Shown here one piece after another: positions 1 through 46,634 of a stretch of DNA of 46,634 nucleotides. Position 1 is the stretch's first letter; each line of letters begins with the position of its first letter. The stretch is from a virus. A program made the translations under genes and the position numbers. The DNA lies in IMG/VR virus record IMGVR_UViG_3300020178_000305, positions 1-46,634 of that record; one strand, written 5' to 3'. The notes under the pieces were generated by a model that worked only from the letters and a program-made list of their open reading frames with translations, was not told the origin of the DNA and ran no database searches.

Positions 1-115
1 ATAATATTGCCCATAGTTTACTTGTCTTTGCTTTGTTACTAACATATGTAAACACCTTTGAATGTGCTTTTCCTATTTTGTCTATTAAGCCTGGCTTTTT
101 ATTTTTTTTCGTCAT
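1..115 (-). CDS. Unidentified protein, N-terminal fragment cut by the window edge
   Basis: An open frame starts with ATG at 115 and runs off the left edge. The visible 38 residues are basic and begin MTKKNKKPGLIDKIGKAHSK. The start is supported by an AAGGA Shine-Dalgarno placed 4 nt before the ATG, inside the last codons of the clamp gene, so the two genes are probably co-transcribed and translationally coupled. No domain can be recognised from this fragment. In T4 the clamp gene is followed by clamp-loader genes, but nothing here shows that relationship. Confidence 0.6.
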   Translation of the reverse strand, partial: MTKKNKKPGLIDKIGKAHSKVFTYVSNKAKTSKLWAIL

Positions 116-121
116 TTATCC

Positions 122-850
122 TTACTTGGTTTGTGCAGGAAGAATATAATTGTATTCTGCCAAACCACTGTCAACAGTAAGTTGCATAGCACCCTGATCG
201 GAAATGCTCATAGTAACCTTACCATCTAAGTTTAAAATTGCTTGTACCTGTGCTACAGGCCAAGACCATGAATGCTTCAGTGTAGTATTAACATCTGTTG
301 CAAACACAAAAGTACCAGCGTGTGAACTTGCATCACCAAAACTAAACACTAGATTAGTACCATCTGTTTTAACACTAAACACATTTTCTTCTGTGTGTGC
401 CGCACTCATTAACTTCATACGCTGAATAGCCGCGATTGATGGCTCAACTACAACGTCCCAAGCCGCACCTTTAAACTTAACAGTCTTAAGTTTCTCTTCG
501 ATGATTTGCTTATTCATAAAACGATAATCATTTTCAAAGTCGCCTGTTGCGTTTTCAAAGTGAATATGTGTTGGAACTGTTTCGCCGTTGCGGTCTGCTT
601 CAACTACATCAATCTTAGCATCCTTTTGATACTCTGGATTCTTTAAGTGCAATGCTAACTTTTCTAAGTTAGGCATACCAAATGTGCCTTTAAATTCACT
701 AATTGGTGTTTTAGTTTGCGAACTTAAAATCACTGAACGATCTTCTGCCATTGATTCGATACTAGTATCGGTTTCGCTTGTTACCTTCACAATGTTAAGA
801 AAACCTAACGAATGTGTGTGGGCAACGATGTCTTGTAAAATGTCTTTCAT
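122..850 (-). CDS. gp45: Sliding clamp (T4 gp45-like DNA polymerase processivity factor)
   Basis: The 242-aa product is close to T4 gp45 in length (228 aa). It has the alternating short beta-strand pattern of a clamp and ends in a strand-rich segment (GLAEYNYILPAQ) like the gp45 C-terminus. The clamp would form a ring, be loaded by the gp44 complex, and tether gp43; gp45 also activates T4-type late transcription. The start ATG overlaps the stop of the upstream epimerase gene (ATGA) and has AGGAG 8 nt upstream. A near-perfect sigma70-type promoter lies directly upstream, inside the end of the epimerase gene, so clamp expression can be separate from the replication operon. Identification rests on size, pattern and context, since clamps diverge strongly. 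Confidence 0.75.
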   Translation of the reverse strand: MKDILQDIVAHTHSLGFLNIVKVTSETDTSIESMAEDRSVILSSQTKTPISEFKGTFGMPNLEKLALHLKNPEYQKDAKIDVVEADRNGETVPTHIHFENATGDFENDYRFMNKQIIEEKLKTVKFKGAAWDVVVEPSIAAIQRMKLMSAAHTEENVFSVKTDGTNLVFSFGDASSHAGTFVFATDVNTTLKHSWSWPVAQVQAILNLDGKVTMSISDQGAMQLTVDSGLAEYNYILPAQTK

Positions 851-1617
851 GATTTATCTCCTATTGTTACATTATATTTAGAAAAACTGGTTTTGTCAAG
901 TGTTTTCTCTTGGTTTAGATAATCTAATATGCCAATTTCTGATTTCCAACCTAAATCAAATAATTCTGTTGGATTGGCTAGATTATCATCTAGTTCAAAG
1001 TCATTACCTGAATGCATAGGAACATCTAGTCCCCAAACGTCTGCAATGTCTTTTAAATGTACAGATGTACCTGTACCTACATCAATTACTCCTGTAACAC
1101 TAGAACTTAACAGTACAGTAATTGCTTTACACACATCTGAAACGTGTATAAAATCTCTTTTATGGTTATTAATATATGTTACTTCATTCCTTAACAACTT
1201 AGGAATAAACATTTCTGGTCTTTTATCTCCACCATAAACTGTTCTAAATCTTAATCCTAAACTGTTATTTGGTGCAATATGTTCCATAGTAAATTTTGTT
1301 AGTGCATAAGGATTACGATACGGATCAATAGCAGTACTTGAACTAGCATAAATTATCTTAGTACTTGGAAAAGCATCAAATAATCTTTTAGTTGCTTCTA
1401 CATTATTATACCAATATTCTTTAGGCTCTTTAATACTTTGTCTTACTCCGCTTTTTCCAGCAAGGTGTACAATAACATCTACATCATAATCTAAGTCACA
1501 GGTATTTAGGTCTTTGCCTAATAAAAGGTCTATAAACTGTAATTCGTGAATACCAATCCAATACTTTTTAAGTATTGAACCAATTAGACCTTCACTACCT
1601 GTTAATAAAATTTTCAC
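847..1617 (-). CDS. NAD(P)-dependent epimerase/dehydratase (extended SDR)
   Basis: The 256-aa protein opens with a Rossmann fold and the nucleotide-binding glycine motif GSEGLIG at residues 7-13. It has the SDR active-site pair Y104-x3-K108 (YALTK) and an upstream Ser cluster (ASSST). The extended SDR family includes UDP-sugar epimerases and dehydratases; at 256 aa it is shorter than the usual 300-350, so the substrate-binding domain is small. It probably acts on a nucleotide sugar, but the substrate cannot be read from the sequence. The start is GTG at 1617 with GGAAGAG upstream, overlapping the stop of the glycosylase gene. Its last 50 bp also hold the gp45 promoter. Confidence 0.85.
   Translation of the reverse strand: MKILLTGSEGLIGSILKKYWIGIHELQFIDLLLGKDLNTCDLDYDVDVIVHLAGKSGVRQSIKEPKEYWYNNVEATKRLFDAFPSTKIIYASSSTAIDPYRNPYALTKFTMEHIAPNNSLGLRFRTVYGGDKRPEMFIPKLLRNEVTYINNHKRDFIHVSDVCKAITVLLSSSVTGVIDVGTGTSVHLKDIADVWGLDVPMHSGNDFELDDNLANPTELFDLGWKSEIGILDYLNQEKTLDKTSFSKYNVTIGDKS
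871..899 (-). promoter_or_regulatory. Early sigma70-type promoter of gp45
   Basis: TTGACA (894-899), a 17-nt spacer and TATAAT (871-876) form a perfect consensus. It lies within the last codons of the epimerase gene. A leader of about 14 nt with AGGAG follows. Confidence 0.88.
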
Positions 1618-2006
1618 GCTGTTAACTCTTCCTCAATATATCTTTTAAGTTCATGGTCGCCTACGTTTTCAGGTATTTCATTTTTATAAAAAAGTCTATA
1701 ACTGTCAGAACCGTACTTACCAATACCGTATAGTTGTGTAGCATCTTTACCGTCCCAATCTTTAAACTGTTCGCTCATTCGATATAATCTTTCTGCTCGA
1801 ACGTGTCGCATACCAAGGGGAGCAATTACTTCTTCTATTTCGTTGCGTGTTGCGTGTAGTAGACTTGAGTGCGTAGGCCACTTGGCAAAGAACTTAGGTA
1901 GTACTGCCTTTACTTGTTTACGATTTGTTAGGTTCAAGCAAATAACACCTACCATATGTTGCCATACGTTGTCTACTTGTTGCTGTACCATTAAATCATC
2001 ACGCAT
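1614..2006 (-). CDS. HhH-GPD DNA glycosylase, MBD4-like (mismatch/uracil-type)
   Basis: The 130-aa protein matches the catalytic domain of vertebrate MBD4 in pattern. It has a leading helix with LNLTNRKQ (MBD4: LNRTSGK), a central APLGMRHVRAERL, the helix-hairpin-helix GIGKYGSDSYRLF at residues 94-106, and GDHELKRY, where D117 lines up with the MBD4 catalytic Asp. This family removes T or U from G mismatches created by deamination. An in-frame ATG exists at 2066, but I prefer ATG 2006: it overlaps the cupin stop (ATGCGTGA), has GGAAAGAG upstream, and avoids a 68-bp overlap. It lacks the Cys cluster of Nth-type glycosylases. It lies in the replication operon beside exonuclease and polymerase, which fits a DNA repair role. 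Confidence 0.8.
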   Translation of the reverse strand: MRDDLMVQQQVDNVWQHMVGVICLNLTNRKQVKAVLPKFFAKWPTHSSLLHATRNEIEEVIAPLGMRHVRAERLYRMSEQFKDWDGKDATQLYGIGKYGSDSYRLFYKNEIPENVGDHELKRYIEEELTA

Positions 2007-2328
2007 CGTATCTCTTTCCATCGAATACACATACAAAGTATAATTCATTGTCACCTGCGTGTACACGATGAAATACTCCGTCTTTAATTAGTACAGTGTC
2101 ACCTGGGCATACACTAAACGTTTCATCGTCTAATTCCATAGTGCCTATGCCTCCTAAGAACAAATAAACTTCTTCTTGTCCTTTGTGTTTATGTCCTGTT
2201 GTACTTTTGTTAGGATTTAATCTGGTTGAACTTACAATAAGATTTTTTAATTCTTTATTATCTTTTACAGTATAGCGATCGTCTTCCTTAACTACTTCAC
2301 CGCCAATATCCCAGTTTCCGTATTTCAT
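1999..2328 (-). CDS. Small cupin-domain protein
   Basis: The 109-aa single-domain protein has cupin motif 1 (GHKHKGQEEVYLFLGG, with His-x-His and a downstream Glu as metal ligands) and motif 2 (PGDTVLIKDGVFHRV). This is the cupin_2 type of beta-barrel found in sugar isomerase-like and dioxygenase-like proteins. Metal binding is likely because the ligand residues are intact. The substrate is unknown; the neighbouring sugar-nucleotide epimerase makes a carbohydrate role possible but unproven. ATG 2328 has GGAG upstream and overlaps the exonuclease stop, so it belongs to the same operon. Confidence 0.8.
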   Translation of the reverse strand: MKYGNWDIGGEVVKEDDRYTVKDNKELKNLIVSSTRLNPNKSTTGHKHKGQEEVYLFLGGIGTMELDDETFSVCPGDTVLIKDGVFHRVHAGDNELYFVCVFDGKRYDA

Positions 2329-2867
2329 TTTTTTACTCCAAAGTGTTTATAGGATTTTTGTACACACTTCGCTTGATAGAAACAATCAGCAAGTGCATTA
2401 TGCAAACTTTCTTGAATATCTTTTCTTGGATCGTATGGCATCATAGAAAACAATGTTCTACTATCTCTAATTTGCCAGTAGTTCCACGGGCAAGGTTTTC
2501 CAATATTCTTATAGAAGTTTTGTAATATTGTAAAATCAAATGTAGGACCTTGACACCAAATGTAATCTAATCCTACACACCATTTATTAAGTTTCTTTGT
2601 AAGACTATCACAAGTAACACGTTCGTGGTTATCTCCAAACGCTTCATCTTGGATTTCTTGTGGTTGTTTTGACCACCAAGCAAGGGTGTTATCATCAATA
2701 CTTCTGCCATATGTTTCTGTTTGTTCTTCAACATCGCAACGTAGGTATAATGGTGTGTGTGGCTCAACTTCGGAAAATGGATCAAACTTTACAGCACCGA
2801 TAGTCATTATAACACTATCAGGTTCAACACCAAGTGTTTCTAAATCTATCATTCCATGAGTAGCCAT
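2325..2867 (-). CDS. dexA: DexA-like 3'-5' exonuclease (DEDDh)
   Basis: The 180-aa protein starts with the exonuclease I motif MIDLETLGV (acidic pair D8/E10). It continues with a WWSKQP segment typical of the T4 DexA family, the middle motif GPTFDFTIL, and a C-terminal HNALADC carrying the His and Asp of a DEDDh active site. All four acidic ligands and the His are present. T4 DexA degrades single-stranded DNA 3' to 5' and is linked to host-DNA turnover and recombination. The start ATG 2867 has GGAG 5 nt upstream, at the end of gp43, so the nuclease is coupled to polymerase synthesis. Confidence 0.88.
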   Translation of the reverse strand: MATHGMIDLETLGVEPDSVIMTIGAVKFDPFSEVEPHTPLYLRCDVEEQTETYGRSIDDNTLAWWSKQPQEIQDEAFGDNHERVTCDSLTKKLNKWCVGLDYIWCQGPTFDFTILQNFYKNIGKPCPWNYWQIRDSRTLFSMMPYDPRKDIQESLHNALADCFYQAKCVQKSYKHFGVKK

Positions 2868-5540
2868 TTATTCTCCAAAATCGAATAGGTTGTTGAATGT
2901 ATTCTTTTGCTTAGTACTTTCTAAGTCATAGTTTAGAACACCAATTAAGTTTCCTAGTTTGTTGTCGATGATAGTTTCTTCCATTGCATCACCATCAAAC
3001 GGAAGGTCTTTAAACCATTGTGGTAAATGCATTTCATCAACCGGGTATGCAACACTTGTATAACCCATTGGGTTTTGTTTTAGTTTACAAACAATAACTT
3101 TCATACCGTCTACAATCTCTTGGCTGTAACGATCACCATTCATACGTTTGAGTGTATTCCAGTTGATACTTGCTCTTACGTGTCCGGGCATATTAGCCTT
3201 GCCTTGCTTTTGTTCAAGACGCTGATAGTGTCCGATCTTGTTTGCACGTTTAGGTGAACCTTTTTCCCAACCTGGACGACTCTTAAACTCTGTTCTAAAG
3301 GCTGTAATGCTATCAAGGAGTTTGTCTTGGTCTGCTTCTTGTAACACCATAAGTAGTAGTTCACTTAAGAAGTCCTGCATAAACACTGGTGTATCCGAAC
3401 GTTTAAGATCAAGACCCATTGCTTTTACTTTACCTTCTTTACCGTTGACGTCCATACGTTCGCCTTCGTTATCGTAAATTAAAGCCGCATAACGTTTCTT
3501 AGTAATAAACAAGCCTGATTCAGCAACAATTTCTCTACCTGCCGCAATAACGTCTGCTCTGCTTGCCGGACAGTGGAATACATCGTGCATAAACTTACTA
3601 AATGATTTGTTTGCCTGTTCACAAACTTGATCATAAAGTGCAATTACATTTTCTTTAGTCCAAGAAATTTTCCCTTCACTAATTTCTTTTTGTAAGATAG
3701 GAAACGCACTAAAGTAACAAGAGTCAGTATCTCCGTAGATAATAGATTTACCTACATGATTGTATTCTCCTGTAATTGTTTTGTTTACTTCTGCACTCAT
3801 GTGCTTAACAATTTGTCTACCTGTTAGTGTAGTTGATTGGCCAATACGTGGGTCAAAAAAGCGACAACCAGGATTAAGAATAGCACCATATAGACTGTTA
3901 AGATTAATCTTTTTGACCAACTGTCGTTTGTCCCAAAAAGCGATTTCAGTTTTATTGCCTGCATCAATGGCTTTCTTTTTCATTCCTTGAAGTTCTTTAC
4001 GTTCACTATACCAGCGTTTTAGTAGTCCAGGAATAACACCTTCTTTTTCGTGAGTGAAAATAGTTCCGTTAGCACTTAGCATCCAAGGATTATTACTGTC
4101 ATAGATTATTTTGTGTATCTGTGCACCGCTTAGTACATCTGATTCGCCGTTTTCCCAATCAACTGTAATAGACACATCACGTCTTTGTTCTTGTACAGCA
4201 TCAAATTCAATAGTACCAAATCGTCCTTCCCAAGCCGCCGCAAATGTTTTTTTCTTTAGTCCCATTTGCTCGCCTAGATATTTGTTTGTTAATTCAGGAC
4301 GTAGTTGTCCTACAATAGTTGCAGGGTCCATATTCAATGCACGAATTACACTAGGATACAGCGAGTTCAAATCCATTGAGCCAATCCATTTATGTACCCC
4401 TACTTTAGGATATGCAACATATGCACCTGCGGCAGGATCACTACCTGGTTCACGTTTTACTCTGTTAGGAACTTGAAAGCCACGTCTGTGTGCTTCGTTA
4501 ATAATACCTTGCTCTGTAACTGCAACAGCACCCATAGTGGTCTGTAGCAAAACTGTATTTGCATGAGCAAGTTCGTTTGATAAGTCAATGAACTTTAATT
4601 TTTGGTCCAACTTGTCCAGTAGTGCAACGTCTTGTCTGTTGTACTCAATGAACGTTCTGAAGTCATTGTTATAAAGTTGATCGAGCGTACCTTCGTAAAC
4701 AGTTTTTCGCTCGCCAACTTCCATTTCGCCAATGGCATCAAGTCGATAAGTGTGTCTTTCTTCATATGTGTATTTACGATATAATTCCAAACTATCTAAA
4801 TGCACTCTGCCTATTAGGTCATAGGTTTCTTGTTGCCTTCCGAATTTTTCGTATTCACGTTTCTTAGGAAATTGATCAAACAAACAAAAACGTCTAGTAT
4901 CATCTTTGCTTAATACTTTTGCTACACGGTTTACAGTATAAGGAATATCATAGCCTTCGCTGTTCCAGCCTGTTAAGATATCTGCATCTTGTATTAGATC
5001 TAAGAATGTTTTAAGCATCTCGCCTTCGTCATCAAACAGAACAACATCCTTGCCCCATTCTTTACATTCTTCTTTTGCTTGCTCCATTGTAAGAGTCTTC
5101 GGCGGAACAGCAAGTGTAATAAGTGCGTCCATCCATTGTAAATGTACAGTGATTGCAGTGATTGGCATAAACGGATCACTAGGATCAGCAAAGCCACGTT
5201 CTGGATCAAAATCTGTCTCAATGTCAAAGAAACAAACATTTAAGTTTGGAGCATCGTGATTGAGATAATTTTCACTTAAACATTGAAAGATAGGATTAAT
5301 ATCGCTTTCAAACAATTCTTTGTTTTTATTAATTGCTTGTTCTTTGCGAAAGTCTTTTGTGTTTTTAGAAATAATTCTATTTAGAGGATCTCCATAGATA
5401 CTTTTATATTTGCCTCTAGGATCCTTATAGTAAAAAGTATATTTTACTGGGAATTCTGAATATGTTCGCTTACCTTCTTTGCGTTCTACTACGCGAATCA
5501 AGTCTGCATTGCGATCAAAAAATGCGTCTACGTAACTCAA
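2868..5540 (-). CDS. gp43: DNA polymerase, family B (T4 gp43-like)
   Basis: The 890-aa enzyme is nearly the length of T4 gp43 (898). The proofreading domain carries exonuclease motif I FDIETD at residues 105-110. The polymerase domain carries motif A DLNSLYPSVI (near 390), motif B KINLNSLYGAI (near 545) and motif C YGDTDS (near 602), so both active sites look intact. It would replicate the phage genome with gp45 and gp44. The start codon is TTG at 5540. It is preceded by a strong AAGGAG with 7-nt spacing, and the next ATG lies well inside conserved sequence, so TTG is the likely start. A weak start codon with a strong ribosome site suggests tuned output. No frameshift or intein was seen. Confidence 0.97.
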   Translation of the reverse strand: MSYVDAFFDRNADLIRVVERKEGKRTYSEFPVKYTFYYKDPRGKYKSIYGDPLNRIISKNTKDFRKEQAINKNKELFESDINPIFQCLSENYLNHDAPNLNVCFFDIETDFDPERGFADPSDPFMPITAITVHLQWMDALITLAVPPKTLTMEQAKEECKEWGKDVVLFDDEGEMLKTFLDLIQDADILTGWNSEGYDIPYTVNRVAKVLSKDDTRRFCLFDQFPKKREYEKFGRQQETYDLIGRVHLDSLELYRKYTYEERHTYRLDAIGEMEVGERKTVYEGTLDQLYNNDFRTFIEYNRQDVALLDKLDQKLKFIDLSNELAHANTVLLQTTMGAVAVTEQGIINEAHRRGFQVPNRVKREPGSDPAAGAYVAYPKVGVHKWIGSMDLNSLYPSVIRALNMDPATIVGQLRPELTNKYLGEQMGLKKKTFAAAWEGRFGTIEFDAVQEQRRDVSITVDWENGESDVLSGAQIHKIIYDSNNPWMLSANGTIFTHEKEGVIPGLLKRWYSERKELQGMKKKAIDAGNKTEIAFWDKRQLVKKINLNSLYGAILNPGCRFFDPRIGQSTTLTGRQIVKHMSAEVNKTITGEYNHVGKSIIYGDTDSCYFSAFPILQKEISEGKISWTKENVIALYDQVCEQANKSFSKFMHDVFHCPASRADVIAAGREIVAESGLFITKKRYAALIYDNEGERMDVNGKEGKVKAMGLDLKRSDTPVFMQDFLSELLLMVLQEADQDKLLDSITAFRTEFKSRPGWEKGSPKRANKIGHYQRLEQKQGKANMPGHVRASINWNTLKRMNGDRYSQEIVDGMKVIVCKLKQNPMGYTSVAYPVDEMHLPQWFKDLPFDGDAMEETIIDNKLGNLIGVLNYDLESTKQKNTFNNLFDFGE

Positions 5541-5588
5541 ATTGTTCTCCTTCTATACCATTTTAGGCTGGTAAATACCAAATCGTTT

Positions 5589-5861
5589 TTAGCCGACGAT
5601 ACTATATAAATGCTTAACAATACCATAAACATATATTATTGTAAGCGTTCCGTTTAAAACAATCAATGACTTTTCTTTCCAAAGTAGTCCTACAACTGTC
5701 CAAAGCATAGCCGCAATACCAAATACGTATGTTGCATACATTTCATTTGGAAATAATGAAAGTAGTGCCGCCGCTGTTAGCAATATTGCAGTTGACAACC
5801 ATGCTAACGGTTGGTATGGTTTAGGTTGAGTTTTTAATTGTTTTAAAGTATTCTTTGTCAT
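5589..5861 (-). CDS. Small inner-membrane protein, unknown
   Basis: The 90-aa product has a short basic N-terminus (MTKNTLKQLKTQPK) followed by about three hydrophobic segments (LAWLSTAILLTAAALL, YVFGIAAMLWTVVGLLW, LIVLNGTLTIIYVYGIV). It should be an integral membrane protein. I chose ATG 5861 because ATAAGG lies 6 nt before it; an earlier in-frame ATG at 5876 overlaps the HAD gene further and has no good ribosome site. No family is recognised. It sits in the replication operon between a HAD-like phosphatase gene and gp43. Confidence 0.7.
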   Translation of the reverse strand: MTKNTLKQLKTQPKPYQPLAWLSTAILLTAAALLSLFPNEMYATYVFGIAAMLWTVVGLLWKEKSLIVLNGTLTIIYVYGIVKHLYSIVG

Positions 5862-6132
5862 TTTGTGCCTTATCATCTATCCATATATCGTAATGAGGTT
5901 TGCCAAATCTTAAACTGTGATATTTGACGCCCCATTTGTTAAGTTGCCTAATTGTAAATTCTTCCCAGTCCTTGCCTGAGTTTGCGCCTCTTGCTGTCCA
6001 GTAATGTATTTCATTGCCTTGCTCATACAGTTCATTAAAATGTTTAATTCTTTCAGCATCAGGTTCACTAATTTCATATTTACTGTTATTATTATAGCAA
6101 ATTGTTCCATCAATGTCAACCATATATTTCAC
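5821..6132 (-). CDS. Small HAD-superfamily hydrolase
   Basis: The 103-aa protein is a minimal HAD fold. Motif I is VDIDGT (nucleophile Asp and acid/base Asp), motif II is YWTARG (Thr), a Lys lies in FGKPHYD, and motif IV is WIDDKA. All catalytic positions are filled but there is no cap domain, as in small phosphatases of the polynucleotide-kinase-phosphatase or capsular-biosynthesis type. Its substrate is unknown. The start is GTG 6132 with AGAGGA 7 nt upstream, in the tail of the preceding gene. An internal ATG at 6123 would still keep motif I. Its 3' end overlaps the start of the membrane protein gene by about 40 bp. Confidence 0.8.
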   Translation of the reverse strand: MKYMVDIDGTICYNNNSKYEISEPDAERIKHFNELYEQGNEIHYWTARGANSGKDWEEFTIRQLNKWGVKYHSLRFGKPHYDIWIDDKAQNDKEYFKTIKNST

Positions 6133-6133
6133 T

Positions 6134-6571
6134 TTATTGTCCTCTAATGTTCCTAAATTTCATATTTTGGGGATATTCGTTGTAATATCCTTTTTCTAAA
6201 AGTTTGTTACTTGCTTCTTTAGTTTCATCTAATTTTTGGATAACGAAGAATCTAATACTTGGATCATTTAAATCATTTTCATAATCCATATATTTGTATT
6301 CAATAAACAGTAAGTTCTTGTCTAAAAAATACTTTGTTCTACATAATCCAAAAAGTTCTTCACCTTCGTTCCAATCATTTACATCATGTAGTATTACTAA
6401 CACAGCATGGTTATCATCGATGTTATAATCAAATTCAAACATAACTTTCATTACATCTAAATATTGATCGGTATGAAAACGTTTTACACGACTATTAGCC
6501 CAAGGACATCTTCCTTTAGATAGTTCTAGCAAATGCTTATCTAACCAAGTATCTACTTTACCAATATCCAA
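6134..6571 (-). CDS. Conserved-looking hypothetical protein, 145 aa
   Basis: I do not recognise the family. The protein is mixed alpha/beta and soluble, rich in Asp and Asn (for example FEFDYNIDDNHAVLVILHDV), with no signal peptide or membrane helix. The start is TTG at 6571, supported by GGAG 6 nt upstream and by overlap with the stop of the upstream membrane protein gene. It belongs to the early operon that runs from 7107 to gp43, so a role early in infection is likely. Confidence 0.65.
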   Translation of the reverse strand: MDIGKVDTWLDKHLLELSKGRCPWANSRVKRFHTDQYLDVMKVMFEFDYNIDDNHAVLVILHDVNDWNEGEELFGLCRTKYFLDKNLLFIEYKYMDYENDLNDPSIRFFVIQKLDETKEASNKLLEKGYYNEYPQNMKFRNIRGQ

Positions 6572-6842
6572 TTGCTACTCCAAAACCAAATACGTTTACA
6601 ACAGCAAAGTATAAAGTTAGTAGCATAGGCCATGCAAGATGGCGTCTGTAATACGCATATACACCCGTAAGCGACCCTATAAAGAATCCAGGATATACAA
6701 TAGTCATATCAGGAGCATATGCTGTAAAAGCAAGTGTAAGACTAGCCGCTACAGTAAATATAAAACTAACTAGTTCAAAATAAAATGCAACTTTGTCTGT
6801 GTGATAACTGTGTGACCAAAAGTTTATTATGCGAGTATACAC
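6558..6842 (-). CDS. Small membrane protein, three predicted helices
   Basis: The 94-aa protein has hydrophobic stretches FELVSFIFTVAASLTLAF, TIVYPGFFIGSLTGVYAYY and MLLTLYFAVVNVFGFGVAI, separated by short polar loops, so it should span the membrane three times. The open frame extends to a TTG at 6863, but GTG 6842 is preferred: it lies 2 nt past the stop of the upstream gene and has ATAAGG 7 nt upstream. No family is recognised. It is one of two small membrane proteins in the replication operon. Confidence 0.65.
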   Translation of the reverse strand: MYTRIINFWSHSYHTDKVAFYFELVSFIFTVAASLTLAFTAYAPDMTIVYPGFFIGSLTGVYAYYRRHLAWPMLLTLYFAVVNVFGFGVAIGYW

Positions 6843-6843
6843 T

Positions 6844-7107
6844 TTAAACCTTATCTTTACCAACAGTTACTACTAGAGTTTCTAAATCGTCAAACTCATC
6901 AGCAACCTTGTGCCAATCTCCTTTGTGTGCAATTTTGATTGCTTTGTTGATTAAAGCAGTTTTGATATCTAATTCTTCTGCTACTGCTTTTACTGTTTCT
7001 TTTAAGCCTTCCTGTAGATCTTCAATTTCTCGAAGTACAGTTGCACCTTCGTTAACTAGTCTTTCTAGTTTGGCTTTTTCGTCGGCGCCATATGTTCTGT
7101 CTGACAT
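6844..7107 (-). CDS. Small helical protein, similar to T4 DsbA dsDNA-binding protein
   Basis: The 87-aa helical protein has the length of T4 DsbA (89 aa) and a similar plan: charged helices, then a segment reading like a short helix-turn-helix (AVAEELDIKTALINKAIKIA), then an acidic C-terminal helix. In T4, DsbA binds double-stranded DNA and modulates late transcription. The match is from memory and is weak at residue level. It is the first gene of the operon that ends in gp43 and is driven by a near-consensus sigma70-type promoter, with AAAAGGAG before the ATG. Confidence 0.5.
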   Translation of the reverse strand: MSDRTYGADEKAKLERLVNEGATVLREIEDLQEGLKETVKAVAEELDIKTALINKAIKIAHKGDWHKVADEFDDLETLVVTVGKDKV

Positions 7108-7131
7108 TCTATTCTCCTTTTAAGTTGTAAT

Positions 7132-7160
7132 ATTATATATTCACTTACAGCGGAAGTCAA
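7132..7160 (-). promoter_or_regulatory. Early promoter of the replication operon (ends in gp43)
   Basis: TTGACT (7155-7160), 17-nt spacer, TATAAT (7132-7137). It is preceded by AAAACAC like the gp45 and gp44 promoters. A leader with AAAAGGAG follows. Confidence 0.87.
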
Positions 7161-7165
7161 GTGTT

Positions 7166-7762
7166 TTATTGAGACATTGTAAATAAATCAAAATATCTTT
7201 TAGTCCACCATTTTTCATTTTCTCGACTGTCAAATACAATATTTTTGGTAGCAGGGTGATTTTCTCTTTCACGATATCGTACTTTGACCGGACCAGCATC
7301 GTGCCAAACATCTGCCTGTCGGTTTACTATAAATCCTCTTGGTGCAGTTGCTCCAAATTGTTTTTGGAACGGTAATTGAGCAAAGTCTAAAATCCACTTT
7401 GGTGTTACTACTACTTGATGCGTAGCAACCATGCCTCCGTGTTCGTGGTTATTGTAACCAACTTTTGCATTCCAACCTTTTGTAGGATGTTTAATATCTA
7501 CTTCGTATTGTTTTATGTGTGCTTCAATTCCGTGAAGTCTTAATATTCTTCTTAGTATTTGTGACAGTAATATACATTGGTTGCCAATTTCATACAGCAT
7601 ATCCATTTGATACATTCTGCAATACACTGTTACAAGTCTATAATCTAAATCAACAACATCTTTACCAACGGCTAAACTATAATCCTCTGGATCAATATCC
7701 CAGTCTGGATCAAACTTCATAAGTGAGTTAAAGAGTACTCGACCTTGTTCGTCAACGTTCAT
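7166..7762 (-). CDS. Transglutaminase-like / papain-fold protein, putative
   Basis: The 198-aa protein carries GNQCILLSQILRRILRLHGI, with a Cys at the start of a helix (C63). This is followed by a strand with H115 (VATHQVVV) and D126 (WILDFA). This Cys-helix / His / Asp order and spacing is the transglutaminase-like cysteine-protease fold, and the triad looks complete. It could be a cysteine protease, amidase or transferase. It has no signal peptide. A late-type element (CATAAATA) lies far upstream, leaving a leader of about 170 nt. GGAG precedes the ATG. A terminator was not seen between it and the early promoter downstream. Confidence 0.5.
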   Translation of the reverse strand: MNVDEQGRVLFNSLMKFDPDWDIDPEDYSLAVGKDVVDLDYRLVTVYCRMYQMDMLYEIGNQCILLSQILRRILRLHGIEAHIKQYEVDIKHPTKGWNAKVGYNNHEHGGMVATHQVVVTPKWILDFAQLPFQKQFGATAPRGFIVNRQADVWHDAGPVKVRYRERENHPATKNIVFDSRENEKWWTKRYFDLFTMSQ

Positions 7763-7948
7763 TGTGTTTCTCCACAGTTAATCTTTCCGCTAACAATGAG
7801 TGAACTGAACATTACTGTAACGTCACCTTATGTAAAATAATAACCTGTTCTTTGTCACCAGCCGTGTCGGACGCGAGCACTGTCACCAAAAGTAGGCGTT
7901 CCTATAAGTTACCGTCAATCAGTATTAACGTATAGATATTTATGAAAG
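7763..7948. other. 186-bp noncoding gap with locally GC-rich segment
   Basis: This is the longest gap in the window. It holds no supported gene. It contains three GTCACC words (7822, 7854 and 7882; the last two extend to TGTCACCA) and a GC-rich stretch around 7861-7880, unusual in this AT-rich genome. On the minus strand it would be the leader of the 198-aa gene from the late element at 7937-7944. Confidence 0.5.
7937..7944 (-). promoter_or_regulatory. Late-type promoter element CATAAATA
   Basis: It matches the T4 late pattern NNTAAATA and lies just downstream of the end of the 216-aa gene. It would give a long leader of about 170 nt before the transglutaminase-like gene. Confidence 0.55.
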
Positions 7949-8599
7949 TTAGGTATCGAGGGTTTCGTCTTTTGACTTGTATGCCCAATCGTCAGTATGA
8001 CCCACTGACCATTTTGGTGTGTTTTCTACAGTGTAGTTTTGAGTGCATACTTTGAAGTCTGGAGTTTTAGCACTTGGGTTTACAAGACTTTGATCAGTCC
8101 AAACAATTCTATTATTTGGTTGAGCGGCAAACTGTCCATTGTCAAGTTTAATAACATTGAATGTTTTGTGTTCGGGATCGTGTTCTGAAAAGTTTGTGTT
8201 AAGAGTATTGTTATCTCTGTGGCAACTATCAATAGTAAATACATATTCTCCTTTATGCATTTTTCTATCTTTACCAAAGAATTCACAGTCGCATAACATA
8301 GGCTTTTTAATTACTGTAATGTCGTAATCAAAGCAATCCCATATTTGTAGTGTATCTAATGGAAGTTGATTATCTTTATCGTAATCTTCTTTCCATACAA
8401 ATGCTGAAATAGGTAGTTTGTCGTATAATGCACCGTATTCTGTTAGCAATGTTTCAAAGTAGAATGCTCTACTTTCAATGCTTTTTACAGATATCCATAT
8501 GCCTGGAGTAAGTTCACCGTGACCTTTTTGGTGATCGTAGAGGTATTCTTTTTTAACATAAACTTCGACGGGTGGTAGATTATGCACTAAAAAAGACAT
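7949..8599 (-). CDS. Hypothetical late protein, 216 aa
   Basis: I do not recognise the family with confidence. The sequence is beta-rich and aromatic (for example PGIWISVKSIESRAFYFE) and has a Cys pair in a LCDCEFFGKD segment. There is no membrane helix or signal peptide. It has its own late promoter (CATAAATA, 29 nt upstream) and an AGGA ribosome site, so it is expressed late and is probably a virion or morphogenesis protein. Confidence 0.65.
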   Translation of the reverse strand: MSFLVHNLPPVEVYVKKEYLYDHQKGHGELTPGIWISVKSIESRAFYFETLLTEYGALYDKLPISAFVWKEDYDKDNQLPLDTLQIWDCFDYDITVIKKPMLCDCEFFGKDRKMHKGEYVFTIDSCHRDNNTLNTNFSEHDPEHKTFNVIKLDNGQFAAQPNNRIVWTDQSLVNPSAKTPDFKVCTQNYTVENTPKWSVGHTDDWAYKSKDETLDT

Positions 8600-8628
8600 A
8601 AGAATCCTCAGTTAAACTTGTTACAATG

Positions 8629-8636
8629 TATTTATG
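8629..8636 (-). promoter_or_regulatory. Late promoter CATAAATA
   Basis: It lies 29 nt before the 216-aa gene, with an SD-bearing leader (AGGATTCTT before the ATG). Confidence 0.7.
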
Positions 8637-8669
8637 TGAAAGTGTTAGAGTGGAAGGTAGTTTAGTGAA

Positions 8670-9542
8670 CTACATCTTAACGCAGTTGTCTACTGTTTTG
8701 CCATCTTTTTTCTTGGTGCCCATACGCTTGTAGCCTTTCCAGCAAGCCTTGCCGTCAACACCTTTTTGTTTTTCTTCGTTAGTTCTTTGTAAAACTTTTT
8801 GAACGTCAGGATGTTTTGACAAGCCTTTGGCAATTTTTTCGATAGCCGCAACAGCACCCGTCATATCGCCACCTTTATATCTCTTGTCGTTAGCAACACC
8901 GTATGCCATTTTGATTTGTTTATCACTGAACCCTTGATCTTCTTTTACGTGATCTGGTAAACCTTTGTGCTTGGTTTTTGCAAAGTCTTTAGCATCAGAC
9001 TTTTTCATATCTTTTGCTACTGCTTTGAGTTCTGGAGAAGCACCTTTTACTTTTTCGCCTTTTTGCATAGCATGGACCATGCCCATAAACTTTTGCTGTG
9101 CTTTAGATTTGGCTTTCTCAGTTACTTCCTTTTTTTTTGAAAGTTTACTTTCTAATATAGATGCTAAAGAAGATTTATAAGATTCGTCTTTCTTTTCTTC
9201 TTTGTCTTTGACAGCCTTTTTCATTGGCTCTTTTTTATCACCGTCTTTGTCAACGTCAAGAAAGTCTGGTTTTGATTTCTTTGCTTCTTGCACTTCGTCG
9301 AATTTAGTTTCATAATCCATATGATGATATACTGAACTAATATAATCAGCGGCTTTAGTAATTTTTGATTGCACCCAACCCTCAAGACCTTCTGCTTCAC
9401 TTACATTTTTCATCATATCGTGAAGTTTAATTGCATACTTGGCAACTTTGTACAGTTCTGCACGTGCCATTTGTACTTCGTGGTCTGACTCAGCCTTGTA
9501 TGCTAAATCTGCTAATCCTTCTTTAAGTTGTTTTGCTTTCAT
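8670..9542 (-). CDS. Lys-rich late protein with DUF3008-like segment, probable head-associated protein
   Basis: The 290-aa protein has a helical N-terminal part (residues 1-85), a very Lys-rich middle, and a segment KSKAQQKFMGMVHAMQKG...DFAKTKHKGLP that resembles the short bacterial DUF3008 proteins. It ends in a basic tail with two Cys (GKACWKGYKRMG...DNCVKM). This composition suits an internal DNA-contacting head protein. A late element GGTAAATA ends 5 nt before the ATG, so the mRNA may be leaderless; the only SD-like AAAAGG lies within that element, 11 nt from the ATG. The neighbouring genes make similar tailed proteins. Confidence 0.65.
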   Translation of the reverse strand: MKAKQLKEGLADLAYKAESDHEVQMARAELYKVAKYAIKLHDMMKNVSEAEGLEGWVQSKITKAADYISSVYHHMDYETKFDEVQEAKKSKPDFLDVDKDGDKKEPMKKAVKDKEEKKDESYKSSLASILESKLSKKKEVTEKAKSKAQQKFMGMVHAMQKGEKVKGASPELKAVAKDMKKSDAKDFAKTKHKGLPDHVKEDQGFSDKQIKMAYGVANDKRYKGGDMTGAVAAIEKIAKGLSKHPDVQKVLQRTNEEKQKGVDGKACWKGYKRMGTKKKDGKTVDNCVKM

Positions 9543-9547
9543 AATAG

Positions 9548-9555
9548 TATTTACC
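9548..9555 (-). promoter_or_regulatory. Late-type element GGTAAATA, predicted leaderless
   Basis: It ends 5 nt (CTATT) before the ATG of the 290-aa protein gene. The only SD-like sequence, AAAAGG, runs into the element and lies 11 nt from the ATG. Confidence 0.55.
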
Positions 9556-10375
9556 TTTTAACTGTTGCTCCGCCCATTAATCCGTTATCAATGTCTAACG
9601 CATTCTTGGCTGTACCGTCTTTGTTTTTCTTTTGTGGCGCTTTAGGCAAACCTTTTGAATCCTTTGGTCTATGTCCGTATGCTTGTGCTGGATTGGCTAC
9701 CGATGCAATATTACCAGCGGAAGTTGCTCCTGCTGTTGCTGTCTCAGTTTTAATACCAGCAAGTGCCTTCATTTCATTTGCAAAATCTGATGCTTGATTC
9801 TGTTGTGTATTTGATGCACCTGAAACTAATTTTGCTAACTGCATAATATGATCTGCTTCGTCTACTGGTTTATCTTTTTCTAATGATGCTTTACGCTTCA
9901 TTAGTTCTTTTTTAAGTTCTGGATCTTTTGATGTGTTTGGATCTGCTTGTAAATCTTGTATTGCTTTTGACTTAGCATTGTAATCATCTTTGTCTTTAGT
10001 TGGTGTATAGTTAGATGATTCTGGAGACGCTTGTTGCGTTCCTCCTGCTTTTTCTGCTTGCTTAACTAACATCATAAACTTCTGACGCATTGCTTGATCG
10101 CCGAGAATAGTTGATAATTGCTTTGCAAATGGAGCAATCTGTTTAGCAAGGTTACCTTGTAATGCACCACCTGATGCAAGTTTATCTAAACCCTTTGCCA
10201 TCATAGCACCTGAGCCACCTTTAGCACCCATAGCCGCCCCTGCCATCTTTGCACCTTGTGCTGTTTTTTGTTGTTGCTGTGGATTAGCATCTTTTACAGC
10301 ATCAGCCGCTTGTGTTGCAGGTTGTTCACCGCCTGGTACTGGCGCTTCTTTTAATGTTAGTTCTCTCAGTTTCAT
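9551..10375 (-). CDS. Low-complexity Ala/Gln/Lys-rich late protein, probable internal head protein
   Basis: The 274-aa protein begins MKLRELTLKEAPVPGG. This resembles T4 capsid-targeting sequences (MKTYQEFIAEA-like), including an L-x-E-A site where the gp21 prohead protease would cut. The rest is low-complexity, rich in Ala, Gln, Gly and Lys, with no catalytic motif. T4 internal proteins are packed in the head and injected with DNA; the same fate is an inference here. A late element GGTAAATA ends exactly 5 nt before the ATG. The gene lies just downstream of the collar-gene insertion remnant. Confidence 0.65.
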   Translation of the reverse strand: MKLRELTLKEAPVPGGEQPATQAADAVKDANPQQQQKTAQGAKMAGAAMGAKGGSGAMMAKGLDKLASGGALQGNLAKQIAPFAKQLSTILGDQAMRQKFMMLVKQAEKAGGTQQASPESSNYTPTKDKDDYNAKSKAIQDLQADPNTSKDPELKKELMKRKASLEKDKPVDEADHIMQLAKLVSGASNTQQNQASDFANEMKALAGIKTETATAGATSAGNIASVANPAQAYGHRPKDSKGLPKAPQKKNKDGTAKNALDIDNGLMGGATVKR

Positions 10376-10379
10376 ACTA

Positions 10380-10412
10380 CTATTTACCTTTTTTTCGTCC
10401 GCTTTTCATATT
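10380..10412 (-). pseudogene. Remnant C-terminus of the ParB-like gene left beyond the inserted collar gene
   Basis: Read on the minus strand, this stretch encodes NMKSGRKKGK and a stop. The ParB-like gene just upstream of the collar gene ends NMKSGRK. The DNA is also alike (AAATATGAAAAGCGGACGAA against AAATATGAAATCAGGGAGAA). The simplest reading is that the collar gene was inserted near the end of the ParB-like gene, and the old last codons remain here out of frame with the collar gene. The late element of the next gene overlaps the remnant stop. Confidence 0.6.
10381..10388 (-). promoter_or_regulatory. Late-type element GGTAAATA, predicted leaderless
   Basis: It ends 5 nt (GTAGT) before the ATG of the 274-aa protein gene and overlaps the remnant of the ParB-like C-terminus. 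Confidence 0.58.
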
Positions 10413-10414
10413 TC

Positions 10415-10645
10415 CTATCTATCAGGCATTGTGCCGTTTTCACAAATAATTGCTTTACAACCATGTAGATCTTCTAATCTAGGCAAGGCATAGGTTGTTC
10501 TACCATCTCCGCCAAACCTGTCTCCTAGTATGCTAAACAATGATGTATTTTTTGTGATAGGCATTATCTGTCCTTGACAAAATTCCCAATTTTTTGGGGC
10601 AAAGTTTCCTGCAAAATATCTTACTTCTCCTATTGTGCCTTCCAT
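10415..10645 (-). CDS. Phage tail-collar domain protein (small)
   Basis: The 76-aa product is essentially a single Phage_Collar domain: GEVRYFAGNFAPKNWEFCQG, then SILGDRFGGDGRTTYALPRL with the conserved LGxxFGGDGxxTFxLPxL signature. These domains occur at the tips of tail fibres and in small receptor-type virion proteins. I chose ATG 10645 because GGGAGA lies 6 nt upstream and TAATG couples it to the stop of the ParB-like gene; ten extra in-frame residues upstream are not needed. Its unusual position between two head-type genes suggests insertion. Confidence 0.8.
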   Translation of the reverse strand: MEGTIGEVRYFAGNFAPKNWEFCQGQIMPITKNTSLFSILGDRFGGDGRTTYALPRLEDLHGCKAIICENGTMPDR

Positions 10646-11217
10646 TATTTTCTCCCTGATTTCATATTTGCACACCAGTGATACATTTTAGCCTTTTCAC
10701 CGCTTGCATTTTTAGCCTTTTTACGTAGGCTAGTTACGCTTCCTTTACAACTTGCACCAGCACGTTTTACACGCCCCGGTCTGCTTTTGCCTTTTACTTT
10801 ACCGTCAGCAAAGTTTTCTTGTACGCTTTCTGGAACATCATCGCGCCAAGTTAAATCTTTTGGATCAGCAACAACAGCACGTATTTTATCTACACCTGCT
10901 TTTTTATGGGCAAAGTATCTGTGATGTCCGTCTACTATTAGTAACTTACCTTCATGTGGTACAATTACGATTGGCTTTATTTTTTTGCCTGCTTTAATCT
11001 TGTCAACAAACTTCATCATATTGTCGTGATTATCTTTAGGATCCATTTTGTCAGCAGGTTCAAAAGGTGTAAGTTTAGATACATCTACGATTTTTGCTGG
11101 TTGCTTTTTATAATAATCGTCATTAATGTCAGCGCCTTGATACTTAGGATTAGTCCACATAGTAATTTCTGCGCCTTTGCTTGTTTCTGTTATTTTTATT
11201 AATTCACGTAGTCTCAT
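10645..11217 (-). CDS. ParB/sulfiredoxin-like domain protein with basic Cys-containing tail
   Basis: The 190-aa protein starts MRLRELIKITE, resembling a capsid-targeting sequence with an I-x-E site. Residues about 40-115 form a ParB-like domain (VSKLTPFEP...KPIVIVPHEGKLLIVDGHHRYFAHKKAG, with the key DGHHR box at 96-100). In phages this fold occurs as DNA nucleases and nucleotide-binding proteins. The C-terminus is a basic tail with two Cys (GASCKGSV...YHWCANMKSGRK). The tail type recurs in neighbouring late genes. A GGA-containing ribosome site precedes the ATG. It is probably packaged in the virion, which is inference. Confidence 0.72.
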   Translation of the reverse strand: MRLRELIKITETSKGAEITMWTNPKYQGADINDDYYKKQPAKIVDVSKLTPFEPADKMDPKDNHDNMMKFVDKIKAGKKIKPIVIVPHEGKLLIVDGHHRYFAHKKAGVDKIRAVVADPKDLTWRDDVPESVQENFADGKVKGKSRPGRVKRAGASCKGSVTSLRKKAKNASGEKAKMYHWCANMKSGRK

Positions 11218-12493
11218 GTCGTTTTAATCCGATAATAAGTCTATATGCATTAGGATCATCACTGTATTGTTCGTCATACTGTGCATCTTTGTATCCGTCA
11301 GCATCTTGTACATCATATCCAAGACGTTTTAGTTGTTTTAGCATATATGCTTTTTCTTTATCTCCACCATAAAACTGCACCATAATATCAGGATCATCTG
11401 GATTCATATCATCTGGATTAATATCTTTAATGTTGGCCATATTAGTACCAAGTTTTATAAAGTCGTAATCTGCATCTGATTTAACTAATGATGTATTTTT
11501 AGGATTAGGAATTAATTCGCCTTCGTCAACTGATTCATCTTTTTTAAGAGCATCTGATCTAAATGCTTTATCGGTTCCTATTTGTCTTGCTAGTGCTCTA
11601 CGCTTCTTTAATTTGTCTTGTACGCTATCTTCTTCTGGCGGACGCTTCTTTTTAATAGTTGCAGTCTTAGGACGCTTAGTAGCAAAGCCTAAAATTTCTG
11701 CAATTTCTTCATTGCGCTCTGGGGATATATAGTCTGCTAGTTGAGTAGCAGTTCTTTCAAACTTATGATCTTTGTGTTTAAATCCAACACCGCCAGCGGC
11801 TTCCCACTTGCTTACATTTTGTCCGAAATCGTCAATTAAAATGTTTGGAGTACCATCTGGTTGTTTTGCATATGCTTGTTTGTCTGCTGTGATAATAACT
11901 TTCTTAGGTGGAAACACTTTTAAGTATTTTGCAATCCATTCACGCTTGTGAGGTTCTGCTTTAGGGTCTCCTGCTAATGGAGCAGATAAAATATTGTATT
12001 CACCTTTAATCTTTTTAATAATAGCCAGTAACTTACCAGCATTTTTAGTAGGCTTTAATGATAACCAAAAGTCGTCTTTGTCTCTAATTTTTTGTAGTGC
12101 TTGATCAACATTTTTAATCTGTTTCCAATCACTAACGCCCATCATCTTAGTCCATTCCCCAAAGAAGTCAACAAGAACACCATCCATGTCTACATAGATT
12201 TCACTTGCTGATGCTAGTTCTTTAGATTCATTAACGCTTTCGGCCATGCCTAAGTTGAATAGCACGTTAGTCTTTGAACCTTTTACTTTTTTGCTTAAGG
12301 TAGGTGGACGTCCGTCTTTGTCTACTTTAAAGCCAAACTTACCTGCTTCTTTAGAAATAGAATTTGTATCAACATCAGCAGTAGTGTTTACACCTTTTAC
12401 AATACGTCCATCCTCTGCTACTTTATGATAGTGTTTGAAACTATTAGGTTTTGGAATTTTATTAGCGATATCTTTCAGATCTAAAAACTTCAT
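11204..12493 (-). CDS. Multidomain late protein with 5'-nucleotidase-like HAD domain
   Basis: The 429-aa protein has three parts. Residues 1-95 are of unknown type. Residues about 97-260 form a HAD domain with motif I VDMDGVLVDF (102-106 core), a Ser in ILSAPLAGD, a Lys in PPKKVIITADK, and the acidic motif NILIDDFGQN. This pattern resembles the 5'(3')-deoxyribonucleotidase branch. The C-terminal part (GTNMANIKDINPDD...) is acidic with no known motif. It lies between the ParB-like gene and a small gene, overlapping both, with AGAGGA before the ATG. It may dephosphorylate nucleotides or nucleic acid ends; the substrate is not known. Confidence 0.75.
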   Translation of the reverse strand: MKFLDLKDIANKIPKPNSFKHYHKVAEDGRIVKGVNTTADVDTNSISKEAGKFGFKVDKDGRPPTLSKKVKGSKTNVLFNLGMAESVNESKELASASEIYVDMDGVLVDFFGEWTKMMGVSDWKQIKNVDQALQKIRDKDDFWLSLKPTKNAGKLLAIIKKIKGEYNILSAPLAGDPKAEPHKREWIAKYLKVFPPKKVIITADKQAYAKQPDGTPNILIDDFGQNVSKWEAAGGVGFKHKDHKFERTATQLADYISPERNEEIAEILGFATKRPKTATIKKKRPPEEDSVQDKLKKRRALARQIGTDKAFRSDALKKDESVDEGELIPNPKNTSLVKSDADYDFIKLGTNMANIKDINPDDMNPDDPDIMVQFYGGDKEKAYMLKQLKRLGYDVQDADGYKDAQYDEQYSDDPNAYRLIIGLKRHETT

Positions 12494-12708
12494 TTTTTAC
12501 GTCCTCTAAATTGAGGCATACCGCCTGTCATGTGTGGTAAACTAAACCACAGTTTAAACCAATCTGGATCACCAGGCTTGATTCCTTTTTCTCTTTCAAT
12601 ACGTCTTTTTTCAGTTCCGGTAATAGATAGATTTTCATCAACAGGTTGCAGTCCTTTAAAGGCATATTCTCCAACTCCTGCTAATTTTTTAAGTGTATCT
12701 AAGTCCAT
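12490..12708 (-). CDS. Small late protein, 72 aa, unknown
   Basis: The 72-aa protein begins MDLDTLKKLAGVGEY and ends in a basic segment MPQFRGRKK. The N-terminal amphipathic helix followed by an acidic cut-like site resembles the other proteins of this block. No domain is recognised. The ATG follows AAGG and overlaps the nucleotidyltransferase stop, while its own stop overlaps the HAD gene start (ATGA-type coupling), so it is co-translated with them. Confidence 0.6.
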   Translation of the reverse strand: MDLDTLKKLAGVGEYAFKGLQPVDENLSITGTEKRRIEREKGIKPGDPDWFKLWFSLPHMTGGMPQFRGRKK

Positions 12709-13655
12709 TACACCGCCTTAAGTTCTGCTTTAAATTCGTCTTCTAAGTCACGTAAATGTTTTTCGTCTGGCTCGAAGTTCTTAATAACATCTTTCATCTT
12801 TTCTTTGTCGCCGTCTGCGGCAATTAATTGGTCATATAATTTCTTACCACCATATAGTGCCATTGCTACGCCAATAGCAGGTAAGCCGTATTTTACTATA
12901 CCTCTTACTATAGGAAGATCTAAGTATTCTTTTACAGTTTCAATAGCATCTGCAATCCAACTAATACCTTTCCATGCCGCAACACTAAAAGTAATTAACC
13001 ATTTATTATCATAAAGGAACTTTGCTATTTTTAAAGCCATGCTTCCTACTGACACAATGTTTTCATCTAAACTTTCATTATTGCCTAAGATGCCTTTTAG
13101 TTTATCAAACATCTTTTTAGCATATGGTTTAGCAGATTTAGTAACACCTTCTTCGAATGATGCAAAATCATCATCTATTACGTATTGTCTTAGTTTACTA
13201 GCACTCATTCCTGTAGCATCATCTGCATCTGGGTTACGTGATAAACGTTGAAAGTTAATTGAATTAAATTTAAACATACCGTGTGTTGATTCAACACCAT
13301 TATATTTTTCTAATAATTTACCTAACTTATCTTCACCTTCAAAAAACGTAACGTCAGTGTACCCTCTGCGATATAACTCTACAGCGGCAAACATAATATT
13401 TTTAGCAAGTTCGATATTAATGTCTGGGAAACTTTTCTTAGCCCAGTCTAATTTTTCTTGTGGTTGTAATGGATCTGAAGGCGGTTTTGCAATGCGATCA
13501 GTTAAGAATAAAATAGCATCGCCTGGACCTTGTTTAAGTGCTTCTACAAGAAGACCATGACCGGTTGTTGCGGGATTAAGTCTGCCTAATGCAAAACTAA
13601 CTTCTTTGTCTCCTGCTTCTATTACAGGTTTATCAAAGACTTCTCTTAAGAACAT
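12708..13655 (-). CDS. Cytidylyltransferase-like nucleotidyltransferase fused to a membrane domain
   Basis: The 315-aa protein has an N-terminal adenylyl/cytidylyltransferase fold: GRLNPATTGHGLLVEAL at residues 24-40 carries the TxGH form of the HIGH motif, and GMSASKLR near 150 is the ISSTxxR-like loop. NadM/NadR and phage NMN adenylyltransferases share this arrangement. The C-terminal part has hydrophobic stretches (WLITFSVAAWKGISWIA, IVKYGLPAIGVAMALYGG) and then a charged helix. The first residues MFLREVFDKPVIEA resemble a capsid-targeting sequence. GAAGG precedes the ATG. Fusion of an NAD-type nucleotidyltransferase with a membrane-active segment in a late gene is unusual. Confidence 0.75.
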   Translation of the reverse strand: MFLREVFDKPVIEAGDKEVSFALGRLNPATTGHGLLVEALKQGPGDAILFLTDRIAKPPSDPLQPQEKLDWAKKSFPDINIELAKNIMFAAVELYRRGYTDVTFFEGEDKLGKLLEKYNGVESTHGMFKFNSINFQRLSRNPDADDATGMSASKLRQYVIDDDFASFEEGVTKSAKPYAKKMFDKLKGILGNNESLDENIVSVGSMALKIAKFLYDNKWLITFSVAAWKGISWIADAIETVKEYLDLPIVRGIVKYGLPAIGVAMALYGGKKLYDQLIAADGDKEKMKDVIKNFEPDEKHLRDLEDEFKAELKAV

Positions 13656-13993
13656 TAATACTCGCCTTCTTTAAATGCGTTTACTTCTTCGTCAAAAATC
13701 TTTTTAGCAAGTGCTTTTCTTTCATCCATAGTAAACATTTTATTACTGTCATATGGTAGATCATATTTCTTAATATATGTATCAACTCCTTGATCAATCA
13801 TTGGTAAAATAAAACCAAATGCTTTATCGCTATCGCCTTTGTTATAACATTCTTGACATTTAGCCATAGTAGGATAATATTGTGTTCTATAAAATTGAGT
13901 ATCATCACGCATATAACATTGTAGATCGTCTTCAACATTAAACCTAGGTTTATTGTCGTCCATCTTATTGTTTAGTATATCATCTATATTCAT
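13655..13993 (-). CDS. Hypothetical late protein, 112 aa
   Basis: The family is not recognised. The protein is small, acidic and soluble, with a possible metal-binding or disulfide pair in MAKCQECYNKG and a helical C-terminus. Its stop overlaps the start of the nucleotidyltransferase gene, and a GGTAGA ribosome site lies before ATG 13993. It is part of the late unit starting at 14554. Confidence 0.6.
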   Translation of the reverse strand: MNIDDILNNKMDDNKPRFNVEDDLQCYMRDDTQFYRTQYYPTMAKCQECYNKGDSDKAFGFILPMIDQGVDTYIKKYDLPYDSNKMFTMDERKALAKKIFDEEVNAFKEGEY

Positions 13994-13999
13994 GTTTGT

Positions 14000-14554
14000 C
14001 TACCATTTCCTACATGACCAATAACGAGCCTTTGTTCTTGGTCCTGGGTTATCACAGTTGTGTCTTGCTCTAAAACTCTTACGTCTTTTTGGGTTTGATT
14101 TTTTGATACGCATATCAGGGTCACCAAAGTTAACTTTAACTACATTACCTTTTGGATTCTTTACGTATACTTTAAACTTCTTAACATCACCCTGCATTGG
14201 CTTGCCTAGTTTAACTTTACGTCCTTGGTATTCTGCTTCGTCTACTACATCATCTTCGTTAAACCAAAGGTCACCATATGCTTCATAAAAGTCGTCACCA
14301 TCATATGTTTCTTCATCAATATTAGCAAGTTCTCTGATTCTTGCTAATTCATTATTGGAATCTTCTTTAGAAAATTGCGGCATTTTCTTTATGTTATCCA
14401 ATGCGGCCTGTTCAGCTTCATCTTTGCTATAACCTTTAGGTTTTCCGCCACCAGAGCCTACGGATAATTTGCGAGGCTTACCACTTACAGCATCTGCGTC
14501 ACGCTGTTTATCATATTCTTCTTCAGCAAGGTAATCTCTAAATTTTTTAGTCAT
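14000..14554 (-). CDS. Late protein with basic Cys tail, probable head-associated protein
   Basis: The 184-aa protein begins MTKKFRDYLAEEEYD, very like a T4 capsid-targeting sequence, with L-A-E as a prohead-protease-type site. An acidic middle (about 80-115) follows. A C-terminal domain then reads KFKVYVKNPKGNVVKVNFGD and ends in SFRARHNCDN...ARYWSCRKW, with two Cys and a His. I recall this C-terminal type as common in phage virion proteins, without a known function. A late promoter GATAAATA lies 33 nt upstream and AAAGGTG precedes the ATG. Confidence 0.65.
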   Translation of the reverse strand: MTKKFRDYLAEEEYDKQRDADAVSGKPRKLSVGSGGGKPKGYSKDEAEQAALDNIKKMPQFSKEDSNNELARIRELANIDEETYDGDDFYEAYGDLWFNEDDVVDEAEYQGRKVKLGKPMQGDVKKFKVYVKNPKGNVVKVNFGDPDMRIKKSNPKRRKSFRARHNCDNPGPRTKARYWSCRKW

Positions 14555-14587
14555 ATGATGTACACCTTTATATTACATATTATAAAG

Positions 14588-14595
14588 TATTTATC
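14588..14595 (-). promoter_or_regulatory. Late promoter GATAAATA
   Basis: It lies 33 nt before the 184-aa head-type gene, whose ATG is preceded by AAAGGTG. Confidence 0.72.
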
Positions 14596-14604
14596 ACAGT
14601 TTGC

Positions 14605-14871
14605 TTATACAGAGATTTCGATATCGAACTTAGAAAACCCTAAATCAAACAGTCTATTTGCTACTTTTTCAGCAATCTCGTTTGATTGTGCTTCGTCTAA
14701 TGGTTTATGTGTTTCAACAACTAGAACAGTTTCGCCTTTTTCGGATTCATAAATTTCATAGTGGGTTTCGGATTCTGTTAACGCATTGTCAGAACAATTA
14801 ATAACATTCTCAGCAACGATAGAGTCTACATCTTCTTCTAACTTGGGCCAAACTACTGTAATTGAATGCAT
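14605..14871 (-). CDS. Hypothetical small protein, 88 aa
   Basis: No family is recognised. The protein is acidic, with an alternating alpha/beta pattern (ITVVWPKLEEDVDSIVAENV, ETVLVVETHKPLDEAQSNEIA, FDIEISV). This suggests a small ferredoxin-like fold, which is a guess from pattern only. An excellent AGGAG lies 7 nt before the ATG. It follows the small fibre gene at 14881 and precedes the late promoter at 14588-14595. Confidence 0.6.
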   Translation of the reverse strand: MHSITVVWPKLEEDVDSIVAENVINCSDNALTESETHYEIYESEKGETVLVVETHKPLDEAQSNEIAEKVANRLFDLGFSKFDIEISV

Positions 14872-14880
14872 ACTATTCTC

Positions 14881-15222
14881 CTAATGGTTTAACAAGATAC
14901 TATTAATAGTGCCATCAGTGTACACTACTTTTGCTCTTAACCAAACAAAGTTACCTGTAAAGTTAGCAAATTTGCTTGCTGTTTCTTGTGATGCTGTATA
15001 TGTGTCCACACTAAACCAATCAGATTCTGTTGGTTCAGTTGCTAAAGTTCCTTGGATACTAATAGTTCCAGTTAGACCGGAAACGTTATACTGTACAGTA
15101 TGAATACCGTCAGCACGACCGTAGTATCCGTCACCTTTAAACTTCTCACCCGTGATAGTTTCTACAGTACTATCTCCTGGGTGTGTATTTGCTGATAAAA
15201 TTATTTCACTATTACTTGGCAT
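14881..15222 (-). CDS. Small beta-rich virion protein, putative
   Basis: The 113-aa protein is a likely beta-sandwich (YNVSGLTGTISIQGTLA, WFSVDTYTASQET, NFVWLRAKVVYTDGTINSI). It resembles small structural or fibre-associated proteins of marine T4-like phages, though I cannot assign a position in the virion. A late element GATAAATA lies in the 17-bp gap after clpA and ends exactly 5 nt before the ATG. There is no Shine-Dalgarno, so the mRNA is predicted to be leaderless. Confidence 0.65.
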   Translation of the reverse strand: MPSNSEIILSANTHPGDSTVETITGEKFKGDGYYGRADGIHTVQYNVSGLTGTISIQGTLATEPTESDWFSVDTYTASQETASKFANFTGNFVWLRAKVVYTDGTINSILLNH

Positions 15223-15227
15223 ACAAC

Positions 15228-15235
15228 TATTTATC
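15228..15235 (-). promoter_or_regulatory. Late promoter GATAAATA, predicted leaderless
   Basis: It sits in the 17-bp gap after clpA, with 5 nt (GTTGT) between the element and the ATG and no SD. This is the cleanest of the leaderless late cases. Confidence 0.7.
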
Positions 15236-15239
15236 AGTT

Positions 15240-17492
15240 CTATGCAGTTACAGTTTGTTTTTCAACAACAACATCAAGGTTAATTTTACCTTCTTTAGCA
15301 TCAATATTTAAGTGACCGCCGTTCTTAAGATCGCCGAATAATAAGATTTTACTTAAATCTTTCTTAATTTCTTTATCAATAACACGCTGTAAAGGTCTTG
15401 CACCCATCTTACGATCAAACCCTTTATCTACTAGATAATCAATAGCATCATCAGTAACAGTAACAGTTACATTTTGTTCAGTAAGCATTTCTTTAAGTTC
15501 AACTAAAAACTTACCTACAATTTTAATCATTGTATTCTTTTCAAGATTACCAAATTTTACAACACCATCTAATCTGTTACGGAATTCTGGAGCAAAAAAC
15601 TTTTTAAGTTCTGTATCTTCATACTCACGTTCGTCTTCTTCGCCAAATCCGATAGTATTCTTTTCTGCTTCAATAGCACCTAAGTTTGTTGTTAAGATCA
15701 GTACACAATTTTTACCGTCTGCTTCTTTACCATTTGAACCTGTAATTTTACCGTTGTCCATAAGTTGTAGTAAGATTTGTGAAACATCTGGATGTGCCTT
15801 TTCAATCTCATCAAGTAATAGTACACAGTTAGGATGTTCTTGTAATTTTGTAATCAATAAGCCTGCATTGTCCTCAAATCCTACATATCCTGGAGGTGAA
15901 CCAATTAACTTTGCCACCGAATGTTTTTCTTGATACTCTGACATATCAAAACGTACAAGTTTAACACTGAGTTGATCTGCAAGTTGTTTTGCTGTTTCTG
16001 TTTTACCAACACCTGTTGGACCCATGAATACAAATGAACCGATTGGTTTTGTATCAGGTTTTAATCCTGCTTGAGCAACAAGAATCTTATCTACAATATC
16101 ATCGATTGCAGAGTCTTGGCCAAATACAACTTTCTTAAGATTGCCTTCAAGAGTTGCTAGGTTACTTGTTTCTTTTTGTTGTACTTGCTCTGGCGGTAGA
16201 TTTACAACTTTAGCAAGTTCAAACTGGATTTCTTCTTTACCAACAATCTTATCGCCTTCAACTTTCTTTAAGTTAAATCTTGAACACGCTAAGTCAATCA
16301 AGTCAATTGCTTTATCTGGCAACTTCTTATCTGCTTGATACTTGACACTTAACTTAATTGCAGTATCAATTGCTTCTTCTGTAATAATTGTTTTATGGAA
16401 TTCTTCGTAGTATTTTTTGATACCTTCTAAAATACTTTTAGTTACACTTGCAGTAGGCTCGCCTACTGTAACTCTTTGGAATCGACGCATTAACGCACGA
16501 TCCTTTTCAAAGTACTTTCGATACTCTTCCCAAGTAGTTGAAGCAACAACTTTAATATCACCTTTACCTAATGCTGGCTTTAGCATATTAGCAAGATCAT
16601 TTGAATTGCCCTGGCCGCCGGCACCAGCACCGTTAATCATGTGTGCTTCGTCGATAAACATAATAGTCTTGCCTTGCTTTTTAATACCAGCCATAACAAG
16701 TTTAAAACGTTCTTCAAAATCTCCGCGATACTTACTACCTGCAAGCATAGCACCAATATCAAGGTTATAAACTTTATATTCTTGTAAAAACTCCGGCACT
16801 GCTTTGTTTACAATATTCCAAGCAAGTCCTTCTGCAATAGCAGTTTTACCAACACCTGGATCACCTACTAGTAACACATTGTTCTTTGAACGACGTCCTA
16901 GTGCAAGTGCAATAGTTTCTAATTCATCAGTTCTTCCAATTACAGGGTCAACTTTATTCTTGGCAACTTCTGAATTAAGGTCAGTTGTAAACTCACGTAA
17001 TGCTCTTTGACCAAGTGTACGCATTTCTTCATCTTCGTATGCGTTATCTACTTCGCTATTAAGATACTCTGCAAATTCTTCTTTTTTAATTCCTGCTTTT
17101 TGAATGTAGTAGTATGCAAAACTTTTCTTTTCATTAAGAATACTTAGAAATACATCTGTAACTTCAATATGGTGACGTCCATTAAACAGAACTTGTGTAA
17201 ACGCTCTATTTAGAACACGTTCTACTGTTGCAGTCTTTTTAGGTTTAAACTTTTTATTTTCTGCTTCAACAGGTAAAGTAATATCTTCTAATTCATTCTT
17301 TAAATAATTTTCAATATTCTTTTTAATAAATTCAGGATCAGCACCTACACCTGCAATTAAGTTACAGAAATTATCTGAACAGAGCATTGCAAAAAGAACG
17401 TGTTCAAGAGTTACATACTCGTGATTAAGTTTCTTAGCATCGCTAACTGATTTATCAAATACCGATTGTAGTTCGTCGCTTGGTTCAACCAT
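15240..17492 (-). CDS. clpA: ClpA-like AAA+ protease ATPase
   Basis: The 750-aa protein matches ClpA (758 aa). It has an N-terminal Clp_N repeat domain, AAA-1 with Walker A GDPGVGKTAIAEGLA (near 207), AAA-2 with Walker A GPTGVGKTETAKQLA (near 493), and no ClpB/ClpC-type middle coiled coil. An IGF tripeptide loop (NTIGFGEED, near 614) lies where ClpA and ClpX dock onto ClpP. This predicts that the phage unfoldase can work with host ClpP and redirect proteolysis. It is the last gene of the dnaJ-def-clpA unit; AAGGAA lies 11 nt before the ATG and the start overlaps def. Confidence 0.95.
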   Translation of the reverse strand: MVEPSDELQSVFDKSVSDAKKLNHEYVTLEHVLFAMLCSDNFCNLIAGVGADPEFIKKNIENYLKNELEDITLPVEAENKKFKPKKTATVERVLNRAFTQVLFNGRHHIEVTDVFLSILNEKKSFAYYYIQKAGIKKEEFAEYLNSEVDNAYEDEEMRTLGQRALREFTTDLNSEVAKNKVDPVIGRTDELETIALALGRRSKNNVLLVGDPGVGKTAIAEGLAWNIVNKAVPEFLQEYKVYNLDIGAMLAGSKYRGDFEERFKLVMAGIKKQGKTIMFIDEAHMINGAGAGGQGNSNDLANMLKPALGKGDIKVVASTTWEEYRKYFEKDRALMRRFQRVTVGEPTASVTKSILEGIKKYYEEFHKTIITEEAIDTAIKLSVKYQADKKLPDKAIDLIDLACSRFNLKKVEGDKIVGKEEIQFELAKVVNLPPEQVQQKETSNLATLEGNLKKVVFGQDSAIDDIVDKILVAQAGLKPDTKPIGSFVFMGPTGVGKTETAKQLADQLSVKLVRFDMSEYQEKHSVAKLIGSPPGYVGFEDNAGLLITKLQEHPNCVLLLDEIEKAHPDVSQILLQLMDNGKITGSNGKEADGKNCVLILTTNLGAIEAEKNTIGFGEEDEREYEDTELKKFFAPEFRNRLDGVVKFGNLEKNTMIKIVGKFLVELKEMLTEQNVTVTVTDDAIDYLVDKGFDRKMGARPLQRVIDKEIKKDLSKILLFGDLKNGGHLNIDAKEGKINLDVVVEKQTVTA

Positions 17493-18006
17493 GTGTTAAA
17501 AATTCCTTATATTTTTTTAATAATTTTTGTTGTTTTTTCTTAGCCATATCTAGTTTAAGTTTACTTACACGGTCGATATAGTTAATACCGTATAAGTGGT
17601 CAAACTCATGTTGAAAAATTCTAGCATTCCAGCCTGTAAACTCTATTGTACATTCTTTTGCGTTACTGTCAATGAACTTTGCTACCAAAGCCTGGGCTCG
17701 TGTTACTTTAAAAAACAAACCCGGAAAACTTAAACAGCCTTCTTCACCTGTAACTTTTTCTTCAGACACTGCTTCTATTGTAGGATTAATAATAGCAAAC
17801 GGCTTATCATATCCTTCAAGACCTTCTGGCTCCATTACAAAAATTTTAGCATCTAACCCAACTTGATTAGCACTTAGACCAACACCTTTGTGCTTGTCCA
17901 TAATTTCAATCATTTGCTTTTCAATGTCTTTTGCATCAAGTTTATCAAAGTCAAATGGTTTAACTTCTTTGTCTAACCATTCATTTGGATGATATACTAA
18001 TTTCAT
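17485..18006 (-). CDS. def: Peptide deformylase
   Basis: The 173-aa enzyme has the three deformylase motifs intact: GVGLSANQVG, EGCLSFPG (metal-ligand Cys) and QHEFDHLYG (HExxH metal site). It removes the N-formyl group from new proteins. Phage deformylases are known in marine myoviruses and are thought to keep protein maturation fast during infection. AGGAA precedes ATG 18006, and the stop/start overlaps tie it to dnaJ upstream and clpA downstream in one early operon concerned with protein fate. Confidence 0.95.
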   Translation of the reverse strand: MKLVYHPNEWLDKEVKPFDFDKLDAKDIEKQMIEIMDKHKGVGLSANQVGLDAKIFVMEPEGLEGYDKPFAIINPTIEAVSEEKVTGEEGCLSFPGLFFKVTRAQALVAKFIDSNAKECTIEFTGWNARIFQHEFDHLYGINYIDRVSKLKLDMAKKKQQKLLKKYKEFLTHG

Positions 18007-18839
18007 TTAATTTTCCTAATTAATTCAAGTTGGTCTTCAGTAAGATTTTTTGTAATCTCTCCGTTAATTTTTAAGTAAATGTTGCCTGATAATCCAGTAT
18101 TGTAATCAGGTAGTCCGTGTCCTCGAATACTCATTACAGTTCCTGGCTGTGTGCCTCTTGGTATGTTTATACTTATAGTTTTTCCGTTAGGTATATCTAA
18201 ATTTGTGGCTGTTCCTAACATTAAATCGAACACATTGATTTTAATGTCAGTATGCAAGTTAAAGCCGTCTACATTGAAGTTTGGATGTCTAAGTATTCTA
18301 ATTTTAACATTTAAATTACCTTTTGGTAAATTTGGAATACTATCATCTCCTAGTCCTTGATAACGTATAGTATCTCCGTGCCTTGCACCTTTTGGAATAT
18401 CTATATTAACTGTTTGTTCTCGACCGGATCTTGTTTTAAAAGAGGCTATCACACCTTTACCGTTATATACATCTTCAAGTGAAATATCACAAGCAATAGT
18501 AACATCAGCATTTTGTTGTCGCTGTCTACGTTGTTGAAACCCTCCACCAAAAAATGTAGAAAACAAATCATTTACATCACCATCAAACTGGAACCCGCCA
18601 GGTCCTCCAAAACCTTGTTGTTGGAATCCTGCTTGTTGTGGATCAGCAGTTCCAAATTGGTCGTACATTTGTTTCTTTTGTGGATCTTTTAGTGTTTCGT
18701 AGGCTTCTTTTATTTCAACAAATTTTTTCTGATCACCACCTTTGTCGGGATGATGCTGTGCCGCAAGTTTACGGAAAGCAGTTTTAATATCTTTTTCGGA
18801 AGCGTTTTTAGAAACGCCTAATAAGTCATAATAATCCAT
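18003..18839 (-). CDS. dnaJ: DnaJ-like co-chaperone lacking the zinc-finger domain (type B, CbpA-like)
   Basis: The 278-aa protein has an N-terminal J domain with the HPD motif at residues 30-32, a Gly/Phe/Gln-rich linker (about 68-110), and the two beta-barrel C-terminal substrate domains. The CxxCxGxG zinc repeats of type A DnaJ are absent. It should recruit and stimulate host DnaK. The first gene of its operon, it is preceded by TTGACA-17-TATAAT with the -10 box ending 6 nt before the ATG and no Shine-Dalgarno. A leaderless transcript is therefore predicted. Confidence 0.93.
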   Translation of the reverse strand: MDYYDLLGVSKNASEKDIKTAFRKLAAQHHPDKGGDQKKFVEIKEAYETLKDPQKKQMYDQFGTADPQQAGFQQQGFGGPGGFQFDGDVNDLFSTFFGGGFQQRRQRQQNADVTIACDISLEDVYNGKGVIASFKTRSGREQTVNIDIPKGARHGDTIRYQGLGDDSIPNLPKGNLNVKIRILRHPNFNVDGFNLHTDIKINVFDLMLGTATNLDIPNGKTISINIPRGTQPGTVMSIRGHGLPDYNTGLSGNIYLKINGEITKNLTEDQLELIRKIK

Positions 18840-18845
18840 AGCACT

Positions 18846-18874
18846 ATTATATACTTAGTTTAGGCGTTTGTCAA
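18846..18874 (-). promoter_or_regulatory. Early promoter of dnaJ-def-clpA, predicted leaderless
   Basis: TTGACA, 17-nt spacer, TATAAT, then 6 nt (AGTGCT) and the ATG. The expected +1 is the A of the start codon. A palindrome CAAGTA-T-TACTTG (18872-18884) overlaps the -35 side and may be an operator. Confidence 0.87.
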
Positions 18875-18877
18875 GTA

Positions 18878-19207
18878 TTACTTGTCTGACTTTTTGCTTG
18901 AACCTGTATAAAGACCAAACCAAGCCGCGCCAGCACCAACTACGATACTAACCAAGCCTGATTGTTCCATTGTTGGATTAGGTAATTCCATATACCAAAC
19001 TACAACTTTGTATAATAGAACAATGTATGTTGTAATGAATACTCTTGGAAAAATTCTCCAACTATCAACTGCACGAGCCAAATGTATTAATCTTGCATAT
19101 GGATTTGGTCCTAGATCTTTTACACTTGTGTCAACTTCTAATTCAACTGATACTTTTTTTGAAGCAGAATTTTGATCTGCTGGTACTACAATCTTATCGT
19201 CACTCAT
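18878..19207 (-). CDS. Holin-like membrane protein, candidate
   Basis: The 109-aa protein has a charged N-terminal cytosolic part and two hydrophobic segments (FITTYIVLLYKVVVWYM and SIVVGAGAAWFGLYTG), with a short basic tail (SSKKSDK). Size, membrane layout and tail are those of a holin, and it closes the lysis cassette after endolysin and spanin genes. The exact family is not recognised; an antiholin or other membrane protein remains possible. The start overlaps the stop of the next membrane gene, and AGAGGGC lies upstream. Confidence 0.6.
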   Translation of the reverse strand: MSDDKIVVPADQNSASKKVSVELEVDTSVKDLGPNPYARLIHLARAVDSWRIFPRVFITTYIVLLYKVVVWYMELPNPTMEQSGLVSIVVGAGAAWFGLYTGSSKKSDK

Positions 19208-19488
19208 TTCTTTTTGCCCTCTAGTTTATCTAGACGAGACTCAATCTCGTCAATCTTTGAAGTTATCTTAGGATACTTTACACGCCAAGCATTTGGATCA
19301 TTTTGTAACCAAGTCCAGCCCCAACGTATTGCTAAGTATTCTAAGGTAGCATCAAACTTTTGTACGCCCCATGTTGCCATTCTTGTGTCTTTAAACCAGA
19401 ACAAAAATGCGGCACCTAGTAATGACCCTGCAATACTAGTATAAATCCAAAGACGGTCGCCCGCCATCTGTGTAATCATTTCCCACAT
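19204..19488 (-). CDS. Small membrane protein with C-terminal coiled coil, lysis-cassette member
   Basis: The 94-aa product has one clear hydrophobic segment near the N-terminus (WIYTSIAGSLLGAAFLFWF), an aromatic region, and a C-terminal coiled coil (KIDEIESRLDKLEGKKK). It has its own late promoter (GATAAATA) and a strong GAGAGGGTT ribosome site, and it is coupled to the holin-like gene. It could be a second holin component or a holin partner. No family is recognised. Confidence 0.6.
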   Translation of the reverse strand: MWEMITQMAGDRLWIYTSIAGSLLGAAFLFWFKDTRMATWGVQKFDATLEYLAIRWGWTWLQNDPNAWRVKYPKITSKIDEIESRLDKLEGKKK

Positions 19489-19512
19489 AATAACCCTCTC
19501 GTTTTATATGTG

Positions 19513-19520
19513 TATTTATC
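19513..19520 (-). promoter_or_regulatory. Late promoter GATAAATA of the membrane-protein lysis genes
   Basis: It lies 24 nt before the 94-aa gene, with GAGAGGG as ribosome site. Confidence 0.72.
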
Positions 19521-19593
19521 GATTAGTGTTTGTTATAAGAAGATATAATAAGAAAGCAGTTAATACAATGAAATAGAATAGCGCACACATAAT

Positions 19594-19761
19594 TTAAAAA
19601 TTACACTTAATATTGGCTTTAGGAGTTACGTTTTTTCTTATAGTTTCAGTGTCTGTAGGAAGACCATCTACATTAACACCAGGGTTTACCTTACAACTAG
19701 ATTTGTTAGCACAACTACTTAGAAGGAGTAGTATTAGTATCAGGCTTAACTGCGTCTTCAT
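19594..19761 (-). CDS. Short lipoprotein, candidate o-spanin
   Basis: A 55-aa frame begins MKTQLSLILILLLLSSC, a signal peptide with a lipobox LSSC (lipid Cys17). The mature part NKSSCKVNPG...NIKCNF is short and contains two further Cys. The gene overlaps the end of the longer lipoprotein gene by 47 bp in another frame. A small outer-membrane lipoprotein beside a coiled-coil anchor protein is the o-spanin (Rz1) arrangement. No clear Shine-Dalgarno was found, so expression may depend on coupling or on an internal start. It is supported by the clean lipobox. Confidence 0.6.
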   Translation of the reverse strand: MKTQLSLILILLLLSSCANKSSCKVNPGVNVDGLPTDTETIRKNVTPKANIKCNF

Positions 19762-20095
19762 AATAAACAATAATTTGCTTTTGTTGTTCTATGTATCTAC
19801 GAAGTTCAGCAAAATTTAAAGATAGGTTTTCGTAGTCTTTTACACTGATAGCAATGTATGCGTCAGCGCCATTCTTGGCTTCAAATTCTTTTATAAACTC
19901 TTCGTAGTTCTCTTTTGAAACCACATAGATCTTAACATCGTTCAATCGAACTGCTTTAGGTTGTGCAACAATAGGTACTGTTGTTTTAACCGTGTTAGTT
20001 ACTGTTACTATCTTTGCTTCCGGAGTCAGTAGACTGCATCCCGTTGTCAGGAGCAGTGATAGACTCAAGATCATCCCATAATTTATCAGTCGCAT
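19715..20095 (-). CDS. Lipoprotein of the spanin locus (126 aa)
   Basis: The protein begins MRLINYGMILSLSLLLTTGC, a lipoprotein signal peptide with lipobox TTGC (lipid Cys20). The mature part has a strand-rich middle and a helical segment near the end (NFAELRRYIEQQKQIIVYYE). Its first 101 bp overlap the end of the coiled-coil anchor gene in another frame, as in Rz/Rz1 pairs. I chose ATG 20095 over an ATG 18 nt upstream because the shorter form starts the signal peptide directly and has AAAAGAGA upstream. It may be an o-spanin, or the partner of the 55-aa lipoprotein. Confidence 0.7.
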   Translation of the reverse strand: MRLINYGMILSLSLLLTTGCSLLTPEAKIVTVTNTVKTTVPIVAQPKAVRLNDVKIYVVSKENYEEFIKEFEAKNGADAYIAISVKDYENLSLNFAELRRYIEQQKQIIVYYEDAVKPDTNTTPSK

Positions 20096-20420
20096 TTTGC
20101 ATTCTCTTTTCAATCAAACCTGGCTTCTTGTTAGCCAAGTGTGTTAGATTATGTTTTTGTAGAGTAGCACGGAGTTCATCTCCATACTTCTCTGCTTTTT
20201 GTAAATCGGTACTTAGTTGCACATTCAACTCGTTTATACGTAAATTTTCTGATCTTTCAAGTTTAAGACTTGATTCACTAACCTCAAGGGCAACTTCCAT
20301 TTTTGCTACATTTGCTCTAGCAATCTCTAAGTTTTTTTGCAAGTTCTTAACATATAGGAAAGCACCTCCAGCAGTTGCTAGAAGTATTAAAATCATTACA
20401 ATTCGAATTGAACTAAACAT
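19995..20420 (-). CDS. Membrane-anchored coiled-coil protein, candidate i-spanin (Rz-like)
   Basis: The 141-aa protein has an N-terminal signal anchor (VMILILLATAGGAFLYV). This is followed by a long coiled coil (about residues 27-95, rich in Leu, Glu and Lys) and a polar C-terminus. This is the i-spanin plan: inner-membrane anchor with a periplasmic coiled coil. It lies directly after the endolysin gene and overlaps the lipoprotein gene in a second frame, which strengthens the lysis assignment. The ribosome site is weak (TAAGA). Confidence 0.75.
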   Translation of the reverse strand: MFSSIRIVMILILLATAGGAFLYVKNLQKNLEIARANVAKMEVALEVSESSLKLERSENLRINELNVQLSTDLQKAEKYGDELRATLQKHNLTHLANKKPGLIEKRMQNATDKLWDDLESITAPDNGMQSTDSGSKDSNSN

Positions 20421-20426
20421 TCTTAA

Positions 20427-20954
20427 TTATTCAGCCATCTCAATTGCTTTTTCTTTAGTAGCATTTACTCTTGAAGTCCAACCGTTTCCAAAAGTTTTAA
20501 ATGTTGCTAATGACTCGTAGTATTCTTGTCTAATTTTCGAATACTCATTAATTGCATTTGTAATGCCATTTGCTTCAACATAACCTTGTGCTTTAGAAAT
20601 AGTGTTAGGACCAATCCAGCCATCTACTTTAGCACCAACCATCATTTGTAAAAACTTAGTTGCTCTGTGTCTTCCACTATTTACACACATATCAAACACT
20701 GCAAGGTCTAAACCTTTAGGAAGGTCGTCAGCAAGAATGCCTGCCCAGTAATTCTTTTTATAAATTGGTGTTACGTCTACTTCTGTAAGATTTTTAATTT
20801 TTTCTTTAGTAACTACTTTGCCAAACCAATCTTCATAAGTTTGTTTAGTAATGCCCATATTAGTTGCACCGCCTGGGTCTTTAGGATGATCAACGTAACC
20901 ACCTTCGTGTTCAAGAATAACTCTTAAACAGTTTTTAAAATTGTCTTTTGCCAT
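20427..20954 (-). CDS. Endolysin, GH108 family muramidase with peptidoglycan-binding C-terminus
   Basis: The 175-aa enzyme has the GH108 active-site signature HEGGYVDHPKDPGGATNMGI with the catalytic Glu at residue 17. The C-terminal half (MMVGAKVDGWIGPNTISKAQ) is the predicted peptidoglycan-binding helix bundle of the PG_binding_3 type. It would cut the glycan chain of the host wall at the end of infection. No signal peptide is visible, so release needs a holin. AAGAGG precedes the ATG. It is followed by the spanin and membrane-protein genes, giving a complete lysis cassette. Confidence 0.93.
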   Translation of the reverse strand: MAKDNFKNCLRVILEHEGGYVDHPKDPGGATNMGITKQTYEDWFGKVVTKEKIKNLTEVDVTPIYKKNYWAGILADDLPKGLDLAVFDMCVNSGRHRATKFLQMMVGAKVDGWIGPNTISKAQGYVEANGITNAINEYSKIRQEYYESLATFKTFGNGWTSRVNATKEKAIEMAE

Positions 20955-20959
20955 ATTTT

Positions 20960-21670
20960 TTAACCTCTTTTCACAATTAATGAATAACCGCTATTTTCTA
21001 GCACTAGTTTCTTACCATACTTAGTAATATTATAATCACCTAAGTACTTGGTAAGATAAATGACTTCTGCAAAGCCATTGATGTCTAATGCTTCATTGAT
21101 ATTTATGTCTTTGGTTTGTCCAAAGTCTACTACTTTGAATAAAACCGGATCCATAAAAGCGTTTTTTATCTTTAGAGTGTGTTCATCTAGCATAACTACA
21201 TCTTCAGCATAACTGTTGTTAAAAAAGTTTTTGTAGTTATCCATATTATTTTCATTCACTCTAATGTCGTAAGCGTCATGATCTGTTGGGACCATTTCTG
21301 CTAGGTTGTTTACAGATGCCTCGTGGCTTCTGAAACCTTTATAGTATCGAAACTTCATCTCTTCAAGTCCACATATCTGTTTAATACCATCTAGCATTTC
21401 ACTAATGTTTCCTGGGGCTTCTTTATTTCTTTCAAGTTCGACAAAGACTTTATACATACCGTCACTTTGCTCACCGGTTGTTTTGTCTGCGTCTAATACG
21501 AAGGGATATCCTTTTTCGATAAAATTCTCTAAATCTTCAGCACTACCTTCATTCTTTGTAGAAAAACTAATAACAATGACATCCTTGTCATCGCCCATTT
21601 TACTTTTAAATGAATCGATTTCAAAGATTGCATCAACTAGATCTTGTAAGTCGTTTTTCTTTAATCCCAT
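20960..21670 (-). CDS. Hypothetical late protein, 236 aa
   Basis: No family is recognised. The protein is acidic and soluble, with an alpha/beta N-terminal part (KDVIVISFSTKNEGSAEDLE) and a middle of repeated short charged strands. TAATG couples it to the upstream gene, and AAGGAG gives a strong ribosome site. It is carried by the late promoter at 22224-22231, so it is probably a morphogenesis or virion protein. Confidence 0.65.
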   Translation of the reverse strand: MGLKKNDLQDLVDAIFEIDSFKSKMGDDKDVIVISFSTKNEGSAEDLENFIEKGYPFVLDADKTTGEQSDGMYKVFVELERNKEAPGNISEMLDGIKQICGLEEMKFRYYKGFRSHEASVNNLAEMVPTDHDAYDIRVNENNMDNYKNFFNNSYAEDVVMLDEHTLKIKNAFMDPVLFKVVDFGQTKDININEALDINGFAEVIYLTKYLGDYNITKYGKKLVLENSGYSLIVKRG

Positions 21671-22197
21671 TATACTGCTCCTTCTGCCGGAGCCTCTGGT
21701 GCCGCCATTTCTGCAGGTTGAGCATTTGCATCTGGTGCAGGAGTTTGTTCTACCCCTGGTTCGTTTGCCATATCTAGCATTTCGTTATAACCACTATAAA
21801 TGTCTACAATTAATTTCTTAGGCATAGCAATTTCAACTACCCAAATTTCTTCTCTATCTAGTTTGCCTTTTTTAGTACCTGGACGAATGTCTCCCGGTGT
21901 TTTAATTTTGCGTGGTTTTAAGATATGATCTTTTTTGTATGAAATTTTACAGTCGTAATCTAGAAGTCTTTTGCCGCCCATTGGATCAGGCATTTTATCT
22001 CTTGGCCACATAAACGAACAAATTACCCAATGACGTTTAATACCAGGACCGGCTACTAATTCACCATCTTCCCAGTTATCATAAACATATAAATCTAATT
22101 CGTCTAATACACGTTCAAAATCCTTAAGAACTTGAAACGCAGTATCGCTTTCGTAAATGTTCTGAATGTTTCTAATTACTTCTAATACGTCTTTCAT
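21670..22197 (-). CDS. Hypothetical late protein with Ala/Pro-rich tail, 175 aa
   Basis: The 175-aa protein has a helical N-terminus (FQVLKDFERVLDELDLYVYD), a compact middle with RHWVICSFMWPRDKMPDP, and a low-complexity Ala/Pro/Glu tail (about 150-175). I cannot assign a function. A late promoter GATAAATA lies 26 nt upstream, and a weak TTGGAAAT serves as ribosome site. It is the first gene of the unit that runs on through the endolysin. Confidence 0.65.
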   Translation of the reverse strand: MKDVLEVIRNIQNIYESDTAFQVLKDFERVLDELDLYVYDNWEDGELVAGPGIKRHWVICSFMWPRDKMPDPMGGKRLLDYDCKISYKKDHILKPRKIKTPGDIRPGTKKGKLDREEIWVVEIAMPKKLIVDIYSGYNEMLDMANEPGVEQTPAPDANAQPAEMAAPEAPAEGAV

Positions 22198-22223
22198 ATG
22201 ATATTTCCAATCTACTGTATACT

Positions 22224-22231
22224 TATTTATC
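22224..22231 (-). promoter_or_regulatory. Late promoter GATAAATA of the unit leading into the lysis cassette
   Basis: It lies 26 nt before the 175-aa gene, in the gap shared with divergent phoH. Confidence 0.72.
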
Positions 22232-22301
22232 AGGATTACATCTATATGTATGTAGTTTTGTTTCTGTACATATTGCTAAATATTTTTGTAGAGTGCAGAA
22301 T

Positions 22302-22365
22302 ATATAGCGCCTACGCTATATTAATGCAGTACTACGTATATTTTATCCATAAAGGAGGACTGCAT
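22302..22365 (+). promoter_or_regulatory. Two inverted repeats in the phoH leader
   Basis: The first is a perfect 8-bp stem with a 4-nt loop (22302-22321, ATATAGCG/CGCTATAT). The second pairs ATGCAGT (22324-22330) with ACTGCAT (22359-22365), whose 3' arm contains the first two bases of the start codon and adjoins the AAAGGAGG ribosome site. They could act in RNA as translational control. No convincing phoH promoter was found. Confidence 0.5.
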
Positions 22366-23095
22366 GGGTGCAAAAAGAAAGTCTCGTCAGAGACATGACT
22401 ACAACAAAAATAACGTTGTAGAAATCAATAATTTTCTTTCTCAAAAGAAAAAAGAAGTCAAAATCCTACCAAGAAACATAAACCAAGAAACATACTTACT
22501 AAACTTGTTAGACCCGTCGAAGGACATAGTCTTTGGCATCGGGCCGGCAGGCACGGGTAAAACCTTACTGGCTGTGCAAACGGCTGTTAAACTGTTTAAG
22601 GAAGGAAAAGTTGACAAGATTATTGTTACCAGACCGGCTGTTAGTGCAGACGAAGATTTAGGGTTTTTACCAGGTACGCTAGAACAAAAAATGGCACCGT
22701 GGACAAGACCTATATTTGACGTATTGCGTGAGTATTTTGATGCGGCACAAATCACAGGCATGATTGAAGAAGGCATTATTGAAATCGCCCCTCTAGCATA
22801 TATGCGAGGACGAACATTTAAAAATGCATTTATTATTGCAGATGAAATGCAAAACGCAACACAAAATCAAATGAAGATGTTATTAACACGTTTAGGTGAT
22901 TATTCTTACATGGCTGTTACAGGAGACTTGGCACAGGCTGATAGATTAAAAGATAACGGATTAATTGATTTTTGTAGGCACTTAGAACATCATGGTCGTG
23001 CAGACAGACTTAGTGTAGTAGAATTTGAAAGAGGTGATATTGAACGACACGAGGCTGTTAAAGAAGTTCTAGAAATTTATGGTGATGTTTTTTAA
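22364..23095 (+). CDS. phoH: PhoH-like ATPase
   Basis: The 243-aa protein has Walker A GIGPAGTGKT at residues 58-67, Walker B with ADEMQNATQNQMKMLLTRLG, and the AVTGDLAQADR sensor stretch of the PhoH family. PhoH-like ATPases are very common in marine phages; their activity is RNA/ATP related but their role in infection is unsettled. It is one of two plus-strand genes and is transcribed against all its neighbours. AAAGGAGG is a perfect ribosome site, but the ATG lies in a potential hairpin. Its stop overlaps the stop of the opposite gene by 3 bp. Confidence 0.93.
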   Translation: MGAKRKSRQRHDYNKNNVVEINNFLSQKKKEVKILPRNINQETYLLNLLDPSKDIVFGIGPAGTGKTLLAVQTAVKLFKEGKVDKIIVTRPAVSADEDLGFLPGTLEQKMAPWTRPIFDVLREYFDAAQITGMIEEGIIEIAPLAYMRGRTFKNAFIIADEMQNATQNQMKMLLTRLGDYSYMAVTGDLAQADRLKDNGLIDFCRHLEHHGRADRLSVVEFERGDIERHEAVKEVLEIYGDVF

Positions 23096-23859
23096 TCGCC
23101 TGGAAGTTCGGTATCATGAGCATCAACAGTATATAACTTTTTTGCTTTAACCCATTTAATCCAGCCTGCATAAGTCATTTTGTGTAGGCTGGATATTGCC
23201 CACTGACGTTTCATAACTGTTTCGTCTAGTTCCATAGTTCTTGCAACTAGGTGTTCTCGCTTAAACGGAATAACCTGTACAAGAGGTTCCCCCATTTTAA
23301 TTGTTGTTGGCTTAATTTCTTTAAGCATAATATTAATAGGACTTTGCGGCGCTCCTAAATCGTGATCCATTACACCAGGAACTGCTTCCCAGTTCTTACC
23401 TTCATGATAATACATTGGCAAGTACAAAGTACTCCATCCTGGTTGATTCCAAGTAAACCACGGATTATCTAATTTAACTGCTCCTCGTACTTTAAATTTA
23501 CCGTTCATAAAGCCATGTAACTGTTCAGATGGGTGATAAGCATCATTGTACATTGGATCACTGTATCGAGTTTCTATATGCTCTCCGTCGGGAGATGGCA
23601 TAATTTCAATATCACACCAAGCAGGAATAACATATCCCATACTCATATAATCTGTAATTCCAGGGCAGGCTCTGATAGTTTTTTTATGATCAATATTATG
23701 ATCACCCTTTTCGCCTATTGACGGAATGCTTTTAAACTTATCTGGAAAGAACTTACTCGCAGGTTGTATAGGTGAATATTTACGTACACCCCAACTTTGA
23801 CAAGCAAAGTTAATTACTGGTTTATCTTTTTTGAATAAGTTTTTAATAAAATTTATCAT
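23092..23859 (-). CDS. Uncharacterised protein, 255 aa
   Basis: The family is not firmly recognised. The protein starts MINFIKNLFKKDKPVINFAC and contains a conserved-looking core: ACPGITDYMSMGYVIPAWCD, then GWSTLYLPMYYHEG, then PGVMDHDLG and PLVQVIPFKREH. The pattern of invariant-looking Cys, His and Asp residues is enzyme-like. The jelly-roll-like strand order and the HDLG box could suggest a metal or oxygenase-type fold, but this is a guess. It ends the gp44 operon, is coupled to the dCMP deaminase stop, and meets phoH tail to tail. Confidence 0.6.
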   Translation of the reverse strand: MINFIKNLFKKDKPVINFACQSWGVRKYSPIQPASKFFPDKFKSIPSIGEKGDHNIDHKKTIRACPGITDYMSMGYVIPAWCDIEIMPSPDGEHIETRYSDPMYNDAYHPSEQLHGFMNGKFKVRGAVKLDNPWFTWNQPGWSTLYLPMYYHEGKNWEAVPGVMDHDLGAPQSPINIMLKEIKPTTIKMGEPLVQVIPFKREHLVARTMELDETVMKRQWAISSLHKMTYAGWIKWVKAKKLYTVDAHDTELPGD

Positions 23860-24287
23860 ACTTTAGTAACTGCTACCTTTGATTTTTCTAAGAATTCAAT
23901 TCCGTCGTTACTACGATAGTTATCCTTGTAATATACTGTGCTAATACCACTCTGGTATATTAGTTTTGCACATTCTAAGCAAGGACTATGTGTAACAAAT
24001 AATGTAGCATCATTACCACTTTCGTTTGATTTTGCCAATTTAGCAATCGCATTTGATTCTGCGTGAAGTACTTCTGGTTTAGATCTTAAAACAGGAGATC
24101 CTACGTCATCTATTCTAATTAAGTCTTCACACTCATTATCCCAGCCACTAGGCATACCGTTGTAACCAATAGAGATAATTCGATCATCCTTTACAACAAT
24201 CGCACCTACGTTCAAACGTTTTGCTGAACTGAGATTAGCAAATGTTTTGGCTACCTCCATATAAGCATTAATGAACTTCTGTTTCAC
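23856..24287 (-). CDS. dCMP deaminase (CMP/dCMP deaminase family)
   Basis: The 143-aa enzyme has the zinc site HAE at residues 75-77 and PCLEC at 102-106, with the proton-shuttling Glu77. The family converts dCMP to dUMP, the substrate for ThyX next door. Together the two genes supply dTMP for phage replication. The start is GTG 24287 with AAAGGA upstream, overlapping the thyX end by 20 bp. T4 has the same two activities, but with a ThyA-type synthase. Confidence 0.92.
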   Translation of the reverse strand: MKQKFINAYMEVAKTFANLSSAKRLNVGAIVVKDDRIISIGYNGMPSGWDNECEDLIRIDDVGSPVLRSKPEVLHAESNAIAKLAKSNESGNDATLFVTHSPCLECAKLIYQSGISTVYYKDNYRSNDGIEFLEKSKVAVTKV

Positions 24288-24954
24288 TTACAAGATCCTT
24301 TGCTAATGGAAAAATTTCTGCAATAACTTTAGCACAAGCATGAGCAATATCCATATGCTCTTTTTGTGTGCCGTTAGCACCACGTAATTCAATGTAGTGA
24401 ATCCAACTACGAAGTGTACCATTCATATACAATCGTGTCTTAGTACAACCTTCTGGTAATACTGCACGAGCCTGTTCTTTTGCAATACCGTTATCAATTG
24501 CCCACTCGTATGCTTCTTTAGCCGCGTCAATTACTTTTTGTTGTTGTGATTCCCAATCGTTGATTAGATTCATATCTTGTTGTGTATTACCTAGTGCAAT
24601 ACTATTTTGTCTGTTCTTTGTGTCCTGTAGTCGTGCTTCACGTAATACAAATTGATCGCCAAACTCTGCAGGATCTGCATAACGCTGGCTAAACTCTTGG
24701 AAACTAAAACTACGATGACGCACAATTTGATGTGCAATATCACGTGTAGTATTAATTTCTAAACAAGCACTAACCATTTCTAAAGGTGACCAATGAGCGT
24801 GTTTGATCAAATACTTGATTAGTTTCTCACTTGTTTCTGAATTCATTTGATTACTTGGATTTGAAACTCTTGCACAGTAGGCAATAAGTTCTTGACAGTC
24901 GCCGAGGTCTGAACCTTCTGGTGCTGTGCTATATGAAATTAATTTTACGCTCAT
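24268..24954 (-). CDS. thyX: Flavin-dependent thymidylate synthase ThyX
   Basis: The 228-aa protein has the ThyX motif RHRSFSFQEFSQR at residues 79-91 and the usual family length. It makes dTMP from dUMP using FAD, NADPH and methylene-tetrahydrofolate. It follows the 2OG oxygenase gene with a 4-bp overlap, and AGGAG precedes the ATG. It is in the gp44 early operon next to dCMP deaminase, so it serves nucleotide supply during replication. Confidence 0.96.
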   Translation of the reverse strand: MSVKLISYSTAPEGSDLGDCQELIAYCARVSNPSNQMNSETSEKLIKYLIKHAHWSPLEMVSACLEINTTRDIAHQIVRHRSFSFQEFSQRYADPAEFGDQFVLREARLQDTKNRQNSIALGNTQQDMNLINDWESQQQKVIDAAKEAYEWAIDNGIAKEQARAVLPEGCTKTRLYMNGTLRSWIHYIELRGANGTQKEHMDIAHACAKVIAEIFPLAKDLVSETEVH

Positions 24955-25520
24955 TCTGTTTCTCCTGGTTTTCTAATTGTAACACTAATGTTACCTGATA
25001 TTGCAACTCTGTCATGATTGCAATTTTGGACGCTTACTTTATGACTTGTATTTCCTGGAAAGATAACCATTAATCCGCTAAAAGGTTTTACAGCATAATC
25101 TGCTGTTGTAAATTCTAATGGAGCACAACTTTCACAAGCATTTACATAATAAACAAAACTAAATGTAGCAGGCCAATGTGCGTGTTCAACTGTATAATGT
25201 CCTTCATTGTTTTTGTAAACCATTCCCCAGCAGTCTACAATGTCAAAGCGTAGCATTTCTGCACCACGCTGACTTAAACCTTCAATGCTACTAATACATT
25301 GCATAATTGCAAAGTCACAGATACGTTTAAAGTCTTTGTCTTCATACAATCTAAAGTCGGTCATATCTGCTTTTACATTACTAAGATGTTTTACTTCATC
25401 GCCTCTACTTCTAATTTTTTCTTCGAGAATAGGATTTAAAGTTTCACTATTATTATATTTTACCATAGTAATATCACACGGTTCGGTTGAACTCGTTTGA
25501 TGTATCTTAAAGTAATCCAT
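24951..25520 (-). CDS. Putative 2OG-Fe(II) oxygenase
   Basis: The 189-aa protein resembles the phage 2OG-FeII_Oxy_5 type. A short motif with the paired His H113 and H115 (VEHAHWPATFSFVYYV) is followed by CAPLEF, a third His H160 (FPGNTSHKV), and R171 before the final strand DRVAISGNISV. These are the iron and 2-oxoglutarate positions of the fold. Such genes are widespread in marine T4-like phages, but substrates are unknown. The gene is coupled to parvulin upstream and thyX downstream. Confidence 0.8.
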   Translation of the reverse strand: MDYFKIHQTSSTEPCDITMVKYNNSETLNPILEEKIRSRGDEVKHLSNVKADMTDFRLYEDKDFKRICDFAIMQCISSIEGLSQRGAEMLRFDIVDCWGMVYKNNEGHYTVEHAHWPATFSFVYYVNACESCAPLEFTTADYAVKPFSGLMVIFPGNTSHKVSVQNCNHDRVAISGNISVTIRKPGETE

Positions 25521-25855
25521 TACCCTGTCCTTAATAGAATATGGTATCCGTATTCTGTTTTAATTGGTACTGTAAGCATTTCGTCTTTTTTAATTTGACT
25601 TATAGGATGAGCAATTTCATATTCCATCTCGCCTGGATAATCAAACCAACCTAAGTCACCACCGTTTTTAGCACTTCGTCTACAAGCACTATGTTCTTTT
25701 GCGGCTTGCTCAAATGTAAGTAACCCTTCTATAATATCTTGTATAATAAATCCTGCTTCTTGTTCCGCCGCAGGTGAAGGACGATTGCTTGATTGTGCTG
25801 TAGCACCTATGTGGCTGATTAAAATATGACTTGCTCTAAGTTTTTGAATCTTCAT
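25520..25855 (-). CDS. Parvulin-type peptidyl-prolyl isomerase (PpiC-like)
   Basis: The 111-aa protein is a free-standing rotamase domain: RASHILISH at the N-terminus, [24 protein letters not shown] in the middle, and [15 protein letters not shown] at the end. These are the hallmark blocks of the PpiC/parvulin family. It speeds proline isomerisation in folding proteins. I chose ATG 25855, which has GGGAG 6 nt upstream; a longer frame to 25894 would only add overlap with the ferredoxin gene. There is no signal peptide, so it acts in the cytosol. Confidence 0.9.
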
Positions 25856-26198
25856 TTGTTCTCCCACCAGGGTTCTCAGAAAAGAACCTTTCAAACTTGT
25901 TAGTTTCTAATGCCATTTCTTTAGCATCGGAAGGAACATCTTCGTCACGTTTCTCTGTAATATTTGGCCACTTAGCCGAATATTCTTCATTAATATACAA
26001 CCACTTTTCTGCGCCTTCTACGTTATCTGCAATAATAGCATCTACCGGACATTCAGGTTCGCATACACCGCAGTCAATACATTCATTAGGATTAATTACG
26101 AGCATATTTTCTCCTTCGTAGAAGCAGTCTACAGGACAAACGTCTACACAATCCATATGCTTGCATCTAATACAGTTGTCGTTTACTAAGTATGTCAT
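25836..26198 (-). CDS. fdxA: FdxA-type ferredoxin (7Fe, [3Fe-4S]/[4Fe-4S])
   Basis: The 120-aa protein reads almost like a proteobacterial Fdx[22 protein letters not shown], then [16 protein letters not shown], then [18 protein letters not shown] and a C-terminal [12 protein letters not shown]. The Cys pattern suits one [3Fe-4S] and one [4Fe-4S] cluster. It would carry electrons in the cytosol; the partner is unknown, with ThyX-linked or host reductases possible. The strong likeness to alphaproteobacterial FdxA suggests capture from the host. No clear ribosome site precedes the ATG, which lies 9 bp from the gp44 stop. Confidence 0.93.
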
Positions 26199-26206
26199 AA
26201 TAATAG

Positions 26207-27124
26207 TTATGCTTCAATTAGTCTTGAAAGTCTAATCATGGTTGCCGCTAAATTAATCTCAGGATCAGCAACTAGTGTGTGATCAACTAGTCCTTGCTTA
26301 ATAATTAAAATAGCATCATCTCCGTGATCACCGAACAACGAAACGTTGTCATATAACCATTTGTAAATGTCTTCAACCTCATCTGGTCGTACTTGACTAC
26401 ATACAAGTTTTCTTGCTTGATTAATTTTTCCTGCTTTAAATAGTTCAACCATTTCAAGTTTGTAATCTGCTTCGCCTGTGTCGCCTTCTTGTGGAGCAAC
26501 TAGTACTCCGTCTTGACAATTCATTTGTACCATGTTAATACACTTACGCAAGTCTGGGTAGGTTGCTTTTACATAAGTGTCTAGTATATCTAAGTCTGGA
26601 GTATAACCTTCTGTAATACAAATCTCTGCTACACGAGCAGTAAATTCTGTTTGGTCAATTTTTGCAATATGAAAGCCTTGACATCTTGAATGTAGTGCTG
26701 GAATAATTCTGTTAGGATAGTTACAGGTTAAAATAAATCTGCTTGTAGTATGATATTCTTCCATTACGCCACGCAGTGCCGCTTGTGCGTTTGGACTCAA
26801 GTAATCAGCCTCATCTAGTAGCACAACCTTAAAGTCACCAAATGGAATCATCTGTACAAAGTTTACAATCTTATCACGAACATCATCTACTGAGTTTGTT
26901 CGCGATGCGTTAATCTCTAGTATGTCTAAATCGTTTAGATCTAACTCGTTGAATAATAATTTTGCCAACGTTGTTTTTCCGATTCCAGCATTGCCTGAAA
27001 ACAGCAAGTGCGGAATGGTTTTTTCTTTTATCCATTTCTTTACCTGATTGCGTTGTGCTTCATCTCGAAACACATAACCGTCTACCGTCTTAGGACGATA
27101 CTTTTCTACCCATAGTTCTTTCAT
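26207..27124 (-). CDS. gp44: Clamp loader ATPase subunit (T4 gp44-like)
   Basis: The 305-aa protein is close to T4 gp44 (319 aa) and RFC small subunits. It has an N-terminal [15 protein letters not shown], Walker A GNAGIGKT at 44-51, Walker [11 protein letters not shown], and the SRC motif HSRCQG carrying the arginine finger. It opens and loads the gp45 clamp. No gp62-like small subunit is seen in the window. It opens a seven-gene operon reaching 23092. The promoter lies within a terminator palindrome, and AAAAGG precedes the ATG. Confidence 0.95.
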
Positions 27125-27149
27125 ATTAATACCTTTTTGTCAAAAGAAA

Positions 27150-27191
27150 ACTCCTTATGTTGTATATAATAACACAAACAGCATAAGGAGT
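27150..27191 (-). terminator. Probable intrinsic terminator after mazG, overlapping the gp44 promoter
   Basis: Arms at 27178-27191 and 27150-27163 pair over 14 positions with one G-U, around a 14-nt loop, followed on the minus strand by TTTTCTTTT. Transcripts from mazG would form the hairpin. Transcripts from the gp44 promoter start after the first arm and would not. Confidence 0.7.
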
Positions 27192-27194
27192 CAA
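27166..27194 (-). promoter_or_regulatory. Early promoter of gp44 operon
   Basis: TTGACT (27189-27194), 17-nt spacer, TATTAT (27166-27171). It is preceded by AAAACAC. It lies inside the palindrome of the mazG terminator. Confidence 0.85.
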
Positions 27195-27201
27195 GTGTTT
27201 T

Positions 27202-27615
27202 TTAGAGATCGTTTGGTTTTCGGTTTTCCGAAAAATGAGCATCAAATTCGCCATCTGGATAACGGCTTTTTAGTTTTGTAATGTTTTCATCAATTACATC
27301 ATTAGGATCTAAACCTAACGAACGACAAGTATTAATCCAATACCAAATAATGTCGCCAAGTTCTCGTTTAAGATGAAACTTAACATCATCATTCCATGGC
27401 TTACCTTGGAATAAAACTTTTTTAATGATTTCGTTAAGTTCGCCAGTTTCTGACGATAGTCCAATCCCACCTGTGACAAGTAGTGAAATATTAACCGGGC
27501 ATCCATGATCTTCTCCATTTAAGTAATCCATCTGTTTAGATAGAGTGTTGTTGTCGTTTGATTCTTCTGATGTGACTTTCTCTACAAAGTCCTTGTATTT
27601 GTTTAGATCTATCAA
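27202..27615 (-). CDS. mazG: MazG-like nucleotide pyrophosphohydrolase
   Basis: The 137-aa protein has the MazG helical metal site SETGELNEIIKK and RELGDIIWYW (ExxE and ExxD pairs). It hydrolyses NTPs or dNTPs, and in marine phages it has been linked to host nucleotide or ppGpp pools, although that is debated. The start is TTG 27615 with AGAGG upstream. It follows the co-chaperonin gene and is the last gene before the gp44 promoter-terminator. Confidence 0.88.
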   Translation of the reverse strand: MIDLNKYKDFVEKVTSEESNDNNTLSKQMDYLNGEDHGCPVNISLLVTGGIGLSSETGELNEIIKKVLFQGKPWNDDVKFHLKRELGDIIWYWINTCRSLGLDPNDVIDENITKLKSRYPDGEFDAHFSENRKPNDL

Positions 27616-27624
27616 TGTAACCTC

Positions 27625-28062
27625 TTAGTTTATAAAATCTTCAGGTCGATGACTGTCTGAGGTACTAACCCCAGTCTTGTCACCAAATAATGAATCCTTT
27701 GGAACTTCGTCACTCCAAAGTAATACGCTTTCTGCTTCAACTGTTCGAAGCGTTTCGACGTTTCCGTCTGGACCTTCGAGGTCGTAACCTCGAGTCCAAC
27801 GTCCATGTTCGATTAAAATATAGTCTCCTACATCATATGGATCATTGTTTTCAGGACCCTTTGCATAGACTTTACCCCAACGTGGTTTGATACCTCTATC
27901 CTTACCGTCATCACTAGTAATGATAATTCCACCATCGGTTGTTCTTTCTCCGAATTCCATACCTGTAACAATAACACGGTTATGTAATGGTCGAACTGAG
28001 TTTGCTTTAACTCTAGTTTTTAGTCCTTGCTTACCTGATGCTAACTTATCGTAATCGATCAT
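27625..28062 (-). CDS. GroES-like co-chaperonin (functional analogue of T4 gp31)
   Basis: The 145-aa protein has a Cpn10-like fold: VRPLHNRVIVTGMEF at the start of the barrel, a mobile-loop region ERTTDGGIIITSD, and VYAKGPENNDPYDVGDYILIE. It is longer than GroES (97 aa), with a C-terminal extension, as seen in marine T4-like phages. It should cap host GroEL to fold phage proteins such as the capsid. AAGGGTG precedes the ATG. It lies between a small late gene and mazG. Confidence 0.88.
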   Translation of the reverse strand: MIDYDKLASGKQGLKTRVKANSVRPLHNRVIVTGMEFGERTTDGGIIITSDDGKDRGIKPRWGKVYAKGPENNDPYDVGDYILIEHGRWTRGYDLEGPDGNVETLRTVEAESVLLWSDEVPKDSLFGDKTGVSTSDSHRPEDFIN

Positions 28063-28065
28063 TTG

Positions 28066-28440
28066 TTATTCACCCTTTTTTACAAAGTCGCCATTTTCAT
28101 CTTCAATCCACTCATCATCTTGTACAGATTCTTGTACAGATTCTTTTTGTACTTTAGTTGAAGCCTTTTTAACTGGCGTAGTTTCTACTGGTTGCTCTTG
28201 CTTTTTTACTACAGGACTTTCATCCTCTACTTTATTAGGATGATCTCTGTAAAAATCTGCAAGTACATCTTCACGTTTTTTAATAATTTTACCGCCTGGG
28301 CCTAATTCGTCGCCACGTGCATTTACACGAGCGTTTCCAACCGCAGGAGTAAGTTCATTTTTTTGACGTAACAAGTCCATATCAACTGTTCTACCGTTCA
28401 TTGATTTGTAGACTTTACGTCCTGTTTGTTTAACTGCCAT
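28066..28440 (-). CDS. Hypothetical late protein, 124 aa
   Basis: The family is not assigned. The N-terminal half is basic (MAVKQTGRKVYKSMNGRTVD, then NARVNARGDELGPGGKI) and the C-terminal half is low-complexity and acidic, ending in EDENGDFVKKGE. The order reminds me of conserved small proteins of T4-like cyanophages. A late promoter GATAAATA is 22 nt upstream and AAGGAG precedes the ATG, so it is expressed late, probably in the virion or its assembly. Confidence 0.65.
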   Translation of the reverse strand: MAVKQTGRKVYKSMNGRTVDMDLLRQKNELTPAVGNARVNARGDELGPGGKIIKKREDVLADFYRDHPNKVEDESPVVKKQEQPVETTPVKKASTKVQKESVQESVQDDEWIEDENGDFVKKGE

Positions 28441-28462
28441 AACAATCTCCTTATTATGTACG

Positions 28463-28470
28463 TATTTATC
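28463..28470 (-). promoter_or_regulatory. Late promoter GATAAATA
   Basis: It lies 22 nt before the 124-aa gene, with AAGGAG in the leader, and overlaps the end of the DnaE-like gene. Confidence 0.72.
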
Positions 28471-28987
28471 TCAAGAACTCACGCCAGTCTAAGTCAAACT
28501 GGATTGAGTTTACCCTATGTACTCCAATAATATATAGCACATAACTAGATACACTAGAGCCTCTTCCGACTCCCCATACAATGCTATTTTCACGCATAAA
28601 GTCTACAAGATAGATCATATAACGCAACAAGTTTATCATACCTCTGCCTTCAAACTCTGCTAGTTCTTCAGCACATCTTGCTGTTTCTTCTTGTGTTTCG
28701 CACTTTGTTAGAATATAGTTGTGTACGTTTAGTGTCTTATATTCTTCAGGCATAAACCATTCACTCTGACATACACCGTCAAAAGTCTTTTGATCTACAT
28801 CTAGTGGAATATACTTCTTTAATTCTGGAATACCAAATTCTTTTGCATTTTGATTAAACTTATCAATATCGTCATTTGGATCACAAAGAACTATATGGCA
28901 CTTATCTATATGTCCAGAATATATCATATCAACAAGGTCTTTATTAGAAAACCGTGGGATACCGTTTGAATCAGTTTTTATTAACAT
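28466..28987 (-). CDS. DnaE-like fragment (Pol III alpha palm segment without catalytic Asp)
   Basis: The last part of this 173-aa protein, INLLRYMIYLVDFMRENSIV followed by WGVGRGSSVSSYVLYIIG and FDLDWREFL, aligns by eye with the DnaE segment around GPGRGSGAGSLVAYALKI and FDLLFERFL. It stops just before the region that carries the catalytic aspartates in DnaE. The first 110 residues are unlike DnaE except in general alpha/beta pattern. It cannot be a polymerase, so it may bind primer/template or the host holoenzyme. A TTGACA-17-TAAAAT promoter ends 6 nt before the ATG, and there is no Shine-Dalgarno. Confidence 0.75.
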   Translation of the reverse strand: MLIKTDSNGIPRFSNKDLVDMIYSGHIDKCHIVLCDPNDDIDKFNQNAKEFGIPELKKYIPLDVDQKTFDGVCQSEWFMPEEYKTLNVHNYILTKCETQEETARCAEELAEFEGRGMINLLRYMIYLVDFMRENSIVWGVGRGSSVSSYVLYIIGVHRVNSIQFDLDWREFLR

Positions 28988-28993
28988 ACAAGT

Positions 28994-29022
28994 ATTTTAA
29001 CTTATATTAATGAGATTGTCAA
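28994..29022 (-). promoter_or_regulatory. Early promoter of the DnaE-like fragment gene, predicted leaderless
   Basis: TTGACA (29017-29022), 17-nt spacer, TAAAAT (28994-28999), then 6 nt and the ATG. There is no Shine-Dalgarno. Confidence 0.83.
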
Positions 29023-29221
29023 GATCTTTATCTTGGTCTTTTGCCATTTCTTTGATATAACGGCTTTTTAGTTCCATTCTATACATATCTATTAATGTAG
29101 ACATTTGACTTTGGACTTGGGGGTTCCTAGTCATAAAGAATTTTTTAGAAAGGTCTTGTAACTTTTCCTCAATTTGAGGAGTTGTGTATTTGTCAAGATT
29201 GTCTTCTATAGGATGTAACAT
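28997..29221 (-). CDS. Small helical protein, 74 aa, unknown
   Basis: The protein is almost entirely helical and charged (QIEEKLQDLSKKFFMTRNPQ, MYRMELKSRYIKEMAKDQDK), without a recognised domain. Its ATG overlaps the stop of the fibre-type gene upstream, so it is translated with that late unit. The early promoter of the DnaE-like gene overlaps its last codons. Confidence 0.6.
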   Translation of the reverse strand: MLHPIEDNLDKYTTPQIEEKLQDLSKKFFMTRNPQVQSQMSTLIDMYRMELKSRYIKEMAKDQDKDLDNLINIS

Positions 29222-29787
29222 TAAGAATATTGTCCGTCATACTTAACAAAAATACTTGATCCTGCATTGTAAGTCCAAAGATCAATTACTTTTGGATTTT
29301 GATCATTATCAATTTCGATAGTATTATCAGAAGTAGGCCAGTCATTATGGAATTTAAGTGTACTACCTGCTTCTGTACCAATAGTAAGAGTATGCGGAGT
29401 TCCGTCATTGATTAAAATAATTCTTAGTCTACCAACTTTACCAGACTCTGGCCAGTTAGTAGTTGTAAGGGTAACATCTGCACCTAACGTAAATGTTTGT
29501 ACAGGCCCATTAGCAAAATCAACATCTTGAGAGGATTGAAGAGTTCCTACAGCATTAAGTTCTTCCGAAATATTTACTAAGTTAGCATTTAGGATATTAT
29601 TTCCTAAAAAGTTATTTGCAGTATTTTTCTTTGCTGTATTATCCTGTAGATCTTCAATTTCTTCTTTAGTTGCAACAAAGTTGGATTTGATAACTGAAAA
29701 GTTATCTCTAAATCCTTGTGAATCATTATCCTGTCCTGCTACAGGAAACGCTTCGTTAATGCTTATATCATCAATATTACTTGCCAT
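29221..29787 (-). CDS. Virion/fibre-associated protein with the shared N-terminal module
   Basis: The 188-aa protein begins with a weakly related form of the N-terminal module seen in other fibre genes here (QGFRDNFSVIKSNFVATKEE), followed by a short coiled coil and a beta-rich C-terminal part (VDFANGPVQTFTLGADVTLT). It is likely a small fibre or baseplate-linked protein. A late promoter GATAAATA lies 19 nt upstream and GAGAGGA gives the ribosome site. Confidence 0.7.
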   Translation of the reverse strand: MASNIDDISINEAFPVAGQDNDSQGFRDNFSVIKSNFVATKEEIEDLQDNTAKKNTANNFLGNNILNANLVNISEELNAVGTLQSSQDVDFANGPVQTFTLGADVTLTTTNWPESGKVGRLRIILINDGTPHTLTIGTEAGSTLKFHNDWPTSDNTIEIDNDQNPKVIDLWTYNAGSSIFVKYDGQYS

Positions 29788-29806
29788 TTTAAGTCCTCTC
29801 TAATGT

Positions 29807-29814
29807 TATTTATC
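29807..29814 (-). promoter_or_regulatory. Late promoter GATAAATA
   Basis: It lies 19 nt before the 188-aa fibre-associated gene, with GAGAGGA in the leader. Confidence 0.74.
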
Positions 29815-29818
29815 TGCT

Positions 29819-32362
29819 TTATATGTTGTATTCGTAATTTGCGAACAATATATATTGCTCATCACTCTTTCCTGTAGTGCTATCGATTACATATCTATCA
29901 ATATCAAAATCAACAGATTTAAAGTCAAATTCTTGGTTTTTAATGTTTAGCAGAATTTGATCTGCTTTTCCTGTTTGACAATACACAATTGGTATTGCAG
30001 TTACATATCCTAATTCTTGCACACTATTTTCTTGTGCAGTACGCATCCATAATGGTAAAAACTCACGTTCTGTTATTCCAGTATCGCTAATACGATCACG
30101 CATATTCTTTATGTTAGAAATATATTTTTTGTTCTGCTCAGTTTGACTAATTGATACAGCATCACTGTCAACTTTTAGTGTATTAGTTATTGGTCTAAAT
30201 CTATACGGTTCTGCTTTAGTAATTTCAAATTGCTGAACTGATGTAACAACACCCCCGCTTCTTAAAGTTACAGTAATATTTCCTACAGTAGGATATACAA
30301 TACGACCGTTTCTAGTGATAATTTCCAAATCATTACCAATGCTTGTAATATCAATAGTCGGAGTTCCGACTCCCCTAACATCTAATGCAAACGAACTAGT
30401 ACCACTACCTAGTGCAGTATTGTCATCTAGTGTTTCAAACTGAACACTGTCTACTGTAATTTTAGATGAACCAGATGTAGTTTTAATATATTTCTTAACA
30501 TTACCACTAGTTGGCATTGCTGGATCAATTACTTCTACATAAATTACTTCGTAGATAATGTCATTAGATCCTGGATTTTTTGCTACTGCTTTTTTAACAT
30601 TGCCTAGTTTATATTTTCTACGTTTATGATTTTTTGCTGTAGCGGCAACATAGTTTCTAATCTGTTGTGTTAGTATTCCTGCGTATGCTAACATTCTAAT
30701 ATCTTTTTGAACACCAAACTCTGGATCACCACTTCTATATATTGCATCTGGCGGAAAGATATTTGGATTTGATATAAATGCAGAATACTCATCTCTTACA
30801 GTTTGTTTCAAGAAAGGCCTCATATACAAATTACTATACAAGTTATCGTCTGGATCTGTTACTTGTAATCTAAATTCTTGCTCAACAGCACTAAATCCAA
30901 AACGGTCCTCTGCTTTAACTGTAATCTTGAATTGTCTATCGATAATAGTTTTTGCATTATCAAATGTCATTGTACCATTATCGAACACAGTAAGACCTAG
31001 TTTATCAGCAGTACCAAATTGATTAACTTTACCAATAATCTCTCCACTAATATCTAAAGTTAAACCATTTGGCAATGATCCTTGTACAATACTATATAAT
31101 AATCTTGAATCTGGAACTGTTGTAGTTGCTTTAATACTTAATGTTGAAATAAAGTTTGCACTAATACTTCCTAAATCTTCTGGAGTAATAAACTGAATAG
31201 TTGAATCTACTTCACCTAATATTTTAACAGTAAAAGTTTTTGTCTTAATTGCTAGTTCATTTAATTCGTTATCAACTCTAGTTGCTTTTACTGTAAACTT
31301 ATATTCTTTTGTAACTGCTGGTTGATAGGGAACTCTACCTGCTATTTCTCCAGTGGTACTATCTAATTGCATTCCTGGAGGAAGTTGGCTAAGTGAGTTA
31401 TCGTCATTTAAGTTTTCTAATGTGTATATTAGTCTACCTGCAAGGGTTTCTGTATCTAATACATCTAAGAAAAATGTTAGATAGTTGTTTGCTCTACGGT
31501 AACCTAAATTAGCCGGAGTTAACCATAGTGGTGTTCTAAGGTATGTATTATCTGCACTAAACAATCCGTTTGCAAGTTGCATCTTAGTATTGTCTGCACG
31601 TAAGAAGTCGTCTCCTACAAGATAAATTTGAAACTTGCGTTTTTTAAATGTATCACCGTCTGTAACAGTAACAATAAATTCATAAAAGCGATTTAGTTTT
31701 CTAGGCTGTTTAGTTGGAATTCTGTCGTCATAAATTCTTGTATCGTAAAAGAAACTATCAAATCCGTTAGCACTTCTTTCACCAAAGTCATATGGAAAAG
31801 TACCAAACACGTTAGCATCGTAGTGTCCACTTCCTGCTCTAGTATCAAGTGCAAGTACTGGCTCAACTACTCCTACAATTCTACCGTCACTAGTTAAACG
31901 TGTACCTGGAGGCAGTTCTCCTTCGTCATCAGCAATAAAATATTCTAAATTGTCACCTGCTGGTAAATCAGCGTCGATTGCTTTTAGTTGAAAATCTAGT
32001 ACAGTATTATCTAATACAAAGTATTTTGAATCTGGATCTACTGGAATAAGTCCTTCACCAGTTACCCATACAGGTTCGTCAGCACCATCAATGAGCATAG
32101 TAAATGTTCTATCTTCAATAGCAGTATTGATATCTGTTGCTCTAAGAACAAATTTAAATTCACTTAATCTTTCTACTTCAAACGGTGTACCAACAATGTA
32201 TAAACCTTCAATCCTTAATCCCGGTGGTAGTTTACCACTGATTACTTGAACGTTATCTATTGTATTTGAAGATGTATTTAAAGGGAGTGCTACTCGTACA
32301 GATGCGTTTTCTGCAAAAATACCTAAATTAGTTCCCGTTTTTCTAGTCCAGATTACCGACAT
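29819..32362 (-). CDS. Large virion protein with putative Ig-like (He_PIG-type) repeats
   Basis: The 847-aa protein contains at least four repeats of the signature LPPGxxLxxxGxIxGxP, seen as GKLPPGLRIEGLYIVGTP, GELPPGTRLTSDGRIVG, QLPPGMQLDSTTGEIAGR and GSLPNGLTLDISGEIIG. Each is followed by a strand such as FKFTVKAT. These are Ig-like cadherin-type folds used in adhesins and fibre shafts. The C-terminal third has no clear repeat. It is probably a surface fibre or whisker. A late promoter GATAAATA and AAGGAA precede the ATG. Confidence 0.8.
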   Translation of the reverse strand: MSVIWTRKTGTNLGIFAENASVRVALPLNTSSNTIDNVQVISGKLPPGLRIEGLYIVGTPFEVERLSEFKFVLRATDINTAIEDRTFTMLIDGADEPVWVTGEGLIPVDPDSKYFVLDNTVLDFQLKAIDADLPAGDNLEYFIADDEGELPPGTRLTSDGRIVGVVEPVLALDTRAGSGHYDANVFGTFPYDFGERSANGFDSFFYDTRIYDDRIPTKQPRKLNRFYEFIVTVTDGDTFKKRKFQIYLVGDDFLRADNTKMQLANGLFSADNTYLRTPLWLTPANLGYRRANNYLTFFLDVLDTETLAGRLIYTLENLNDDNSLSQLPPGMQLDSTTGEIAGRVPYQPAVTKEYKFTVKATRVDNELNELAIKTKTFTVKILGEVDSTIQFITPEDLGSISANFISTLSIKATTTVPDSRLLYSIVQGSLPNGLTLDISGEIIGKVNQFGTADKLGLTVFDNGTMTFDNAKTIIDRQFKITVKAEDRFGFSAVEQEFRLQVTDPDDNLYSNLYMRPFLKQTVRDEYSAFISNPNIFPPDAIYRSGDPEFGVQKDIRMLAYAGILTQQIRNYVAATAKNHKRRKYKLGNVKKAVAKNPGSNDIIYEVIYVEVIDPAMPTSGNVKKYIKTTSGSSKITVDSVQFETLDDNTALGSGTSSFALDVRGVGTPTIDITSIGNDLEIITRNGRIVYPTVGNITVTLRSGGVVTSVQQFEITKAEPYRFRPITNTLKVDSDAVSISQTEQNKKYISNIKNMRDRISDTGITEREFLPLWMRTAQENSVQELGYVTAIPIVYCQTGKADQILLNIKNQEFDFKSVDFDIDRYVIDSTTGKSDEQYILFANYEYNI

Positions 32363-32382
32363 AATAATTCCTTATTCTATTA

Positions 32383-32390
32383 TATTTATC
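32383..32390 (-). promoter_or_regulatory. Late promoter GATAAATA
   Basis: It lies 20 nt before the Ig-repeat protein gene, with AAGGAA in the leader. Confidence 0.74.
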
Positions 32391-32407
32391 GGAAATTGAA
32401 TAGAGTA

Positions 32408-33073
32408 TTATAATGGATTTGTGATAGTTCCCATATCAATACTAAACGCAGATGGTGATGTGATAGTTCCCATATCAACAATAGTAGAGGATCCTAAGAA
32501 TTCAATAATACTTGAAGTACTACCAGTAATAGTACCAAAATTAAATCCGTAAATATCTCGCACATCAATTAAATGAACAAGACTTTGAATATTTCTGACA
32601 TTTAAAATGTCTCTTTGTTGACCATCTAAATTGCCGCCTAGTTGTGGAGTAACGTCTGAACTTAATTCAGTTTGTGAATTAATTACTATTCCGTTAGCGC
32701 CTTGTGTTACAGTAGATACGTTTGTTCCACCAGCAATAGTAAATGTATCGCCCTCTGCAAGAGTAATATTTCCTGTGTCTGTAGCAACAATTAATTGTTG
32801 TAATCCACCTACACTAGAAATAGTTACGCCACTAGCATCTGAACTTACTGAAACATTACCGCCAGCAACAATCTTTTTGAATTGCAAATCATAGCCTACT
32901 TTTTGTGCAAATAGACCTTCACCAACAGAACCTAAGTTAGATGCTATTGTTTGTTCAGGTGCTCTATTATCAAGTTCAGTAAAGTTATTATTAACTTTTA
33001 CAAACGCTTCTCTTAGATCATCACCTGTTCCATCATTTGCTACGCCGCCGATATTAACTAATTGTATTGCCAT
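32408..33073 (-). CDS. Short fibre protein with NIG-DGTGD N-terminal module
   Basis: The 221-aa protein opens MAIQLVNIGGVANDGTGDDL followed by REAFVKVNNNFTEL. This N-terminal module is shared with the 2225-aa protein and the 146-aa protein. The rest is a beta-rich, low-complexity shaft (ending in repeated DMGTITSPS/DMGTITNP units). The module probably anchors the fibre to a common attachment site, by inference from sharing. A late element GATAAATA ends exactly 5 nt before the ATG in a 13-bp gap, and there is no separate ribosome site. Confidence 0.75.
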   Translation of the reverse strand: MAIQLVNIGGVANDGTGDDLREAFVKVNNNFTELDNRAPEQTIASNLGSVGEGLFAQKVGYDLQFKKIVAGGNVSVSSDASGVTISSVGGLQQLIVATDTGNITLAEGDTFTIAGGTNVSTVTQGANGIVINSQTELSSDVTPQLGGNLDGQQRDILNVRNIQSLVHLIDVRDIYGFNFGTITGSTSSIIEFLGSSTIVDMGTITSPSAFSIDMGTITNPL

Positions 33074-33078
33074 GCTAA

Positions 33079-33086
33079 TATTTATC
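33079..33086 (-). promoter_or_regulatory. Late promoter GATAAATA, predicted leaderless
   Basis: It fills the 13-bp gap after the subtilase gene, with 5 nt (TTAGC) between the element and the ATG of the 221-aa fibre protein. Confidence 0.68.
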
Positions 33087-35759
33087 CTATTCTGGTTGTC
33101 TCTTAATTACAGTACGTTTAACTCTAGGATACTTTATTCCTACTGTAGGTCGGATTGCGTAATCCTTTTTAGGATATACTGCACCTTCTAGTGGTCGTTC
33201 GTAATTATATTTTGCGTGTATATTAGGTGACCCTTGTAAGTCATCTGAATCTGTTGGATCCTCTGTAGATATTGCATCATATAGTTGACCTTCTTCTGCC
33301 CACTTGCTTACAAGATACGCTTTTACATCTTCTTGTTTCCAGTGTGGGTACGTTTCCATCATACAAGCAACTAGTCCTGCTACTTGCGGACTAGCCATCG
33401 ATGTTCCTGAAATTTTAGAAATTTTATAACTGCCATTTCTAGGATCAAGTGCTGATCCTGAATTATGAGCACTCATAATGCTAGTGCCAGGAGCGTAAAT
33501 ATCTACGCCTGGACCACAATCACTAAAGTAAACTTTTCTGTCGAGCCCAGATGTTAATCCAACATCAGTAGCACCTACACATATATTTGGAATATCGTAA
33601 TCACCGTTTACAAGGTCGTCATTTGCTGTAGGTGAAGTACCTCTCATATAATAGTATGTCTGGCCATTCATTTCAAATGTATTATCCCAATCAGGACCGC
33701 CCGGTATATCATGCTTCCATCGTCCGTTGCCTGCCGCGCCAATAGTGATTACGCCTGCGTCAATAGCATCTTCAATATCCGCGTCCAATGCCGCAACTCG
33801 TAAAGGAATACGTTGTCCTGCTATAAAGCCCCAAGCATTTAATTGTGCATCTGAAAAAGGACTCGAACTTGAAAATACATCATTACGTTCGATAACTAAA
33901 TCAATCTGTGTTGGAGTTGCTTCATAAAATTTATATTCATATCTAATAGTCGGTGAACCCAGTACCCCATTTTGATAGTCAGTATGACCTTCATAAATTA
34001 ATGTGAATATTCTACTTCCTACTGTACCACTTGTACCGTAAAAAATTCTTTGAGCACTTCGATCACCGCCTGCAATCATAATTTTAGGAAGTGCAGGAGT
34101 GTTTTCATCAATACCAGAATAACTTGTTGCTCCTGCTCCAAATGTTAGATAACTGTTTGTACCCATGTATACTGTATTGTAGTTTTCGCTTAGGTATGTG
34201 ATATTAAACGGTAAATTAAGAGTCCAGTAACCATCATCGTTGCCACCAACTGTTGGAGTAACACTAGCAGTAAGTGTTGCTGTTGATCCAATTAATTGTG
34301 TTCCTAGTGAAGTAACAGTTGCCGCCGGGTTAGATTCTTGATAACCTACAATAGTACAACTCATAAATGCCGCTGTTGTTGGATCTGATGCTAGTGTTAC
34401 TGAAGTAGAATATGTAATTGAATATATTTCTGTATTAGGTAATGAAAGATTTAGATTAATTAAATCAATTTCTGCTGTGCCACCATCGGCAGATGTTTGT
34501 GTATCAGTAACACTAGCAACAGTGATACTATTTGCATCTTGTACTGTAACAGTCCCTTGAATAGTTGTCTGTCCAGTTATTCCGCCTGAACTAACATTAT
34601 GTCTAAAATTAATTTCAGATGGTCCTTGAATTAGAACTGTATATGTAGAATCTGGCACTGTAGTTAAAGTTTCACTTACGTTTCCTCCAGTACGTGTCCA
34701 GCCTGTAGGAATAGCAGTATAGTCACCAACAGCAGATCCTTCACTACCACTTGTGGTAATACGTTGTCCTAGACCGTTGTCTGGATCTCCTGTAAAACTT
34801 GCTAGTGATGTTGTAGAACTATAAACTCCATTTGCACCTCCGTATACAATATCACCGGTTGGAGTATATCTAGTTCCTCTATAAGTAACCGCAGTAATTG
34901 CGCTAAAACTCCATTGTTGAGGGAAAATACTCATACCCCAACTGTTGTTTACTACTGTTGGATTTTTATATCCTGTAACAAGATTTGGTGCTTTATTTTC
35001 GTGGAATGCTCGTATGTAATCAAATACATAAGGAAAATTACTGTTATTAATAGCGCCAGCGTAGTAGTATAAATTATAAAGGTTAGCATCTCTAGCCCAA
35101 CCTTGTCTATTACCACCCACAGTTCCCATTACGTGGTTTGCATGATAACTACCTGGGTTTGAATATGTGTAAGTATCTGGTGCCCCTACTTGAGATTGTA
35201 ATGTATTCCAATCAAATAAATTAAGTCTAGTTGCCGATCCATCATCAATATTCATTGCCGAAGGTTGATCATATTCTGGATGTCCGGTGTATACACCATT
35301 ACCATCACAAATAATACAGTCAACGTTTCTACCTGTTGCATTTAATTTGATAGTGCTATTTAAATTAGTAAACAAACTGCCCCAGTTTGTAAGATTACTG
35401 CCTCTTGTTAAACGATAAAGACCCCAGTTTAAATCATTGCTGGAGTTAGTCGAGTCGCGATCAAAGTCACCCGTTTGTTCAATAATATCAAAGTGCTCTG
35501 CTTCAATATTTCTATCTTTAGGATTAAGTTCAACTACTTTAACTCTAGGATCATTTTTTACTAGTTCTGCTTCGACATCAGTGAGCCAGTATTCAGTTGT
35601 ACGTGAAATCGGTCTTTGGTTGTTTACTGTAACTGCTCTATCAGGAATATATAAATCGCCACCCGGAGTTTGCATATCGTCATAGAACGAATCTAGATCA
35701 TCTTTAGAATGTAATGTGACCATGTACACTCTTTTTTGGACTAGTTTAGCCAAAGACAT
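33087..35759 (-). CDS. Virion-linked subtilisin-like serine protease (S8) with large insertion
   Basis: The 890-aa protein has an S8 triad: Asp152 (ICDGNGVYTG), His206 (SYHANHVMGTVGG) and Ser787 (SGTSMASPQVAG), with the oxyanion Asn near 271 (VVNNSWG). The first 85 residues (VYMVTLHSKDDLDSFYDDM...DPRVKVVELNP) look like an I9-type propeptide. About 350 residues between the Asn and Ser regions are an inserted beta-rich domain. The conserved catalytic residues predict an active protease. It lies amid fibre genes and has GGAGG before the ATG, so it is likely a virion or tail component acting on the host surface or on phage proteins. Confidence 0.88.
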   Translation of the reverse strand: MSLAKLVQKRVYMVTLHSKDDLDSFYDDMQTPGGDLYIPDRAVTVNNQRPISRTTEYWLTDVEAELVKNDPRVKVVELNPKDRNIEAEHFDIIEQTGDFDRDSTNSSNDLNWGLYRLTRGSNLTNWGSLFTNLNSTIKLNATGRNVDCIICDGNGVYTGHPEYDQPSAMNIDDGSATRLNLFDWNTLQSQVGAPDTYTYSNPGSYHANHVMGTVGGNRQGWARDANLYNLYYYAGAINNSNFPYVFDYIRAFHENKAPNLVTGYKNPTVVNNSWGMSIFPQQWSFSAITAVTYRGTRYTPTGDIVYGGANGVYSSTTSLASFTGDPDNGLGQRITTSGSEGSAVGDYTAIPTGWTRTGGNVSETLTTVPDSTYTVLIQGPSEINFRHNVSSGGITGQTTIQGTVTVQDANSITVASVTDTQTSADGGTAEIDLINLNLSLPNTEIYSITYSTSVTLASDPTTAAFMSCTIVGYQESNPAATVTSLGTQLIGSTATLTASVTPTVGGNDDGYWTLNLPFNITYLSENYNTVYMGTNSYLTFGAGATSYSGIDENTPALPKIMIAGGDRSAQRIFYGTSGTVGSRIFTLIYEGHTDYQNGVLGSPTIRYEYKFYEATPTQIDLVIERNDVFSSSSPFSDAQLNAWGFIAGQRIPLRVAALDADIEDAIDAGVITIGAAGNGRWKHDIPGGPDWDNTFEMNGQTYYYMRGTSPTANDDLVNGDYDIPNICVGATDVGLTSGLDRKVYFSDCGPGVDIYAPGTSIMSAHNSGSALDPRNGSYKISKISGTSMASPQVAGLVACMMETYPHWKQEDVKAYLVSKWAEEGQLYDAISTEDPTDSDDLQGSPNIHAKYNYERPLEGAVYPKKDYAIRPTVGIKYPRVKRTVIKRQPE

Positions 35760-35761
35760 TA

Positions 35762-37330
35762 TTATGCCTCCATTTTAAGAAGAGTCAGTGTAGTACTAAT
35801 AGTTGCAGTTCCCCCACTCTTGTTTTTAACTGCCGCGTAAATTGTTGTATCGTTTGCCAAGTTCCAGCCTAATACCGCCGGACCAAAATTAATTGTTTGC
35901 GCCCCTGATGTTAATACTTCTGCAATTACTCCAGCATCTGGTGAAGGATCTACTCCTTCTCCTCTTGTGGAATCTGCTGTCCTTGCTAATGAACTAATAT
36001 ATAATCTTACCCAAGCCGCCGCGGATGTTTGAATGCTCATCAATGCGTATGCTTTGTGTCCAGTAAATGTTACATTAGCATCTACGTTGTTAGCAATACT
36101 GGCGGTTGCTGTTTCTACTGTTCCTCTAGAAGCAAGTCCGTCTACAACACCTCCGCCAATGTTTGAATCAACATATGCTTTAACTGCCGCTTCTGTCGGA
36201 ACTACTGTATTTGAATTTCCTGCAAGTGTAGTATCTGTACTAAATTCGTTTACTGTAGCGCCACTAGCAAATCCAATGCTTGCTACAGAAGTTAATGTTA
36301 AGTTTGATAAACTTGTTGCAAAAGTAAAGTTGCCTGCACCATCTGTTTTAAAAATTCCGTTTGCAGATCCATCTGAAATACCTAGGTCTGTTAATACTGT
36401 AGGAGAGTCGGTAATTCCATATCCTGCTAGTGTAGTTGGAGTATTTTGTACGTTACTAAAATCAGGTTCATTAGTTGCGTTAATCCAAGTTAAGCCGGTC
36501 CATTTTAAAATTTGATCTCCTGCTGGATTTGAAATACTAGTGTCATCTAAATCACTAACTTGGTAAACAGGCTTGTTAGTTGTGTTAGTCCAATCAAGGA
36601 AATAAGAACTATCAAATCCATCAAGTGTATCTGCATTTAGTCCACTACCACCTTGTGTAATATCGTCTGCTGGTGCCCATTTATTTTCTAGCCATTTTAA
36701 AACTTGACCATTTGTTGGAGGCGTTGTAGTTGTGTCAACATCTGTTAAATCATCAAGGTCGATAGGAATAATAGGTTTGTTACTTAGATCATTATAACTA
36801 CCAGTTGTTGCAATAGTAGCAAAATTAGGACGACCAGTAATTTCTGAATATGCTATCGAGTTATTAACCCATGCACTGCCATTATATTTTAAAATTTGAT
36901 CTACAGCAGGTGCTGTAAGTGTTGTATCTGTTAATCCTGCAAGTGTAGTAGATCCACCACCACCGCCTGAGCCAACTCCAGTTGCTTCAATTGTAAGTGT
37001 TCCTGCGGCGTCATTATAATTTAAAATTATCCCAACACCTGCAACTAAAAATCCTGCAACTCCATCTTGTAAACGTTCATCAGTAAGATACTTTTTAGTA
37101 CCTTCAACAATATCGTCTGTATTTTCTGGAATAGTCGGAGTACCAGTTAAGTCTGCATATGCACCACTAAATGGATTATATGGAACTCCTGCAACAGTTA
37201 GACTGGTTGCTTGAATATTACCTGCACCAATAATACCTGATCCAGTTAAGTTTAAGTTATCACCGATGGGTAATTCTTTTAACTTATTACCGTCATCTAC
37301 ATCTACAATTAGTGGTATTCTATCTGCCAT
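35762..37330 (-). CDS. Tail fibre protein with repeated shaft motifs
   Basis: The 522-aa protein is low in Cys and rich in Thr, Asn and Gly, with repeated units (DQILKYNGSAWVN, GQVLKWLENKWAP, DQILKWTGLTWIN) and TGTPTIPE/ITGRPNF spacers typical of trimeric fibre shafts. The C-terminal part (about 410-522) is a likely beta head domain. A TATAAATA late promoter lies 18 nt upstream, overlapping the stop of the preceding gene, and AGGAAA precedes the ATG. Confidence 0.82.
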   Translation of the reverse strand: MADRIPLIVDVDDGNKLKELPIGDNLNLTGSGIIGAGNIQATSLTVAGVPYNPFSGAYADLTGTPTIPENTDDIVEGTKKYLTDERLQDGVAGFLVAGVGIILNYNDAAGTLTIEATGVGSGGGGGSTTLAGLTDTTLTAPAVDQILKYNGSAWVNNSIAYSEITGRPNFATIATTGSYNDLSNKPIIPIDLDDLTDVDTTTTPPTNGQVLKWLENKWAPADDITQGGSGLNADTLDGFDSSYFLDWTNTTNKPVYQVSDLDDTSISNPAGDQILKWTGLTWINATNEPDFSNVQNTPTTLAGYGITDSPTVLTDLGISDGSANGIFKTDGAGNFTFATSLSNLTLTSVASIGFASGATVNEFSTDTTLAGNSNTVVPTEAAVKAYVDSNIGGGVVDGLASRGTVETATASIANNVDANVTFTGHKAYALMSIQTSAAAWVRLYISSLARTADSTRGEGVDPSPDAGVIAEVLTSGAQTINFGPAVLGWNLANDTTIYAAVKNKSGGTATISTTLTLLKMEA

Positions 37331-37348
37331 TTTGTTTTCCTATACTCA

Positions 37349-37356
37349 TATTTATA
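37349..37356 (-). promoter_or_regulatory. Late promoter TATAAATA (exact T4 consensus)
   Basis: It overlaps the stop codon of the 146-aa gene and lies 18 nt before the 522-aa fibre gene, with AGGAAA in the leader. Confidence 0.78.
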
Positions 37357-37792
37357 ACGCCGCTATCCTTGTTTGGAAGTCAGCAAAGTCTATACTTGCC
37401 GCCGCTATTGATTTTATTTCTGCTATACTTACATAACCTGGAATTGTTCCGTTAACACCATCTACAAGTAATGTTGAATTATCAGCAAAAACTGATCCTA
37501 CTAAGTCACCATCTACAGGACCTGTATGTGTTCCTACTGTATTGTTATTAAGTGTTCCGCTTACTACTGAAGCAGGAATAATACCATTAATAGCATCTAC
37601 AAGTAGAGTACTGTCATCTGCAAATATACTTCCTTTAGTATCTTGTACCTGTGCAACAGTACCATCTTCGAGTACAGTAACTTTTCCATACAATTCAGTA
37701 AAGTTGTCATTTGCTTTACTAAATGCTGTACGTATCGGATCACCATCCCCTTTATTAGCACTTGATCCAATGTTTATAATTCTCTGTGCCAT
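37352..37792 (-). CDS. Short fibre protein with NIG-GDGD N-terminal module
   Basis: The 146-aa protein opens MAQRIINIGSSANKGDGDPI then RTAFSKANDNFTELYGKV, the shared module, followed by two similar VFADNSTLLVDGVNGTIPG-type units. It looks like a short version of a shaft protein. TAGGGAGAG precedes the ATG, which directly follows the stop of the 2225-aa gene. Its stop TAA is part of the next late promoter. Confidence 0.72.
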   Translation of the reverse strand: MAQRIINIGSSANKGDGDPIRTAFSKANDNFTELYGKVTVLEDGTVAQVQDTKGSIFADDSTLLVDAINGIIPASVVSGTLNNNTVGTHTGPVDGDLVGSVFADNSTLLVDGVNGTIPGYVSIAEIKSIAAASIDFADFQTRIAAL

Positions 37793-40700
37793 TATACTCT
37801 CCCTACCACTGCTTCAACTGTGCCATATCCGGGATCGTCTTTGGCTTGTAATGCTTTACCAATTACTGTTCCAACTTTTGGATCGTTGTTTACTATTGCA
37901 TAACCTGGAATACTTGCTGTAACTAACAAGTCTCCTTTCTTAACAATACCTACAACATTTACAGGAACTCTACCCTGTAATGCAATCGCTGTAACAAACT
38001 CGCCCTCTGCACCTGCGTTCATTAAATAACCAGGTTTTTCTGAAACAACACCTGCTACTCTTCTGTCGTCTTTTAATTTAGTTACGGTAATTTCTTGCTC
38101 GCCACCAAATATTACTACACTACCGATTTCATAATTAGCATCAGCCAAATAGTTCTCTGCCAAGTCAGCGTACAATGCTGTGTTTGCCTGAGCACTTGTT
38201 TCAATAGCAAATACCCTATTAAATTTAAGTGAAGAAGAACCTAAATCGTAAATATCACCTGTTCCTGGTAAAAGTGCTGTGTTAGTAACTACTAATGTTT
38301 GATCGCCATTAGTTACAAAACCAATTTGATCTGCATTTGAAAACCCAGTGCCAGCGCCAATAGCAATACCTGTTCCGTTGCCATCTGCTTCGCTCGGTGC
38401 TTCAATAAAGTGTGAATACATCCAATCTGCGGAAACATAATTTTCACCTGCATACGAACTGTTTGTTTGGAAGGTACTTTCTGTTGCTCTACTTGCACCA
38501 ATGTTTAGGTTACCAGTCATTGAGTTATTAGTAACTCCACCACCTGTTGTTTGTGAACTTAAGAATAATGTTGATCCTGGATTTGAAAAGTTTACAGTTG
38601 TTCCTGATGTGTCAATAATTCTTGAACTGTCAATTTCTAATGCCTGTACATTAATTGAACCATCTGTATGTGTTTTAACAATTGAACTTGGAGCACCACT
38701 TGTAGTAAATGTACCACCTTGGTTAACAATAGTTGCAAAAGGAATTGCACTTACATCACCGTCGGAACTATCACCTACTGCTCTACCAACTACAGTTTCG
38801 TCTGGAATATTAGCAAGTTTAGTAATTGCTAACTGTCCTTCGTCAATGCTAATAAAGCCGTTGTTGCTACTAAAGACAGCACTGTCAAATACAGCAATAC
38901 CTAAATTATTTTGAGTAATACCAGCGGCAGTTGATCTAACACCAGCGGCATTCATGTTTAGTTTGCTTTGTGCAATCTGCGCCCCTGTGTTTACATCTGC
39001 GTTTACAATACTACCATCTGCAATTCCAGTTGATACAGTTTTGTCTACAGCATTATAAGTAAACTCAAAATATCCTGTTGGTGTAGCAGTGTCCCATTCA
39101 GATCCTGTCCATACAATAATGTCGTTAGCATTTCTAGCACCATCAGCACCAGTGCCATACATTAATGAATCACCAAATGGCGTTCTAGCATCTACATAAC
39201 GTTTGTTAGTAGCATCAAACTCATTGCCCGGATCTCCTAGTGCAGTAATCTTGTTACTTGCCATATTAAGGTTGTCTTCCATTGACAATGATCCATCACG
39301 AGCAATAAAGCCAGCGCCAATTGGATTAGTTACTGAAAGAGAATCTTTATTAATACCTAAACGTCTATCTACATAGCCACGCACTGCTGATTCAGTTGGA
39401 GCCGAGTCAACAGCATTATCTGTCATTCCATCATCACTTGAGAATTCAGTAATAACAACACCACGTTTAAATCCAATACCGTCCAAATTACTCAATGCAA
39501 TACTTGCCGCAAATGTAACTCGTCCTGTACCTTGGTCAACTGTAAAGAATCTACCTACACGGAAGAAACCATCTTGGTCAGTTGACACGTAGAACACTCT
39601 ACCTTTGTCACGTTCTTGTACTTCGTTTGCTTGTTGCGGCGCTTGTGGTGCACCGTAAATTTTATTCGGATAGTTAGAAGTATTAAATCCACCTGATCCA
39701 ATATCGTTAAAGTCGTGTCCAGTTGCTCTACATACTGAAATATTAACTGTTAACCCTGCGTTCTCACCACCATCTAATCCAACTCTTAGTGTTCTAGTTA
39801 GTGTTGCTGTTTGTAAACTACTCTGTAGACCAGTTGCTACAACAGCATCGCCTAGTCCTGCATCGTTAATATTGTTTTTATCTTCAATTTCAATGATACC
39901 ATATGTTACCTTGTCGGAGTAATTTAAAATCCTATGAACTTTACCATCCCAAGCAAAAAGCATATCACCGTTGTTAAGTCTATTAATTTCTGATTGTTCA
40001 GTTAATTTTGTAACAGCAATAGCAGTGTCACCTACTGTTGCTCCGTGTGTTGTACCTGTTCCAGCAAATGCTGTTCCTGCAACATTATTTTGGTCTACAA
40101 CTAATCTAATATAATCATAATTTGAATCAAATGTAACTAACTGTTGATTAGCACCACTAAGAACATTACCAACTGAGTCAGCACTACCGTATGCAATAGT
40201 TCTATAAGTAAAATCATCTTGTTCATCAAATACAATAGCAGTTGAAGGTCTAATAACAGCAACCTGTTTCAAGTCATCAAATATAAAGTTTTGTAATGAT
40301 CTTATTTGAACTTTGTCATGAATGGCTAAGGCCGCAGTTAGTCCTTCATTACCTGTAATGTTTAGTTTATAAACATTAATATTTCTAGAAGCACCAGGAA
40401 CAGTTACTTCAGTTTTTTGAATACTTGCTACTTCGTATCTAACTGTACCAATAGTTGGTCCGTGATCAATTTCAAGTTCTGAAACGTTAGTTGGAATAAA
40501 ATCAACATCGTAGACGTAAACAATATTTTTGCCTGCTTCGTTTAAGTATGTAACACCGTCATCATATACACGAGCAACTTGCACCATTGGATCTAACAAA
40601 GTAATTTGATCAATAACTTCGTTTGGATCTGAACCTGCCGCAACCAAACCATAGTTACCGTTTGAGTTAGAACCGTTTAGTGATCTAATCTGTGAACCAT

Positions 40701-43700
40701 TGTTTGCCATATATGCCGCATGGTTATAATATGTAAACGTTGAAACTTGTTCTGATAGTGCTCCGTTATTACACACAATACCATAACCTAAATCGTTAAC
40801 CTGTGTGTAGTCGTTTGCTAACATTGAAGTATTACCAGCGGATTGTAATACAATATCTGTAAAGTCTGCAAAAGTAAATCCTGCACCATCACCTGATGTT
40901 GGATTTAGGAATAATGTTGCAGTACCTGCCGCCTGGTCATAATTTGTAACAGCATCAACTTGATAACGTATACCTTGAATATAAAATGGACAAGGTGTTT
41001 CAGGACGTCGTTTTCTTAGTCCACTGCCAATACCGCTTGAAACATTAAGTGTAAACGGATCATCTTTAGAAAGTACAGTACACGTTAAGTTTGCTGTAAA
41101 TGCATCAATGTACATACCACCTCTAAATGCTTGCTCATTTTTACTCTTACTAAATGAACCACAAACCTGTACATAAGGTGATTTAATTAGAATTTGTCCA
41201 TCTGGATCAAGTACTTGAGCAAAGCCACCATGTCCTTGCATTGTTACGTTCATAATTCTGTTTGAATCATTCATCATAAACACATCAATGTCTTGGTTAT
41301 TTTTCGGTGGGTTATAATTTACATCAAACGCAAATTTAATACAGTCAACTAATCCTTCCATATTAGTTTGCGAGCCTGCCTCCGCTACTGAATCAGCAGT
41401 TGTATTCTGTGCAACATTTGATTGTAACGATGCTCCAAATGGAGTTTTAGTTAATACTGCCGCACCAACTGTTTTGATATAGTTAATAGCATCAACGGTT
41501 TCGTTTTCTTGTCCTGATACAGCACCTAAGTAGTATGCTGTTTGATTCGCCAACGATTCTGTTCTACCGCCTGTTTTTAAATCAAGTACAAGTCCGTCAA
41601 CAATAAGTCCAGTGTCTCTTCTACATTTTGACTCATTGTATCCAAGTGCCGGATAAGTTGTATTAATATATGCAATAATTTCTTCAACAATAAATTGTTT
41701 GTTTAACTGAATTAGTTTTGCCGCACCAAAGAACTCTCCGGGATTGCTAATACCGTTTGCGCCAACGTTAATTTCTTTAGTTGGATTTACTGTATAATGA
41801 TAACCATAACGTGGATCAATTAAGTCTGGAAGATTAGCAAGTCCGTTGGAAACAACATCAATAATTGAATCCATAAGTTCTTCTGCTTTAGTAGCAGTGC
41901 CGGCTTCTGCTTGATAAACTGTATCACGATATTGTGCTGTAATAACTTGTAATTCAGCAAAGTCAACTTGCGGAATAATATAGTCAACAACTAGGCTTTT
42001 TGTAAATTCAAGTGCCGCCGCAGTTTGTGCTTCCTGACCATTAATTAAACTCTGTGTACCTACATAATATTTTGCCGCGTTTTCGTAAGTTTTAGCATTA
42101 CCATTATATTTCAAATCGTGTGCAATACCGTCAAGGATAATGCCGGTGTCACGTTCACATTTTGCTTCGTTATATGTAAAGCCATCAAAAAGTGATCCCG
42201 GAGTTGCTGTAGCAATTTCATTAGCGATCCAAGCAATAGTTTCGTCTTTAACAAATTCTTTGTTACGATTAATAATTTCAACAGCATCTAAGTTTCCAGT
42301 TGGAATTAAATCAAGTCCGTCAAAGTTTGCATCTCTATAAAAATAAGTATTTGCCCACTTAGACTGTGATCCTCTATTCTTTGGTCTAATTAAACAACGT
42401 CTAAAGTCTGTTCCTTTAATTGAACAGTTTGCAGGAAGTTTAATTGGATAGTCTTCATAAAATGTTCCTGATTCAACATGAATACAAATTTGTTTTGTTA
42501 GTGCAAAGTTACCATATTCAAGTTCTTCACCATCAACAAATTGTCTTGGTTCAATTAAGAATATACGTAATATATCTTCGTTAGAACCTCTAGTATATTT
42601 TACAATTCTACCTAATGCACCTGAAGTTCTACCACGTATAATTTTTCCTGGAAGAATATCTACGTTAGATCCAATACCTTGGTCAACATAACCTTGGCCA
42701 CCGTTTGAAATATTAAGAGTAATTGTTGAACCTTCAACTAGTGCTGTTGTATTAAGTACACCTAATCCATTTTCGATAATGTTAGTTGTAACATCAATCT
42801 TTGCAAGAACAGCATTTCTAGTTGTAGAATTAACTATTTGTCCAGTATCAATAACTTGTTCGATTCCGTGTGTGTTTCTTACAGGAGTTACTGTACCATT
42901 TTGTAAAATAGTATTAATAATCAACTTACCGTAGTTAATACCAGCAAGTGTTTGTGATAATTGGGTAGTTCTTGCAATCTGTCCTGATACTGAGTTAAAA
43001 TATCTTTTACCTGCTTGGATAGCATGGAAGTTAGAATTTAATCCGTTTTCAATATCAATTGATAATCCTGCAACAATATAACCCATGTCGCGTTCGCATA
43101 ACTCTTGATTATATTGGAAGTCTGGATATGTTGCACTAACATATGCAACAATTTCTTTTTTAATAAAATCTAAGTTATCTAATAGTAGATTTCTTGCAGG
43201 TATACCATCTAAGTTTGATGAAGTAACATTCTGACTTGTGATAACTGAATTATTATCGCCTTCGTTATATGTTACTGTTTGTAAGTATGCACCTGGCTCT
43301 AATGGACTTGTTGAAATAATTTCTTCTGCTTTCTCAGCCGCTTTACCAACCGTTTTATAAGCAAATTGTAAACTACGTCCTTCTTTACCTACTGGTGAAA
43401 ATTCTTGCTCATCATCACCATTAGTTCTAACATATAAATCTACAATACTTGTAAAACTTGAATTGTCTACATAAAACTTTGTAGCCGCCTGTAAGTCATC
43501 AACATCATTGGGTGTACCACTACCTGATAAATTGCCTGGGTGGTCATGTAGATAAAGTGCGCCAGTCATGTCATCACCTTGTCTACGTACAGTAGCACTT
43601 CTTGGTAATGCTTCTGTACTTAGGTATGTTCCATACAATGCTGAATCATAATCAGCATCAACAAGTGAATGTGTGCCACCTGGATTTCCTGCTACACCTG

Positions 43701-44469
43701 CATTTGCTAAAATTCTATTTGTATCAGCAATAGCATCTGCTGGTGTCGGGTGTACACTTAATGTATTTGCATTTACATAACGTACATAATAAGTTGAATT
43801 CTCTAATAAGTTAGTTGCAGGTGTTCCGCCTGATGATACTTGATATTTAAAACCTTGTCCGTCAACACCATGATCGTATCCATGAGCAACAACAATTAAA
43901 TTATTGTTAGTAAAACTACCAATAGTTAAAGTGTACTCTGTTGCATCTACTGGAGCAGAACGCATTCTGTTTGCAACACCTTTTTGTTGGTATGCTATAT
44001 CGTTATATTTTTTATCAGGAACAAGATCGTGTACTTGAATATCTGATCCAGGATGTGTTGTATTAAAGTCAACCGCCGCTTGGTCTGATATAGGACCAAT
44101 GTTACCAAGGGTGTAGTTTCCTGAACCGTTTAGCCAGTTACCGATTGTAGGTTGTAAGTCTGAACTAATTGATCCACCGCTATTTGTAATAACAAGTTCG
44201 CTAGGGTCGGTGTTATCAATTAAAATACCTGGACCACCTACAACATTTTTCATTAATAGTTCCGAACCGCTATCATTCGAAACTGGAATTTTATTTGCGC
44301 CTAATTCATCTGGTGTATCTGATAGTGCTGTAAAACGGATTGTTCCACCTTGTCCAAACACTGCATACAGTTCTGAAAAGTTTTCATTTGTTTTGCTAAA
44401 TGCATCACGGATACTATCCCCAGTTCCGTCATTACCCTCAACACCTATATTAATAATCTTTTTTGGCAT
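37792..44469 (-). CDS. Giant fibre/adhesin protein, 2225 aa
   Basis: This is the largest gene in the window. It begins MPKKIINIGVEGNDGTGDSI then RDAFSKTNENFSELYAVF, the shared module. A middle part has three copies of a 60-70-residue unit centred on YNxxxCxRDxGxIxxGLxxD. The C-terminus (YADLAENYLADANYEIGSVV to GYGTVEAVVGRV) matches a recurrent phage fibre end reminiscent of self-cleaving fibre domains, though cleavage cannot be shown. Many beta-rich segments lie between. It should be a long side fibre or distal adhesin. The start has AGGGG upstream. No late element lies right before it, so it may be transcribed from the promoter at 44824-44831. Confidence 0.85.
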   Translation of the reverse strand: MPKKIINIGVEGNDGTGDSIRDAFSKTNENFSELYAVFGQGGTIRFTALSDTPDELGANKIPVSNDSGSELLMKNVVGGPGILIDNTDPSELVITNSGGSISSDLQPTIGNWLNGSGNYTLGNIGPISDQAAVDFNTTHPGSDIQVHDLVPDKKYNDIAYQQKGVANRMRSAPVDATEYTLTIGSFTNNNLIVVAHGYDHGVDGQGFKYQVSSGGTPATNLLENSTYYVRYVNANTLSVHPTPADAIADTNRILANAGVAGNPGGTHSLVDADYDSALYGTYLSTEALPRSATVRRQGDDMTGALYLHDHPGNLSGSGTPNDVDDLQAATKFYVDNSSFTSIVDLYVRTNGDDEQEFSPVGKEGRSLQFAYKTVGKAAEKAEEIISTSPLEPGAYLQTVTYNEGDNNSVITSQNVTSSNLDGIPARNLLLDNLDFIKKEIVAYVSATYPDFQYNQELCERDMGYIVAGLSIDIENGLNSNFHAIQAGKRYFNSVSGQIARTTQLSQTLAGINYGKLIINTILQNGTVTPVRNTHGIEQVIDTGQIVNSTTRNAVLAKIDVTTNIIENGLGVLNTTALVEGSTITLNISNGGQGYVDQGIGSNVDILPGKIIRGRTSGALGRIVKYTRGSNEDILRIFLIEPRQFVDGEELEYGNFALTKQICIHVESGTFYEDYPIKLPANCSIKGTDFRRCLIRPKNRGSQSKWANTYFYRDANFDGLDLIPTGNLDAVEIINRNKEFVKDETIAWIANEIATATPGSLFDGFTYNEAKCERDTGIILDGIAHDLKYNGNAKTYENAAKYYVGTQSLINGQEAQTAAALEFTKSLVVDYIIPQVDFAELQVITAQYRDTVYQAEAGTATKAEELMDSIIDVVSNGLANLPDLIDPRYGYHYTVNPTKEINVGANGISNPGEFFGAAKLIQLNKQFIVEEIIAYINTTYPALGYNESKCRRDTGLIVDGLVLDLKTGGRTESLANQTAYYLGAVSGQENETVDAINYIKTVGAAVLTKTPFGASLQSNVAQNTTADSVAEAGSQTNMEGLVDCIKFAFDVNYNPPKNNQDIDVFMMNDSNRIMNVTMQGHGGFAQVLDPDGQILIKSPYVQVCGSFSKSKNEQAFRGGMYIDAFTANLTCTVLSKDDPFTLNVSSGIGSGLRKRRPETPCPFYIQGIRYQVDAVTNYDQAAGTATLFLNPTSGDGAGFTFADFTDIVLQSAGNTSMLANDYTQVNDLGYGIVCNNGALSEQVSTFTYYNHAAYMANNGSQIRSLNGSNSNGNYGLVAAGSDPNEVIDQITLLDPMVQVARVYDDGVTYLNEAGKNIVYVYDVDFIPTNVSELEIDHGPTIGTVRYEVASIQKTEVTVPGASRNINVYKLNITGNEGLTAALAIHDKVQIRSLQNFIFDDLKQVAVIRPSTAIVFDEQDDFTYRTIAYGSADSVGNVLSGANQQLVTFDSNYDYIRLVVDQNNVAGTAFAGTGTTHGATVGDTAIAVTKLTEQSEINRLNNGDMLFAWDGKVHRILNYSDKVTYGIIEIEDKNNINDAGLGDAVVATGLQSSLQTATLTRTLRVGLDGGENAGLTVNISVCRATGHDFNDIGSGGFNTSNYPNKIYGAPQAPQQANEVQERDKGRVFYVSTDQDGFFRVGRFFTVDQGTGRVTFAASIALSNLDGIGFKRGVVITEFSSDDGMTDNAVDSAPTESAVRGYVDRRLGINKDSLSVTNPIGAGFIARDGSLSMEDNLNMASNKITALGDPGNEFDATNKRYVDARTPFGDSLMYGTGADGARNANDIIVWTGSEWDTATPTGYFEFTYNAVDKTVSTGIADGSIVNADVNTGAQIAQSKLNMNAAGVRSTAAGITQNNLGIAVFDSAVFSSNNGFISIDEGQLAITKLANIPDETVVGRAVGDSSDGDVSAIPFATIVNQGGTFTTSGAPSSIVKTHTDGSINVQALEIDSSRIIDTSGTTVNFSNPGSTLFLSSQTTGGGVTNNSMTGNLNIGASRATESTFQTNSSYAGENYVSADWMYSHFIEAPSEADGNGTGIAIGAGTGFSNADQIGFVTNGDQTLVVTNTALLPGTGDIYDLGSSSLKFNRVFAIETSAQANTALYADLAENYLADANYEIGSVVIFGGEQEITVTKLKDDRRVAGVVSEKPGYLMNAGAEGEFVTAIALQGRVPVNVVGIVKKGDLLVTASIPGYAIVNNDPKVGTVIGKALQAKDDPGYGTVEAVVGRV
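41585..43175 (-). repeat. Three copies of a 60-70-residue repeat inside the giant fibre gene
   Basis: Copies lie near 41590-41700, 42105-42260 and 43060-43175. Each encodes a helix ending in EEIIAY/DETIAW/KEIVAY, then YNESKCRRDTG, YNEAKCERDTG or YNQELCERDMG, then an I-x2-GL-x2-D segment. The DNA has diverged but the protein pattern is clear. It looks like tandem domain duplication within a fibre. Confidence 0.75.
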
Positions 44470-44477
44470 ATTGACCC

Positions 44478-44804
44478 CTAAAATCCTACGCTTTCACCAC
44501 AACCACAACTTGCCGTTGATGCTGGGTTTGTAATTGAGAAGTATGATCCAAATACTTCTTTTTTGTAATCAATAGTACTACCTACCAAGTACATAACGCT
44601 AGTTCCGTCTATTATAAACTTACCTTTTGGTAAATCTATAATTTCGTCTCCTGATTCGATACTATCATCTAGTGTCCAATCATACTTAAAACCAGCACAT
44701 CCACCGCCTTTAACTGCTAATCGAACTGCTTGTGTGCTATGTTCTTTTAGCATTTGCACCATTTGTTCTTTAGCGGAATCTGTTATCTTAACTAAGTCTG
44801 GCAT
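44478..44804 (-). CDS. A-type iron-sulfur carrier (HesB/IscA/ErpA family)
   Basis: The 108-aa protein has the three Cys of the family: GGGCAGFKY and the C-terminal CGCGESVGF. It carries or inserts Fe-S clusters. Related genes are known in marine phages, but it sits here together with a phage ferredoxin. A late-type element AATAAATA lies 19 nt upstream and AGAGGT precedes the ATG, so unlike most metabolic genes it has a late promoter. Confidence 0.92.
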   Translation of the reverse strand: MPDLVKITDSAKEQMVQMLKEHSTQAVRLAVKGGGCAGFKYDWTLDDSIESGDEIIDLPKGKFIIDGTSVMYLVGSTIDYKKEVFGSYFSITNPASTASCGCGESVGF

Positions 44805-44823
44805 ACTACTACCTCTTCTAATG

Positions 44824-44831
44824 TATTTATT
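44824..44831 (-). promoter_or_regulatory. Late-type promoter AATAAATA
   Basis: It lies 19 nt before the A-type Fe-S carrier gene and is divergent from the plus-strand element 28 bp away. It could also serve the giant fibre gene downstream. Confidence 0.6.
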
Positions 44832-44858
44832 AATATTTTTGCAAACCGAATGTAATTA

Positions 44859-44866
44859 TATAAATA
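44859..44866 (+). promoter_or_regulatory. Late promoter TATAAATA on the plus strand
   Basis: It lies 7 nt before the ATG of the zinc-ribbon gene with no SD. It is the only exact late consensus seen on this strand in a gap. Confidence 0.65.
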
Positions 44867-44873
44867 TTTGCGT

Positions 44874-45176
44874 ATGTTTTTAAGAATTGAAAAAGAATTA
44901 AAGTTTTATATCCGTCGATCTAAAAAGGGTAAAACACACCCGTATAAGCGTGAACGAACTATAGCGATATTTGAGTGTGACGATTGTCACCAAGAATTTA
45001 AACGTGATAAAGGAAAAATAGATCCTAAACGTTTAGATAATTCTTATAACCACGTGTGTCCAAACTGCGACCCTAAACGATTTGCACAAAAGAAAGGCGT
45101 CGAACAAAGACGCAGATTGAACACAACTGTGGATAGTTTGATTACGATTGACGAGATTATTCAGACTTCCAAATAG
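44874..45176 (+). CDS. Small zinc-ribbon protein, plus strand
   Basis: The 100-aa basic protein has CDDC and CPNC pairs about 30 residues apart (FECDDCHQEFKRDKG and HVCPNCDPKRFA), a four-Cys zinc-ribbon pattern, and an Arg/Lys-rich linker. It may bind nucleic acid. I chose ATG 44874 over a TTG six bases upstream. A TATAAATA element lies 7 nt before the ATG with no ribosome site, so a nearly leaderless late mRNA is predicted. Its 3' end overlaps the minus-strand 57-aa gene by 20 bp. Confidence 0.75.
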   Translation: MFLRIEKELKFYIRRSKKGKTHPYKRERTIAIFECDDCHQEFKRDKGKIDPKRLDNSYNHVCPNCDPKRFAQKKGVEQRRRLNTTVDSLITIDEIIQTSK

Positions 45177-45330
45177 TCCAAGCACCATATGCGATTGCCG
45201 CATAGGCTAGTAAACCTGCCAAAGGTTTTGCAATTAGTACTACAATACCTAATGCAATTAAAGCCGCACCGTCCCAAGAAGTTCTTTCTGTGAAACGATC
45301 TGAAACCCAAGATTTAAATTTATCTAACAT
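45157..45330 (-). CDS. Small membrane protein, 57 aa
   Basis: The frame begins MLDKFKSWVSDRFTERTSWD and continues with a Gly/Ala-rich hydrophobic stretch (GAALIALGIVVLIAKPLAGL) and LAYAAIAYGAW, ending in TIWKSE. It is probably a one- or two-helix membrane protein. The ribosome site AAAGGGAAA before ATG 45330 is strong, and the start follows the stop of the 82-aa gene by one base. Its last 20 bp lie opposite the end of the zinc-ribbon gene. Confidence 0.72.
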   Translation of the reverse strand: MLDKFKSWVSDRFTERTSWDGAALIALGIVVLIAKPLAGLLAYAAIAYGAWTIWKSE

Positions 45331-45331
45331 A

Positions 45332-45580
45332 TTATTTCCCTTTCATATGATTATGCAATTGATTAACTAGTTTATCTTTAGTTAATCTCTTGTCAAGTTC
45401 AACACCGTTTTCACGGCCTAACTCTTCCAACCCGGCTTTTGTTAACTTTTTTAACTCAGCCTTTGAAGGTACTTTTGTTGCTTGTTTCTGTGCTTCTTTT
45501 TTAGCAACATGGTCGGAAATTTTAGTAGGTTGAGAATCTTCCTCACCCATACCAAAAATTTTCTTTAAAAAACTAATCAT
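45332..45580 (-). CDS. Small basic protein with SAP-like C-terminus, 82 aa
   Basis: The N-terminus MISFLKKIFGMGEE is amphipathic. The C-terminal half (AELKKLTKAGLEELGRENGV then LTKDKLVNQLHNHMK) has the two-helix spacing of a SAP or Rho-N-like nucleic-acid-binding motif. This is a pattern reading, not a firm match. GGAG precedes the ATG. It is between the SOD gene and the 57-aa membrane protein gene, all coupled. Confidence 0.62.
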   Translation of the reverse strand: MISFLKKIFGMGEEDSQPTKISDHVAKKEAQKQATKVPSKAELKKLTKAGLEELGRENGVELDKRLTKDKLVNQLHNHMKGK

Positions 45581-45581
45581 T

Positions 45582-46130
45582 TTATTCTCCGTTTGTAAGT
45601 GTAATTATCCCACAAGCAAGTCTATCACCGGCATTTCCGGTTTTTAGCGATTCTTCATCTCCTCCCTTGCCGAGGTCATCTTCATCTTTATGAACTACTA
45701 CTGCTCTGCCAACAACACTTCTTTCACCGATTAAATCAATGCGTTCTGCTTTGATAGTAAACTCTGCGATCCCGTTCGAGTTTGCGGTAATGTTGCCTAG
45801 ATCTCCGACATGGCCTGATTTAAGATCGCCATGCTCCACGTTGTCGGGATTGTAATGACCTCCCGCACTTTCACAACCTTTGGATAGATCTCCAAATTCA
45901 TGAATATGAAATCCATGCTCTCCTTCACTTAACCCAGTTATTCGACCCTTTACAAGAGTGGCTGTGCCTGGTCCTTGCATAAAGAGTATTTTGCCTTTTA
46001 CTTCGTCTGAGTGGACTAGGTCCGCAACAGCAACTACAGGCGTGTCAGATTCTGACAACTGCTTTATACTTTCGCACTGACAAGTTCGAGAGCGTGTTCG
46101 TTCACAATTTTTGATTTGTTTAAATCGCAT
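45582..46130 (-). CDS. sodC: Cu/Zn superoxide dismutase
   Basis: The 182-aa protein has the signature [10 protein letters not shown] (Cu ligands H75 and H77), GGHYNP (H92), a zinc-region [14 protein letters not shown], and the closing [12 protein letters not shown]. The copper and zinc sites look complete, with Cys86 and the late Cys as the disulfide pair. It converts superoxide to peroxide. There is no signal peptide, unlike the usual periplasmic enzyme, and the first 35 residues are an extra basic/polar segment. That segment overlaps the end of the UV endonuclease gene, so the true start could lie further in. Confidence 0.92.
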
Positions 46131-46634
46131 ACAGTATTTAGCCAGTGTTTATATAGTCTTGCACTAGCAAGGTTCTTGCATTTAGACTCTACCATAATAT
46201 CTGCGTAATCCCAGAATGACAATGCCCAGTCATTTACCGCATTGTTCCACATAAAGTCTGAATGTGCTCTTAGTTTTTGTTTCTTGTAGCCTTCTAATAA
46301 TAACATATCCATAGTAGGCTTCTTATTAGGATCGTGATCTATAAGCAGATCTTCACGTGATACTGAATAATGAATGACAGGACGAACACCACGCCAACTA
46401 TCTACTATGCGACTAAATCTATCGTCGGTTGGTAGAATGTATTCTCCACTAGCGACCCAGTGGTGGTGTATGTCAAGAACGAGTGCGACGTGGTTGGCAA
46501 GTTCCAGGCTGGCGTCGATGCCCCACGACATTTCGTCGTTCTCAATAGTAATACAGTTTCGTGCTTCTGGAGACAATCTTGGAAGGACGTTGATGATACC
46601 GGCTGGACCTTGTCTGCCTGAGATGTGGACGTTA
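46064..46634 (-). CDS. uvdE: UV damage endonuclease (UvdE/UVDE-like), 5' part beyond the window
   Basis: The open frame enters from the right edge and its start is not in the window. The visible 190 codons read as the C-terminal part of UvdE. They begin [13 protein letters not shown] and continue with [11 protein letters not shown] and [11 protein letters not shown], which match the metal-binding strands of this TIM-barrel family. UvdE nicks DNA next to UV photoproducts. A TTG at 46576 was considered as a start, but conserved sequence runs through it. The end overlaps the SOD gene by 67 bp. Confidence 0.85.

Follow-up and report, generated by a model that had tools for sequence, protein, structure and literature searches.

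Subtilisin-like proteases are already annotated in cyanophages of the Kyanoviridae (phrog_9158; S-CREM1, S-H38, Sf-FR1, S-RSM4, P-SSM2 PSSM2_297, T4-GC 292). The protein described here is encoded on the minus strand of a viral DNA stretch of 46,634 nucleotides (IMG/VR record IMGVR_UViG_3300020178_000305; the whole stretch is hereafter called the window), and because such annotations exist it is a further member of a known family. Like the Kyanoviridae proteins, with which it is homologous over the full length, it has the catalytic triad, an I9-like domain and a site in a fibre cluster, and most of them also have a partner fibre ending in a domain that we call AD and a C-terminal tag of their own. 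They differ in that their identity to the window protease is ~30–43% and most lack its insert between the catalytic His and the oxyanion Asn.

Subtilisin BPN' and proteinase K (MEROPS S8A) share with the window protease the catalytic fold, the triad, the oxyanion Asn and, by the fold of its model, an I9-type pro-domain. In contrast to them, the window protease has no signal peptide, carries a 350-residue beta insert and a C-terminal tag, and reads HAN instead of HGT at the catalytic His. A beta domain inserted in the catalytic domain is also present in the subtilase CspB of Clostridium perfringens (4i0w), where it is a jellyroll; CspB, however, is non-viral, has another insert and stood only at rank 48 in the Foldseek matches. 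Kumamolisin-type sedolisins (S53) occupy the same cassette slot and bear the same tag as the subtilase, but differ from S8 enzymes in their Glu-Asp-Ser residues and oxyanion Asp. In T-even phages, the fibre gene 37 is followed at once by gene 38, which encodes the fibre-tip product. The cassette described below resembles this pair in working arrangement; no homology is claimed, and gp38, an adhesin or chaperone, is no protease. Known phage fibre-tip enzymes mostly attack sugars. In the literature searched, we found no description of the insert arrangement, the AD–tag cassette or the exchange of a subtilase for a sedolisin, and among open-licence papers none on phage sedolisins or on the cassette.

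A conserved subtilase in the fibre cluster

The protease gene and its catalytic codons are as follows.
33087..35759, minus strand: predicted virion subtilase (S8; phrog_9158), 890 aa with C-terminal tag (PF00082, phrog_9158, AlphaFold2 model, PDB matches)
35304..35306, minus strand: catalytic Asp152, invariant in all complete members
35142..35144, minus strand: catalytic His206, invariant
33726..33728, minus strand: oxyanion Asn678, invariant
33399..33401, minus strand: catalytic Ser787 (SGTSMAS), invariant

The 890-aa ORF, which has an ATG start, was confirmed. Its only Pfam match is subtilase PF00082 (8.5e-18; 65 bits against a cut-off of 21.8), and the profile of phrog_9158, a PHROG family without assigned function, matches it at 4e-91 in two stretches, the best of which covers residues 8–300 with the N-terminal and catalytic parts. 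An AlphaFold2 model built with 45 sequences reached a mean pLDDT of 83.6, and its top matches in a Foldseek search of the PDB were subtilases. The protein belongs to S8 by its Asp-His-Ser triad, which stands in order and is accompanied by the oxyanion Asn; Asn678 and Ser787 lie at the ordinary spacing. An intact triad and a position within a fibre cluster had both been proposed in a preliminary description of this DNA, and both were borne out; the cluster comprises fibre and connector genes.

Our analysis revealed that Asp, His, Asn and Ser are kept in all of the ~180 complete family members that were checked. All four positions were invariant in the first homologue set (n=98), and in the second set (190 rows, many distant) each residue was present wherever the site was covered, bar one frame-shifted fragment; the substituted catalytic residues for which the preliminary description would have had relatives searched appeared in neither set as a property of the family. 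Since there are hundreds of homologues and the triad is intact in all complete ones, the ORF is not a chance one. The protease chemistry of the family is well supported, and the window protein is, judging from its sequence, apparently an active subtilisin-type enzyme. An inactive subtilase fold serving as an adhesin scaffold could be suspected from a far relative in S-CAM1 (phrog_15006), in which an alignment read by eye places Glu where the catalytic Asp stands. We consider such a scaffold highly improbable, because the four residues are present throughout the complete members of the main family; a pseudo-protease reading was ruled out on this conservation.

Further subtilases were seen in related loci (L numbers). 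The S-CAM1 protein (L198 5389-7641, SXBG_00005) is a divergent subtilase that lies in the slot behind an AD fibre and has the tag, and phrog_15006 is labelled 'tail fiber protein'. Tandem subtilase genes, two paralogues ~40% identical and both with intact triads, occur in nearly 20 loci, including L028, L030, L037, L043, L044, L056, L062 and L063. A 2648-aa cyanophage protein annotated as peptidase S8 (L197 1-2418; S-BM3 SBM3_00202, T4-GC_519) belongs to a second lineage of phage subtilases found in the same cluster.

An I9-like N-terminal domain

Two features precede the catalytic domain.
35520..35738, minus strand: I9-like pro-domain, residues 8–80 (model topology, BPN' prosegment match, family-wide conservation)
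35484..35519, minus strand: low-confidence linker, residues 81–92, the likely auto-cleavage region (pLDDT <50 at residues 84–89)

In the AlphaFold2 model, DSSP assigns a b-a-b-b-a-b order to residues 9–78, N-terminal to the catalytic domain, which is the topology of I9 pro-domains. When a profile of this N-terminal part was compared with 177,635 PDB sequences, the prosegment of subtilisin BPN' (1spb_P) came first and a second BPN' prosegment (3bgo_P) third, with E-values of 0.44 and 1.6 that are not significant alone. Pfam I9 itself matched only at 0.08–0.15, in two family members, and the I9-like region is conserved across the whole family. The fold of the model and the rank of the two prosegments together lend support to the I9-like N-terminal part of the preliminary description. 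From the position of the linker in the model, the pro-domain is probably removed there by auto-cleavage.

An all-beta insert between His and the oxyanion Asn

The catalytic domain is interrupted by an insert with two parts.
33819..34859, minus strand: all-beta insert, residues ~301–647, made of two beta domains and placed after His and before the oxyanion Asn (alignment, insert model)
33864..34262, minus strand: second insert domain, residues ~500–632, common to non-protease phage structural proteins (sequence matches)

The insert sits after NNSWG, the substrate-binding strand of the His206 region, and before the helix that precedes the oxyanion Asn678. The preliminary description was correct in reporting a beta insertion of ~350 residues, but had placed it between the oxyanion and Ser regions; the alignment rules this position out and places it between His and Asn. 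When modelled alone, the insert was all beta with a pLDDT of 90.3. The His–Asn spacing is bimodal in the family, being short (<175 residues) in 91 members and long (350–800) in 91, and the insert is missing from about half of the family.

Pfam and PHROG searches with the insert gave no identity, and comparison with PDB folds returned weak beta-sandwich matches alone, to which we assigned no fold name. Its second half has 47% identity over 101 aa with a separate protein, S-SRM01 gp332; fibre proteins from Xanthomonas and Stenotrophomonas phages are also similar to it. Other relatives carry other modules: cupredoxin-like domains related to gp10-like connector proteins in some, two LamG lectin domains in the S-SCSM1 relative, an esterase-like domain in the ACG-2014h relative, Gly-rich stretches in others, and in L174 and L176 an insert of another kind that lies between Asp and His. 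A constant protease core with varying accessory modules is as expected for a virion enzyme acting on surfaces.

Two of these modules were noted in several related loci. Cupredoxin-like domains, several with His/Cys/His/Met ligands kept, occur in virion proteases and in other proteins of the fibre cluster, either as appended or as inserted domains (L087 8010-10013, L086 7995-10916, L021, L092, L071, L177), and may represent copper sites on virions. In L086 7995-10916 and L177 7563-10976, an esterase-like alpha/beta-hydrolase domain is fused C-terminally to the subtilase, giving two hydrolases within one predicted virion protein.

The partner fibre and its AD domain

The neighbours of the protease gene are listed below, together with its tag.
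35762..37330, minus strand: partner fibre gene, 522 aa, conserved upstream neighbour; phrog_9627
35765..36145, minus strand: AD domain, a proposed dock formed by the last 127 aa of the partner fibre (fibre alignments, AD surveys)
32408..33073, minus strand: gp9/10-like fibre connector, downstream context (T4_gp9_10_N / phrog_677); neighbour not conserved family-wide
33090..33200, minus strand: C-terminal tag of the protease, residues 854–890 (ERPLEGAVYPKKDYAIRPTVGIKYPRVKRTVIKRQPE); motif unique among window ORF ends, covaries with AD

The upstream fibre gene is the conserved neighbour of the protease family, while the downstream genes scatter over many clusters; in the window, the stop codon of the fibre gene lies 2 nt ahead of the protease ATG. 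The preliminary description had looked to an adjacent 2225-aa fibre, and this had to be revised, as it is the 522-aa fibre directly upstream that is conserved as the partner. Processing of the 2225-aa fibre, which is not the conserved immediate neighbour, found no support.

In an alignment of 12 diverse sequences, 18 positions of the AD are invariant, and the domain ends at the fibre C-terminus or at most one residue away in 80/80 AD ORFs. It had no Pfam match in the fibre and no PDB match, and among PHROG families it matched only those of unknown function. In a first AD survey, ranked by likeness to the window AD, a subtilase came next in all ORFs but one. The survey was repeated with ADs of fibres lacking a subtilase partner, and in 65/65 non-redundant cases with room the next gene encoded an S8 protease (41), an S53 protease (4) or a 500–930-aa protein (20); no fourth gene type was found behind an AD fibre in these cases. 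The genes behind AD fibres start within a few bases. The third occupant is a virion protein of another type, followed by a small ORF that bears the tag. Its family is unannotated and starts MAVxKxEYxVNxGNTGW (L196 5383-7677, L197 5380-7203, L200 8357-10684, L192 2409-4376).

Association of AD and tag

AD-partnered subtilases end in RPxxGxx[YF]PR, often doubled. We define an AD/tag cassette as a fibre ending in AD, with the next gene a few nt away and a product that contains this motif; the window has such a cassette (AD 35765-36145, 2-nt gap, tag 33090-33200), and the protease is the only window ORF of at least 50 aa that ends in the motif. Among non-redundant subtilases with AD, the pattern occurred in 157/160, and on inspection the other 3 had recognisable variants. 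Subtilases without AD lacked the tag in 15 cases; the sixteenth, L166, has a tag match and is cut by the contig end. Sedolisins had the tag in 10/10 cases with AD (one internal) and in 0/4 complete ones without AD. In the third cassette type, the tag ends a separate ORF of ~77–121 aa behind the large ORF, and it becomes internal where extra domains are appended (L310, L092, L161). The S-SCSM1 genome as a whole has just two plus-strand ORFs with the tag at their end; one of them, gp137, lies in the same cluster with no AD fibre directly before it, and is an exception to simple pairing.

When the subtilase core is placed on a tree, the AD state and the tag state switch at the same two points, of which only one falls on well-supported branches. 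Because the S8 tree thus holds only one or two AD/tag changes, the P of a Fisher test overstates independence, and we keep the test solely alongside this caveat. The association therefore counts as a few events and not as 160, and its strength is that it recurs in S8, in S53 and in small ORFs. It might be explained by recombination, if conserved flanks allowed the middle gene to be swapped and AD and tag did not dock physically; the modular exchange seen in the slot and the small number of independent changes within S8 would agree with this. Yet the tag, a degenerate protein motif, varies in sequence and is sometimes internal and sometimes a separate ORF; selection on the peptide accounts for this better than DNA homology does, and we regard recombination as a rather unlikely account of the association.

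Sedolisins in the same slot

A 425-aa protein matching kumamolisin (8.8e-31) takes up the slot in L220. Fifteen phage sedolisins of this type were found, 10 behind an AD fibre and 5 behind another fibre type. Wherever an aligned row extends to the site, Glu, Asp, the oxyanion Asp and Ser are all retained; the aligned region corresponds to the mature enzyme, and no kumamolisin-type pro-domain was seen in it. Known sedolisins prefer acid pH, which suits seawater poorly and weighs against the role proposed below.

That one slot accommodates two unrelated protease families argues for selection on peptide-bond cleavage at this place. This bears on whether the window protease makes just one cut, that of its own pro-domain, and is afterwards a structural or receptor-binding part of the fibre. 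A large beta insert related to fibre proteins and the non-protease proteins found in the slot elsewhere would suit such a part. On the other hand, all four catalytic residues are kept in the sedolisin replacements, and the triad is uniform even in tag-less, AD-less subtilases, both of which point to catalysis in trans and make self-processing as the sole function quite improbable.

Location on the virion

The S-SCSM1 homologue gp144 carries the note '(virion protein)' in its sequence record, and so do NMNAT, a lysozyme-like protein and a carboxypeptidase. By mass spectrometry, 45 proteins of S-SCSM1 were detected, with these last three named as non-structural ones (PMC9602691). We counted 47 virion notes or products in the record, against the 45 detected proteins (PMC9602691), and the note very probably stands for detection in CsCl-purified virions. 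For S-CREM1, 14 virion proteins have been reported. The preliminary description proposed a virion-borne protease, for which absence from virions would be the contrary finding; the relative gp144 bears the note of MS-detected proteins, in agreement with the proposal. As gp144 has ~31% identity to the window protease and lies on the AD-less, tag-less branch, a virion location of the AD-type protease is reasoned from the family. This location is well supported for the family, and the window protease itself is probably carried on the virion.

The enzyme might instead mature the fibres, cutting neighbouring fibre proteins during assembly much as prohead proteases do for heads. Its gene lies within the fibre cluster and is tightly coupled to one fibre gene, it has no visible signal peptide and so would be in the cytoplasm during assembly, and a pro-domain would allow timed activation. 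However, what is conserved in the partner is an intact C-terminal domain and not a cleavage site, other AD fibres have no protease in the slot, the downstream genes are not conserved, and a relative is noted as a virion protein. Fibre maturation is for these reasons unlikely, and of the two roles proposed in the preliminary description the genomic evidence leans towards the other, digestion of surface proteins, here by an enzyme docked on a fibre.

Proposed action at the fibre tip

We lean slightly towards a zymogen subtilase on the virion that is docked by its tag to the AD and cuts a host-surface protein during adsorption. This proposal builds on the observed S8 fold with its conserved catalytic residues, on the I9-like domain, and on the cassette, the AD–tag association and the S53 replacement, from which we infer activity, auto-cleavage, the physical docking of AD and tag, and the host-surface substrate. 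The protease would be made in the host cytoplasm as a zymogen with a folded I9-like pro-domain, probably removed autocatalytically. The RPxxGxxYPR tag would then fix it onto the AD that ends the co-encoded fibre, with the enzyme at or near the fibre tip, where it could cleave host-surface proteins as the phage adsorbs. The beta insert, replaced in relatives by cupredoxin-, lectin- or esterase-like modules, would tune target binding, and the slot is interchangeable: elsewhere the AD fibre is followed by a sedolisin, or by a virion protein that is not a protease and has its tag on an ORF of its own.

More generally, certain fibre tips may work by plug and socket, with the AD as socket and interchangeable tag-plugged effectors, S8 and S53 proteases among them, and with host-surface proteolysis selected in adsorption; to this we give an even chance. 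If true, a virion protease lineage widespread in aquatic phages would make the cutting of host surface proteins a regular step of infection. AD and tag would also predict which two proteins bind each other, and could point to further fibre-tip effectors among proteins so far unannotated.

Phage context and other genes of the window

Members of the protease family lie on contigs of up to 383 kb and in Kyanoviridae isolates. The DNA polymerase of the window is nearest to those of jumbo phages, namely Sinorhizobium phage Phosso (49%) and Atu_ph07, and a photosystem reaction-centre gene is absent from 16 related contigs, which are fragments. A cyanophage host for the window was set aside on these two grounds, the jumbo phages being those of other bacteria.

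Several other genes were noted. The gp43-like DNA polymerase (2868-5540, minus strand) is complete, and a 173-aa ORF (28466-28987, minus strand) matching the DNA-polymerase family phrog_11127 may be a second or partial polymerase gene. A 750-aa ClpA-like protein (15240-17492, minus strand) matches the PHROG 'ATP-dependent protease' (phrog_4871, 2.6e-241). Just upstream of the fibre cluster lies a Cu/Zn superoxide dismutase gene (45582-46130, minus strand; PF00080, 1.3e-45), adjoined by an IscA-like Fe-S biosynthesis gene (44478-44804). Proteins of the NMNAT/cytidylyltransferase kind have been found repeatedly in cyanophage virions, and the window encodes a cytidylyltransferase-like protein (phrog_3041) at 12708-13655 on the minus strand.
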